64,000 bases of DNA from Cherax quadricarinatus (lineage: Eukaryota; Arthropoda; Malacostraca; Decapoda; Parastacidae): positions 21,231,216-21,295,215 of the forward strand of contig NC_091352.1 in assembly GCF_038502225.1 (NCBI RefSeq), given 5' to 3'. How positions within the stretch are numbered: position 1 is the first letter of the stretch; every line of letters starts with the position of its first letter. This document shows positions 1 to 64,000 of this stretch, one piece after another. The position numbers and the translations under genes are program-made. The notes under the pieces were generated by a model. That model saw only the letters and a program-made list of their open reading frames with translations. It was not told where the DNA came from and did no database searches.

Positions 1-1727
1 TTCCTATGTCCTTTCTAAATCTAAACTTATCTAATTTAAATCCATTACTGCGGGTTCTCTCTTGGAGAGACATCCTCAAGACCTTATTAATATCCCCTTT
101 ATTTATACCTATCTTCCACTTATACACTTCGATCAGGTCTCCCCTCATTCTTCGTCTAACAAGTGAATGTAACTTAAGAGTCTTCAATCTTTCTTCATAA
201 GGAAGATTTCTAATGCTATGTATTAATTTAGTCATCCTACGCTGAATGTTTTCTAACGAATTTATTTCCATTTTGTAATACGGAGACCAGAACTGAGCTG
301 CATAATCTAGGTGAGGCCTTACTAATGATGTATAAAGCTGCAGTATGATCTCTGGACTTCTGTTGCTTACACTTCTTGATATAAATCCCAGTAATCTATT
401 TGCCTTATTACGTACGCTTAGACATTGCTGTCTTGGTTTAAGGTTGCTGCTCACCATAACCCCAAGTCCTTTTCGCAATCTGTATGGCTAAGTTCTACAT
501 CATTTAACTTATAAGTACTAGGGTTATGGGCACTCCCAAGCTTCAGAACATTGAACTGCATCTGCCACTTTTCTGACCAAGAATAGAGTTTGTTTAAATC
601 CTCCTGAAGTTCCATAACATCTACGTTTGAATCAATTATCCTACCTATCTTTGTGTCATCGGCGAATTTGCTCATATCACTAGTAATTCCCTCATCAAGA
701 TCATTGATATATATTATAAACAACAACGGGCCCAAGACTGATCCCTGTGGAACGCCACTTGTTACAGATCCCCACTCGGATTTAACCCCATTTATGGACA
801 CTCTCTGCTTCCTGTCAGTGAGCCATGACTCGATCCACGAGAGCACTTTTCCCCCAATGCCATGAGCTGCCACTTTCTTTAACAGTCTATGGTGCGGAAC
901 TCTATCAAAAGCCTTACTAAAATCTAAGTAAATAATATCAAATTCTTTATTGTGGTCAACAGCCTCAAAAGCTTTACTGAAGAAAGTTAATAAATTAGTT
1001 AGACAAGACCTGCCTCTTGTGAATCCATGCTGAGTATCATTAATCAAGCTATGCTTATCGAGATGGCTTCTTATAATCTCAGCTATAATCGACTAGTAAT
1101 TTGCCTACAATTGAGGTCAGGCTTATTGGGCGGTAATTTGACGGTAACGACTTGTCCCCTGTTTTAAAAATAGGAGTTACATTAGCCATCTTCCACATAT
1201 CAGACACTACACCTGTTTGAAGAGATAAATTAAAAATATTAGTTAATGGTTCACAGAGTTCCATTTTGCATTCCTTAAGAACCCTTGAAAAAACCTCATC
1301 AGGACCCGGCGACTTATTTTGCTTCAGTCTATCTGACTGTGATGTTACATAATTTATCTTCTTCTAGCCCACTGTAAAAATTAATTACTGGAATATTGTT
1401 AATGTCTTCCTGTGTAAAAACTGAGAGAAAATAATTATTTAAAATCAAGCACATTTCATTCTCTTTGTCAGTAAGGTGCCCATAGTTATTTTTAAGGGGA
1501 CCTATCTTATCTCTAACTTTTGTTCTATAGACCTGGAAAAAACTTTTTGGGTTAGTTTTAGAATCCCTAGCAACTTTAATTTCATAGTCCCTTTTAGCTT
1601 TTCTTATCCCCTTTTTAATGTCCCTCTTAATGTCAATATACTGATTCATAAGATGATCCTCACCTCTTTTGATACGCCTATAAATTCCTTTCTTATGCCC
1701 TAGTAGATATTTGAGCCTATTATTCAT
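1..1727 (-). pseudogene. CR1-like ORF2, linker and reverse transcriptase part (frameshifted)
   Basis: Three open stretches in different frames tile one RT protein: 1727-1329 (linker, with PKSFFQVYRTKVRDKIGPL), 1264-1079 (RT start, with the NYRPISLTS block) and 1047-451. The last has the palm motif DFSKAFDRVPHHRLL, the SGVPQGSVLGPLLF block and catalytic FADD within KFADDTKIGRI. The 1264-1079 piece is in the same frame as the endonuclease ORF upstream, while the other two are shifted, so at least two indels separate them. Below 451 the thumb and C-terminal region continues without a long ORF. In life this protein would make cDNA at a nicked chromosomal target. Here it is a decayed copy. Confidence 0.85.
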
Positions 1728-1903
1728 CCATTGTGGGTCATTTCTATTTGATCTAATTTCTTTATATGGGATAAACGCTCTTTGAGCAGCATGTATAGTG
1801 TTCAGAAAACTGTCATATTGATAGCTCTCTTCGTTACCCCAGTCAACAGATGATAAGTGTTCTCTAAGCCCATCGTAATCTGCTAAGCGAAAATCTGGGA
1901 CTG

Positions 1904-2728
1904 TTACTGAGTTATCGCTACTATCGTACTTCGATTCAATGCTAAATGTAATTGATTATTAACAAGGGATTCATTGTTTGCCATAACTAAGTCAAGCAGG
2001 TTATTTCCCCTTGTAGGTTCTGTCACAAACTGCTTCAAAAAACAATCCTGAAATACTTCTAAGAAGTCGTATGATTCTAAATTCCCAGTCAAGAAATTCC
2101 AATCAACATGACTAAAGTTAAAGTCTCCTAGAATTACTACATTATCGTGCCTTGTGGCCTTAACAATTTCCTCCCATAGTAGTTTCCCTTGGTCCCTATC
2201 TAAGTTTGGGGGACGGTATATCACTCCTAAAATCAGTTTTTCATGCCCCTCTGAAAATTCTATCCAAACAGACTCTGTATGTGTTACTTCAGACTTAATA
2301 CCCGTTTTTATGCAACAGTTCAAGCGATCTCGGACATACAATGCCACCCCACCCCCCCTCCCAGTACTTCTATCTTCTTGGAACAGTTTAAAACCCTGAA
2401 TATGACATTCCGCAGGCATGTCCCGACTTTTTTAATTAAACCACGTCTCAGTTAAGGCAAATACATCAATGTTACCTACACTAGCAACTAATCTCAACTC
2501 GCCCATCTTATTCCTAGCACTACGGCAATTAGCATAATAAACATTGAAAGACTCTCGTTTCTCTTTACCCTTCCTGCTCATTTCTATTTTTCTACTAAAT
2601 CTATTACTGTCCTTATCACCCAAGGTCCCTGGCTTTTCAATATCTATCTCGTTCTTATTATTACTAGTTCCCCTAGAACTCGTAATATTACTACACTGGG
2701 ACTTCACCGTTTTCCTGCCAAAACCCAT
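1904..2728 (-). pseudogene. CR1-like ORF2, N-terminal endonuclease domain with one in-frame stop
   Basis: Two open stretches (2728-2432, 98 codons; 2419-1904, 171 codons) are in the same frame and separated by one stop after the motif ALTETWFN. The homologous copy at 48.3 kb reads through this point (ETWFNLKDREF), so the stop is a mutation. Endonuclease landmarks in order are YYANCRSARNKM (asparagine motif), TETW (glutamate motif), ILGVIYRPP and VILGDFNFSHVDW (GDFN block). The family nicks target DNA to prime reverse transcription. The start ATG at 2728 lies 15 bases after the end of ORF1, as expected for CR1 two-ORF elements. A frameshift near 1900 separates it from the linker and RT. Confidence 0.87.
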
Positions 2729-2742
2729 ACCACTAACTATTC

Positions 2743-3576
2743 CTAGTTTAAAGTCCTAACTGCTCCCTCCACTGCAGTTGCCAGTGCTCCCACCCCACAC
2801 CTAGATAAGTGAACCCCATCCCTAGCATACATGTCATTTCTGCCATAGAAGAGGTCCCAGTTGTCAATGAATGTTACCGCATTTTCCATACAGTATTTGT
2901 CCAGCCAGCAATTGACACCAATTGCCCTGGACGACCATTCATTTCCAACTCCCCTCCTTGGCAAAATACCACATATGAGAGGGTTCCCACCCTTACTTCT
3001 AATTATTTCTATTGCTGACCTATACCTGCTAATCAGGTCCTCACTCCTACGTCTGCCAACATCGTTGCCTCCAGCACTGAGACAGATAATAGGATTGCTC
3101 CCATTACCTCTCATGATGTCATCCAGACGGCTAACAATATCCTCCATCCCAGCCCCAGGAAAGCAAACTCTCTGTCTCCTACTCCTGTCCTTCAAGCAGA
3201 ACGCCCTATCCATATACCTAACTTGGCTATCCCCAACAACAATATTCGTACCTTCCTTAATGTCTTTAGTCGTGACATTCCCAGTAGTCGACTCACATTC
3301 GTCGGGTAGCACTGAGAATGTATTGGATGTTTCCACAACAGTTTCCAAGGCAGTCTCTTTCTTCTTCATCGTTTCTACCTTTCCATTCGTCTTCTTGATC
3401 GTCAACTTCTTTCCCTGCTGTCCAGCCACTGACCGGTTTCCCTTCTTGACCTGAGGACTCAAAACAGGAGGACTACTCCGAATCTTTTTGTTTTCCTCGG
3501 TCAGTCGCCGAATTTGCATATTCGCCAACCTCAATTCTTCCTTAAGCTGTTGGTAAAGTTGCTCGATGGAGGGCAT
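2743..3576 (-). CDS. CR1-like ORF1 protein with SGNH/GDSL-type esterase domain (intact ORF)
   Basis: The ORF is uninterrupted at 277 codons. Residues 1-34 (MPSIEQLYQQLKEELRLANM onward) look like a short coiled coil. Residues 35-110 are polar and lysine-rich, with no fold I recognise. The C-terminal half has the serine-hydrolase blocks of the SGNH family: GDS at 115-117, the SAGGND block ending at 172, and DGVH with Asp253 and His256 as the candidate catalytic pair. CR1-group ORF1 proteins are known to carry such an esterase-like domain, with a proposed role in RNP assembly or membrane contact that is not settled. All candidate catalytic residues remain although ORF2 is dead. It is a transposon protein, not a host gene. 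Confidence 0.85.
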   Translation of the reverse strand: MPSIEQLYQQLKEELRLANMQIRRLTEENKKIRSSPPVLSPQVKKGNRSVAGQQGKKLTIKKTNGKVETMKKKETALETVVETSNTFSVLPDECESTTGNVTTKDIKEGTNIVVGDSQVRYMDRAFCLKDRSRRQRVCFPGAGMEDIVSRLDDIMRGNGSNPIICLSAGGNDVGRRRSEDLISRYRSAIEIIRSKGGNPLICGILPRRGVGNEWSSRAIGVNCWLDKYCMENAVTFIDNWDLFYGRNDMYARDGVHLSRCGVGALATAVEGAVRTLN

Positions 3577-3700
3577 CTTGCTTCAATTCTAGAGAGCGCG
3601 CAAACAGGTCTTCACAGAGCCAAGTACACGTCAACACTGAGACTTTGTCTACTGGAACACGTCTAATTAGTTCTTTTTGAAAAAAATGCAGTAACATGTC

Positions 3701-4375
3701 ATATCAGACATCATTCCTGGACAAACGTAACGATACTCAATTTTATTTAAAAAGATCTAAATGAAAAAAATTTTCATAAACGGGAAGATTTCGAAATTAA
3801 ATATAACGGCAGTTATAATTTCTCAAAAATAAATGAATGAAAATCCAATAATACCTATAACAAGATTATAAACTTAACTGACAGCTGAAGCAAACACACA
3901 TACTGCACAGAAGTCAGGTACCAACTTGCAAAATTCTCACATATGTCAGACACTCATTCAGCTCTATTTCCTGTCTGACATGTAATCTTGACCAAGCACT
4001 GAATCATACTCTCTCATACCTTCCTGAAGTCAGAAGACGAGCATTAGGAGGATTACAAAGGTCACCCAGCACCAGCCAACACCCAGATTTAAGCAACTAA
4101 ATAACTATTTCAGATCTTTTCTTAGTCTATATGCTACAATTTACATAATGCGATCAATATTAATACTTACATTTTCGTTAAACACTCAAGAGTGACAAAT
4201 TAACAGATTAATTTTAATCGCACATTAACGAGAGCTTAACGATATTAGTAACTATATTAGAGCGTTTGTGAGTCTCTTATGATTACTTTGATCTTAGCTG
4301 CTATGTGCCAGCAAGCATAGAACCAATAATCTCACTTCCATTAAGGCACTAATGGTTATAATTACAACCTTAATT
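3701..4375. other. AT-rich stretch without a recognised gene
   Basis: The first part may be the 5' untranslated region of the CR1-like element. I saw no coding pattern, tandem repeat or recognisable transposon end in the rest. Confidence 0.5.
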
Positions 4376-4378
4376 TTT

Positions 4379-4495
4379 AAAGAGGTGGACCGGTAAGCCA
4401 GCGGAAGCCCTCGGTCAGATGACCCAAAGCTCCAATGGCGGGTCATTGTATGAATACAACCCAAGTCAGGAAACACTTGTCCTGTTTCCTGACTA
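4379..4495 (+). repeat. SINE-like dispersed repeat fragment
   Basis: The sequence has GGACCGGTAAGCCAGCGG near its start and ends in the near-palindrome CAGGAAACACTTGTCCTGTTTCCTG. It looks like a short interspersed element of the kind common in crustaceans, but I cannot define both ends or prove a Pol III promoter. Confidence 0.4.
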
Positions 4496-4675
4496 ATCTA
4501 ATCTAACCTTCCTTTATCGTGGACCAAGAGCTGGAGAGTATATGTATGTTATATGTCTCTGCTTAGTAAAGATTATTTTATATTTGAAGTTTGAACTAGG
4601 TATATCCATTATAGACTTTAACACTGTATGAAAAGAACCAGTAAACTGTCTTCAGTGATCGTTATCGAGAGAATA

Positions 4676-4880
4676 TCAAAATGGTATAAAATACCGACAG
4701 GTTGGTAGGTAAGACACATGGGCAACAGTCAGGCAACTTTATTCCGAAAAGTTTCGCCTACACAGTAGGCTTCCTCAGTCGAGTACAGAAAGTAGGCAGG
4801 AGCAGTAGAGATGTGAAGACGAAGTAAGCAGTCCATCACCCTTGTTGCCTAACTGTTGCCTATGTGTCTTGCCTACCGAT
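4676..4880 (-). mobile_element. Retrozyme-like hammerhead repeat, partial inverted dimer
   Basis: The left edge carries the family terminus (GGTATAAAATACCGACAGG, then GGTTGGTAGGTAAGACACAT). A minus-strand hammerhead motif follows at 4741-4785. The right edge repeats the terminus in the opposite direction (GTTGCCTATGTGTCTTGCCTACC). It is therefore a collapsed version of the inverted dimer seen complete at 39157-39589, with most of the second arm missing. Confidence 0.65.
4741..4785 (-). ncRNA. Hammerhead ribozyme motif (type I), slightly decayed
   Basis: On the minus strand the order is stem I arm TACTCGA, core CTGAGGA, stem II AGCCTACTGTGTAGGC (6 bp GCCTAC/GTAGGC), GAA, ACTT, then TCGGAATA. 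Core nucleotides are intact. Stem III has changed from palindromic ACGT to ACTT, and one stem I pair is lost relative to the 39475 copy. Reduced or no cleavage is expected. Confidence 0.6.
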
Positions 4881-4939
4881 GGTCATGGAGGAAGTTGGTG
4901 GAGGTGGAAGATATGAATGATGGACAAAGAGTTGAAGGT

Positions 4940-6480
4940 TTAAAAACTGGAACAAAAATATAATTTGCATCTCCTGAAACTCTGTTCATCAAGAACTGCA
5001 CGAAACCCCTTTCACATGTCATTAATAATCTATGAATCATATACACAGTGGTCATCCCACATTCACTAAAAACAACAGATATATCCCCACTCCTCAAACG
5101 TGGCAGTAAAGCAGTTGCGAAGAATTGTAGGTCAATAGAACTCACGTCCCACGTCATAAAAAATCTTTGACAGTGTTCTAAGAGGCAAGATCGCTAAGCA
5201 CTGTGATTACCAACAATTGCACAAACCAGGGCAGCATGGGTTTAGAGCAGGTCACTTCTGCCTCTTCTACAACTATTAGACCACTATGACATGGTCTTGG
5301 ATGCACTGGAGGACAAACAGAATGCAGATGTAGTATATAGACTTTACGAAAGCCTTCGGCAAGTGCGATCATGGTGTAAGAGCAAAAAATGCGTGATAAA
5401 CGAATAACAAAAAATGAAGGCAAATGAATTTTTAACCTCCTAGCCAAAAGACCACAAAAAACAATAGTAAACAGAGCAAAGTCTGTTCCACAAGGGACAG
5501 TACTCGCTCCCATCCATTTCCTCATCCTTATAAATCTAACAGAATTTGTATGATAATGTTATCTACCGAGAACGTTGCAAATTTCCAAGCGGAAATTAAT
5601 CAAGTCTTCAAATGGGCCTCAGAAAACAGCACGAAGTTCGATGAGGACAAATTTCAATTACTCTGCTATGAGAAACATGAAGAAATAAAAACTGGACCGG
5701 AGTATACAACAAATTCTAATACAACAGAGCGAAAAAAACTAACAAAGAAATAGAAGAGTGATGATGTTGGAGAATCTCACTTTTAAAGGTCACAATAGTG
5801 ACTATCACATCTTCTAGGTATATGATAGGAGGATAATGAGAACCTTCAAAACCAGGAATGCAAACCGGGTAATTATTCTCTTTAAATCACTTCTTCTCTG
5901 TAACCTTGAATATTGCTGTATAATAACGGCCCCATCCAAGGCAGGCGGAATGGCAGCACTGGAGAATGTAGAGGACTTTTATTGCACATATAGGCAAAAT
6001 ATAGCACCAAAATTACTGGGAATGTTTGAAGACCCTTGAACTGTACTCCATGGAGCACAGGCGAGAAAGATGCATCATAATTTACACCTGGAAAATCCTG
6101 GCGGGGCTAGTTCGATATCTGAACATGGAAATCAGTCCCTACGGAAGCAAAAGACTCGGCATGCGGTGCAACATCCCTCCAATAAAAAGCTGGGATACCA
6201 CGAGTACACAAAGATATAACAATAAATTTCAGGGGTCCAAGACTGTTCATCTGCCTCCCAGCATACATAAAGGGGGGATTACGAATAGAAACTAGCTGTC
6301 TTCAAGAGGGAGATGGGCAACCGCCGAAAGTCAATACATGACCAGCTGGGCTGTGGTTCGTACGCTTGATTGCGTATGGCCGGCAATAACAGCCTGGTTG
6401 ATTTGGCCCTGATCCACCTCGACGCCTGATCATGGACGGATTTGACCTCCGTAACACCCTCCAGGTATACTCCAGCTTTC
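4940..6480 (+). pseudogene. Old CR1-like LINE pol fragment with 3' tail
   Basis: Plus-strand translation in shifting frames gives an RT order: RGSKAVAKNCRSIELTSHV (RT start), a GFRAGH-like block near 5240, YDMVLDALEDKQNADVVY, SVPQGTVLAPIHFL, then the thumb region with LLCNLEYCC and MEHRRERCIIIYTWKI. Many stops and indels are present. It ends near 6340-6480 in a tail containing the string GGTATACTCCAGC, shared in sense with other repeats of the window. It differs from the copy at 1-3700 and is a second, older CR1-like subfamily. Short open stretches at 5550-5753, 5836-6039 and 6026-6295 are pieces of it. Confidence 0.7.
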
Positions 6481-6613
6481 TCTTAAGCTTGTATAATGAA
6501 AGTAAAAGGTCGATGAAGGAATAAGATCAGCGAATTGTATGGTTATAGTGAGATTAAAAATTAAGTGTAGAAAGCAAGGTGAGCCTAGTCTTACCACTAA
6601 CAGCTAGTTGCTA

Positions 6614-6614
<1 letters not shown>

Positions 6615-6662
<48 letters not shown>
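6615..6662. repeat. (TC)n microsatellite
   Basis: About 48 bases of uninterrupted TC dinucleotides. Confidence 0.95.
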
Positions 6663-6665
<3 letters not shown>

Positions 6666-6955
6666 AAAATACCTGGGTAATTATAAGCCATAAGCAATAA
6701 GAATCTTGTAAGTAACAAGGATGATCTATGATTCTCCTGTGTGGTGAGCCAGAAGCCGACATTCTATAATTGACAACCCATCCCCATTTGAGGGTGTTGA
6801 AGGGGTGGAGAAAGTGGGTGGTGGTGGTGGAGTGGAAATGGACTTAGTGATGTTGGTGGTGTTGGTTATGGAGGTGAGTGGATTGATTAAAATGGATGAG
6901 GTGATGGTGGAGTGAAGGATGAGGTGAGGGTTGTGTTGGGCGGGGCTGTGAAAAT
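6663..6955. other. G-rich, GGT-biased stretch without a gene
   Basis: 6790-6950 has degenerate GGTGGT and GGTGGA runs resembling an old trinucleotide array. Nothing coding was seen. Confidence 0.5.
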
Positions 6956-7208
6956 ACTCACCTAATTGTATTCACCTAATTGTGGCTGCAAAGAGGTCGA
7001 GTCTCAGCTCCCTGTCATCCTTTCTGCCGGCCGCTATTGGTTCTACTCTCTTGGCTGTATGAGCTATGCCATACCTATTCTTAAAGCTATGTATGGCTTC
7101 TGCCTGTACCTCTTCATTGTCTATCCCTGGAGAATACCTGGAAAGGATTTCAGGGATCAACGACCCCGCTGCCCGGTCTGTGACCAGGCTTTCTAGGCCT
7201 GTCTAGGT
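6956..7208 (-). mobile_element. CR1-like LINE 3' part, downstream half of a copy split by a hAT insertion
   Basis: On the minus strand this reads as the C-terminal pol or 3' tail of a CR1-like family (EILSRYSPGIDNEEVQAEAI, then HSFKNRYGIAHTAKRV). The other half resumes at 9288. Bases 7201-7208 (GTCTAGGT) are one copy of the 8-bp target duplication of the intervening hAT element. Confidence 0.7.
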
Positions 7209-7699
7209 TAATGTTTCTCAACTTTTAACCCTTAGGGAACCCTTGAAATAATTTTCATGTCTCAGGGAACCCCTACATAAAATTATTATCTATCATTATT
7301 ATTATTTTCTTTTATAATCTTAAAATTCACAAGGAAAATACTTTTTTTAATAACTAATTTAAGCAAAAAAAAAAAATACGTTTTCCTCAAAGTTTATTGA
7401 AAACGCAAAAAAAAAAAAAAAAAAAAAATTTGCTTGTTGAAGGATATCATTCACACAAAAAAATTAACCATAACTATAAACAAAAAATAATAAACACTAA
7501 TCAGAATCATATATAACACATATAAACAGTAAGAAAACAGATAATAACTACTACAATAATTTAATAGTTTACTGACAATGTTTACAAGGCATAAGATAAA
7601 TCAAAGCAAAATGTCATATGAGTAAATATATGGGTTATGGAAATGCTATTTTTGAAGCCAATTTAGATAATGAAATTTGCTTCTCTAATGTGAAACTTG

Positions 7700-9190
7700 T
7701 GGTTGTCTTTTGGTACATAAATAGTTAATTCGAGGTCGAACTTTGAATACACACACACGAATGCACACACGGATAAACACACACGGATAAACACACACGG
7801 ATAAACACACACGGATAAACACACACGGATTTCATCTTCATCTGAAAGGAGACGATTTCTGTGTTTGTTCTTGATACTTGCTGTATATGAAACAGCTTGA
7901 TCACACATGTAACAAGTTCAAAACTGCAGAAATGTATTTATTGCTTTCCTATGAATGGCAGGATACTCTTTTTTCACAGAAATCCAGAACTTCTAGAGGA
8001 ATATGTCAGTAAATCTCATTTTAAGTGTACCATTAGGCTGCAGCTGCTCACAAAGTTCTTCCTCTTCTCTTTAAGTTCTCAGAATGAGCAGAAGATTCAG
8101 AGTCTGAATCCCTCACACAGTCATACACGTGCGTTGAAAGGGAGAGAAAAATAATGTTCGATTTTATTCCAGTTCTTCCAGGTGGGTTTCAATTAGACCT
8201 GAAATTTACTGATATCCTTCTACACTTTTAAGCCCCAACAGTAACTGAAATATCTCAGGATTTCCTTTTGCAACATAATTTTTCCAAAGAGTCAGTGTTC
8301 TTTTAAATCCAAGAATCTTTTCAGGGTCTTGCAGTGACTTGTTCATCTGATTCATGTGATGAAAAATGTCTGCTAAGTAGGCTAGCCTCTGCAACCATTT
8401 TTCATTTTCCAAGAACTTGGCAAACTCTTGCTTTTTGTTTTCTTGAAAGTATTCCTGCAATTCAGCTTTCAGCTCAAACATCCTATTTAGAAATCTTCCT
8501 CGACTCAGCCACCGGATTTCTGTATGTAGCAAGAGATTTATGTGCTATTTGTCCAGGTTTTCACACAGTTTTTAAACATTTTGGAGTGAACTGGTCTTTG
8601 TTTAATAAAGTTGACCATTTTTTGTAGCATCAAAAACTCATTTCATCTCCAAGAGATTTTTGAAATCAGAATCTTTGTCAAGAAACCATTGCTTTGAGAT
8701 AGCATCAGCTTCTCTTATTTTACAATAGAAACCGAAACTCTTGTGGAGCCAACCATTGCTGAGGCGCCATTAGTACAGATGCCAATACAGTTCTTCCAGG
8801 AGAGGCCTCTTGTTTCCAGATATGAGGAAAAATACTGAATTTATCTCTTCCTTTGCTTGTCTCAGGCAGCTTTTAGCAACAAAAGTTTTCTTGAATTGTA
8901 TCATTAACAAATCTTACAAAAACTACAACGTCACATTTATCGGTAAGATCTCGTCACTCATCGATCTGGATAGAGAAACTGCTATTTTTCAGTTTATCAC
9001 ACAAAGCCTCTCAGCGTCATGTGACATGTCACCAATACATCGGCTTATTGTACTGTCAATTTCTCGTACTGCATCTTGTCTCAGCATTTTACCCACTATA
9101 GTGTGACTTTTCCTTATCGGTGCAATAATTTCTGCTACCAAGTAATTTGTTTCCTTAGTATTTCCACAGACACTGACTTTATTCACAAAA
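7700..9190 (-). pseudogene. hAT (Buster/ZBED5-like) transposase pseudogene
   Basis: Minus-strand fragments in order: 9186-8989 has LVAEIIAPIRKSHTIVGKML and MSHDAERLCVIN. A region near 8950 gives SIQIDE followed by CDVVVFVRFVNDT, matching the catalytic-core part. 8532-8206 has LLHTEIRWLSRGRFLNRMFE, the strongly conserved HTEVRWLSRG block of this family. 7908-7800 has SYTASIKNKHRNRLLSDEDE, the C-terminal hAT dimerisation segment. Frameshifts and stops separate them, so the gene is dead. The reading frame is lost at the C-terminus where a 14-bp repeat has expanded. Host genes of the ZBED5/FAM200 type derive from this family, but the damage argues against domestication here. Confidence 0.83.
7743..7833. 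repeat. 14-bp minisatellite (ACACACACGGATAA type)
   Basis: About six units of a CACACACGGATAAA-like motif lie inside the 3' coding part of the hAT transposase. They sit immediately after the conserved C-terminal block, so the expansion arose within the transposon. Confidence 0.85.
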
Positions 9191-9287
9191 GCTGTACTCT
9201 GTTTATTTTGATAAGTAGGCTAATCAATAGCCTATTTACCACTATTTCTGAACCCCTGGCGACATCTAGGGTTCCAGGGAAACGCTA

Positions 9288-9640
9288 GTCTAGGTCGTTC
9301 CATTTCCTTACCACTCTACGACTAAAGACTCAGTTCCTAACATCCTTGTGACTCGTCTATTCTCTTAATTTCCAGCTGTGACCTCGTGTACCCGAGATCC
9401 GTTTCTCAAACATTCGCTATGTTTACCTTGTCATTTCTTCTCAGTATTTTATATATCGTAATCATGTCCCTTCTGGTGCTTCTGTCGTCTAGTGTCATCA
9501 GGTTTAGCTTCTCTAGCCTCTCATCACAGTTTATATCAGTCAACTCTGGGACTAGCTTCGTTAGAAGACTGTTTCTCGCCTTCTTTACATGTTTTATCAG
9601 ACGTGGGTTCCAAGATATTCCTGATATAAGCTATATGTCA
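9288..9640 (-). mobile_element. CR1-like LINE C-terminal pol fragment, upstream half of the split copy
   Basis: The minus strand encodes a typical CR1-like C-terminus (LTKLVPELTDIN, then RLEKLNLMTLDDRS, RRDMITIYKI and VVRKWND). After the 8-bp target duplication the sequence resumes at 7200 on the other side of the hAT element. Confidence 0.72.
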
Positions 9641-9808
9641 TATACAGCTTATATCATATACATCATATACAGCTTATATGATATACAGCTTATATCAGGA
9701 ATATCTTGGAACCCACGTCTGATAAAACATGTAAAGAAGGCGAGAAACAGTCTTCTAACGAAGCTAGTCCCAGAGCTGACTGATATAAACTGATGAGAGG
9801 CTAGAGAA
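9507..9808. repeat. Large imperfect palindrome (arms about 120 bp)
   Basis: The left arm 9507-9632 (CTCTAGCCTCTCATC onward) pairs with the right arm 9690-9808 (ending GATGAGAGGCTAGAG). The inner part GGGTTCCAAGATATTCCTGATATAAG is matched by CTTATATCAGGAATATCTTGGAACCC. The loop of about 55 bp is itself made of short ATATAAGCTGTATATGAT-type repeats. The arms belong to the CR1-like C-terminal sequence, so this is an inverted duplication of part of that LINE. Confidence 0.88.
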
Positions 9809-9884
9809 AGTCTGTGTTGATGCTCCTGACAGCTACTCTTAAATCTGTCTGTCGGCACTTCCCATAGAATCTTGCTACAGAGGA

Positions 9885-10160
9885 CATCACAACCTAGATG
9901 CTACTCTTGGACAAACATTTAGATACGACCTACTTGCACTGGGGTGTCCCACCTGCATCTCCTCTGACTCCAAGATATAAGCACTAATCTTCCTATTTTT
10001 GCTTCATTTTCTTCAAGACTACGGTGCCCATCACCTGCTCCTAGCCTTCACATTGTGTCCATGTAATGTACTGATAAAGCCACTGGATGGCGAAACGTCT
10101 ACAGGTAAAAATACCCAGATGTTTTACATGTTTCACATTCATCATGTCGGTATAGTATAC
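9885..10160 (+). mobile_element. Retrozyme-like hammerhead repeat
   Basis: The sequence holds the family's leader (CTCCAAGATATAAGCAC at 9969, TACGGTGCCCATCACC at 10020), the hammerhead motif at 10067-10103, and the tail AAAATACCCAGATGTTTTACATG. It ends in the terminal signature GTCGGTATAGTATACCA. Its relatives are at 22300, 30180, 30690 and 49425. Confidence 0.65.
10067..10103 (+). ncRNA. Hammerhead ribozyme motif with C3-A8 mismatch
   Basis: Stem I is TGTA/TACA. The core is CTGATAA (G8 changed to A) at 10071-10077. Stem II is AGCCACTGGATGGC (GCCA/TGGC), then GAA, palindromic ACGT and cleavage residue C at 10099. All parts are ideal except the C3-A8 mismatch, so it may be an intermediate towards the U3-A8 form or simply a dead copy. 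Confidence 0.65.
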
Positions 10161-10234
10161 CACTGATATACCGTGGTGGTGGTTGTGGTTATAGTGGATA
10201 TTGCATTGTCTCATAACCTAACCTAGAAATTTTA

Positions 10235-10660
10235 TGCAATATGTCATCAGCGGCTTCTGTATATCATCAATAACCCGAATGGGTCATCAACGACTGTATC
10301 ATGTTATCGACGCCTCTAGCATTACAACGACGTTAGGAACGTAAGCAACTGCTGCAGTATGTCATCAATGCCTGCAGCATGACGCCAGTGGCTGGAGCAT
10401 GTCATCAACTACTGCAGCGTGATGTCAACTGCTGCAGCTGTCAGCATGCTGCAAAATTTCATCAGCTGATGTAACCTGTCATCAAGAGATGCAAATCATC
10501 ATCAGTGATCGCAACTAGTTATCAACCGCAGCAATTTGCCACCAACGGTTGAAACAACTTGTCATCAACGGCTGCAAGATATCAACGGCTGCAAGATATC
10601 GTCTTCAACGAATCAATGCCTACAATATATATCAACTTCTGCAACGTCATATCAACTGAA
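10235..10660. repeat. Degenerate tandem repeat built on ATCAACGGCTGCA
   Basis: Variants of TGTCATCAACGGCTGCAA recur at a loose spacing of about 20-35 bases, with many substitutions. It is an old, decayed minisatellite without coding signal. Confidence 0.65.
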
Positions 10661-10664
10661 GAAT

Positions 10665-10830
10665 TAGACATGTGCAACATCTGGGTATCTTCATCTGAAG
10701 ACGTTTCGCCCAGCAGTGGCTATCAATAGAATACAAAAACAATGTGAAGAATTATGTACAAAAGTATGGAATCAGTCCCTCAGCCTTGAAGCTGGTGAAG
10801 AGCACCATAGACTATGGTGCTCTAATTCTA
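10665..10830 (-). mobile_element. Retrozyme-like hammerhead repeat, decayed
   Basis: The family tail (GACATGTGCAACATCTGGGT) is at 10668-10687, followed by a damaged minus-strand hammerhead at 10690-10732 (core TTGATAG, stem II GCCACTGCTGGGC, GAAACGTC). The leader segment ATCAGTCCCTCAGCC follows. The core is shortened by one base, so no activity is expected. Confidence 0.6.
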
Positions 10831-11159
10831 TTTCTGAGTAATTCTCCATTTTGTCTGTATTGTATACCATTTATCTACACCATATCTCCTGCAGCAATGT
10901 GTCATCAACGGTTACAGTGTCACTTCTCTCACAACTAACATCTTCCATTTTTCTTTGTTACGTGTATACTAATTATTACTACATATACTACGTATACACA
11001 TACACAAATAAACTGATTCAGTGTAATTACATATGCACAACATACACATGAAAATGGGATAACAGATATTGTTTGTATATATTCATGTAAATACACGTCG
11101 GTATACAAGTTGATAATTGACTGTGATGTCACTTAGACATCAACTGCAACATCACAACT

Positions 11160-11345
11160 TAATAACACACCTGTGCAACAGTATATTTACTCCTGAAACG
11201 CTTCGCCTACACAGTAGGCTTTTTCTGTTAAATACAGAGGCAGCATTTGAAGCCTACTATGTAGGCTTTAAGTTTCGTCAATAAAAATACCCAACTGTAA
11301 CACTTGTGTCTTAATCAACTTGTCGGTATTTTACGCCATTTTCAG
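11160..11345 (-). mobile_element. Retrozyme-like repeat with two opposed hammerhead remnants
   Basis: A minus-strand remnant (CCTACACAGTAGGC with CGCTTCG) at 11191-11240 faces a plus-strand remnant at 11248-11285 (GAAGCCTACTATGTAGGC). The family terminus GTCGGTATTTTACGCCATTTT follows at 11323. Both cores are damaged. The facing arrangement is again that of an inverted dimer. Confidence 0.55.
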
Positions 11346-11699
11346 CATACGAGACAGCATATGCTGTTACTTCATGCTGTACCTTGGACTCGGGGGGGGG
11401 TACCTTTATGCTGCTGAAGGGTTCTTGATTTGAGGAATCAGAGCTGCCCTGTGGTGGATCACACCTGATTATGTCTCATTCACCAGGAGTCGTATGGCTC
11501 CTTCAGGTTGAATGCTTTCCAGTAAGAACAATAGCATCAACAACAATAGCAATAACTAAGAAAAATTACAATTACAACGAGTTGTAATTGTAACAACAAT
11601 TAAAAGAAAACAGCATTAAAATAAATCCAAAACAAAAGCAAAAATCAATAGCGAAAACAAAAATAACAGATATACAGGATTAAAAACAAAAGCATCAAA

Positions 11700-11935
11700 A
11701 ACCACGAAACAACAACAACAAATACAAAAAGACAATAGCAACAACAAACACAAAAAGACAATAGCAACAACAACAAATACAAAAAGACAATAGCAACAAC
11801 AACAAACACAAAAAGACAATAGCAACAACAACAAACACAAAAAGACAATAGCAACAACAACAAACACAAAAAGACAATAGCAACAACAACAAATACAAAG
11901 ACAATAGCAACAACAACAAATACAACACAATGGCA
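11700..11935. repeat. 29-bp minisatellite, A-rich
   Basis: About eight units contain AAAAAGACAATAGCAACAAC. Spacing of GACAATAGC is mostly 29 bases (one 26). The long minus-strand ORFs here (MLFCCF.., rich in Leu, Cys, Val) only reflect the repeat. Confidence 0.9.
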
Positions 11936-12199
11936 ATGGTAACAAAAATTAAAAATATTAAATGGCCAAAAACAACAAAATAACAACGAAAAAACTCAAT
12001 GACAATACCAACAACAAAAAAAGCAAAAAATAAACAATAATAATAACAACAACACAATGTTATCGTTCATGAACTAGATCAACTTTTTTTCCAAATCATT
12101 TCAGGAGCAACAAATATGTGTGTCGGGGAATTTTAATTAATTCCCAGCAATTATTTTCCATCGATTTGGCTTCGGTGGAATGCTGAATTAAGTCAGTGC

Positions 12200-12290
12200 A
12201 AAGTATGCTGCATAAAGTGACGTAATGCTGCATAAAGTGACGTAATGCTGCAAAAAGTGACGTAATGCTGCATAAAGTGGTGTAATGGCT
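12200..12290. repeat. 20-bp tandem repeat, about four units
   Basis: The unit is ATGCTGCATAAAGTGACGTA with minor variants. A related word, ATGCTGCATAA, reappears at 15175-15220. Confidence 0.88.
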
Positions 12291-12329
12291 CAAAGTCCGC
12301 TAATGTTTTGTAAGGTGTTGATAAACGGG

Positions 12330-12505
12330 TGAGAGAAACAGCAGGATGATGAATTAGACATTTGGGTGTCTTTACTGTGGGAACGTTTCGCCGACCAGCA
12401 GCTTGTTCAGTCGAATACAGAGGAAAGACACTTATGTACAGTTCAGGCATTTATTAAAGGAAACGTTTCGCCACGAGTGGCTTCTTCAGCCCTAATACAG
12501 AGACT
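12330..12505 (-). mobile_element. Two hammerhead-repeat fragments in the same orientation
   Basis: The first motif (12376-12418) has core CTGAACA, where G8 is C. The second (12455-12497) has a perfect core. Only about 40 bp separate the two motifs, far less than a full repeat unit, so they are separate truncated insertions or a deleted dimer. Confidence 0.6.
12451..12497 (-). ncRNA. Hammerhead ribozyme motif, canonical core
   Basis: Reading the minus strand: TATTAGGG, core CTGAAGA (12489-12483), stem II AGCCACTCGTGGC (5 bp GCCAC/GTGGC), GAA, ACGT, residue T, then TCCTTTAATA. Stem I pairs GGG/TCC plus A/T, then after a two-base bulge TATT/AATA. This is one of the three best-preserved ribozymes in the window. 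Stem III ACGT is self-complementary, so two molecules may be needed for a stable fold. Confidence 0.72.
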
Positions 12506-12789
12506 GTGAGAGACAACTAAGACGACGTGTATGTGTAGTGGCAGGAGTCAGGTGAAATGTTGCGTGGGTAGCACTAGTAGTGTAGTAGTAGTAATAGTAG
12601 TGGTGAGACGTTGTTGGGTTAGAGAAGCACCTATTGACATCATGTTACAGTAGTCTCCAGAATGGGTAATATCCTGTTGATCAGCAATCAGATAGTGTAA
12701 CTACCGGATTTTTGATGGATAGTGTTACCAACTACAATAAGGGTAGCTTGTATGCACTATGGTAATCTTAAATAGTCTTCCTTGATTGC

Positions 12790-13875
12790 TAGTCTAGCCT
12801 CACTGAATCTCATAAGGATAGACTAGTATATATAGAACACACGCATTTTTGCGGTCATCATTGCTGCAAGCATTTTTGTGTTCTCTGATCCTAATGTCCA
12901 GAGAACTGGCTGTTTCCCCCACATACACTGTCACACACCCCACTTGGTATGGTGTATACTCTTGCACTCGTGCCAGAGTCATTCTTGGGTTTTTTATACA
13001 AAGTTTCTAATAATAGTTGAAGAGCTGGTGGATATTTAAGTAATTTTCTGTCAAAAATTCTTGAAACGTTAGTTGCAACGTCGCTGACCCTAACTTGGAG
13101 GCTTTTCTTCGACTTGATTCGTGCTGCACGTTTCCTGGAGTCACGTGTGAAGTGTAGGGGGAAGTGTAGTGAACTAAAAGAATGTGATGTATGTGCATTC
13201 TTCGAGGAATTGTGGACTGGAAATTCTGTAGGCTCTCAGAAAGAAGCCTGTAACTACTCCTCTTAGTTCTGGTGTGATGGTCAGAGAAGATATGTAGAAG
13301 ATCGTTCTTGTATGTAGGTTTACGGTAGACTCTAAAAGAAAGTTTGTTTTCATCAGTAAGAAAACGTCGAGAAATGGTAAATGGTTATCCTTCTCCTCCT
13401 CTGGTGTAAATTTAATGGTAGGTTACAGAGTGTTGATGGTGTTGATGTCACGGAAAACTGGATTTTTGGGTACAATGACCAACGTAATTGAGGATCCGTC
13501 TGGACTATAATGGTCCTTCATATGTAAATTGGATAGTACTGCACTCAGGGGTGAGCCCATGGCTAACCCGAATAGTTGTTTATACTTATTGCCTTCGAAC
13601 CTATAACAGTTATAACGAGCACATAGTTCGAAAAAGGTTCACAAAATCCTGACAAGGTACAGGTAACTATGTATCATCGTTAATCATTTTGCGAAGAAGA
13701 TCAATGGCTTGATCAACTGGAACATTGGTGAAGTTTCGATAAATATTTCGCCAAATCCCCTGCTAGCCTGTGTGAGGCGCTACTAATACCAGATGTAATC
13801 GGTCTCTTAGGCACATTAGGTTTATGGGTTCCTACCAACCCTAATCCTGGCTAACTTGGGTTTGGTAGGGACGAG
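12790..13875 (-). pseudogene. Penelope-like element (PLE) polyprotein remnant: RT then GIY-YIG endonuclease
   Basis: The minus strand in shifting frames gives NKYKQLFGLAMGSPLSAVLS at about 13620-13540 (the GLPMGSPLSP block of Penelope RT), followed by SNLHMKDH. Further on, 12982-12800 encodes YTPYQVGCVTVYVGETASSL then DIRIREHK. That is the GIY-YIG pattern (Y-x-V, then YVGET, then arginine and HK) that ends PLE proteins. RT followed by GIY-YIG is the defining order of endonuclease-positive PLEs. Many stops and frameshifts make it non-functional. It is a plausible source of the machinery that moved the hammerhead repeats. Confidence 0.78.
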
Positions 13876-13973
13876 GCGCAAGAGCTGCATACTCAGGGAA
13901 TCAGAAGGCAAAAAGCACTTGCGCCTCGTCCCTACCAACCGAAGACCCACAAACCAAATGTGCCTATGAGACC
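13797..13973. repeat. Inverted pair of PLE RT fragments
   Basis: The minus-strand PLE sequence at 13797-13873 and a plus-strand piece at 13916-13971 encode the same RT segment (plus strand: KTHKPNVPMRP, the Penelope block near PKVHKPG). They face each other around a 42-bp loop, with GGTAGGGACGAGGCGCAAG against CTTGCGCCTCGTCCCTACC as the inner perfect stem. PLEs often leave such inverted partial copies. Confidence 0.75.
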
Positions 13974-15145
13974 GGTTTTACAAAGGAGCGTTCCTACCTT
14001 ATGAATCTACCAACTTTTTTCACCAAGGTATTTTAGGAGGTAGATCATATGGACTTCAGGAGAGTATGGATAGAGTTCCACATCAAAGGCTATTGAGGAA
14101 ATAGGAAAAAAAATTTCCTGGGTAGAGGCGTTGTTGACATAAATGGGGAAAAATCAGAGTGGGGGTGTTTCACCAGTGGATTTCCACAGGGCCTTCTGTT
14201 GTTCACAATTTACATAAACGATATAGATGAGGGAATGAACAGTGACAAACAAGTTTGCTGATGACACCATAACAGGCCGTCCAATTCATTCTAATGAGGA
14301 TATTAGAGCACTCCAGGAAGATTTGAATAGACTGATGCAGTGGCCGGAGAAGTGGCAGATGCAGTTTAATATAGACAAATGCAAAGTTTTAAACGTTGGA
14401 CAGAAAAATAGCCATGCCACATATAAACTAAATAATGTATATCTTAATATTACTGATTGCGAAAAGGATTTAGGAGTTCTGGTTAGCAGTAATCTAAAAC
14501 AAGGACAACAGTGCATAAGTGTTCGCAATAAAGCTAACAGAATCCTTGGCTTCATATCAAGAAGCATAAATAACAGGAGTCATCAGGTTGTTCTACAACT
14601 CTATATATCCTTGGTTTGGCCTCATTTAGATTATGCTGCACAGTTTTTGTCACCGTATTACTGAATAGTTATAAATGAACTGGAAAACGTACAAAGGAGG
14701 ATGATAAAGTTGATCCCATGTATCAGAAATCTTCCCTATGAGGATAGACTGAGGGCCCTGAATCTGCACTCTCTAGAAAGGCGTAGAATTAGGAAGGACA
14801 TGATTGAGGTGTATAAATGGGAAACAGGAATAAATAAAGGGGATGTAAATAGCGTGCTAAAAATATCTAGCCAAGACAGAACCGTCATAGAAGCTAAAAC
14901 ATTGTGTAGTTTTAAAAATGGGTTGTATAGATACACGAGTGGGTGTGGGTGGGTACGAGTGGGATCTGACAAGCTTGTGCTAATAGGTCTGATGCCGTGC
15001 TCCTTCCATAAGTGGATGTGACCTGGACCTGACTAGGATGGGTCAGTGGCTTAAGCCAGTAGGCGACTTGGACGTGCCTCGCATGGGCCAGTAGGCCTGC
15101 TTCAGTATTCCTTCTGTATTATGTTTTTATGTAATGGGATAATAA
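13972..15145 (+). mobile_element. CR1-like LINE 3' half, copy 2
   Basis: It is 5'-truncated inside the RT (the GGTTTTACAAAGGAGCG start matches the GFTKGRS block) and abuts a PLE fragment at 13971. Open stretches 14242-14664 and 14701-15021 hold FADDTI, the thumb (CEKDLGVLVSSNLK, ISLVWPHLDYAAQF) and the C-terminal part (IKLIPCIRNLPYEDRLRALN). A short deletion and stops damage the palm. The 3' tail (GGGCCAGTAGGCCTGCTTCAG, then TTCTGTATTATG) recurs at 45400-45535 and in part at 17490 and 63325. Confidence 0.85.
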
Positions 15146-15399
15146 AGCACGACAATAGTAAAGCACGGGACTTTATGCTGCATAACTGCAAATAAAGCAC
15201 AATTATGCTGCATAAAGTTCCATATAGTACATCAAAGCGGGAACCAGTCGGCATTTATTAAACAACTGTATACTTTTATGCAAATGAAGTAATTAAATAA
15301 ATCTGGACACGTTGGAACTAATTACAAACATGTTGTGACTTACGCAAGCGTATATGTCCGTCAGGTTATGACATTGTGATGTTGATGCAGTTTTACATG

Positions 15400-15720
15400 A
15401 CCCTTAGATTATAGACGGGGTTAAGTATGCAGGGCTTCATGGCCCTGAGATTATAGACGAGATTACGTTCGCAGGGCTTCATGACCCTGAGATTATAGAC
15501 GAGGTTACGTACGCAGGGGTTCAAGACCGCGAGATTATAGACATGGGTTGACGTACGCAGGGGTCCATGACCTTGTGATTATAAACATTAATTTACGTAC
15601 GCCAGGGTTCATGACCGTGAGATTATAGACGAGTTTACCTACTCAGGGGCTCATGACCGTGAAATGGGTACACAGGGAATCATTGTCGTGTGATTATAAA
15701 CACGGGGTTAATTACTCGGA
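15400..15720. repeat. 42-44 bp degenerate tandem repeat
   Basis: The word GATTATAGAC recurs at 15407, 15448, 15491, 15533, 15577 (as GATTATAAAC) and 15621, with GCAGGGNTTCATGACC between. More decayed units (GAGATTATA with TACATGCC) reach about 16400. Confidence 0.85.
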
Positions 15721-17640
15721 AGTACAAGCCTGAGAGATTACATTGGACAACAACAGATTTGCTACGAGAGAAAAATGTATGTGCTGTAGACTTCTTGATG
15801 TTGACTGAAATGTACTAGAATTTTTATTAAACAATTCCGGAATAAATACATGCCACATATGTAATTTCAAAAGGCTTATGTATTTTAAGTGTTGGTGACA
15901 CGCTAGCTACAGCTCAACAGTATTCACATACGACATTTGCGAGAATTTTGAGTGTGATTTTTCATGAAGAATTTCTGAAAAAAAAAAAAAAAACACGATA
16001 CTAAAAATCCTGACGTGCCGAGTTAGTTCTGACTATAAATTTGGATTCGCCTTATTCCAGCTAATAAAGGATGAATGCATTTGCCTCAGTGCCAGACGAC
16101 ATTTTTTTTTCCTTGTCCCGTGTTATAAAGCTGGATTTCTCACGAAGGAGTACATGCCATCTTATTAGGGATTTGGGGGCATTTTCGCAGACATACTTAC
16201 GCACGAGTACATTTCCGTGAAATTATAGACATTGAGTCCTTTATGCAGGAGTACTTGATCGCGAGATTATATACGCGGAATCATTAATTTAACAGTACAT
16301 TCCCATTCGAGTACAGATTTCGGGTTATATATGAAGGGGTACATGCCTGTGAGATTATATAAACTGAGTTTCTTACACAAGTGTATATGCCAGTGCCATA
16401 AGATTTATTCCTAATGAAACTGTCGCAAAAGTTAATGCAATTTTTTTCTTTCCGTGACTCATGGAAATCCCATAAAACTTCTCTCGAAATCTAATCAAAG
16501 TTCAGAAGAGAAGAAGGAGGGAAGGTCTCTGAGAGGTGGAGGTTCGGGGAAGATGGAGGTGGGAATACAGAGTCTCGAAGGAGGTGGACGATCTAGGAGG
16601 TCATGAGTGAGGGATGGACTACCGAGAGGAAAGAAGGGGTAGAGTGTAGTTAAGAGTAGCTGGTCTTGGGGGAAAGAAATTTGAGTGATGGGCTTTTGAC
16701 GAAACAGACGGAAGGAAACCATTTTAGGTAATTTACCAGGGGTAAATTACCTCAAATAGGGTAAAAATAAAAATCTCGATAATAATAGAGAGTCAGTAAA
16801 CATATAAATAAAACTGCACAAAAATTTATGCAAGGTAAATTATGAAAGTAATATTTATTCAAACAAATAATTTTTAGTTTCTTAATAAAATTTAAAATCT
16901 AATTTGTAGGGATCATTTCTTAACTTGGTAATAATGCAAAACGGGTAAGGATTCCAGCGGCTGGCAACACCGCAAGTGACAGCATTGACTCAGGAGCCGG
17001 CACGACAACCACACCTCCCATTGTCTACACCACCATCACGTCATTTTTGGCCTAGTGTCCTATCTCGCTATCAGTAATTGTCTCTGCTCGTAGTCAGTAC
17101 AAGTGCATTATGTTAGTATGTTTATGACTTTCGACGACCAAGGTGTTTTCCGGAGTCTGTGGACTTTCAAGTCTAGTGAGTAGTTTCGCTGTACACAAAT
17201 TTGTTTTGACGTAAATCCCAAAGAAATTCGGGAACCTGTACCATAAGGGAAGCGAGGGTCTGAGAGGATCATGAGTGATTAATGGACTACATCTGGGGAA
17301 GGCGTTGGAAGAAGTTGGAAGATCTAGGAGGTAACGCGTGGGAGCTAAAGTACCAAATTGTGAAGGGTGTGGGTGTAGGGTTCTGCACGTTGAAGATGTG
17401 GGAGAGTGGCGAATGAGGGATGGATATAGTGGGGTAAAGAGCAGAGAGGTAGAGGCTCTGAGAAACATAAGAAAGGTGGAACACTGCAGCAGGCCTACTG
17501 GTCCATAAGAATAGTGGAATAATGCAGGAGGTCTACTGGCCCATATAAGGCAGGTCCCTATCAAAACCACCTATGTATATACCCAACTTTGTCCCAAAGT
17601 TACCAAAGAATTTGCGTAGGCGTGGCAGGACGTGAGTGAG
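15721..17640. other. Unassigned DNA with faint repeat structure, no gene
   Basis: 16500-17460 has purine-rich words such as GATCTAGGAGGT and GAGTGAGGGATG recurring two or three times, suggesting an old dispersed or tandem repeat. 17460-17570 resembles the CR1 3' tail (GCAGCAGGCCTACTGG). The short minus-strand ORFs at 16495-16722 and 17094-17570 are proline/serine-rich by composition and show no domain. Confidence 0.5.
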
Positions 17641-17753
17641 GGATGAACTACCGAGGTTAGGAGGTGGGACAGAGTTTGGGGGAAGGGAGAAAAGAAATCA
17701 AGGCCAGATGGGGTTGTTCATGGACGAGACAGTCGTAGTTGTTACCAGCGTCT

Positions 17754-17825
17754 TGCAACAACAAGAGCTTGCTGTGGTTTCAGTTTGCAACAACAAAAGC
17801 TTGCTGTGGTTTCAGTTTTCAGGTA
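17754..17825. repeat. 36-bp direct duplication
   Basis: GCAACAACAAGAGCTTGCTG and its near-identical partner occur side by side, each followed by TGGTTTCAGTTT. It is a simple two-copy tandem duplication. Confidence 0.85.
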
Positions 17826-17939
17826 TGGTGGTATTAACACTTCTCTGGTTACTCAACGAAACGAGATTTATTTTTAGGATATCAACCACTGACCTGCACT
17901 GTAGCTATGTGACAAGACTCCAATGTAAATAAGTAACTC

Positions 17940-19360
17940 TGGGTTATCCTAAGTTCTCTACACATATGCTTCTATGTGTGATAAGCTATGTAACTTTTTT
18001 TTATATTTTATTTAAAAACTCCATGTACAATAGATCAGGTACAGAAAATCATAATAACTTCACGAGTAATACAAAACTTTTCACTATACAATCCATGAGG
18101 TAAGTACATATATTATGGCATGGAATCAATTGTAAGTTCCTAACACTACCACGTACAATCATTATGAACACCCATATGTGTATGGACCATTAGGTCAAAT
18201 TTAGGATAACTTCGACTCACCCCCCCCCCCCTGTCGAGATACTGTTCCCCTTCACACCATACACATGATTACCTTAACACCTATCCATTGAAAACCTTAA
18301 TTAGGAGCACAATCACCTTTTGAACTCAGTTTATATATTCCAGTATGCAAACCTTACTGGTATAGAACCCATGTGACGATGTTACAATGTACGTATAAAA
18401 TTTACATAAAACAAAAGCCACCATCAATCTACTTTTAATCGTTAATAGCCCTTTTTTTGTTGTTGTTGAAACCTAATTGCACAAAAAATCAGTACAAACC
18501 AAAACAGTACACCCCTAGCAATTAACATAAGCCATTTCACAAAACTAAAATGTATGAGCACATACAACATGGTAAAACACCCGTTACTCCAACCAACCCG
18601 CTACCTGCCTTCCAAATCAAATATGAACCCACATGTTCATATGACAAAATAACTAATTTGCAAAATCTTGGCGCCCGCCTCTCCCAATTGTATACCCTTG
18701 CCAGGTGGTCCAACTCGAGAGGTGTAAGTGAGAATGAGTAAAAGTGCTCATTTGACCAGCATAGCCTATATACATTCATAAGTGATAAAATTACATGTAA
18801 TAAACCCCTGAAAAAAGGTTCAAACATGACAAAATAGGACACACACGTCCCCCCCCCCCCCCCCGAAAAAAAAAAAAAACTAGCGATGACAACTTCTACG
18901 TTCCCAGAACAATAAGGTTTGCTCTTTCATGGAGTGACATAATAGGAGAAATTCCTAGAGATAACTACTTAACATGATACAATCTTATGTAGCTGAAATA
19001 TTGCGCCCTCCGTCAGAAAAATTAACGACCAACCTCATATGGTGGTCGTTTTACAAGAGGATAACTTAAGACAATATTTTTCTCACACACCAATTAAAAT
19101 GCTTATAATAATTCCCTAAAAAGGCAATTAATCACTAAACTATTGGTGCTGATATCAGCATGACATCTGTGTACTACATGACAGAGGACCCCGAGAAAGA
19201 CCCAACAGACATCACTACGTCACCAAAAACATCAGCAAAAGAAGAGGTACAATCCCGGCCATAGTCGAGAACTGGTCCAGTTTCACAAAAGGAAAAGCAT
19301 ATACCGAAATATTAAGTTTTGTCTGTCTTGTTTAGATTTAATGACCAGACTTCGAACAAA
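17940..19360. other. Unassigned DNA, no gene
   Basis: C-homopolymer runs lie at 18220 and 18850, the second followed by an A run. The paired short ORFs near 18550-18840 are antisense to each other and show no domain or splice context. I see no repeat I can name. Confidence 0.5.
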
Positions 19361-19367
19361 TCAAGAT

Positions 19368-19615
19368 ACACAAATAACCCGCACATAAAAGACAGAAGCT
19401 TACGACGACGTTTCGGTCCGACTTGGACCATTGACAAAGTCACACAATTCTTGTACTACTACCACTACTACTACTACCACTACTACTACCTCCACCTCTT
19501 CCTGCCTATATATAGCCGTCCTGCTCCTCCTCTGTTTGTGTGACTTTGTCAATGGTCCAAGTCGGACCGAAACGTCGTCGTAAGCTTCTGTCTTTTATGT
19601 GCGGGTTATTTGTGT
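19368..19615. repeat. Near-perfect palindrome, 79-bp arms, around a TAC microsatellite
   Basis: The left arm 19368-19446 (ACACAAATAACCCGCACATA onward) is the reverse complement of 19537-19615. The loop holds (TAC)n and CCTCCTCCTC. Each arm contains GGTCCAAGTCGGACCGAAAC, a stem-loop plus GAAAC that resembles the 3' half of a hammerhead, but the CTGANGA half is absent (GTCAAT instead). A shorter relative is at 29515. Confidence 0.92.
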
Positions 19616-19619
19616 ATCG

Positions 19620-21050
19620 TTCCAGTCACGGTATTGTGCCTTTTTGTTATTTAACAAATCAAGATCTCAGTCGCACAACGCCATCACATCAATACACTCT
19701 CAAGCGCACGTAACTTACCACAACCACAAAACACGCAACTCATTAACTCCCGCCTTCCACATAAAGTTCCGAACATACCTTAGGGTGCTACCACAGGATG
19801 AGTCCAACCCCTTGCTGCCTTACCCCCCACCCCCTCAGTTGCAATAACCACTGTACTGTAAGACTTCTATAACTTGCAGGGAAAACGGTACCCCACCTCC
19901 CACCATAAAGAAGTCTATTCCTACAAGACGTTCTATAAATACCCGCTGCAATCACCTTAACCCTAACTGCTCCCTCGGTTTCCCTCATACCCCATGAAAT
20001 ATATAGGAAATCAGCCACCACGTACAGTATTGCTCTTCCCCCACTGAGAAACCCTAAAACCCTCCCCAAACACGTACGAACCTCTTCCAATGTTTCACAA
20101 AAATAAACCGCATGAAACAGTTTCTTCTAGACCGCAACGTAAGCAATTCGCCTCCCTTACCAAACCCATCCTGCTTAAAACCGATTTTGATGCTAAAATT
20201 CCCATGACGAATCTGTACACTAATTCGAGAACCCTCGGCGCCAACTTAAGCTTACAAAAACCGTTCCATATAATCGATGTAACTATTTGTATATACCTGA
20301 ATAAACTTACTTACCAGCGGCCAAGATGAACCACCCGTGTGAGATTAACCTGAGGACAAGTAATTAGGAATTAGTTCTTACAGTGGTAAAATGCTGGGAA
20401 ATTGCGGTTGTATCCCTTTATTAATGATCTGTACTGAAATTTAAGGACTAGTAATGCACGTGTAACATCCACAGTGAATAACTTTTTCACTAGTATAAAG
20501 AATGATTAGCACAATGTAAACTTTTGACTGGAGGTAAAGAGAAAAGAGCTTGTCATTGTCATTAGCGTGCACGAGGGACGATTTAGAAATGGGATTTGAA
20601 ATGGAAAGATCTTACGGAAGGACGAAAATTGGTAAGTTACCAGGAAAATTTGCTGGAGGTTTAAGAGCAGCACTAACTGTGGAAAGGGTTACTAATTGGC
20701 ATTGAAATTAAGATGGGTAATTAGTGGGAAACCGGAAATGCCCATAAGATACGGACGTCTGCTAATATACCTGTATGAGACCAGAACACTTTCTTTGCTA
20801 CACGGCTGTTTTGGTTTAATCAAGAAAAAATCTGATACGAGTTCTTGGCATAAGGTGATTCTGAATAAATAGTTTAGAAGAAAGACAATATATGGGTATC
20901 TTTATTTTAAAGTGAAGATACCCAAAGGTTGTACAAGTGTCCTATAAGATATTAAATAAAAGGACACACGTACCTTGTGATTAAATAACCCAATTTCCAC
21001 AGATTTAAATGACTTGAATCGTCCTTAATCGCCATTTCTAACACAAACAG
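19620..21050. other. Unassigned DNA, no gene
   Basis: Short ORFs at 19599-20329 lack domains. A reduced hammerhead-repeat tail (GGGTATCTTTATTTTAAAGT, TACAAGTGTCC) is visible near 20890-20950. Confidence 0.5.
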
Positions 21051-21310
21051 AAAAATAACAATGCAGCTTCGTCATCTCTGAAGTATTAGCAAGAATAGTC
21101 TTCAAGACAATAAAACCTGCTATCACATAGCTACTACGAGTTATATTACGCTTTTACATCTCACTCTAATACTTATTTACACCCTCTGTGTCCCTGTATG
21201 TAATGGCTCGACAAAGATCCTGGAGAGCGAAACGTTACAACAATAAAATGTCTCATTAGGTGTACTTGTGTCCTTTCACCTAACATAATGTTGGTAGACT
21301 TACCGACAAT
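21050..21310 (+). mobile_element. PLE 3' end fragment
   Basis: GAAGTATTAGCAAGAATAGTCTTCAAGACAATAAA corresponds to the end of the PLE coding region seen at 25925. GTGTCCCTGTATGTAATGGC and a hammerhead-like relic (GATCCTGGAGAGC GAAACGTTACAAC) follow at 21205-21245, then a terminus with TACCGACAATATTA. This links the hammerhead-type tail directly to a PLE 3' end. A sister copy is at 59445-59640. Confidence 0.65.
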
Positions 21311-22299
21311 ATTAAAATTGTCTCCTAAGATGACTGGTTGAGTGGTGCCGGCGATGTAGAGTAGCGCTACAAGACACCAGGAAGAAAAGACACGTTACAG
21401 GACAAGGTTTTATTGGTCAAGCTTTCACTCCGTGTACTTATAACGTGTGTCAATGGCAGTAAGAATATTGGAGCGAAGACGGTGTATCTAGAAAAATGAA
21501 AAGGCGGTGTAGCAGATGTCAGTAATCTCAGTGAGAACTATTTTCCGCGGTGCTAATGGATGGGCGAGTAGGACCTGCCTAACATTAGGTAGTAGGCAGT
21601 AGTCCTCTAGGCCTATGATCTCATGTAAAAGCTAACAGCTAACCTATTGATCGTGAGAAACGCAGAGACCCTAGAAATAGAGAGAGTAAAGTGGAACTAA
21701 TTTAAAGTTTATTATGAGTGTGCCTTTAGCGATAAAGTTGCCAGTGAAAGATAATTACTGGAAATACCGAGTGCATTAATAAGTGTTGTCAAGTATAATT
21801 CTGTGCTTGTGTGAGATACAAGATACAAAATCGATGGATGAGGAATGGAAAATTTATTAAGAATTTTCACAGATGCGTTTGCCGTTTCTAAGAAGCAGAA
21901 CTAGACTTTTAGCTAGAAATAATGAGAGTAAGAGTTATGACTAAGACTGATTTTGAGCAGGGGTTTCTCGAGTACCGAAAAGGCTGAATGATGCTGCTAT
22001 TTCAGAAAATTTAACGTACTGGAGAGAGTGGTATGACGCACATTAAAGTCTCTTGTGCTATGTTTGTAAGAATATGTTGGTGCCAGATCATTACTTTCAC
22101 ACAAATAATTCTATGTACTTAACGTATCTCGTAACTCAGGATTAATTTACAACCAATTGGACCCGAGTTCAATCTTGTTACAGGTGGTCAAATCTCTTAA
22201 CATGTACTGTCCATGTTTGCTAAGTAGTAAGCAGATACCCGTTTGTTAGATGACATTTATGGGTTGCATCCTAGCAGAGGAACCAGGAACCACAACAGA
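21311..22299. other. Unassigned DNA, no gene
   Basis: Unique-looking sequence without a coding pattern. It probably belongs to an intron upstream of the Dpr exon. Confidence 0.5.
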
Positions 22300-22620
22300 A
22301 ATAAGCTATCCAGTCTTGAATTCTTGGGCATGACCTATTTCTGCTGCACTTAATCTGACTCCAGTATATAGGTGCTCATCTTCCTGCCTGTACTCCAGGA
22401 TCAGCAAGACTACGGTGGTCAGTACCTGCTCGTTGCCTGAGAAACTGATTACCTCACCTGATTTACCTCTTCGGTAAATAATTCTGCTCGGCTGAAGGAC
22501 TGATTACCTTCTCTTCTACAGTCTTCTGTTTATGTACCTGTATTGTACTGATGAAGCCGCTGGTTGGCGAAAGGTCTACAAAATAATTTCCATATGCATA
22601 TCTTAATTCATCATTCTTAC
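22300..22620 (+). mobile_element. Retrozyme-like hammerhead repeat
   Basis: It has a TATA-like CCAGTATATAGGTGC at 22362, the leader GACTACGGTGGTCAGTACC, the hammerhead motif at 22543-22581 and a short tail. The TATA word about 180 bases upstream of the ribozyme is shared with copies at 23288, 30778 and 61330. Confidence 0.68.
22543..22581 (+). ncRNA. Hammerhead ribozyme motif, canonical core
   Basis: Stem I is TTGTA/TACAA (5 bp, perfect). The core is CTGATGA at 22548-22554. Stem II is AGCCGCTGGTTGGC, then GAA, AGGT and cleavage residue C at 22576. All core bases are canonical. The weak point is stem III, AGGT instead of palindromic ACGT. Confidence 0.72.
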
Positions 22621-23059
22621 ATGGGTTATTGTCTCTCCGGAGTTAATAGCCCAAATAATGTCGTTTTCTACTCTCTGTCTCTCTCTTATTCCTTTCATTT
22701 TTAATGTATACTTTTTTCAAGAATATTGATCGAGGAGACCACAACTTTTTGTGTTGTTTAATCTGCGCGTCTGTTTATGTGGTACGCTGTATTTATCTTT
22801 TTTTTAGGATTTTTATGCTAATGTAAATATTAGCTCATTAGTATGACATGTAACAATATTAGCAGTAATAATATTTAAACAATAATGATTATTATGTAGC
22901 TCCCAATGAATTACCTAATTACTCGAGAACACCTCATCTTATAGGCTTCAAATTTTCATCTCCGGTGTATTGTAAGAAGGAAAAGCAACTATTGGTATAT
23001 ACAGATACCATCTGGTAATATTGCATAAATGGTCTGGAAAACCGACAAGTTGATTAATA

Positions 23060-23155
23060 AGATACTTTTCAACACTTGGGAATCTTTGCTGTGGGAACGT
23101 CTGGCCAGCCTTTGGCTTCTTTAGTTCGGTACAGAGAAGAAAGATGGAAGATTAG
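23060..23155 (-). repeat. Decayed hammerhead-repeat end
   Basis: The minus strand reads GTACCGAACTAAAGAAGCC, then GCTGGCCAGACGTTCCCACA, a recognisable but broken version of the ribozyme region. The family tail GACAAGTTGATTAATAAGAT precedes it on the plus strand. Confidence 0.5.
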
Positions 23156-23159
23156 GAGT

Positions 23160-23470
23160 GTAAGTTTAAATAATAGTCTGACATGGTAATTTCTTGAGAT
23201 CTTGAAACAGGGAATTCTTTGACCTTCTTCCACTAGTGTTTTTGCCCACCGGTGACGCCGTCTCCAACTGCTTCACCTCACCAATCTGCAGTATATAAGC
23301 CACTTTTCTGCTCAAATGCTGTACTTTTATCCAGATTGATGGACTGAACACATCATCTCCAAACTTAGGGACTGATTACCTCAAACTTCTCATCTTACAC
23401 CGTTCCTCTCTTTACGAGACTGATGAAGCCACTGGCTGGCGAAACTTTTCTATAAAAATCTCGAAACCTT
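23160..23470 (+). mobile_element. Retrozyme-like hammerhead repeat just upstream of the Dpr exon
   Basis: The copy runs from GATCTTGAAACAGGGAATTC through the TATA-like GCAGTATATAAGCC (23288) and TGATGGACTGAACACATCAT to the hammerhead at 23411-23457. It is homologous along its length to 24095-24345 on the other side of the exon, in the same orientation. Confidence 0.68.
23411..23457 (+). ncRNA. Hammerhead ribozyme motif, canonical core
   Basis: The core CTGATGA is at 23420-23426. Stem II is AGCCACTGGCTGGC (GCCA/TGGC), then GAA at 23441. Stem I pairs AGA/TCT next to the core, then TTTA/TAAA beyond a small internal loop, as in natural type I hammerheads. Stem III ACTT has lost the central palindrome. 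Confidence 0.68.
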
Positions 23471-23835
23471 GCGCCAAAAACAAGAGATTATCTCGTAACT
23501 TCACATTATTTCAAGTGTCAACGGAGAAGAATATCGAAGGAAGGAAAATGTCAGGTCCTCTACTTTGTTTCTGGCTTATGACTGTCTCCTGACAACTTCA
23601 TTTTTGACCTGTCTTTTGGCTTTCTCCTCGCATCTCAACCTAACCCTTCTTAAGACTTTCCCCTCAAAATTTCTCCAGACCTGTTTTCTGTCGTTTCCCC
23701 TCTTCTCTCTTAACCATGACTAAATGGATCTAAATGGATCATAATCTAGTGTGAAGTTTCTTGTGAAATATTCTAAGCTACGACAGAATGAGTTTTATTT
23801 ATAGAGCTAATTTTGTGCCTTCCTTTCCTGGACAG

Positions 23836-24046
23836 GTGTCGTGGGTGCGTCACCGAGACATTCACCTGCTGACAGTGGGACGGTTCACCTACACATCAGA
23901 TGGACGCTTCTCAGCTCGCCACACTCCGGGCTCTGAGGACTGGCTTCTCATGATACACTACCTGCAGAAGAGAGATGCTGGCATGTACGGGTGTCAGATC
24001 TCTACCACACCTCCCAGAAGCCACCTCATCCATCTGTCTGTTGTAG
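23836..24046 (+). CDS. Dpr-family immunoglobulin V-domain exon (host gene, internal exon)
   Basis: The exon follows a pyrimidine-rich acceptor (CCTTCCTTTCCTGGACAG) and ends at a consensus donor (GTAG, then GTGAGT). It is 211 bases, entered in phase 0 and left in phase 1, the usual phase for Ig exon borders. The 70 codons begin VSWVRHRDIHLLTVGRFTYT and contain SDGRF, GSEDWLLMIHYLQKRDAGMY and the cysteine of YGCQIS. This is the second half of the first Ig domain of Dpr (defective proboscis extension response) proteins, neuronal surface receptors that bind DIP partners during synaptic wiring. The partner exon with the first cysteine is not visible here, so introns must be large. Which dpr paralogue cannot be told. 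The ATG at 23788 is intronic and not a start. Confidence 0.93.
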
Positions 24047-24094
24047 GTGAGTGTTACATCCCCACCATAACTCCCATCCGTATAATATCTGTCA

Positions 24095-24345
24095 GACAAA
24101 CATCTTGGGATCTTGATACAGGAAATTCTTCAACGTTTGTCTTAACCTGTTAGCATGATTACTTACACTAATGGATTTTTCCACCGGTGAAACTGTCTCC
24201 AACTGCCACTTCTCCACTCATGTGCTGCACTTAAGACTGATGGACTGAACACATGGTCTCCAGTCATAGGAACTGTTTCTCTCTGGATAATGGAGCCACT
24301 GGCTGGCGAAACGTTTCCACAATAAAGAGAGTGGTGCAAAATTAT
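24095..24345 (+). mobile_element. Retrozyme-like hammerhead repeat just downstream of the Dpr exon
   Basis: GGGATCTTGATACAGGAAATTC, TTTTTCCACCGGTGA and GACTGATGGACTGAACACAT match the copy at 23160-23470 in the same order. The ribozyme region at 24282-24320 keeps GCCACTGGCTGGC GAAACGTTTCC, but the 5' core is broken (GATAATGG instead of CTGATGA). It starts only about 50 bases into the intron. Confidence 0.68.
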
Positions 24346-24780
24346 CTGATTCATCAACGTCTCAGGTGTCACCTCATTCACATGTGTTGTGGGTGAATTC
24401 TACCTCCTGTCCTCGGTGGCTTGAAGTTACTCTATCCAATCAGCTGTGTCTTGTACCAAGCACCTCAGCCTCTCCTATTATAAGAACTAAGCAAATTTAT
24501 TTAGGTCAACATTTGGTTCATTTGAGTTTTTCTAAGTTCATCCTATAGATTTTTTTGTTTCTGGTATTATCCCGAGGGGCTAATTTATTGAACAGCGTCA
24601 CTGAAAGTAGCAAATTACAAGAGAATAAAATTCATGCCTCCAACATGTATGAACAACTTCATTTATGTTTGTGGAAATTTACTTTTGACATAGGCTGGTA
24701 TCTCTGAATCTTATCAGATCTCCGAAAGAGTTCCTATGGTGTACATATATGTAGTTAAAATTGTAGCTTCTGCATGCATT
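24346..24780. other. Intronic DNA, nothing recognised
   Basis: No repeat, coding pattern or second Ig exon was seen. Confidence 0.5.
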
Positions 24781-24910
24781 GATGAGTATGTAGAGTAGGT
24801 GTTGTTTCACCGACGTATACTTAGCCACAGTCTCCGCAAGGGATTGTGTAAACACTTACATTGACCAGTTTAGTCCTGGTAAGGTCTTTTATGGATGTGC
24901 TGGTTGCAAT
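24780..24910 (-). pseudogene. PLE GIY-YIG endonuclease fragment
   Basis: The minus strand reads VYTIPCGDCG, a stop, then VYVGETT. This is the same YxIPC..C..VYxGET signature as at 25720 and 63750, with one stop inside. Only the start of the nuclease domain is left. Confidence 0.65.
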
Positions 24911-25004
24911 GGTGCAAGTGCTTTAGAGATGTTCAAGGCAACTTGTCTGCTGGGTCATAATCCACCCCCAACAGCCAAGTTGCCTTGCTAATCCCATCAT
25001 TTGT

Positions 25005-25145
25005 CTCTGTACTGGAGGTAAAGACGCTGGCAAACATAGGAGTGAGGACCTGATTAATAGGTATAAGTCAGCGATAGAGTTAATTAGGAAGAAGGGAGGG
25101 TGGCCTTGAAATGGAGTTGGAAATGATTGGTTGGCCATAGCATTT
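25005..25145 (+). pseudogene. CR1-like ORF1 (esterase) fragment
   Basis: The plus strand reads SEDLINRYKSAIELIRKKGG followed by a stop and GVGNDW, matching residues about 178-214 of the intact ORF1 at 2743-3576 (SEDLISRYRSAIEIIRSKGG, GVGNEW). A few codons are deleted before GVGN. Confidence 0.8.
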
Positions 25146-25244
25146 GTTATTAATTGTTGTCTGGACTAACACTAAGAATAATGCAATGTTTCACTCTTCT
25201 GAATCTTTGTTAAGGTGTTACAAATAATACAAGGACACAGACGC

Positions 25245-25350
25245 TGTTTGTAGTAGTGATGGTAGTAGCAGTAGTCGAGGTAACTCTTGGTTGCTATGTG
25301 ATGGTGGGGTTTATTGTTTAGAGGAGAACTCTTGCTAATACCTCAAAGTC
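25245..25350 (-). repeat. PLE 3' fragment, inverted relative to the copy at 25925
   Basis: GTAACTCTTGGTTGCTATGTGATGG and AACTCTTGCTAATACCTC are the reverse complement of 25925-25995. Both copies end at short TAC/TAG runs. Confidence 0.65.
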
Positions 25351-25399
25351 CAATGATTTCTATTCCAGTTAGAAAGTTAAGACGAAATGAGATATTACC

Positions 25400-25995
25400 A
25401 TTGAATTGTTTCTAGGAATATAAGAAATTTACGGTCTTGAGTTTCTTGATGAGTGTCCATACATACACCAAACCTTCATCAAGCTACATTTTTCTTCCTT
25501 TTTCATCAAATACTACAAGAAAGGAACCCTTGAAATCATCAGTTTTCCACGCGCTAACAACACTTCAGACAAAATTATAATCCTTCCCTATGTCTAGATT
25601 GCCTCGAACGTTTCCCAAGTGCTCACACAAGCCAACGCTAGAATCACCATCGCAAAAAGCACCTCAAAGACCTGACCAGGACCACATTGAAGAATTTCGA
25701 ATCAGTCAGTGAAAAGGTACACACAATCCCTTGTGGAGGTTGTAACATGGTATACATTGGTGAAACAGCACGAAGCCTACGAATATGTCTCATCGAACAC
25801 ATCACTGTCTGCAGGAGCGATAACTTGAACGCATGTGTACAACACTGGAATTCCACCAACCATCTGGGAAACCCAGTTTCTGCAAATTCTCTTATCACCA
25901 GCTGATTAAAGGTAACTTCGTCCTCTATGAAGTATTAGCAAGAGCTCTTCTCAAAACAGTAAATCCCACCATCAAATAGCAACAGAGTTACCTCT
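25400..25995 (+). pseudogene. PLE C-terminal region with GIY-YIG endonuclease
   Basis: An open stretch 25687-25905 encodes VHTIPCGGCNMVYIGETARS, then LRICLIEH and ACVQHWNSTNHL. The GIY-YIG elements (HTI, VYIG) and the paired cysteines are those of Penelope-type proteins. Upstream, 25400-25690 translates in broken frames as the linker that follows RT. After the ORF the conserved PLE tail TATTAGCAAGAGCTCTTCTC leads into (TAC)n. No intact RT is present, so this is a 5'-truncated dead copy. Confidence 0.75.
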
Positions 25996-26329
25996 ACTAC
26001 TACTACTAATAATAAAAATAATAATAATTATTACTAACAATGTGCCCAAAGTTTATATTCCACAGATAGAAATTAGGTCAAAACAAAACGATCCCAACTG
26101 GATGAATAGGAGACCAATGCATTTACTGGGAGAGATGAAAGAAATTTGCAGATAAGATTTTGCCGCCGAAGCAGCTAGTTTATTGTGCACCGCATATCCA
26201 TCCTGTGGACGGTAGCACAAGAGCATATGGATACACAAAGGCCTAGGAACTAGGCCCTAAAAGGGTTTACTGGAGTTTATTTGGATTTATATCTACAGTT
26301 CACTTACCTGTTGCAATCAAATTTAAGAA

Positions 26330-27120
26330 ACTTGCTTAATATATCTGGTATCTTATTTTCAATAATAAGATATCTTGAAATATATCATAGGTGAATAAAA
26401 TATGTCAATGGTGAATAAAACAGTGTTCAAGACAATAACCATAGGGATTACCACATAATTTGCATTTGGTTTCATCATTTGTGTGTCTGTAAAACTGCCA
26501 AAAGCACTTCTAAGCCTAAGCCTGGCAACTAAAAATTCAGTCAGTTTATTCACATTGTAGGTTTCTCCTTAAACGTACTTATCTACGTTCATGTTATCAT
26601 AGAGGGTTATAGATCTTTTCAGGCTTCTGACTATATTCATATAACATTCAGTTTCATTATTTACTTCTCTCCTAATAGTATTCCTAATATTAGGCACAGA
26701 TACTCCAAAGTTATATTCTTCATTGTCCTTCATGGTACTTCTCGTGGCTGACGTATTAACATTATCATGAATGAGTAATCCAATGTTTGATGGAATCCAT
26801 ATCCGTATCCACACCCGGTTTCTGCACTGTGCATGGTGTTAGTCATTATGTGAGCCAAGAGTCAGTACTAATCCGATAGTCAAGCTCAATGTCATAAGAT
26901 TGCTTTAGGGTCATTAGGATGGCAAACAATTCAGTTTGCAGTATAGACGCGCAGTTGTTAATTCTTACGCCTAACTCAACAAAGATCCTGTCGTTCTTAA
27001 CTAGGGAGGTGGCAAGAATAGAAGATGCAACCATGTCAGTAGACTCCTGCTTAGATCCATCAGCGTATATAACTTCAGATAAATTATTACTAATAGTTAA
27101 GCGAGAGATTTCTTCTTGAG
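26330..27120 (-). pseudogene. LINE fragment with RNase H domain and terminal zinc knuckle
   Basis: The minus strand at 27034-26846 encodes SSILATSLVKNDRIFVELGV, then LQTELFAILMTLKQS and ISTDSWLT. These fit the second (glutamate) and third (aspartate) acidic blocks of a retrotransposon RNase H. Further 3' in broken frame is CKLCGNPYGYCLEH, a C2HC knuckle like those ending I/LOA/R1-type LINE proteins. This is therefore a LINE group distinct from CR1 and RTE. The RT part is not in the window. Confidence 0.65.
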
Positions 27121-27124
27121 CAGT

Positions 27125-28275
27125 TGCTTTTACAAGTGATTAAAGGAAGGGATTTATGGGATTTAAGGAAGTGTTGAGTTTCTTGGGAGGAATTTATAGG
27201 CACATCAGAACAGGAGAGGGTAATATTGTTGACCACTATGTTCATATTAAAAGAGAAGTAAAGAAGGTGATTAGAAAAGCTAAACCTGATTTCGAAATTA
27301 AAGAAGCTAGTGAAAGACAAACCCAAGAGGATTCTTTCAAATGATAGAAAGATCAGGGAAAAACTGGAAGCACTGAAAGTTAGATATGGATAATGAAATC
27401 TTCACACAAGAAAAATTAAATAATATTCCTGTAATTAATAGTCATTCAGGTCTTGAAGAAAATTAAGCAATATTACAATCACGAGGGACATTGTTATCTA
27501 ACAGGTAGACAAACTTCAAGAAAATAAGTCCCCGGGTCTCTGCGAACTGTTTACAAGGGTACCTAAAGAGTGCAATTTGAAACTTAGTCGCTAACGAGCC
27601 TATTTAACGCATTTATCTAAACTGGTGTTATGCCGGAGATGTGGAAGATGTCTAATGTAATTCCTATCCTCAAATCAGAGGCTAAGACAATTCCATCAAA
27701 TTTCCACCCATTGAACTTGACGTCAATATTAGACATAATTTACTTAATGAATCTCGAGGTCCTTCCCGCCTGACAAATTTACTGACCATCTTCAATGAAG
27801 CATTTGAAACAGTGGCCCACGATGAAGAATGATGATTTTCAATTGGTTTTCAGTTAGGCCTTCGAAAGAGTACAGCACAAAGTGATGTTAAGAAAAGTGG
27901 CAGCTCATTGTTTAGTAAGAAACGTTTTAATGTTGATTCAGGCCTGACTAGGCAATAGAAAGCATAGGATTTGCATAAACGAGGTGAAATATGAATGGAG
28001 ACTAGTAACAAGTGGCGTTCCACAAGGATTAGTGCTAAGCCCACTATTGTTCATAATTTACAATAATGGCATTGACGAAGGAATAACAATTTACGTGAGT
28101 AAATGTGTTGATGACACAAATACAGGAAGAACATAAATTCGGGAAGATTTAGACTATTATCATGGTGTGAAAAGTGGTAGACACAGTTCACTGTGGACAA
28201 ATGTAAGGTTCCATTCCTTGAAGTAAAATAACCCTCGTAGTTATAAACTAGGTGACGTAGTGTGGGGAACAAAAC
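27125..28275 (+). mobile_element. CR1-like LINE fragment, heavily decayed (copy 3)
   Basis: The linker region (FLGGIYRHIRTGEGNIVDHY, VKKVIRKAKPDFEIKEA) matches copies 1 and 4. RT blocks follow as fragments: GPLLFII-like at 28035, CVDDTN for FADDT near 28105, and YKLGDVV at 28245. Stops and indels occur throughout. It breaks off where the hammerhead-derived minisatellite begins. Confidence 0.75.
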
Positions 28276-28289
28276 CTAATGTACAGATC

Positions 28290-29282
28290 AGAACATTTAT
28301 TAGAGGATAATTTTTGCCAAGATTGACTTCTACAGTCCTAATGAACTAAAGTCACTTCTACAGTCCTAATGAACTAAAGTCACTTCTATAGTCCTAATGA
28401 ACTAAAGTCACTTCTATAGTCCTAATGAACTAAAGTCACTTCTATAGTCCTAATGAACTAAAGTCACTTCTATAGTCCTAATGAACTAAAGTCACTTCTA
28501 TAGTCCTAATAAACTAAAGTCACTTCTATAGTCCTAATGAACTAAAGTCACTTCTATAGTCCTAATGAACTAAAGTCACTTCTATAGTCCTAATGAACTA
28601 AAGTCACTTCTATAGTCCTAATGAACTAAAGTCACTTCTATAGTCCTAATGAACTAAAGTCACTTCTATAGTCCTAATGAACTAAAGTCACTTCTATAGT
28701 CCTAATGAACTAAAGTCACTTCTATAGTCCTAATGAACTAAAGTCACTTCTATAGTCCTAATGAACTAAAGTCACTTCTATAGTCCTAATGAACTAAAGT
28801 CACTTCTATAGTCCTAATGAACTAAAGTCACTTCTACAGTCCTAATGAACTAAAGTCACTTCTACAGTCCTAATGAACTAAAGTCACTTCTATAGTCCTA
28901 ATGAACTAAAGTCACTTCTATAGTCCTAATGAACTAAAGTCACTTCTATAGTCCTAATGAACTAAAGTCACTTCTACAGTCCTAATGAACTAAAGTCACT
29001 TCTATAGTCCTAATGAACTAAAGTCACTTCTATAGTCCTAATGAACTAAAGTCACTTCTATAGTCCTAATGAACTAAAGTCACTTCTATAGTCCTAATGA
29101 ACTAAAGTCACTTCTACAGTCCTAATGAACTAAAGTCACTTCTACAGTCCTAATGAACTAAAGTCACTTCTACAGTCCTAATGAACTAAAGTCACTTCTA
29201 CAGTCCTAATGAACTAAAGTCACTTCTACAGTCCTAATGAACTAAAGTCACTTCTACAGTCCTAATGAACTAAAGTCACTCC
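28290..29282. repeat. 28-bp minisatellite, about 34 units
   Basis: The unit is CACTTCTATAGTCCTAATGA plus ACTAAAGT, with a T/C variant (CTATAG or CTACAG). Units are nearly identical. The sequence before the array (TTATTAGAGGATAATTTTTG, CCAAGATTGACTTCTACAG) aligns to the minus-strand hammerhead repeat at 12451-12500, so the unit comprises the CTGAAGA side of that ribozyme. Confidence 0.95.
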
Positions 29283-29514
29283 TGGCGGTGTGTCGTGAAG
29301 GAGACTATTTTATTTTATTTTATTTAAAAACACTTGATTCATTTGGTTATTCATTACTGTAAATATATTTTATCTCTACTTTCAAACTATCAGATTTACA
29401 CTATCATTACGAAACTGATACTGTCGTGACTAATTTATTCACTCATTATATAAATCATAATCACTTTCCAGAATTCGTAACCATAATTCGTTCCGTATGA
29501 ACAGCCGGTAATTT

Positions 29515-29592
29515 ACACAGATAACCCGCACATAAAAGAGAAGCTTACGACGACGTCGTAAGCTTCTCTTCTTTGTGCGGGTTATTTGTGTA
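29515..29592. repeat. Short perfect palindrome related to 19368-19615
   Basis: ACCCGCACATAAAAGAGAAGC and its reverse complement meet at TTACGACGACGTCGTAAG with no loop. Compared with 19368-19615, everything inward of the TTCGGTCC part has been removed. Confidence 0.85.
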
Positions 29593-29889
29593 TTGTTCCA
29601 GTCACGGTATTGTGCTTTTTTTTTTTTGTTATTCAGCCGGTAATGCCAGCAAATTTTAATGAAAGGGTTAATATCCCACCATTCATGACAAAATAGATGC
29701 TGGATCTATAGATCCATAGAGCAACTGCCAACGGTGTGAAACAGAAAGAAGGTAGTACAAAAACTTGAAAAGGGAACATTAAACTAGAGGTCAGCGACAT
29801 ACATACTAAGTAAGGTAAACAGAGAAACTTTAAAGATGCTAAATCCTTTCTCACAAGCCTGCTTGAATTCTGTTACAAATTATGCAGGG

Positions 29890-30160
<271 letters not shown>

Positions 30161-30179
30161 CGGGGGTTTGGATGAACTT

Positions 30180-30545
30180 CATATTGAAGAATTAGACATG
30201 TGCAACATATGGGTATCTTTGTCGTAAACGTTTCGCTGTCCAGTGGCTTTATCAATACAGATTCAAGGACATAAGTGGAAGACAGATGAACTATATACAA
30301 AAGATGAGGTAAGCAGTACCTCAGCCTTGGAGTTGGTGTGAAGGGCACCGTAGACGTGAAATTTCTGGAGCACAGGCAAGAAGGCTGGCGCTTATATACT
30401 GGCGTCAGGTGGAAAGGGACGGGTAGCAGACGAGGGCATAGTCACTGGTAGGCGGGATTCCCCAGTGGAAGGTCATACCCAATAAAGATACCCAGATGTT
30501 GCACATGTGTAATTTTTCATCTTGTCGGTATTGTATACCATTAAT
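30180..30545 (-). mobile_element. Retrozyme-like hammerhead repeat, minus-strand member of an opposed pair
   Basis: It runs on the minus strand from a leader (ATCCCGCCTACCAGTGAC near 30460) through the TATA-like GTATATAAGCGCC (near 30395) and TACGGTGCCCTTCACACC to a ribozyme at 30222-30260. The end tail CATATGTTGCACATGTC lies near 30195. A second tail unit (GATACCCAGATGTTGCACAT, TTGTCGGTATTGTATACCAT) at 30485-30545 is in plus orientation. Confidence 0.68.
30222..30260 (-). ncRNA. Hammerhead-like motif with U3-A8 core
   Basis: The minus strand reads CTGTA, TTGATAA (C3 to U and G8 to A), AGCCACTGGACAGC, GAA, ACGT, T, TACGAC. Stem II has lost one pair (TGGC is now CAGC). Stem I has four pairs. 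Confidence 0.5.
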
Positions 30546-30621
30546 GTACAACCTGTCAGACACTGCAACATCATAGAATCTTGGTTTAGAGGACATCTTC
30601 ATAACCTTCTCGGCTGCTGCT

Positions 30622-30625
30622 GCTG

Positions 30626-30656
<31 letters not shown>

Positions 30657-30657
30657 C
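30622..30657. repeat. (CTA)n / (CTG)n microsatellite
   Basis: CTGCTGCTGCTG followed by about ten CTA units, lying between the two opposed hammerhead repeats. Confidence 0.9.
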
Positions 30658-30689
30658 TTTACTGCTAATACTACCACCACTAACCCGTG

Positions 30690-31020
30690 CCTCAGGTATG
30701 ACCTACTTCCACTGGGCAATCCCGCCTACCAGTGACAATGTCTTCGTCTGCTACCCGTCCCTTTCCACCTGACGCCAGTATATAAGCGTCAGCCTTCTTG
30801 CCTGTGCTCCAGATACTTCACGTCTACGGTGCCCTTCACACCATCTCCAAGGCTGAGGGATTAATTTCCTCATCGTTTGTATATAGTTCCTCTGTCTTCC
30901 AGTTATGTCCTTGAATTTGTATTGATAAAGTCACTGGATGGCGAAGCGTCTACGAAAGAGATACCCATATGCTGCACATGTGTCTTAATTTCTCATCTTG
31001 TCGATATTGTATACTATTCA
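30690..31020 (+). mobile_element. Retrozyme-like hammerhead repeat, plus-strand member of an opposed pair
   Basis: It carries the same blocks as 30180-30545 in the opposite direction: ATCCCGCCTACCAGTGAC, CCAGTATATAAGCGTCAGCC (30775), CTACGGTGCCCTTCACACC, ribozyme 30916-30956, and the tail GATACCCATATGCTGCACATG. It ends in TTGTCGATATTGTATACTATT. It is the best copy in which to read the full unit of about 330 bp. Confidence 0.7.
30916..30956 (+). ncRNA. Hammerhead-like motif with U3-A8 core
   Basis: Stem I is TTTGTA/TACGAA. The core is TTGATAA (30922-30928). Stem II region is AGTCACTGGATGGC, then GAA, GCGT and residue C at 30950. The C3-to-U and G8-to-A pair occurs again. Stem II and stem III each have one change (GTCA, GCGT). 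Confidence 0.5.
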
Positions 31021-31024
31021 AGCA

Positions 31025-31770
31025 GAACTTCATATTTTGGGACTACACGAAATCATTTTATCGTACCGCACAAGAGACTGGGATAAAAGCTGAAGAGCCA
31101 TGAAGGACTAATAGAAACGCCCTACATTGGATCGAAGAATACTTGAGAGGAAGGAGTGAGTGATTGTCCGAGAAGAGGCACCAGAATTAGCAAGGAAGAT
31201 ATGCAGAATTCTATAAGAATCGGTACTGGAACCGGTACAGCTTACGGTGTACGCGAATGGCATGCTGGAATAAATACTCTGATATATCCCTGTTGGCTGA
31301 TAATGTGAATTATTGAGGAGAGTGAAAAAAGGGAAGAATACGGAAAGGTTTCAAACGGACCTTGGCAAGTTACTGGACTGGTCTGACGAGTGGCTAAGGG
31401 AATGAAATCCCAGATTGTGAGTAACTGTAAACCTCACTGGGAAAGTATAATACTGAGCATAACGCCTAAGGCGTACCTCAACGGAATAACCGCTGCAGCC
31501 TATGCGTGTTTGGCATATAAATCTAAGATTAGAATTTTGGGATCTCTACACAATCATTCACGAATCTTTTTATGACGTAAGTCAGGCCTAACTGCAGCAC
31601 CAACATTGAGTCTACACCTGATCATGCAGGTTATGAACCTGGAAAAGAACAAAGGTTTATACCAAGGCTAGTTCCAGAGTAAGAAGTATGAGGAGAGGTT
31701 AGAGTAACTATACCTGATGAAATTGACTGATAAAATGGACATGGACTGGCTACTAGAGCAGCTATTTGCC
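31025..31770 (+). pseudogene. CR1-like LINE pol fragment, strongly decayed
   Basis: Blocks in broken frames: ALHWIEEYLRGRSE, a FADD-like LLADNVNY near 31285, LASYWTGLTSG near 31370, and a C-terminal PRLVPE followed by a RLE-like segment near 31670. The last block matches the family split by the hAT element at 6956-9640. Confidence 0.6.
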
Positions 31771-31839
31771 GTTCGAAGTCAAAAATACTGACGAGTCAGG
31801 AAATATCAGGTAGTACTCCTTTATCCTCAAAATGGTCAG

Positions 31840-31886
<47 letters not shown>

Positions 31887-32195
31887 TCTTTATTTACTAC
31901 AAGTACATGTACATGGCATACAGGCCTAGCTGACATTAGTGATATACTACTGTATAGAAAGCCGCTTGTAAGCCGCTTGTTATGCAGAGCATTTCGGGCA
32001 AATTAGGTCAGTTTTTGTCCCAGAATGCGACCAACACCAGTCGACTAACACCCAGGTACACATTTTACTGATGAGTGAACATAGACAACTGGTGTAAGGA
32101 AACATGTTCGATGTTCCTCCCCCTTTGCCGGGAATCGAACCCGGACCCTCACCGTGTGAAGGGAGAGCTTTCCCCACCAAGCCACGTGGAATAAC
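31840..32195 (-). mobile_element. tRNA-derived SINE (minus strand) ending in an AAT tail
   Basis: Read on the minus strand it begins near CCACGTGGCTTGGTGGGGAA (A-box-like) and has a perfect Pol III B box GGTTCGATTCC (32141-32131). A shared central part follows (TCGACTGGTGT and a GGTCGCATTCTGG-like word), then a 3' part with GCTAGGCCTGTATGCC, ending in (ATT)n at 31844-31885. It shares its tail with the copies at 54625 and 57820. Confidence 0.8.
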
Positions 32196-32539
32196 CTAGA
32201 CAGCGAAGCCATTGAAGATCTATACACAGCTTTAATCATACACAGATGTAAGTGATTACAGGTAATCTATACTAATCGTAACAACTGGTGTCTAAATAAT
32301 TTTCACCTTTCTTATCTTCACTCATGTTTCTTCTCATGCTACATTAAATCTATCTATTATGTACAAATTCCCTATATCTTAACATAACTTATCCTTTACA
32401 ATTTTGTTTCTCCTTGTTATCTGTTGTTTACAGCGATTTCTTACTTTGTTTCTATACATGTCGGTTTATCAGCTCTCTCACTTCCTTCTGTGCTTACACC
32501 AACTGGTATTAACATAAACGTTACTAGTATTTTATGTTT

Positions 32540-32542
<3 letters not shown>

Positions 32543-32612
<70 letters not shown>
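32543..32612. repeat. (TA)n microsatellite
   Basis: Pure TA dinucleotides directly abutting the left end of the MITE at 32613. Confidence 0.97.
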
Positions 32613-32614
<2 letters not shown>

Positions 32615-33002
32615 GTCGTGCCGAATAGGCAGAACTTAAGATCTTGGCTTAAATAGCAACGCTCATCTTGCCATATAGGACAAGTGAAAATTTGTGTATG
32701 CAATAATTTCGCCAAAATCATTCTGAACCTAACGAAAAAAATATATTTCGCTGTGTTTGTTTAGTATTAAATTATTGTAAACAAATCTAAAATATATTTA
32801 GTTGGGTTAAGCTAAAATAAATTGTTCTTGTTATAATAAGGTTAGGTAAGTTTTCTAACATTCTTTTGGTGCAAAATTAAAATTTTTTACATCAACATTA
32901 ATGAAAAAAATGTATCTTTAAACGTATAAGAGAAAATTTTAGAACTGACTTAATTTTAAATGAGTTCTTGCTAATTGGCCAGTTTTGCATATTCGGCACG
33001 AC

Positions 33003-33004
<2 letters not shown>
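32613..33004 (+). mobile_element. 392-bp MITE with 15-bp terminal inverted repeats, copy A
   Basis: It starts ATGTCGTGCCGAATA and ends with the exact reverse complement TATTCGGCACGACAT. The inside is AT-rich and non-coding. Both ends abut (TA)n. Copies B (54978-55346) and C (62636-63027, inverted) are alike and are also embedded in TA repeats. It is non-autonomous, and no matching transposase is in the window. Confidence 0.9.
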
Positions 33005-33066
<62 letters not shown>

Positions 33067-33071
33067 TATAT

Positions 33072-33126
<55 letters not shown>
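33005..33126. repeat. (TA)n microsatellite with small interruptions
   Basis: TA dinucleotides with one ATTGTA interruption, between the MITE and a PLE fragment. Confidence 0.95.
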
Positions 33127-33130
<4 letters not shown>

Positions 33131-33231
33131 CCTTGATAATGTGAGTAGTCACGAAAGCGCTTGGAATTTCTCTATTCTTTCAGAGTGGTTGTTTTGCATA
33201 TTCTGAAATCACCTGTTTACTGTGATCTTAT

Positions 33232-33232
<1 letters not shown>
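33127..33232 (+). mobile_element. PLE terminal fragment with hammerhead motif
   Basis: About 105 bases match the reverse complement of 63105-63215, the end of the PLE that encodes the GIY-YIG protein. The fragment lies between two TA microsatellites, as does the end of the 63-kb copy. Confidence 0.75.
33129..33166 (+). ncRNA. Hammerhead motif of a second PLE family, U3-A8 core
   Basis: Stem I is TTCC/GGAA (4 bp, perfect). The core is TTGATAA (33133-33139). Stem II is TGTGAGTAGTCAC (GTGA/TCAC), then GAA (33153), palindromic stem III AGCGCT, residue T at 33162. Everything fits a type I hammerhead except C3-to-U and G8-to-A, which keep a Watson-Crick pair. The sequence differs from the GAAACGT family apart from the core. 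Confidence 0.62.

Positions 33233-33308
<76 letters not shown>
33232..33308. repeat. (TA)n microsatellite
   Basis: About 76 bases of uninterrupted TA. Confidence 0.97.
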
Positions 33309-33313
<5 letters not shown>

Positions 33314-33360
33314 ACTGAATAATATTTTAAACGATATTTCTTGAATTTAGACCGAATATG

Positions 33361-33617
33361 GCAAATTCCGAATCCTGTGATCCATTGGTGAACAAAGTCC
33401 AAATCTCTCCCAGATTCGATGTATCATGGTTATCATTACAGCCTGTGTGGCTACTTTATAAAATAATAGTAACCAGTCTATAGGTCTTAAAGACATTTCA
33501 AGATGTCTGGCCAAATTCTCATTTCTAACTACACCAGGTCCCAATACTGTAATACAAATTCCGAATCCTGTGATCCATTGGTGAACATAAAGTTCAAATC
33601 TCTCCCAGATTCGATGC
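33361..33617. repeat. Direct repeat of about 60 bp spaced by about 195 bp
   Basis: CAAATTCCGAATCCTGTGAT through CTCCCAGATTCGATG occurs at 33361-33420 and again at 33554-33616 with small changes. The between-part has no coding signal. It could be a two-unit long tandem or a decayed pair of element ends. Confidence 0.8.
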
Positions 33618-34684
33618 TCATAATGGTGAGGTATTCAGTTTCCCATTATTATGAACACAGCTGTAGTCTTGTGGCCTGTACACCTGCTCGTAACTGCGTC
33701 ATCACTATATCCAAAGTAGGAATGAGCAAAAAGGCAGCAAAGTAAATATTTAATATAATTCCTTCACCAAATAGGAATGTAAGTATATGTACAATGTATA
33801 TACATTAAGTACAGTACAACAAACACGTTCGCAAGCAAGAGAGACAGTGAGAACTGTGAGCGAGCAGACTTGAGGTGTGTCTGCCATTGTTACTTCGAGA
33901 GTCACAGATATCGCTTTACAACTTTGGCGGACTTCCTTCTGATTGGCGAGATGAACCGAGCTGTTCAGTATAACAAGTGGGCCTCCCTGTCATACCTTAA
34001 CAGCGGGTTCGCTGGTCGGGAAGGTGTGGGGGGTGTGTGGCATACGTCGTTACGTCGAATAAATGTAACGTACTCATAGAATGCCACACCCATCTTAGGT
34101 GTAATCACCGTTATCAGTTATCTCACCTTCCTCCCACGGAGGACTTCTTTCTAGGTCCCTTCGTCATTGCATGACGGAGTTATTTAGTTCATAAAAAATC
34201 AAGTGATAGGAAGCTATGTTTGTCAAATCATATTCTTTGCTACTTCTCTTCAGTAAGTGCATGTTAAACGCCCAGTTAAAAATATTTTCATTACTCCTTG
34301 CCAATTTGGTGGCAAAAAATGGCATTCAGATGCCATTGTTACAGATGGTGGGTAGGTTAGACCATAGAGACAAAATGATAGGTTGAAGAGTAGGCTGTTG
34401 TTAGTACATTGCTTCGATCTGTGTAGTGTTGTAGCAAATAAATGATTTAATAAATCTCCACACAAAGAGAAGCGATGCCCAGTACAAGCTTCTTACGCAT
34501 CTTGAGTGTTTGTCTGAATTTTTATCTGAAAAGATACGTCATTCAGGATCAACTCTATTGTTAAGTAAGAAACTTGGAGTACGAGGGTACCTCAAAATTA
34601 TTTACAGAGAACAAGGTAAACTATGCTAATCGAGAACTTAATTTTAATATGGGTTTAATACATTAATTATAATGTAATATAATA
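33618..34684. other. Unassigned DNA, no gene
   Basis: Short ORFs at 33503-33745, 33870-34079 and 34250-34465 show no domain or splice context. I see nothing else I can name. Confidence 0.5.
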
Positions 34685-34880
34685 TCTTCATTTACTACAA
34701 GTACAGGCCTAGCTGACATCAGTGACTAACTCCTAGGTATCCATTTTACTGATGGGTAAACAGGAACAGCAGGTGTCTTATGAAAACACGTCCCTAATGT
34801 TTTCCAGCCCTACCGGAGGAGATTCGAAATCTGGACCTCAGTGTGTCAGCTGAGTTCGCTAGCGATCGAGGAACATCCAG
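34685..34880 (-). mobile_element. tRNA-derived SINE, decayed copy
   Basis: TTTACTACAAGTACAGGCCTAGCTGACATC and TACTGATGGGTAAACAG are those of the SINE at 31840-32195. The B box region is damaged (GGAGATTCGAAATC on the plus strand). Confidence 0.65.
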
Positions 34881-35435
34881 TGAAATAACAGAACTTTGTG
34901 CTTCCCTTACATCAAGTGAACTAATACGGAGAACTTTGTGTTGCACTTACATCAAGTGGATTAATTCTCACATTATTTGAAATATGGAGTCTAGGAAAGG
35001 GAAGACATGTAGATACAGCAAATATCAGTGTAGTAAAGCTGGCCTTTGAAAGGTCAACTACACCACAGTATAGCACAGTGATATGTGCTAGATATTACTG
35101 TGCTATAGCTGGCCTTGTTTTGGGATTGCTGTATAATATTGCTATCTACTGTTTCTGTGCTGCAGATATATGTGGCATAGCTGGCCCAGCCATGGGTAGA
35201 GAACGTGTATGAAAGCCCTTGTGAGCGAGACCCACACGGTCACCCACCCAGTTACTGCACAGGTTCGTCATTGCTGATCCTGACAGATTGGAACGCCTCA
35301 CCTTCAGCACAATATCAGATAGCTGAAATGTGGTAATTTATGAGTAACAAAAATAGTCGTGCAATAGCAGGAACTCTGTAATATAATAGTTGTTTAGAGT
35401 TTTGTGATTTTTTAAAGGGTTGAAATACGGCATAT
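34881..35435. other. Unassigned DNA with weak internal duplications
   Basis: GAGAACTTTGTGTTGC-like and ATAGCTGGCC-like words each recur two or three times. No gene was seen. Confidence 0.45.
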
Positions 35436-35439
35436 TTTT

Positions 35440-37730
35440 GTTGATGGTGGTGGTGGTGTTGTTGGTGTTGGTGTTGGTGTTGTTGTTGGTGGTGTTGTTG
35501 GTGGTGGTGTTGTTGGTGGTGGTGTTGTTGTTGGTGGTGGTGGTGGTGGTGGTGGTGGTGGTGGTGGTGGTGTTGTTGGTGGTGTTGTTGGTGGTGGTGT
35601 TGTTGGTGTTGGTGTTGTTGGTGGTGGTGTTGTTGGTGGTGGTGTTGTTGGTGGTGGTGTTGTTGGTGGTGGTGTTGTTGGTGGTGGTGTTGTTGGTGGT
35701 GTTGTTGGTGGTGGTGTTGTTGATGGTGGTGTTGTTGGTGGTGGTGTTGTTGATGGTGGTGGTGGTGTTGTTGATGGTGGTGGTGGTGGTGGTGGTGTTG
35801 TTGATGGTGGTGGTGGTGGTGGTGGTGTTGTTGATGGTGGTGGTGGTGGTGGTGGTGTTGTTGATGGTGGTGGTGGTGGTGGTGGTGTTGTTGATGGTGG
35901 TGGTGGTGGTGGTGGTGTTGTTGATGGTGGTGGTGGTGTTGTTGATGGTGGTGGTGGTGTTGTTGGTGGTGGTGGTGGTGTTGTTGGTGGTGGTGGTGGT
36001 GTTGTTGGTGGTGGTGGTGGTGGTGGTGTTGATGGTGGTGGTGGTGGTGTTGATGGTGGTGGTGGTGGTGGTGTTGTTGATGGTGGTGGTGGTGGTGGTG
36101 GTGTTGTTGATGGTGATGGTGGTGGTGGTGACGTTGTTGTTGATGGTGTTGATGGTGGTGGTGACGTTGTTGTTGATGGTGTTGATGGTGGTGGTGGTGT
36201 TGATGGTGGTGGTGGTGTTCATGGTGGTGGTGGTGTTCATGGTGGTGGTGGTGTTCATGGTGGTGGTGGTGTTCATGGTGGTGGTGGTGTTCATGGTGGT
36301 GGTGTTGATGGTGGTGGTGGTGGTGTTGATGGTGGTGGTGGTGTTGATGGTGGTGGTGGTGGTGTTGATGGTGGTGGTGGTGGTGTTGATGGTGGTGGTG
36401 GTGGTGTTGATGGTGGTGGTGGTGGTGTTGATGGTGGTGGTGGTGGTGTTGATGGTGGTGGTGGTGGTGTTGATGGTGGTGGTGGTGGTGTTGATGGTGG
36501 TGGTGGTGGTGTTGACGTTGGTGGTGGTGGTGTTGACGTTGGTGGTGGTGGTGGTGTTGACGTTGGTGGTGGTGGTGGTGTTGACGTTGGTGGTGGTGGT
36601 GGTGTTGACGTTGGTGGTGGTGGTGGTGTTGACGTTGGTGGTGGTGGTGGTGTTGACGTTGGTGGTGGTGGTGGTGTTGACGTTGGTGGTGGTGGTGGTA
36701 TTGTTGTTGGTGGTGGTGGTGGTATTGTTGTTGGTGCTGCTGGTGGTATTGTTGTTGGTGCTGCTGGTGGTATTGTTGTTGGTGTTGCTGGTGGTATTGT
36801 TGTTGGTGTTGCTGGTGGTATTGTTGTTGGTGTTGCTGGTGGTATTGTTGTTGGTGTTGCTGGTGGTGTTGTTGTTGAGGTTGGTGTTGTTGGCTGTGGT
36901 GGTGATTTTGTTGTTGTTGTTGTTGGTGGTGGTGGAGATTGTTCTCTGTTATTGTTCTTTTTGGTGGTGGTGTCATCGCCATGTTTTTTATTATTGGTTG
37001 TCGTCGTTGTTTTTGTTGGTTGTCAATATTGTTTCTGTTGTTATTAGTGATGGTGTTGTTGGCGGTATTATTGGTGGTGGTGGTGGTGGTGTTCTTGGTG
37101 ATGCTTGTAGTGTTGTTTGTGATTTTAATGGCGATGGTGGTGATGGTGATGTTGGAGGTATTGCTGTTGTCGATGGTATTGATGGTGACGTTGTTGGTGA
37201 TGCTGTTAATGTTGATCTTGTTGGTAGTGCTATTGGTGATTTTATTGGTGATGACTGCAGTACTGTTGATGGTGCTGGTGATCCTGTTGATGTTGCTGCT
37301 GGTGGTGCTTATGGTGGTGTTCTTTGTGTTGATGCCAAAAGTGTTGTTGGTGATTTTATTGGTGATAGTGGTGGTGCCGTTGTTGATGATTTTATTAGTG
37401 ACAGTGGTGGTGCTATTGTTGATGTTCTTGGTAGTGATGCTAGAAGTGTTGTTGGCGATTTTATTGGTGATAGTGGTGGTGCCGTTGTTGGTGATTTTAT
37501 TGGTGACAGTGGTGGTGCTATTGTTGTTCTTCGTGGTGATGCTAGAAGTGTTGGTGATTTTATTGGTGATAGTGGTGGTGCCGTTGGTGATTTTATTGGT
37601 GACAGTAGTGGTACTGTTGTTGGTGTTCATGGTGGTGATATTGGTAGTGTTGTTGATGATTATACTTGTGGTGGTGATATTGGTAGTGTTGTTGATGATT
37701 ATGCTTGTGGTGGTGAGATTGCTGGTGTAA
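35440..37730. repeat. 2.3-kb GGT/GTT trinucleotide array with minisatellite layers
   Basis: It is a nearly pure G/T plus strand. Blocks are GGT runs separated by GTTGTT or GTTGAT, then GTTCATGGT, GTTGACGTTGGT and GGTGCTGCT blocks, grading into mixed NNT codon-like DNA at 36900-37730. Period-3 structure leaves long ORFs on both strands (780 codons of Val/Leu on plus, 771 codons of Asn/Thr then His/Gln on minus). These follow from the repeat. Confidence 0.95.
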
Positions 37731-37799
37731 CTAGGTATTCCCGAAAGGGTGCTTTTGTCTAGTGGCTATTGTTGCGTTAGGGAGTAAATTTACAGTACT

Positions 37800-38085
37800 G
37801 ATGTGACCTGCTAACATGTACCTACTAACATGATGTGACCCACTAACATGTACCTACTAACATGATGCGACCTACTAACATGTACCTACTAACATGATGC
37901 GACCCACTAACAGGTACCTACTAACATGATGCGACCTACTAACATGTACCTACTAACATGATGCGACCTACTAACATGTACCTACTAACATGATGCGACC
38001 TACTAACATGTACCTACTAACATGATGCGACCTACTAACATGTACCTACTAACATGATGCGACCTACTAACATGTACTGGCGCCC
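37800..38085. repeat. 32-bp minisatellite, about nine units
   Basis: The unit is CATGATGCGACCTACTAA plus CATGTACCTACTAA. It is itself built from two variants of CTACTAACATG. Confidence 0.93.
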
Positions 38086-38835
38086 TCTGGCCAAGTTTAC
38101 ATTGACGATTCTCAATTTTTCTTTCTTCCAGTTGGTTTCAAACTTCCAGTACTGGTACCTCTTAGAAGTTGCATACTGATGATGTAGTGAAGGCTGGAAT
38201 TTTTTGGAGAATGTGTTAATATCTTGATTTTATTTTTCCAGTGATGTGATTTTTTTACCCCTGGGTTTAGTGATTGGTTTTATGATAATAAAAATAATAA
38301 TAAAAATATTAATAATTTTAATAATACGCCTTTAGTCTGTGTAGATGCAAATTTGAAAATTAAACCTACATTGTTAATTAATTTGGAATTGTTGCTTTCT
38401 GTGTAATAACTGGAGAACGATTCTTTCGACTAGCTTCAAACCTTACAGTGATGATGTGTCTTGCTCAGCGGAAGATTGTTATTGATTTTGGACTTTAGTA
38501 AAATAAACAAATTATAACTTAACAAATTCTTGTCTATGTGATAACTGGAAAACGCTAATTCTTGTCGTTTTTAATCAATAATCGCTAGTGTCTTGGAATT
38601 TGATTAATTTTACAATTTTTAAGAGTTTGCAAATTTATTGAAAAAACTCAGAAAATGAAATATGAGTTTTGATGCCATTATTTCTGAATGTTCCATCGGA
38701 CAGAGTTGAAACCTACAACGACGATGCATCTCACTTAAAGGAAGCTTTGGATAACTATTGGATTGTGTAGAAGTCAATTTGCTAAGTTTTACATTACGAG
38801 GTGTACGAATTCCACTCTCGTAGAAAAAGTAGAGA

Positions 38836-38877
38836 CCATACCACGGGTGGGGTTTGAACCCCATCCGTGGTATGGTG
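38836..38877. repeat. 42-bp palindrome within a SINE-like repeat
   Basis: ACCATACCACGG and CCGTGGTATGGT flank GTGGGGTTTGAACCCCAT, itself a hairpin resembling a tRNA T-arm. A second hairpin, AAATCGTGACATTACGATTT, follows at 38883. Confidence 0.75.
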
Positions 38878-39183
38878 TGTTTGAAATCGTGACATTACGA
38901 TTTCACGAGTCAAAAAGTACAGGATTGTAGCGAATTTAAGAACCTTGTCAGTTTTCTAAACCATTTATCACATATTAAATTACGAATCACTGAATTTTGG
39001 GTAATTACTGGGGAATGTCTCTTCCGGTTGGCATCAGTCTTGCAGTGTGGGGGATTTTTTATCAAAGAAAAACTTAGCACTGTTTTTGGGGTTTCTAAGG
39101 ATAAATTTGTAATCTAAATTGTTGGACATTCAGCACCTGAACCAGTAAACAGCGGGTTGGTAGGTAAGACACATAGGCAACAG

Positions 39184-39229
39184 TATTCCGAAACGTTTCG
39201 CCTACACAGTAGGCTTCTTCAGTCGAATA
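39184..39229 (-). ncRNA. Hammerhead ribozyme motif, canonical, minus arm
   Basis: This is the exact reverse complement of 39475-39520, with the same core CTGAAGA (39222-39216) and stems. The two arms could also pair with each other in one transcript, which would compete with ribozyme folding. Confidence 0.75.
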
Positions 39230-39474
39230 CAGAAAGTAGGCAGGAACAGTAGAGATGTGAAGACGATGTAATCAGTCCATCACCCTTGAAGTCGTAGAAT
39301 TTGAGGTTGTCAGTCCCTCGGCCTGGAGACGTTCAGTTCTATAGTCAGATAGTTCCTGACTATGGAACTGAACTTCTCCAGGCTGAGGGACTGACAACCT
39401 CAAATTCTACGACTTCAAGGGTGATGGACTGATTACATCGTCTTCACATCTCTACTGTTCCTGCCTACTTTCTG

Positions 39475-39520
39475 TATTCGACTGAAGAAGCCTACTGTGT
39501 AGGCGAAACGTTTCGGAATA
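39475..39520 (+). ncRNA. Hammerhead ribozyme motif, canonical, best copy in the window
   Basis: Stem I 5' arm TATTCGA (39475-39481) pairs with TCGGAATA (39513-39520), seven pairs with one bulged G. The core is CTGAAGA (39482-39488). Stem II is AGCCTACTGTGTAGGC (6 bp), GAA at 39505-39507, stem III ACGT (39508-39511). The cleavage residue is T39512. All invariant bases are present. The four-base self-complementary stem III suggests a dimeric active form, as known for some PLE and satellite hammerheads. In monomer units the next ribozyme would lie in a neighbouring copy. Confidence 0.78.
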
Positions 39521-39789
39521 AAGTTGCCTAACTGTTGCCTATGTGTCTTACCTACCAACCTGTCGGTATTGTATACCATTTTGATGTTCAAACAGCGGGT
39601 TACTGTACTTAGAGAAAAGTTAGAGTTCTTTTCGATCTTCATAGATGCCAATTTTTAAACTATTAAAGTTATTGAGATAATTTAAATACGCGTTTTCTTG
39701 CATTACTTTGCCATTGCATCATTCGATCGGCTTCAAACCTTTCAACACTGATAATTTAACCATGCAACTTTTAAACAGCTTCAAGTTTG

Positions 39790-40036
39790 AAGTTTTAAAC
39801 CTTGAAAGCTAATGATAATAATGATACTACTACTACTAATAATAATATAGATGTGCTAAACCTGTAAGGGTCCTACAACTCCGGGGGGATGTAAGACAAT
39901 CAGATTTGATCCAAGGAAGAAAAATGTAGCTCCAGTTCCTGAATCTAGAGACACCGGCATCACGGCACCTCTCCCCCCCCCCTCCCCTTCGTGACTAATA
40001 TGAACAGAGACAAAAATGCCACCACATAATAATAAC

Positions 40037-40100
<64 letters not shown>

Positions 40101-40105
40101 TTTTG
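39790..40105 (-). mobile_element. SINE-like repeat flanked by AAT runs
   Basis: AACCTGTAAGGGTCCTACAA and TTTGATCCAAGGAAG belong to a dispersed family also seen at 45120 (minus), 62275 (minus), 43820 (plus) and 44960 (plus). ATAATAATA tracts border it, with a long (AAT)n at 40024-40100. Confidence 0.6.
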
Positions 40106-40560
40106 TTAATAAAGAGCTTTGTATTTACGGATTACCGAAATTAAATTAAATGTATAATTGTTAACAGTATTACGAAGAGCAAATATAAATTTGAAAATTA
40201 AATTTCGTTAATGCTGCTGTTATGTATTTACATTTGTCGGGCGCTTTTGTTATTTTATTTTATTTGTCTTTGCTTGGCGTTTTAATTTTCTGTTTGTTTT
40301 TGCCTCTGGCTGGGAAAACTATCATGTCCTTTGTATTGTGTTTATTTTGTTAGTCGAGTGTTGTAGGTCGCATCCTGGAAAAGAATTGAAATGCAAATGT
40401 GAAGGACAATTCCAGACCTGCGGGAAGTCGTATTCTGAGAATGGTGACAATGTGCAGTAAAACTAGTCTTGGTGAAAGTGTTCAATTATTGTATCTGCTC
40501 GCTGCTGTGTTCAAATAATGTTACTTATAGAGTTTTGTCCAGACTTGCTTTATGGGGTTA
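40106..40560. other. Unassigned AT-rich DNA
   Basis: No gene, repeat array or element end was recognised. Confidence 0.5.
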
Positions 40561-40564
40561 AGAG

Positions 40565-42425
40565 GCATATTTGATTTGTCGCCTGGGGAAGAATACCTAT
40601 ACAGACTTGCTGCCTTGGGAAGAATGTTTATACAGACTTGGTGCCTGGCGAAGAATGTCTATACAGACTTGCTGCCTGGGGAAGAATGTTTATACTGACT
40701 TGCTGCCTGGGGAAGAATGTTTATACAGACTTGCTGACTGGGGAAGAATGTTTATACAGACTTGCTGACTGGGGAAGAATGTTTATACAGACTTGGTGCC
40801 TTGGGAAGAATGTCTATACAGACTTGCTGCCTGGGGAAGAATGTCTATACAGACTTGCTGCCTGGGGAAGAATGTCTATACAGACTTTCTGCCTGGGGAA
40901 GAATGTCTATACAGACTTTCTGCCTGGGGAAGAATGTCTATACAGACTTTCTGCCTGGGGAAGAATGTCTATACAGACTTGCTGCCTGGGGAAGAATGTC
41001 TATACAGACTTGCTGCCTGGTGAAGAATGCCTATTCAGACTTGCTGCCTGGGGAAGAATGTCTATACAGACTTGCTGCCTGGGGAAGAATGTCTATACAG
41101 ACTTGCTGCCTGGGGAAGAATGTCTATACAGACTTGCTGCCTGGGGAAGAATGTCTATACAGACTTTCTGCCTGGGGAAGAATGTCTATACAGACTTTCT
41201 GCCTGGGGAAGAATGTCTATACAGACTTTCTGCCTGGGGAAGAATGTCTATACAGACTTGCTTCCTGGTGAAGAATGCTTATACAGACTTGCTGCCTGGT
41301 GAAGAATGTCTATACAGACTTGCTTCCTGGTGAAGAATGTCTATACAGACTTGCTTCCTGGTGAAGAATGTCTATACAGACTTGCTTCCTGGTGAAGAAT
41401 GTCTATACAGACTTGCTGCCTGGGGAAGAATGTTTATACTGACTTGCTGCCTGGGGAAGAATGTTTATACAGACTTGCTGACTGGGGAAGAATGTTTATA
41501 CAGACTTGCTGACTGGGGAAGAATGTTTATACAGACTTGGTGCCTTGGGAAGAATGTCTATACAGACTTGCTGCCTGGGGAAGAATGTCTATACAGACTT
41601 GCTGCCTGGGGAAGAATGTCTATACAGACTTGCTGCCTGGTGAAGAATGCCTATTCAGACTTGCTGCCTGGGGAAGAATGTCTATACAGACTTGCTGCCT
41701 GGGGAAGAATGTCTATACAGACTTTCTGCCTGGGGAAGAATGTCTATACAGACTTTCTGCCTGGGGAAGAATGTCTATACAGACTTTCTGCCTGGGGAAG
41801 AATGTCTATACAGACTTTCTGCCTGGGGAAGAATGTCTATACAGACTTGCTGCCTGGGGAAGAATGTCTATACAGACTTGCTGCCTGGTGAAGAATGCCT
41901 ATTCAGACTTGCTGCCTGGGGAAGAATGTCTATACAGACTTGCTGCCTGGGGAAGAATGTCTATACAGACTTGCTGCCTGGGGAAGAATGTCTATACAGA
42001 CTTGCTGCCTGGGGAAGAATGTCTATACAGACTTTCTGCCTGGGGAAGAATGTCTATACAGACTTTCTGCCTGGGGAAGAATGTCTATACAGACTTTCTG
42101 CCTGGGGAAGAATGTCTATACAGACTTGCTTCCTGGTGAAGAATGCTTATACAGACTTGCTGCCTGGGGAAGAATGTCTATACAGACTTTCTGCCTGGTG
42201 AAGAATGTCTATACAGACTTGCTTCCTGGTGAAGAATGTCTATACAGACTTGCTTCCTGGTGAAGAATGTCTATACAGACTTGCTTCCTGGTGAAGAATG
42301 TCTATACAGACTTGCTGCCTGGTGAAGAATGTCTATACAGACTTGCTGCCTGGGAAAGAATGCCTGTGCAGACTTGCTGCCTGGGAAAGAATGCCTGTGC
42401 AGACTTGCTGCCTGGGAAATGGCTT
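40565..42425. repeat. 31-bp minisatellite, about 60 units, with higher-order repeats
   Basis: The unit is GAAGAATGTCTATACAGACT plus TGCTGCCTGGG. Variants (TTTCTGCC, GCTTCC, TTTATAC, CCTATTCAG) are ordered in blocks. The TGTTTATACT variant at 40687 returns at 41431, exactly 24 units later, and CCTATTCAG variants are spaced by 20 and 8 units. Because 31 is not a multiple of 3, each frame reads the same 31-residue pattern; the ORFs here are artefacts. Confidence 0.96.
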
Positions 42426-43760
42426 AATAGACATGCTGCATGCGGCTAGATCCCTGTACAGACGAGAAACGTGATCCAAAATGCCTGAACAGATTTCCTG
42501 CATGGGACAAGATTTCAGTTCAGGCTGTCTACACGGTGCAAGATGCCTGTACAGGCTTGGTGCAAGCTGCTTGTACAGAGTTACTATTTGGACCAAAATG
42601 GCTGTACAGTTTATGGATTGTGCCCGATGCTTGTACAAATTTGCTGCATGTAGCAAGAAGCTTGTGTTACTGGAAGAAGTATAATCATTACGAAGCTCTA
42701 AACCCATAAGTCATACAGCAGAAGCCTGTATAGTTTTGCTGCACTGGACAAAATAAACGCAGAGACTTTTTGAATGTATCAAAGAAATTGTACAGTCTTA
42801 CTGCACCGGTCAGAATGCCTGTACAGACTTGCTGTAAGTCACAACAAGCCTGTTAGACTGTGGGAAATTACTGATTTCAAGAAATCCCACAGAGCCATTG
42901 TAACAAGCAGTAGTGACCTCTAGAAACCACGCCCAATAAGTTTCATGAGTCAGCACACAATCATTGATAGGTTTGCACTAATTTGATAGATTACAAGTTT
43001 TAGGAAGAATTAGTGTTAGGAACTAATAATAGAATTAAAAAATGTAGTTTTAGGCTTTCAATATATATTTACATTAGGTTGAAACCAGTAGTACCACCTA
43101 GCGGTGCTCCAGCGAGTTAGAAAGAAGAACGCTGATAGCCGACTTCGAACAAGGACCCGTGCCGCCAGAATTACCTACAAGTTTCTATCTCTTGAGTCCC
43201 ACACGGTTCCCCAACGTTAGCTGGCAGTTAACAACGTGCTTCACAGGCCTGACAACAAATTGTGGATACGAGTCTCTGCGTCAGACCCGTTGGTGATACT
43301 ATTTACTGTATTTTGCCCCTAGTCACGTGGCCAGTAATACTGGGTGGGGAAATCAGGAAGAGTTAACTTACAGTTAATAAATGTGCCCATGGCCAACGAT
43401 CAGGTAATTTGTAATTTATATTTGCTTCAGGTTTTACAGTTTTTTTTTTACTCCTGAAAGTCTTGTAGAAGCCACTTGTGAGACTGAGACGTTTGGAGTC
43501 TTGGGGAACGGTGTCAACAGTCGTTGCTAGAGAGCTTCTTACAAGGAGGCAGACATTACAAACATTTTCACAGACGTTGCAACGGATAAAATATCTGTTC
43601 AGACTTATTGCATGCTGCATGATGCATGTACAAACCTGACAAAGCTGCTGCATAGGACAAGATACCTATACGTACTTACTGCATGTTACAGATTTCTTCC
43701 GTGGGTCAAAACATCAGTACAGATTTTCTGCACTGGGTAAGTTGCAAGGGCATACTTGAT
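42426..43760. repeat. Decayed flank of the 31-bp minisatellite plus unassigned DNA
   Basis: Words such as GATGCCTGTACAGGCTTG, GCTTGTACAGAGTTACT and CTGTACAGACTTGCTG recur at irregular 30-45 base spacing until about 42850 and again at 43590-43740. In between, 42850-43590 looks unique. The decay is one-sided; the left flank is sharp. Confidence 0.65.
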
Positions 43761-43819
43761 GCCTGAGCATTGTTTGCGTATTTATGTTACTGCTGGCCCA
43801 ATGTTCATTACTTAAGATC

Positions 43820-43950
43820 TTTCACAAGGGAAAGGGAGGTTGCCCTGGTTATAAAGGGCTCATGATCCAATGAAATGGAAATAACTTCTCTTTCTTCATC
43901 AAACCTGGTTGCCTCCCATTCCCCAAGTGATGTTTGTTTTCCCCGAAGAG

Positions 43951-43984
<34 letters not shown>

Positions 43985-43990
43985 GTAAAA
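43820..43990 (+). mobile_element. SINE-like repeat with AAT tail
   Basis: CATCAAACCTGGTTGCCTCC and CATTCCCCAAGTGATG lead into (AAT)n at 43953-43985. It is the same family as 39790-40105, in the opposite orientation. Confidence 0.6.
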
Positions 43991-44865
43991 TTATATTTTT
44001 ATATTATTATTATTATTATTGTTATACATCACTTTAATATATTAATCATCGCCAACGCAGCGTGGGCTCAGACCAGGTTTTATAATTCTTTTAAGAAAAT
44101 AAAAGAATAAAAAGAAATCAGAAACACACATGATGAAAGCAAAGTGCATTGCTAATGTAAACAGAAGGCTGTAACATTTATCTGTCATTTTACACGTATA
44201 TGAGACACAAAGAAAGCACCAGCTTTCCTGGAGAGAGTGCAAAACATTTCCCACTAATACAAGAGGCTGGTGTTTTTGATAATAATATATCTATTATCGA
44301 GAGGATGGTAGTACATTGAGTGATTGTGGCTGGAAGAGTTCATAATTATCTTCCAGATCAAAATACTTCGGTCCTTCTTGTTCTGTCGTTATGTCAAGGA
44401 AAGACCGGAACGTCTTGTTAAGAGTTTCCTTCAGTATGGTGGCTACTTGTCAAGGCAGCCACAAACTAGCACACACACACTGGAAAATGGAACGTCTTGG
44501 AACCACCAGGAGTGTGGGCTACTGTTAATTAACAAATACCAGGGAGCCGCGTTGGAAGCCACGAAGAGCTGCCAGTATTAATAAACTGCTGGCGGTATGA
44601 GCTCTGCCTTGTCTGACCTCCCACTGGGAAACATGATAAAGAAAAATTTTACTTCTGAAGGTAAGACTGTGGAATTCTGGGCACCTCTCTCTTTTTTCTC
44701 ATCCTTCCTTATCCTTCTCCTCCTCCAACTCCTCCTCCTGCATCCTCATCATGTTCCTCCTCCTATCTTCATCCTCCTCCTTCACACATTTGTAAGAAAC
44801 TGGAGCTACTCTTTTCCAGTAAACATGGTTCATACCTCACTGGCATCTACCTAAATACCTGGGGT
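43991..44865. other. Unassigned DNA, no supported gene
   Basis: ORFs at 44324-44581 and 44597-44854 show no domain. The second ends in a CTCCTCCTC tract. Confidence 0.45.
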
Positions 44866-44869
44866 CAAC

Positions 44870-45080
44870 GCCCCCCCCCCCCGTGGCCCAGCCTTTGACA
44901 GGCTTTCAACCAAGGGACTCGAGTTCGAGTCTAGAGCAGGTGGAAACTATCGGCATGTTTCCTTAGTCATATAGGTAACTAACCCTAAGCCTTCTTTTCA
45001 TTCCTTGGATCAAACCTGATCATCTCCCATTCCTCAGACCCTGCATGACCTTTACAGACTCTAAGCTTACATCTGAAAAA
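44870..45080 (+). mobile_element. SINE-like repeat, decayed
   Basis: After a C run, GTGGCCCAGCCTTTGACAGG and GACTCGAGTTCGAGTC precede the central GGTGGAAACTATCGGCATGT. It ends with CCTTGGATCAAACCTGATCA and ACCTTTACAGACTCTAAG of the AAT-tailed family. A tRNA-like origin is possible but the boxes are damaged. Confidence 0.5.
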
Positions 45081-45119
45081 AAAATATATAACTGCCTTCC
45101 GTTTTATCATATTTTAATA

Positions 45120-45250
45120 TTTTCATGGGAGAAGCATCAACCCGTAGGGGTCATACAGCGAATTAGGGATTGGGAGGCAATAAGGTTCGTTCCAAGGAAC
45201 GGGTGATGTGATCCGTTTCCTTAGCTCAAGAGCTCGTCCCCGAAGACAAT
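45120..45250 (-). mobile_element. SINE-like repeat, minus strand
   Basis: CAACCCGTAGGGGTCATACA and CGTTCCAAGGAACGGG are the antisense of the AAT-tailed family at 43820 and 44960. Confidence 0.55.
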
Positions 45251-45294
45251 GAGCCTGCTTTGGTTCCCGCATCACCAGCAACCACAAGATGTTA

Positions 45295-45372
45295 TGGCAC
45301 GGTGTGGTATTGATGACACGGTGGGGTATTTGTGACACGGTGGGGTATTGGTGACACGGTGGGGTATTGGTG
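45295..45372. repeat. 19-bp tandem repeat, about four units
   Basis: The unit is GACACGGTGGGGTATTGGT, with spacing exactly 19 for the central copies. Confidence 0.9.
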
Positions 45373-45399
45373 ACAAGTTCAAGTACTGATGATACCGTG

Positions 45400-45535
45400 T
45401 AGTCTTAAGTGACGTGTCTGACCTCACTAGGTCAAGGCATTGGCTTAAGCCGGTGGGAGAAATGGAGCTGCCTCGCATAGGCCAGTAGGCCTGTTGCAGT
45501 GTTTTTTCTTGTGTTCTTATGTGCAACATTTGGGT
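45400..45535 (+). mobile_element. CR1-like 3' tail fragment
   Basis: GGCATTGGCTTAAGCCGGTG, CTGCCTCGCATAGGCCAGTA and GGCCTGTTGCAG, then TTCTTGTGTTCTTATG, match the 3' end of the CR1-like copy at 13972-15145. Confidence 0.75.
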
Positions 45536-45609
45536 ATCTTTAATGATTGAAATACATCCACTTATAATGCAATGTTATCAACAGTAACGGGGTCATCAAT
45601 CATAAACAG

Positions 45610-48345
45610 AGTCATTAAGGGAGGAGCAGTGCATCCAACTTAGTCGCACAAGCTAGTCAGGTCCAACTCACACCTACCCACACCCACTCATGTATTTATC
45701 CAACCTATTTTTAAAACTACACATCGTCTTAGTGTTCATGACGGTACTCGGGAATTTGTTCCACTCATCGACAACTCTATTACCAAACCAGTGCTTTCCT
45801 ATATCCTTCCTGAATCTGATTTTTTTTCCAATTTGAAGCCATTGCTGTGAGTCCTGTCTATGTTACATATTTTTAGCACGTTATTTACATCCCCTTTATT
45901 AATTCCTGTTTTCCATTTATACACCTCGGTCATATCCCCCTAATTCTTCGCCTTTCGAGAGAGTGCAGGTTCAGGGCCCTCAGTCTATCCTCATAGGGAA
46001 GATTTCTGATACATGGGATCAACTTTGTCATCCTCCTCTGTACGTTTTCCAGAGCATTTATATCCATTCTGTAATACGGCGACCAAAACCGAGCAGCATA
46101 GTCTAAATGAGGCCTAACCAAAGATATATAGAGTTGAAGAACAACGTAAGGACTTCTATTATTTATACTTCTTGCTATGAAGCCAAGGACTCTGTTAGGT
46201 TCATTGCGAACACTAATGCACTGTTGTCTTGGTTTTAGATTACTACTAACCAAAACTCCTAAATCCTTTTCGCAATCCGTAATATTAAGATCTACATTAT
46301 TTAGTTTATATGTCCAACATTTAGAATTTTGCATTTGTCTATATTAAACTGCATCTACCACTCCTCCGACCACTGCATCAGTTTATTCAAATCATCCTGG
46401 AGTGCTCTAATATCCTCATTAGAATGAATTGGACGGCGTATTTCGGTGTCATCAGCAAATTTGCTTATGTCGCTATTTATTCCTTCATCATTGTCCTTTA
46501 TGTAGATTGTGAACAAAGGGCCCAACACTGACGTCTGTGGAACACCGCTTGTGACGCTTCCCCGCTCTGATTTCTCTCCATTTATGCAAACTCTGCTGTC
46601 TATTCGTCAACCATGCCTAAACCCAGGAAAAAATTTCTCCTATTCAGTGTGCCTAAAGTTTCCTCAATAGCCTCTGATGTGGAACTATCGAAAGCCTTAC
46701 TAAAGTCCATATACTCAACGTCATTTTCACTACCATGATCTACCTCCTCAAACACCTTAGTGAAAAAAGTTAGTAAATTCGTAAGACAGGAACGCCCCTT
46801 TGTAAAACCGTGTTGAGATTCATTAATCAGTTTATGCCTATCAAGATGGCTACGAATTGCTTCGGCAATTATTGATTCCATAAATTTTCCCACTATGGAG
46901 GTAAGGCTTATTGGTCTATAGGTCGAAGCTAAGGACCTGTCACCTGCCTTGTAAATAGGTATTACATTTGCCATTTTCCACTTATCAGGCACTATGCCAG
47001 TTTGTAGTGATATGTTAAAAAGATTAGCCAAAGGTATGCTAAGTTCCTCTTTACATTCCTTTAACACCCTTGCAAACAGTTCATCAGGACCTGGGAATTT
47101 GTTAGGTTTTAATTTCTCTATTTGTCTGAGGACCATGTCACTAGTTACCGCAATCGTGCATTGTTTATTATTATCCTGTTCTACGTAATCTATTATTTCT
47201 GGAATTTCGCTAGTATCTTCCTGAGTAACAACTGAGAGAAAGTAAGAATTGAAAATTTCGTACATATCCTTATCACTGTCAGTGAACTAACCTGAGTTAC
47301 TCTTTAGTGAGCCTATCTTGTCCATAATCTTGCTTCTGTATTCCTGAAAGAACCCTTTTGGGTTTGTCTTTGAATCCCTTGCGACCTTAGCCTCATAATC
47401 CCTTTTTGCTTTTCGTTTTCCTTTTTTTTCTCTCTCTTTAATTGAATATATTGATTACTTAACTGCCCATCCCCTATTTTGATACGCCTGTATATGCCTC
47501 TCTTTTGACCAATGAGATGCTTTGATCTATTGTTCATCCATTGGGGATCAATTTTGTTAGATTTAATTTCCCTACTCGGAACAAAAGTTGTCTGGGCAGC
47601 TAGAACTATTCTCTGAAAAACGTCATATTGGCAACCAACACCAGCTACCTGACCCATAGCGAGGACATCCCAGTTTAGCTCACCCAGGTAATTTTTCAGT
47701 CCCATGAAATCGGCCAAGCGAAAGTCTGGGACAGATTTGATTGCAGTTATCCGGGAAACTCCATGATATATTGAAAATAAGTGATCTGTTATCATTTTCC
47801 CCTAGCTCATCATTAACCTCAAGATTATTAACTAGTGATTCTTTGTTGGCAAGAACCAAGTAGAATGTTTCCTCTAGTTGGTTCTGTCACAAACTGTTTT
47901 AAAAAGCAATCCTGAACCGTATCAAGAAAGTCACTAGACTAAAGATTTCCTGTCACATTGTTCCAATCAATTTGTCTAAAGTTAAAATCTCCCATTAACA
48001 CAACATTTTCATATCTAGATGCCTTATGAATTTCATCCCATAGCAGTTTAATGCATTCGCTATCAAGGTGTGGGGGCCTATATATTACACCCAAAATTAA
48101 CTTCTCACGACCCTCGAGAAACTGTAGCCAAATGTTCGATGTTTCTAATCTTATATCTTGTCTAACACAACAATTTAAATTATCTCTGACATACATCGCC
48201 ACTCCACCACCCTTCCTGCTGACCCTATCAGTATGGAATAGTTTATAACCCGGTTTGTTGCATTCAGAGGGGAATTCTCTATCTTTCAAGTTGAACCAGG
48301 TCTCTGTTATAGCAATAATATCTTGCACTTGCAAGTAATCTTAGC
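45610..48345 (-). mobile_element. CR1-like LINE, copy 4 (endonuclease to 3' end, broken)
   Basis: Minus-strand pieces: 48334-47939 is endonuclease (ITETWFNLKDREF, RGGGVAMYVRDNLNCC, ILGVIYRPP, LMGDFNFRQIDWN). 47795-47313 is the linker (WMNNRSKHLIGQKRGIYRRI). 47265-46600 is RT (KPNKFPGPDELFARVLKECK, PIYKAGDRSLASTYRPISLT, QHGFTKGRSCLTNLL, YMDFSKAFDSST). The 46500 region has FADDTEI in broken frame, and 46334-45930 is thumb and C-terminus (ISLVRPHLDYAARFWSPYY). ORF1 is absent (5' truncation near 48345). It is closer to copy 2 than to copy 1. Confidence 0.87.
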
Positions 48346-48389
48346 TCATCTCTCTAATTTATCAAGATTCTATTTGAGAAAAATTTTCT

Positions 48390-48645
48390 GACTCTTGTGT
48401 TGCACCATCTGTTTCAGTGACGCTTGTGTTGCATCTTGTTTCAATGACGCTTGTGTTGCACCATCTGTTTCAATGACGCTTGTGTTGCATCTTGTTTCAA
48501 TGACGCTTGTGTTGCATCTTGTTTCAATGACGCTTGTGTTGCACCATCTGTTTCAATGACGCTTGTGTTGCATCTTCTCTTTCAATGACTTGTGTTGCAT
48601 CATCTGTTTCAGTGACGCTTGTGTTGCATCTTCTGTTTCAGTGTT
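48390..48645. repeat. 27-bp (variants to 29) minisatellite, about nine units
   Basis: The unit is GACGCTTGTGTTGCATCTTG plus TTTCAAT, mixed with a TTGCACCATCTG form. It begins right at the truncated end of CR1-like copy 4. Confidence 0.9.
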
Positions 48646-49420
48646 TCTTCCCACTGTTTCAAGTTATGGATTATTCACTCATCGCTTGAAATTGCTCTTC
48701 ATGTTTGTGTGTGACGAATATATTCAATATCTCGAAGATTTCCATGAGATGTCTCTGAATTTTCTTGTTCCTAAGAAAAAATGTTGTGAGATCCTTTATA
48801 ATTTTTTTTTATGATGGGACGAGTGTACCCTGTCTAATTAATCTTCGTTTTTATGTAATTTGGAGACCATTACTGTTAATTTGGTCTCTAGTGTTTTAGT
48901 TCAAAATTTCTATGAAATTTGTAATCTCATTGTTTTCAAGGTCGTCTTAAATGATTACTCGAAGGTCTTATTCATTTCTTTCGCTAAGTTTGCTGACAAA
49001 CATTTTGTTTTCCTGTTTCAGACTGTTATATCCCTAAATGCATGAAATTGTATTTAGGGGTATAACGCGTCTCCGACCAGAGAGCCAATTTACCTAGATC
49101 ACTCTGTGTATTAAAACTGTCTGCTTGTATACTACACTTTTTCCAGTGTTGCGTAATTTGCAAAACTTGCCAGCGTAGTTTTTAGCTCTATAACGAGATT
49201 ATGTATGCATATTATGAGGAGGATTGGACTGCGTACTGACCGATGGAGAACTCCACTTAACGGAGAATCACTTAAAAATCTTTGAGTCAGTCACTTCTCT
49301 AGGTAGGAAGTTATCTCCTAGGTAGGAAGTTATCCATTTATGATGAGGTACATTGCCAAAGGCCTTGAAATTCTGATGCAATGCCTCTGATTGGAGCTTT
49401 TCAGAATAGTTTATGAAAAA
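48646..49420. other. Unassigned DNA, no gene
   Basis: Short ORFs at 48563-48814 and 48860-49045 have no domain. A CR1-like pol relic is possible near 49050-49260 (antisense of a CTATAACGAG-type segment), but I cannot prove it. Confidence 0.4.
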
Positions 49421-49424
49421 TTGG

Positions 49425-49720
49425 ATGAATTTAAGACATGTGCAACATCTGGGTATCTTCATTGTAGACGTTTCGCCATCCAGTGGCTTTATCAATACAA
49501 ATTCCAGGACATAACTTGAAGACAGTATAACTATGTACAGAAGATAAGGTAATCAGTCCCTCAACCTTGGAGTAGGTGTGAAGAGCACCGTAGTCGTGGA
49601 GATTCGAAAGCAGAAGCAAGGCGCCTGACGCTTATATACTAAGGTCAGGTGGAAATGGGACGGGTAGCAGACGAGGGCATAGTCACTGGTAGGCGGGATT
49701 CTCCAGTGGTCAGACGTGAT
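49425..49720 (-). mobile_element. Retrozyme-like hammerhead repeat
   Basis: Minus-strand order: ATCCCGCCTACCAGTGAC (with a small change, near 49700), TATA-like AGTATATAAGCGTC (49635), TACGGTGCTCTTCACACC, ribozyme 49462-49500, then CAGATGTTGCACATGTC. It is the same subfamily as 30180 and 30690. Confidence 0.72.
49462..49500 (-). ncRNA. Hammerhead motif with U3-A8 core, otherwise perfect
   Basis: On the minus strand: stem I TTGTA/TACAA (5 bp), core TTGATAA, stem II AGCCACTGGATGGC (GCCA/TGGC, loop CTGGA), GAA, palindromic ACGT, cleavage residue C. Only C3-to-U and G8-to-A depart from the consensus, and they do so together so the core base pair is kept. This is the clearest representative of the variant. 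Confidence 0.65.
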
Positions 49721-50235
49721 CTTTTGAAGTGGAATCCATGTTGGTTTCCTGATATTACTCTATTTTTTCCAGAAAATTAAATGCCTTTTCTCTCATATTC
49801 TCCAGTTGTTTACTAAGAACTGACGTTAAGCTGACGACACGATAATTTAGAGCACAGGCCTCCTCATCTTTTTTTAAAAAAAAAAAAGAAAAAGGTGTTA
49901 AGAAAAAAGGCAGTAAAGAGGATAAAAAAAAGCAGAGTCAAGAAATATATGTAGGTATGAAGGAAGGAATGAAGAAAAATGAAGGAAGGAACGAAGAAAA
50001 ATGAAGGAAGGAAAGTAGGAGAGAAGTATGATGTAGCATTTAGGATCGGGTTGCTTGTAATATGCGCTAATACAGGCCATAACACGGGATATCCTCTGGT
50101 TTACTGCGCCTGCATTGCCAACCCTGCGTAGTTTGTGCAAGTCCTGCCTCCAGTCCCACCCAGGAGACTGTCTTCATGCTGGTTGACGCCTTGATTCTAC
50201 GAATTTGAGATACATTTTTCTTCCTCGCCTCAAAT
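49721..50235. other. Unassigned DNA with A- and GAAGG-rich tract
   Basis: 49860-50025 is purine-rich (AAAAAAAGAAAA, GAAGGAAGGAA, with two near-repeats of GAAAAATGAAGGAAGGAA). No gene was seen. Confidence 0.5.
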
Positions 50236-50325
50236 ATAATTAGTCTCTTCTCATCGGCTACCAGCCATGTGCCATGTTAGCCTTATGGGTTTAGCGCTGA
50301 TTCTTGATAGTAATAATAATGGGCT
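50236..50325 (+). repeat. SINE-like fragment with AAT tail
   Basis: TTATGGGTTTAGCGCTGATT followed by GTAATAATAATGGG resembles the 3' end of the AAT-tailed SINE-like family. Confidence 0.45.
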
Positions 50326-50925
50326 TCCACAATTCTTTTCTTATTCATCATTACCGATAATCAGTTTTCTGACGATTACCGATACCGATGCTTTTCCTAT
50401 ATTTTACATTTTTAAAAATTATAATGACTTCAGCTTATAAGGGAATGCTAATTGTACAATGAAAGATAAATAACACAGGAAGATTAAATGTTAAATAACT
50501 ATCTTAAACTATGTCAGTACTTGCAATCACCCACCAGGGTGGGCAGGTGCTCACATTATTGTACCCAACAGTTCCATCATGGAGAGAAACAACATTGAAT
50601 CCTCTCTTGAAACATGATGAGAATGCCTTGTATAATTCAAGTTATGGTATGTACAAACTAGGCACCTATTTAGTGGAGTCTATTGAGCACAATCTTAAGC
50701 AAAAGTGCTATTCAAAATCGCATGATCGTTTATTATGCCACGGCGGCTAGTCAGGATTTGGTGACGTCAGACTAACTTTCTCTTCTCTGTCCTATATGTT
50801 TCGCCCGCACGTTTCGCCCACCGCGTCATGCCCGTCGGTATCGCTGAACATGCTGTTGATTCTCAGTTTGTCTGTTACCGTTCTTGGGGGGTGTACTATA
50901 ATATAATGTCCAGTAGTAGCAAGCC
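50326..50925. other. Unassigned DNA, no gene
   Basis: The ORF at 50511-50750 shows no domain. Nothing was recognised. Confidence 0.45.
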
Positions 50926-50927
50926 CA

Positions 50928-51027
50928 TTCAGGTACAGTTGCATAAGGGTACTGTACAGATTCAGGTACAGTTGCATAAGGGTACCGTACAGATTCAGGT
51001 ACAGTTGCATAAGGGTACTGTACAAGA
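50928..51027. repeat. 33-bp tandem repeat, three units
   Basis: CAGGTACAGTTGCATAAGGG plus TACTGTACAGATT, with one T-to-C variant in the second unit. Confidence 0.93.
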
Positions 51028-51397
51028 GGTACACAATTTTAAGTGACTGAAAGCAGAGATTACAATTTAGTAATTGCAACTAGTTTTAGGTGATTACACC
51101 CCAAGAGGGATTCACTTAGGTTTTCTAGAATATCTAGAATCATTGTCAACGTATCAGAACCACTTAGCTTTATTGGAGAGGACATCTTGAAGGAATCTAG
51201 TCTCAGGATTCCATATACAAGTCGCTGATATGCATCTGCCTCGCCCCAGAATAACCTTTCCTATTTATTCCTAGTCCTGTCCTGCAACATTGAACAGCAC
51301 CTGACGACACACTAGAGTGCAAAAGATGTATAGCTAAAGATTTCCATTCCCATGTGGCGTCTTCTACACTATTAAGATCGCATATCTGCGATTCCAT

Positions 51398-51436
<39 letters not shown>
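51398..51436. repeat. (TA)n microsatellite
   Basis: About 38 bases of TA. Confidence 0.95.
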
Positions 51437-51441
<5 letters not shown>

Positions 51442-51633
51442 GTAGTAGGTTGGTAGACAGCAACCACCCAGGGAGGTACTACCGTCCTGCCAAGTGAATA
51501 TAAAACGAAAGCCTGTATTTGTTTTACATGATGGTAGGATTGCTGGTGTCTTTTTTGTCTCAAACATGCAAGATTTCAGGTGCATCTTTCTACTTCTATT
51601 TACACTTAGGTCACACTACACATACGTGTACAA

Positions 51634-53400
<1,767 letters not shown>

Positions 53401-53413
53401 AAAAAAAAAAATA

Positions 53414-53417
<4 letters not shown>

Positions 53418-53460
<43 letters not shown>

Positions 53461-53485
53461 TATATATATAGATATATATATATAC
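53418..53485. repeat. (TA)n microsatellite
   Basis: TA run with two GATATATATA interruptions at its end, between the RTE tail and a SINE. Confidence 0.95.
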
Positions 53486-53850
<365 letters not shown>

Positions 53851-54625
53851 TATTAAACGATGTTTACTAACACATCGGCAGTTTCCCACCAAGATAGGGT
53901 GGCCTGGAAAAGAAAAAGCTACCATCATTCACTCCATCACTGTCTTGCCAGAGGCATGCTTACTCTACAGTTATAGAACTGCAACATTAACACCCCTCCT
54001 TCAGAGTGCAGGCACTGCACTTCCCATCTCCAGGACTCACTTCCGGCCTGCCGGTTTCCCTAAATCCCTTCATAAATGTTACCTTGCTCACACTCCAACA
54101 GCACGTCAAGTCCTAAAAACCATTTGTCTCCATACCCTCCTAACACGCTCAGGCATGCCTGCTGAAAGTCCAAGCCCCTTGCACACAAAACCTCCTTTAC
54201 CCCCTCCCTCCAACCTTTCCTTGGCCGACTCCTACCCCGCCTTCCCTCCACTACAGATTTATACACTCTCGAAGTCATTCTATTTTGTTCCTGCCTCTCT
54301 ACATAACCGAACCACCTCAACAACCCCTCCTCATCCCTCGTGATAACAGATTTGGTAATCCTGCACCTCCTCCTAATTTCCGAACTACGAATTCTCATCC
54401 ACTAACCTCTGCAACTTTCTTCAGAATCTCCCAAAAGCACAGTGTCATCAGCAAAGAGCAATCGTGACTACTCCCACTTTGTGTTAGATTCTTTATCTTT
54501 TACCTCCACACCTCTTGCCAACACCAGAATATTCACTTTTTCTACAATCCCATCTATAAATATATTAAAGAACCATGATATCCCACATCCCTGTCTAAAG
54601 CCTATTTTTACTGGGAAATACTTTA
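53851..54625 (-). mobile_element. RTE-type LINE, second copy, with internal deletion
   Basis: The minus strand reads KIGFRQGCGISWFFNIFIDG (54671-54468 region), FADDTVLLGDSE near 54440, then jumps to RIRSSEIRRRCRITKSVITR (54398) and the C-terminus GRRGRSRPRKGWREGVKE, then the 3' UTR to 53851. Compared with the 51895 ORF, about 155 codons between FADD and the C-terminal block are missing. It is 5'-truncated at about 54625, directly against a tRNA-SINE. Confidence 0.85.
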
Positions 54626-54870
54626 TTTCTACAACTGAATATACAAGGTATACAGGCCTAGCTGACATCAATGACCGAGCATTTCGGGCAAATTAGGTCA
54701 GTTTTGTCCCGGGATGCGACCCACACCAGTCAACTAACACCACAGTATCCACTTTACTGATGGGTGAACAGACAACCGGTGTCAGGAAACACGCCCAGTG
54801 TTTCTACCCTTGTAGGGAATCGAACCCAGACCCTCCGTGTGAAGCGAGAACTGTAGCCACCAGTCCGCGG
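54625..54870 (-). mobile_element. tRNA-derived SINE (minus strand)
   Basis: B box GGTTCGATTCC (54826-54816, minus) with an A-box-like GACTGGTGGCTACAG upstream, the central domain (TGTTCACCCATCAGTAAAGT, GGTCGCATCCCGGGAC), and the 3' tail GCTAGGCCTGTATACCTTGT. It is the same subfamily as 31840 and 57820, which share the GGCCTGTATACC-type tail. Confidence 0.82.
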
Positions 54871-54881
54871 GGCACACACAC

Positions 54882-55346
<465 letters not shown>

Positions 55347-55418
<72 letters not shown>

Positions 55419-55440
55419 ATATATATTATATATATATATA
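55347..55440. repeat. (TA)n microsatellite
   Basis: TA run with one GTGTGTATAT interruption. Confidence 0.95.
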
Positions 55441-56040
55441 AAGTAACCGAGTTCACAGAAAAATTAATCACTTGAAAAAATATTTGCCTACTGGTCCTGG
55501 AGCGAACACAAATAGAATTTCAATACCGAGATTGCATTCACGCAGGACACAATTAGGGATGATAACAGCCACACTACACTCCAATCTCATTGTTTGGGGA
55601 CGCGTGAAATGGAGTTTGATCCTTGCGTGTTTGGGAGTAGTTATAAAAGGTGTGGTTGGTGTCACTGCTAGCAGGATATCGGTAATTTTTTAAAGCTGCA
55701 ATGTTTGTAAATAAAAGAATGTGACGTTATAATCAGTGGATATCAATTTGCAACGCTTGTGCATGGTAAAAAGGGCAAGATTTTTGGAACACCTGGCATT
55801 TGCAGGCCCCTTAAGACCAAAATTGTTGAACCCATTTCGTGCATTTTTTAATGGTTCCGATGACTTCTAAAACACACTGTATAATGGCTTCAAACGTTCA
55901 AAAAGTTCAAAATAGATGCTGCTTATTTTGACAATTGCAAAGAGTGAAATTCAAAGTGAATAGGTGCAGATATGCCCATTTTATGAATAGCGTTAATTTT
56001 TCATTCTCGATAAATATGTTTCAGCCTTCATCTTCTGGTC
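55441..56040. other. Unassigned DNA, no gene
   Basis: Two antisense short ORFs (55468-55693) show no domain. No repeat was recognised. Confidence 0.45.
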
Positions 56041-56045
56041 GATTT

Positions 56046-57262
56046 CAGTATTTACTGGCTGATGCATCATTATTTACTGGGTGATGCATCATTATTTACT
56101 GGGTGATGCATCATTATTTACTGGTTGATGCATCATTATTTACTGGTTGATGCATCATTATTTACTGGTTGATGCATCATTATTTACTGGTTGATGCATC
56201 ATTATTTACTGGTTGATGCATCATTATTTACTGGCTGATGCATCATTAATTACTGGTTGATGCATCATTATTTACTGGTTGATGCATCATTATTTACTGG
56301 TTGATGCATCATTATTTACTGGTTGATGCATCATTATTTACTGGTTGATGCATCATTATTTACTGGCTGATGCATCATTATTTACTGGTTGATGCATCAT
56401 TATTTACTGGCTGATGCATCATTAATTACTGGCTGATGCATCATTATTTACTGGTTGATGCATCATTATTTACTGGCTGATGCATCATTATTTACTGGTT
56501 GATGCATCATTATTTACTGGTTGATGCATCATTATTTACTGGCTGATGCATCATTATTTACTGGGTGATGCATCATTATTTACTGGCTGATGCATCATTA
56601 TTTACTGGCTGATGCATCATTATTTACTGGCTGATGCATCATTATTTACTGGCTGATGCATCATTATTTACTGGTTGATGCATCATTATTTACTGGCTGA
56701 TGCATCATTATTTACTGGTTGATGCATCATTATTTACTGGCTGATGCATCATTATTTACTGGTTGATGCATCATTATTTACTGGCTGATGCATCATTATT
56801 TACTGGTTGATGCATCATTATTTACTGGCTGATGCATCATTAATTACTGGCTGATGCATCATTATTTACTGGTTGATGCATCATTATTTACTGGCTGATG
56901 CATCATTATTTACTGGTTGATGCATCATTATTTACTGGTTGATGCATCATTATTTACTGGCTGATGCATCATTATTTACTGGGTGATGCATCATTATTTA
57001 CTGGCTGATGCATCATTATTTACTGGCTGATGCATCATTATTTACTGGCTGATGCATCATTATTTACTGGTTGATGCATCATTATTTACTGGCTGATGCA
57101 TCATTATTTACTGGTTGATGCATCATTATTTACTGGCTGATGCATCATTATTTACTGGCTGATGCATCATTATTTACCGGCTGATGCATCATTATTTACT
57201 GGTTGATGCATCACTATTTACTGGTTGATGCATCACTATTTACTGGTTGATGCATCATTGTC
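56046..57262. repeat. 22-bp minisatellite, about 55 units, with a 418-bp higher-order period
   Basis: The unit is TGATGCATCATTATTTACTG plus GT or GC. Variant markers repeat at exactly 19 units: ATTAATT at 56421 and 56839, and CTGGGTGATG at 56561 and 56979. Each unit contains the palindrome TGATGCATCA. Confidence 0.96.
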
Positions 57263-57264
57263 TT

Positions 57265-57660
57265 GATTATTGTGCAGACGAGTTTGTCAGCAAAATTACT
57301 TAAAAACATCTGGAATTCCTGGAACTCGTGGCATAGCTTGAGAATGACTAGTCTGATCAGCTTCAAACTTTCACTACTAAAGTGATTTTATTGAATAAAG
57401 TGATATTCACTTCCTTTCAATTACTGAAAAACACTTATTGCTCGGCTTCAAAATGTTAATATTTCTACAAGTTTAGCCTGAACAGGAGCAAATTGGAAAT
57501 TTTACTTAAATTGTTTAACGACTTGGAATCGGTGAAATCAGACAAGTTACTAGAAAATGCATTTCCCGATGGGCTTCAAACTTTCGCCGTTGGCAGGTTT
57601 CAAAAAAAAAAAAAAAAAAAAGTTTAGCGCTCATTCAGAGCCGTGAACAATTTAATTTAC
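57265..57660. repeat. Degenerate repeat related to 38090-39800
   Basis: GATCAGCTTCAAACTTTCAC, GCTCGGCTTCAAAATGTT and GATGGGCTTCAAACTTTCG recur at about 100-120 base spacing, and a 20-base A run occurs at 57601. It is a decayed tandem family. Confidence 0.55.
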
Positions 57661-57819
57661 CACTTATATTACACAGATTTTAAATTGACTAATATTTCCT
57701 GTGCCTGTTGTAAAATAATCTTAATGTAGTCTCTACTATTAGACTTAATTAGCAAGCAAGACATACGTCTGTCTGGAACTGAACCTAAAGTTAATGTCAC
57801 ATCAGGGAGAAGATGAGCA

Positions 57820-58145
57820 ATAATAATAAATAATAATAATAATAATAAATACTGTAATATCTTTATTTCTACAAATACATGTACAAGGTATACAGGCTTA
57901 GCTGACATCAGTGACATACTGCTATACAGAAAGTCGCTTGTCATGCAGAACATATCGGACAAATTAGGTCAGTTTTGTCCTGGGATGCGACCCACACCAG
58001 TCTGCTAACATCCGTTTTTACTGATGGGTGAACATGGAGAACCGGTGTAAGGAAACTCGCTCAATGTTTCTGCTCTTGCTGGGAATCGAACCCGGACTTT
58101 CAGCGTGTTAAACGAGAGATTTTCCACCAGGCCACGGGCCTAATG
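57820..58145 (-). mobile_element. tRNA-derived SINE with AAT tail
   Basis: Minus strand: A-box-like TGGCCTGGTGG (from 58135), B box GGTTCGATTCC (58092-58082), central GGTCGCATCCCAGGAC, 3' part GCTAAGCCTGTATACC, ending in (ATT)n at 57825-57850. Confidence 0.85.
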
Positions 58146-58550
58146 GCAGATATGTGTGTGAGAGGGAGCTAGAAATCCTCATATCCATGCCAATAAGCAT
58201 ATGTCTGCAGTATTAATAATGTTAATATCTGTGTTGTCCACTGGAATAGCCACGATTATATCGTTAATCTAAATGTAACCAAATTAATCGGCAGGGATTT
58301 ACATGATCGTCGTTGTCTACAATCTGCGATCACTGGCGTTAGTAAAACCCTTGTGCTGAACACAGCGATCTTTCAAATATATCTAACGTTTTAGCTAAAT
58401 TATTGGTAACCAGGACACATTCGTTGTCAAGTAACGCCATAAACACACTGTACATATAGACTGAGGCTACGCTAGGTAAAAATCTCTTGAATTCGAAATG
58501 TGTACAAAATGTCAAGAATATTAGTAATAATTCATTGCTGACTCATCCTG
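58146..58550. other. Unassigned DNA, no gene
   Basis: No coding pattern or repeat was recognised. Confidence 0.45.
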
Positions 58551-58554
58551 TTGG

Positions 58555-58649
58555 TAGTTGTAGTAGTAGTAGTAGTGGTAGTAGCAATTGCATAACAGTG
58601 GTGGTAGTAGCAATAGTAGCAGTAACAGTAGCAGCAGCAGAAAACAGCT

Positions 58650-58737
<88 letters not shown>

Positions 58738-59000
58738 TAGTAATTGCAATAATAGTGGTGGTAGTAGCAGTAGTAGCAGAAATAATAGTAGCAGTAATAA
58801 TAGTAGCAGTAATAATAGTAGCAGTAATAATAGTAGCAGTAATAATAGTAGCAGTAATAATAGTAGCAGTAATAATAGTAGCAGTAATAATAGTAGCAGT
58901 AATAATAGTAGCAGTAATAATAGTAGCAGTAATAATAGTAGCAGTAATAATAGTAGCAGTAATAATTGTAGTAGTAGTAGTAGTAGCAGCAGCAATGACA
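58555..59000. repeat. (TAG)n and 15-bp AGTAGCAGTAATAAT array
   Basis: TAG/CAG trinucleotides lead into about twelve units of AGTAGCAGTAATAAT at 58790-58965. The Ser/Asn, Leu and Ala/Thr/Ile ORFs here are artefacts. The array is continuous with a PLE 3' segment at 59005. Confidence 0.94.
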
Positions 59001-59100
59001 GTAGAGATAACTCTCGGTTGCTGTGTGATGGCTGGGTATATTGCTTTGAGGATAACTCGTGCTAATACTTCAGAGATGACGAAGCTGAATTTATTCTGCT
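59001..59100 (-). mobile_element. PLE 3' segment, minus strand
   Basis: AACTCTCGGTTGCTGTGTGATGG and AACTCGTGCTAATACTTCAG are the reverse complement of the PLE end at 25925-25995, with the TAG array in the same relative place as the TAC run there. Confidence 0.65.
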
Positions 59101-59199
59101 TCACAGTGTTTGATATGGCGATTAAGGATGATTGAAGGCATTTATGTCTGTGAAAACTGGGTTCTTTACTCACAGTCACTATTAAACAGAATAAAGGCA

Positions 59200-59255
59200 G
59201 CTTAGGTATTAGCAAGAGTTCCCTTCAAAACAATGAACTCCATCATATAGCAACC
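59200..59255 (+). mobile_element. PLE 3' segment, plus strand
   Basis: GTATTAGCAAGAGTTCCCTT, then CAACCAAGAGTTATTGC, matches the same PLE end in sense orientation. It faces the copy at 59001-59100. Confidence 0.65.
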
Positions 59256-59432
59256 AAGAGTTATTGCTGCTGCTGCTGCTAATACTGCTACTACTTGTAC
59301 TACTACTACTACCGCTGCTACTGCTACTACTACTACCGCTGGTACTACTGCTACTACCACTGCTGCTGCTGATGCTGCTGTTGTTTCTGCTGCTGCTGCT
59401 ACAATTACTACTACTACTACTGCAACTACTAA
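59256..59432. repeat. (CTG)n/(CTA)n microsatellite inside the PLE 3' region
   Basis: Mixed CTG, CTA and CTT triplets lie between the PLE coding end (59200) and its tail (59445). Confidence 0.9.
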
Positions 59433-59444
59433 CAGCATGGACCA

Positions 59445-59640
59445 ATTAGTACTTTTGCTTTCGTATTTCACCTGTTGAGTATATATTTATCTTCTGTGTC
59501 CCTGTATATCCGTAACAGCTTGACAAATATCCTGGAGAGCGACGCGTTGCCACAATAAAATTTATCAGTTACAAATGTGTCCTTTTACCTAGCACATTGT
59601 CGGTAATTCTACCAACATTATTACGAAGTAGCTGTTGCCT
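59445..59640 (+). mobile_element. PLE 3' tail with hammerhead relic
   Basis: TTCTGTGTCCCTGTATATCC, CAGCTTGACAAATATCCTGG and AGAGCGACGCGTTGCCACAA parallel the copy at 21190-21260. They form a recognisable but damaged ribozyme (TTGACAA core, GACG instead of GAAA). It ends GTCGGTAATTCTACCAACATTA. Confidence 0.6.
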
Positions 59641-60115
59641 GTGTCAACCATGCATGAATCCAGGAAAATAAAATCCCTTCCTATTCCGTGTGTGTCTACT
59701 CAATCTCCTGCGTGGAAGTCAAAGGTCTTACTGAAGGCCATATACACAATATCATATTCGTTACCATGATCTACCTCCTCAACTACCTTAGTGAAAAATG
59801 TTAGTAAATTCGTAAGGCAGGAACGCCCCTTTGTAAAACCGGCTGAGATTCATTGATCAATTTGTCTTTCAACGTGGGTTAGAATAGCCTCGGCAGTTAC
59901 TGATTACATTAATTTTCCCACAATATAGGTTAAGCTAACTGATCTATAACTGATCTATAATTCGAACTACCAATCTTTCTTCTGCTGTGAAGTTAGGTAC
60001 CACATTTGCCGTTTTCTACTTATTCGACACTATGCCGAGATTTTGTGTATGTTACCGTTTTCTACTTATTCGACACTATGCCGAGATTTTGTGTGTCATT
60101 GCGGTGAATTAATGT
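59640..60115 (-). mobile_element. CR1-like LINE fragment, decayed
   Basis: Antisense of the GRSCLTNLLTFFTKVVEEVD region (59755-59830) and of the preceding RT start. A 45-base stretch (GCCGTTTTCTACTTATTCGA onward) is tandemly duplicated at 60008-60090. Confidence 0.75.
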
Positions 60116-60164
60116 TATTTATCATATATATTTTTGAAGCCATTAGTAGGAGGTAATGTAAGAT

Positions 60165-60445
60165 AAGATTTCGTTCGGATTTTTAACCCCAGAGGGTTAG
60201 CCATCCAGGATAACCCAAGCAAGTCAGTGCGTCATCGAGGACTGTCTTATTTCCATTGGGGTCCTCAATCTTGTCCCCCAGGATGCGACCCACACCAGTC
60301 GACAAACACCCAGGTACCTATTTACTGCTAGGTGAACAGAACAATAGGTGTAAGGAAACTCTTCGAAATGTTTCCACCCACCGGGAATCGAACCCGGGCC
60401 CTCTGTGTGTGAAGCGGGAGCTTTAGCCACTAGGCCACCTGGACA
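60165..60445 (-). mobile_element. tRNA-derived SINE, best-preserved promoter, different 3' end
   Basis: Minus strand: A box TGGCCTAGTGG (60437-60427) and B box GGTTCGATTCC (60394-60384), 32 bases apart as in tRNA genes. The central domain (TCACCTAGCAGTAAATAGGT, GGTCGCATCCTGGGGG) is shared with the copies at 31840, 54625 and 57820. The 3' end (GGGTTATCCTGGATGGCTAA, TAACCCTCTGGGGTTAAAAA) is unrelated to theirs, so two subfamilies share one head. Confidence 0.87.
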
Positions 60446-60945
60446 ACTGTTTTCTCCCTGTGAGTGTCGTCAAAGGTACTGTTTAGCGTTTCACGATGCA
60501 ATAGGAGCACTGTAACAGACCTTTTCCCACATGCTATGCAAGTGTTAGAGTCACCTAACTGACCAGAGCAAGACCAAGTCCAACCACCGAAGTTTTCAAC
60601 CATGTACCTACGTAGTTGTGTGGTGGGCCGGGTGCCTTCCAGCTCCCTCCTGGAGTCAACCATCAGTTCTGAAGAGTCATGAACGACTGGAACAGGATAT
60701 CATCAGTGGACTGGGGACAACAAACTTGCCGGTGTGAAAGGTTTTTAAAATATGTAGGTAAGGATATCTAGGCTAAAGATAGGTAAAACAAGAGAAAAAC
60801 TAAAATATGAGTGAAGAAAATAGGATGTACACGAGAAGGGATGAAACCACTCAGACATATTGAAATAAGATGAGGCAGTGACAAAAATAATAAAAAGTGA
60901 AGGAAACTTATCAATTATATATTTGGCTTAGATTATCGACAAGTT
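60446..60945. other. Unassigned DNA, no gene
   Basis: Short antisense ORF only. No domain or repeat was recognised. Confidence 0.45.
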
Positions 60946-60949
60946 AATG

Positions 60950-61130
60950 AATGAGACATTAGTGCTACGTTTGGGTAGCTTTATCGTGGAAAGGTTTCAC
61001 CAGTCAGTGGCTGGTGAAACCATCGTTTTTCTCTAAGAAAGCCACTGGTTGGCGAAACGTTTCCACCATAAAGATACCCAAATGTTGCACTAGTGTCTCA
61101 TTCATCAACTGTTACAAAAGAATATGCACA
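60950..61130 (+). mobile_element. Hammerhead-repeat ends in inverted arrangement
   Basis: A minus-strand tail (AGTGCTACGTTTGGGTAGCT, GGTTTCACCAGTCAGTGGCT) faces a plus-strand one at 61035-61125 (GCCACTGGTTGGCGAAACGT, GATACCCAAATGTTGCACTA). The plus copy has a damaged core (CTCTAAGAAAGCC). Most of the unit between the tails is missing. Confidence 0.6.
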
Positions 61131-61319
61131 GAGAACAGTGACTCGTATAGTAGAAGATTTCCGTGATTTTCTTACTACCAGAGCAACAAGAGGAGACAAG
61201 AATGAACGAAGGAGAGAACAAAGGGAGAAACAAGACCTGTTAAAAAGTGAGAATTGTTGGATCTGAGAGGAACGTGACCTCTCACTGACTACATTCTCAC
61301 TCTTCTGCTACTCTGCACC

Positions 61320-61560
61320 TCTTCTTCCGACAGTATATAAGTCTCCACACTGTCGCTTGCGCCTTCAGATTGTTTCAGACTATGGAACAGAACTCTTCTC
61401 CAGGCTGAAGGACTGACAACCTCAAATCTACCACTTCAAGGGTGATGGACTGATTAAATCATCTTCACATCTCTACTGCTCCTGCCTACTTTCTGTACGT
61501 TTCAGAATTAAGTTGCCAAAGTGTTGCCTATGTGTCTTACCTACCATGACCTGTTAACAG
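61320..61560 (+). mobile_element. Retrozyme-like repeat that has lost its ribozyme core
   Basis: TATA-like CAGTATATAAGTCTCC (61332), CCAGGCTGAAGGACTGACAA, TCAAGGGTGATGGACTGATT and CTGCCTACTTTCTGTA match the arm at 39355-39475. At 61498 the sequence jumps directly to CGTTTCAGAATTAAGTTGCC, omitting the CTGAAGA core and stem II. It ends TGTCTTACCTACCATGACCTG. Confidence 0.75.
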
Positions 61561-61689
61561 GTATAGGTTTAAAGGAGACAAAACATGAGCACAAAACACA
61601 GAGGACATCAGAGAATAGAGAGGAAGGCAAGTAGAATAGGGAGGCAAGCTGAATGGTGAGGCATGACAATGCAAGGATAATTAAAGCTA

Positions 61690-62230
61690 AAAGCTAGTTT
61701 GAGAATGACATAGCAGCACAGACCAATTCCGAGCCAAAACTACTACTCACTAACATAAGGAAGATGACTGTAAAACACCAAGAAGTACAACAGACGAGGC
61801 AGTAAGGGGTACTCAAGCAATTAAGCAGAAGATTTAAGGAGGTATTCACTGAGGAAACAGGGATGATGCCAGAATGCAAGGTTGAAAAGCTAATCAGTAT
61901 ATATTGGATAGAATTCATATATCAAGGAAGTAATGAAACAAATAACCGAGATAAACATATCAAGAGCTATAGGGCCTGACGCCATATAATCATGGATACT
62001 GATGTAAGGATCAATTCCAGGGACTTAATATATCGCCAAAGATTCACATAATACAATAACATCTGTAGAATACATGAGACTAGCAAATATCAGAACTGCC
62101 TTCAGACGCTCTGTACACGACATATATTAGGCCTATCATGCAGTATGAAGCACCAGCATATAGCAGTCACCTGGTAAAGGAAGTACCAAAATTAAAAATG
62201 GTCAAGAGGTTTCCAACAAGAATAAATAAA
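61690..62230 (+). pseudogene. CR1-like pol fragment with central deletion
   Basis: The RT start region (FKEVFTEETGMMPECKVEKL, then AIGPDAI-like AIGPDA near 61970) is followed after a large gap by a thumb block at 62115-62215 (LYTTYIRPIMQYEAPAYSSH, LVKEVPKLKMVKRFPTRINK). The palm with the catalytic aspartates is missing. Confidence 0.68.
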
Positions 62231-62274
62231 TGTGTGCGCGCGTGTGCGTGTGTAAAAATACCACAGTGAATTAT

Positions 62275-62440
62275 AATTGTGGGGGAGCGGTAAACCCGTA
62301 GGAGTATAAAGTGTATGTGGCGGGGATGGACGGTATTCAGGCTCAGTTCAGGGAACCGGAGTACAGATCCAATTCCTTAGATCAAGAGCCCCTCACCAAC
62401 GTCAAGGGGCGTCCCTCGAGAAGATACCACAGAGAAAATA
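62275..62440 (-). mobile_element. SINE-like repeat of the AAT-tailed family
   Basis: GGTAAACCCGTAGGAGTATA and AGATCAAGAGCCCCTCACCA correspond to 45120-45250 and 39855-40000. It abuts a region leading to (TA)n. Confidence 0.58.
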
Positions 62441-62532
62441 GGAAATGGGAACGCTTTTACTTCCAATTTTCACTGTAGTATTTTTACATATTTGCAGTCA
62501 CACGTTTTGTGGCTACCTTCATAATAATAATA

Positions 62533-63027
<495 letters not shown>

Positions 63028-63094
<67 letters not shown>
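63028..63094. repeat. (TA)n microsatellite
   Basis: About 66 bases between the MITE and the PLE end. Confidence 0.96.
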
Positions 63095-63097
<3 letters not shown>

Positions 63098-63162
63098 ATA
63101 CGATCACAGTAAACAGGTGATTTTAAAATATGCAAAACAACCACAGTGAAAGAGTAGTGAAA

Positions 63163-63213
63163 TTCCAAGTGCTTTCGTGACTACTCACAATGTCTACTCA
63201 CATTATCAAGGAA
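63163..63213 (-). ncRNA. Hammerhead-like motif of the second PLE family, stem II expanded
   Basis: Minus strand: TTCC, TTGATAA, then TGTGAGTAGACATTGTGAGTAGTCAC, GAA, AGCACT, T, GGAA. Relative to 33129-33166 stem II carries a 13-base near-duplication, and the AGCGCT palindrome has one change. The core again has U3 and A8. Confidence 0.55.
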
Positions 63214-63429
63214 CAATAAAAGTAATGCATCAAAGGAAGGCATATAAAGGGTCTAGACCACACCTCACTATCACATTCCACAACAAAGCAACACCTGACG
63301 CACGACTCATAAGAAAGAACACTGCAGCAGGCCCGCTGGCCCAACTAGACAGGTCCTTCACACAACCCACGAACTAACTGTTCTGCCCAAGATTTATGAA
63401 TTTTAGTTTTTTTTATTTGTCCAATAGTA

Positions 63430-63957
63430 TTATTTGTCCAATGTATTATTAAATTCTTCCCAAATTCTATTAATTATAAATGGATCTAATTTATATAAAA
63501 CAAAGGAAATATTCATATTATTGTCAAAACTGCTTTTTATGAAACAAGATTCAATTACATTCCTGTCGACCATGGACTTTCTTGATACTACTTTCTCAAG
63601 TTTTTGAAAATCAATTGGATGGTTAAAATCTCTCACATGAATAAATAGAGCATTGAAATCTTGTCCAGTTCTAATGCTATATTTATGTTGTTTTAATCTT
63701 AGTCCGAGACTTTTACCAGTTTGACCGTAATAAACTTTATCGCAAATTTTACAAGGAATCTTATAGACACATCCATCAGCATTTTGGGGGGAATTCTTTA
63801 TCAAAAGTTTTTTTACTATATCAAGATATTTAAATACAACTTTGATATTAAAAGTCTTAAGAAGAGAAGGTATATCAACCAAGTTTTCACGGTAAGGGAG
63901 AACCAACATATTTTTAGTTGAATAAGGTTGGTTGTCCCTTTTTGGATTGTAATACAA
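63430..63957 (-). CDS. Penelope-like element protein, C-terminal GIY-YIG endonuclease (partial)
   Basis: 175 codons are open, probably continuing upstream beyond a frameshift or the window edge. The linker (MLVLPYRENLVDIPSLLKTF) is followed by GCVYKIPCKICDKVYYGQTG, the GIY-YIG core (Y-K-I then V-Y-Y-G) with the paired cysteines typical of PLEs. Next come LRLKQHKYSIRTG (arginine, QHK block), ALFIHVRDFNHPIDF, and VIESCFIKS with the candidate catalytic glutamate. This nuclease nicks target DNA for PLE insertion. The domain looks intact, unlike the copies at 12800, 24780 and 25687. The first Met is only the first in frame, because the RT would precede it outside the window. Confidence 0.86.
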   Translation of the reverse strand: MYYNPKRDNQPYSTKNMLVLPYRENLVDIPSLLKTFNIKVVFKYLDIVKKLLIKNSPQNADGCVYKIPCKICDKVYYGQTGKSLGLRLKQHKYSIRTGQDFNALFIHVRDFNHPIDFQKLEKVVSRKSMVDRNVIESCFIKSSFDNNMNISFVLYKLDPFIINRIWEEFNNTLDK

Positions 63958-64000
63958 GTATTTCTAGCAATTTTAAAAGATTTATCAGTTACGTTTCTTG

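Follow-up and report, generated by a model that had tools for sequence, protein, structure and literature searches.

The 64,000-nucleotide stretch of Cherax quadricarinatus DNA analysed here (the window) contains scattered copies of what are probably minimal, dimer-type type I hammerhead ribozymes. They appear to be located in the pseudo-LTRs (pLTRs) of Penelope-like elements (PLEs), often as solo, head-to-head or tandem pLTRs without an ORF. In this reading, to which we assign a probability of about 0.78, the ribozymes are weakened, depend on a dimer partner or on protein and process PLE transcripts. A conserved core, covarying stems I and II and a covarying pair 3-8, an extra A10, the word ACGU, linkage to PLEs, a TATA box, a tail and one target-site duplication are directly evident from the sequence.

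The 10-nt word GAAACGTTTC occurs five times exactly in the window against 0.01 expected occurrences. With up to one mismatch it occurs 15 times against 1.32 expected, the maximum over 100 shuffles being 4. This bears out the initial annotation, which had regarded the scattered word as non-random. GAAACGTTTC is the 3' portion of a hammerhead-like motif with the order CTGANGA, an extra A, a stem II hairpin of 4-6 bp, GAA, ACGU and H17, and with the arms of stem I outermost. The five copies named at the outset are real (39482, 22548 and 23420 on the plus strand, 39222 and 12489 on the minus strand), and stems I and II pair in them as described. The exact word, which had been ascribed to all five, is present in three, while 22548 carries GAAAGGTCTA and 23420 carries GAAACTTTTC. 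The cleavage positions predicted at T39512 and C22576 are compatible with H17, as judged from the sequence. The extra A after CTGANGA had been overlooked: stem II in these copies comprises 4-6 bp when the insertion is allowed and 0 bp when it is not. A first scan without the A10 register returned a single match, on the strand opposite the 21.2-kb relic, and recovered no other copy; a scan with the insertion register recovered the copies thus missed. A fuzzy scan gave 11 matches in the window versus 0-3 per window in ten first-order Markov windows. Chance origin of the motif in the window is excluded.

The loose pattern CTGANGAN{7,30}GAAACGTTTC was also matched exactly in viral and prokaryote contigs, with at least 238 matches listed. 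A stem II of at least 4 bp, in either register, was formed by 5 of these 238 versus all three exact copies of the pattern in the window, and the viral and prokaryote matches were rejected as chance-like. The strict motif pattern had no match in the viral contigs searched. All comparative evidence is drawn from one genome.

A covariance model was built from 12 distinct copies, five of them from the window, which match by construction. It found 16 copies in the window with 27.6-65.5 bits (E <= 0.001), in line with the roughly 15 copies or relics proposed initially. In 100 control loci (1,061,665 bases), picked among the 238 viral and prokaryote loci of the loose pattern, the single match at E <= 1 scored 18.8 bits (E 0.7). 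Eight of the 16 copies are free of defects at the tested core positions, a U3-A8 pair being allowed, and eight carry core defects:

39471..39527, plus strand: main hammerhead copy, no tested core defect, predicted cleavage after T39512; 61.3 bits; stems I and II are the minimum-energy fold
39177..39233, minus strand: hammerhead copy, no tested core defect; 51.0 bits
22537..22591, plus strand: hammerhead copy, no tested core defect, stem III word AGGU non-palindromic, H17 is C22576; 65.5 bits
23409..23463, plus strand: hammerhead copy, no tested core defect; 61.2 bits
49452..49505, minus strand: hammerhead copy with U3-A8 core pair, no defect; 61.1 bits
12447..12499, minus strand: hammerhead copy without defect, leading a direct pair with a spacing of 79 nt; 57.4 bits
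12367..12421, minus strand: hammerhead relic (3-8 pair C/C), second member of that direct pair; 34.4 bits
4733..4789, minus strand: hammerhead copy, no tested core defect; 54.3 bits
30212..30265, minus strand: hammerhead copy with U3-A8, free of core defects; of the three stem II pairs counted, 2 are formed; faces 30912 head to head; 49.6 bits
30912..30965, plus strand: hammerhead relic (A15.1 to G); 45.5 bits
10060..10114, plus strand: hammerhead relic (3-8 pair C/A); 54.4 bits
24278..24330, plus strand: hammerhead relic; 38.1 bits
10685..10737, minus strand: hammerhead relic (A9 and A10 lost); 31.3 bits
61028..61076, plus strand: hammerhead relic (core deleted); 31.1 bits
11182..11238, minus strand: hammerhead relic; 28.2 bits
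21197..21251, plus strand: hammerhead relic that follows a same-strand GIY-YIG relic at 70 nt; 27.6 bits

Three plus-strand copies (22548, 23420 and 24287) lie around an exon-like stretch at about 23830-24047 (plus strand) that codes for an Ig V-set segment and presumably resembles arthropod Dpr proteins. The protein was read by eye; its score with Pfam PF07686 is 25.8 bits against a cut-off of 26. The three copies are spaced 872 and 867 bp apart, and the last two are 64.5% similar upstream over 217 columns, perhaps an old partial tandem. Elsewhere in the window there are a 1.5-kb TGG-type triplet array (35445-36935) and a minisatellite with some 55 copies of a 31-bp unit (40581-42300), both overlapped by long, probably spurious open frames. 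Pfam RVT_1 matches mark reverse transcriptases, LINE-like by appearance, at 451-1092 (minus), 46600-47286 (minus) and 51847-53154 (plus).

Covariation among the 12 copies of the model supported the hammerhead fold. Of all cells, 96.9% were paired, as compared to 36.5-61.1% in slid controls, and double-sided changes were seen in 6 of 8 pairs, which was reached by 3 of 500 shuffles. None of the 500 shuffles was as high in cells paired, double-change cells or score; the count of further pair types was not unusual, with 127 of 500 shuffles as high. All four pairs of stem I were changed on both sides, while in stem II this applied to one of three, the other two being one-sided or invariant. Core pair 3-8 was C-G in seven copies and U-A in five, with no mismatch. 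Descriptor matches in 278,695 bases of the same genome numbered 95, with a 3-8 pair of C-G in 72, U-A in 17 and six other combinations once each; two of the stretches (L254 and L255) overlap, so that a few copies are counted twice among these 95 and among the 101 model matches. Covariation of 3-8 has been described in natural hammerheads, and activity in vitro has been reported for U3-A8-type pairs (excerpt of PMC3088659).

In 55 distinct rows from this genome, H17 was T 44 times, C 10 times and A once, but never G. U4, G5, A6, A9, G12-A14, A15.1 and U16.1 were kept in 52-55 rows, A15.1 and U16.1 being invariant, and N7 was free; the rows were selected by the model, and this conservation is in part built in. 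Conserved core and covarying stems agree with the hammerhead-type motif and the type I topology of the initial annotation. The hammerhead without helix III was the minimum-energy fold in two of five monomers (T6, the main copy, and ENA, from L271), and its stems were part of the minimum-energy fold of the ENB monomer; for the A4 and C4 monomers another fold was predicted as preferred. For a dimer of the main copy the double hammerhead is nested and energetically favourable, yet it is not the lowest predicted structure (-22.7 kcal/mol versus -32.7 kcal/mol with the whole 10-nt palindrome paired). Judged on these sequence data, the copies in the window very probably represent a genuine ribozyme family. 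Its kind is already known, and the variant seen here is unusual and extremely abundant.

Because conservation and covariation extend over several subfamilies, they indicate selection on the fold while master copies were active. An unlikely alternative is that the copies are fossils, i.e. a former ribozyme carried along by descent after A10 and the loss of helix III had killed it. The eight window copies with core defects fit this idea, many copies may stem from few masters, and in PAc (Poseidon of Anolis carolinensis) hammerhead mutants leave insertion in vitro unaffected (excerpt of PMC11167929). On the other hand, subfamilies that differ in stem I, stem II and the 3-8 pair have retained arms that pair and a position 17 other than G, which speaks against mere descent.

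The motif departs from a canonical hammerhead, as which it had been classified, in three respects: the extra A10, a helix III that is unclosable within one molecule and the lack of a match to Rfam hammerhead models. Helix III is reduced to the self-complementary ACGU directly before H17 (GAA-ACGU-H), and the very short stem III noted initially holds to this extent. Its letters are kept in nearly all of the 55 distinct rows (A 55, C 53, G 52, U 55). No loop is possible after ACGU, thus helix III can only form between two molecules or two copies, ACGU with ACGU. The unpaired A10 between A9 and stem II is an A in 15 of the 16 window copies and in 99 of the 101 model matches in this genome.

The hammerhead models of Rfam 15 had no match in the window at the gathering score or at E <= 10, none in 101 bases around the main copy and none in 25.8 kb of DNA from this genome that is rich in intact copies (L270, L273 and L277), there too at E <= 10. 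Other Rfam matches in the searched stretches were all below the gathering score of their own family. All copies thus fail the check by Rfam covariance models which the initial annotation had proposed. In our judgement the Rfam test is unsuitable for a reduced hammerhead, since it demands the canonical form, whereas covariation supports the reduced fold. The missing Rfam match would also suit a structured signal that resembles a hammerhead and is no ribozyme, for instance a site at which a PLE protein binds or primes; the PLE endonuclease and reverse transcriptase act near the pLTR-ORF junction (excerpt of PMC11167929). We consider this very improbable. The observed conservation is the hammerhead's own pattern, with its core, a free N7, a non-G H17 and a covarying 3-8 pair, even if this pattern is partly built in.

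The proposed link to PLEs was corroborated by GIY-YIG ORFs upstream of the hammerheads and by pLTR features. ENA and ENB are two families of GIY-YIG endonuclease ORFs with Pfam GIY-YIG scores above the cut-off. A hammerhead on the same strand follows 70-276 nt downstream of 8 of 11 distinct C-terminal ends of the ENA/ENB type, as compared to 1 of 11 on the opposite strand. Seven of the 11 ends are from stretches that were chosen for holding hammerheads (L271, L273, L277 and L278; 6 of 7 linked), so the figure is inflated; among the ends in the window, 2 of 4 are linked. In stretch L271 the order is GIY-YIG ORF, TATA box, hammerhead and tail, and in a 378-bp tandem array TATATAA is located 130 nt upstream of the next hammerhead. 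The endonuclease features of the window are:

12667..13236, minus strand: relic of a PLE GIY-YIG endonuclease, lying upstream of the 12499 and 12421 hammerheads; matched by the L271 endonuclease in tblastn
20974..21127, plus strand: PLE GIY-YIG relic that precedes the 21197 hammerhead relic; matched by the L271 endonuclease in tblastn
63430..63963, minus strand: PLE GIY-YIG endonuclease of a different family, no hammerhead found nearby; Pfam GIY-YIG E 7.2e-4, 20.2 bits, below the cut-off of 22.6

The 63.4-kb PLE belongs to a third abundant GIY-YIG family with 59,069 first-look candidates, of which 150 were scored. No hammerhead above 16 bits was found in 31 of 33 stretches of this family, where copies too diverged for the model would escape, and the hammerheads were therefore rejected as a part of this PLE. 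Three of the 11 ENA/ENB ends likewise had no downstream hammerhead. Together with the third family this suggests that some PLEs here may do without the ribozyme. The third family (L281-L313) includes six listed places with an open frame of exactly 818 aa and several head-to-head pairs. The lack of hammerheads in the third family, as seen by this model, contrasts with the statement that all available PLEs carry one (excerpt of the review PMC6155905).

The unit at 39 kb is arranged as follows:

39147..39158, no strand: left target-site duplication AAACAGCGGGTT, a 12-mer present at just two places in the window
39159..39589, plus strand: inserted unit of 431 bp, an inverted pLTR piece without tail followed by a pLTR piece with tail; ends from the duplication and the common left end
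39557..39589, plus strand: PLE-type tail beyond the end of the inverted repeat, with TGTCGGTATTGTATACC at 39561-39577
39590..39601, no strand: right target-site duplication AAACAGCGGGTT

This insertion is bounded by a 12-bp direct repeat and made up of two head-to-head pLTR pieces, whose arms (39169-39348 and 39356-39535) are 96% complementary; the tail of about 33 nt is present on the right piece only. Random placements shared a 12-mer in 107 of 20,000 trials, and the repeat pair at 39 kb in addition abuts both ends of the unit exactly. The left end GGTAGGTAAGACACATAGGCAACA is common, with up to one mismatch, to this unit and to units near 4.88 and 61.5 kb. A target-site duplication of the 4.7-kb unit was sought, but not found. 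The family length of about 330 bp given by the initial annotation corresponds to the distance from one inverted ribozyme to the other at 39 kb, whereas the inserted unit measures 431 bp. The label 'retrozyme-like' found no support, as the main copy is a head-to-head inverted pair with the features of a PLE pLTR.

Direct pairs are also present. In the window one pair is 79 nt and one 501 nt apart, and diverged copies are about 870 bp apart. Of the first 100 places listed genome-wide, which lie at the start of one contig, 71 have a neighbour within 600 bp; the direct neighbours among them include distances of 378 bp (three times) and 401 bp (twice). Two 378-bp tandem units of this genome are identical at 378 of 378 positions. 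Such tandems are what would be expected of non-LTR retrozymes, small non-autonomous repeats whose hammerheads release unit-length RNAs that are circularised and reinserted by PLE proteins; repeats of about 150-450 bp have been published for them, and PLEs are suspected of moving them (excerpt of PMC7229834). Metazoan non-LTR retrozymes resemble the copies here in having a hammerhead in small tandem repeats of similar length. Yet the published ones have canonical type I hammerheads in tandem repeats without LTRs, and no PLE pLTR parts are mentioned in that excerpt, whereas the copies here lack helix III, carry A10 and sit in a repeat unit that is a PLE pLTR with TATA box and tail. Furthermore, head-to-head neighbours within 600 bp outnumber direct ones (26 versus 14, with 5 tail to tail, in the first 100 matches listed). 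A retrozyme family is thus improbable, slightly more so than fossil hammerheads, and we favour ribozymes residing in PLE pLTRs.

The motif is not confined to the window. In the genome of 3.95 Gb the loose motif matched 125,469 places, while its reversed control matched 96. CTGANGA copies with C3-G8 and A10 amounted to at least 106,021 exact matches with strict stem II and GAAACGTTTC, against none for the reversed control. The U3-A8 form reached at least 35,138 copies (control 4), the mismatched C3-A8 form 2,345 (control 5) and CTGANGA without A10 64 (control 2), all in a looser frame than the strict pattern of the C3-G8 count, which is therefore understated in this comparison. U3-A8 is a compensatory core pair that replaces C3-G8 in a second large set. 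As no Rfam hammerhead model matches despite more than 100,000 exact copies, surveys based on Rfam would undercount such ribozymes.

Four places of the U3-A8 form that were fetched for their 31-bp spacing (L314-L317; G000:C1 5460, 4617860, 4910480 and 7411730) proved to be near-identical, near-perfect palindromes. The dyad AAGCTT is located immediately 5' of the core, and the arms span at least about 90 bp, up to the ends of the fetched stretches. Because their outer flanks differ, we read them as insertions of one small ribozyme-centred mobile unit, of roughly 180 bp as judged by eye. Two features stand out as unusual: A10 is near-universal, and small palindromic elements have the ribozyme at their centre.

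Cervera and De la Pena (2014) and Lunse, Weinberg and Breaker (2017) reportedly described small hammerhead variants of Penelope-like elements. These variants share with the copies here the type I topology, the core, the reduced helix III, the location in pLTRs and the expectation of dimers. What may set the copies here apart is the extra A10, present in almost all of those seen, together with a large subclass that has U3-A8. Minimal PLE hammerheads without helix III are described as possibly dimeric and of unknown role (excerpts of PMC7761336 and PMC6155905). In the excerpts consulted, no A10-like insertion in PLE hammerheads is described, and the term hammerhead ribozyme was absent from the crustacean literature among the matches listed. 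A10 in PLE hammerheads may already be on record, and we make no claim of a first report.

An unpaired A between A9 and G10.1 is also present in the plus hammerhead of chrysanthemum chlorotic mottle viroid, CChMVd(+), where it moderately lowers the rate (excerpt of PMC3705267). Removal of the extra nucleotide from a viroid hammerhead increased cleavage, and infectivity was lost (excerpt of PMC11014351). Unlike the copies here, the ribozyme of this viroid is part of an infectious circular RNA and has no PLE link. By analogy with the viroid hammerhead, we infer that A10 has a weakening role.

PAc, which is active in vitro, resembles the elements here by a hammerhead at the pLTR-ORF region, a tail and a GIY-YIG protein. 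Its hammerhead cut only with protein and was dispensable for insertion in vitro (excerpt of PMC11167929); this demonstrated assistance by protein sets PAc apart from the copies here. The Penelope of Adineta vaga has an inverted, shorter left pLTR, a 31-bp tail and duplications of 8-10 bp; head-to-head is the commonest arrangement and is explained by self-priming (excerpt of PMC3846280). The 39-kb unit shares the head-to-head pLTRs with a shorter left copy, the tail and a target-site duplication, and palindromes at the junction are a further common feature. In contrast to the copies here, the word hammerhead is absent from the main text of PMC3846280.

Taken together we propose the following mechanism for ribozymes in PLE pLTRs. 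A PLE transcript would start at the promoter of a pLTR, often run through several pLTRs and so carry several ribozymes. Since one molecule is unable to close helix III, cleavage would need either two ribozymes paired via ACGU or the help of a PLE protein. The partners may be tandem copies within a single transcript or belong to separate transcripts; the two ribozymes would pair via ACGU, swap their stem I arms and each cleave the other at H17. A PLE protein may assist, as it does for the Anolis element. Both A10 and the lack of helix III would slow down cleavage and thereby let multimeric PLE transcripts last long enough to serve as templates. Processing would then occur late, only in crowded or protein-bound RNA, with the advantage that long transcripts persist as messenger and template and are trimmed late. 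Against this mechanism, head-to-head copies are able to fold as long hairpins, which would hide the ribozyme.

Why PLEs keep hammerheads is a standing question, and their activity and role have been called a mystery (excerpt of PMC7761336). With more than 100,000 exact copies, several subfamilies and one core insertion, common to nearly all copies and of known effect in a viroid, this genome permits a direct test of the effect of A10 on cleavage and on dimer dependence. A broader and clearly speculative view is that the genome harbours a large class of slow hammerheads, whose masters keep A10 and a loop-less helix III. They would be switched on by tandem pairing or by a PLE protein and thus keep transcripts multimeric up to the formation of the retrotransposition complex. 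The palindromic mini-elements of about 180 bp and the tandem pLTR arrays without ORF might since have become mobile on their own, and as such they may link autonomous PLEs to retrozymes.
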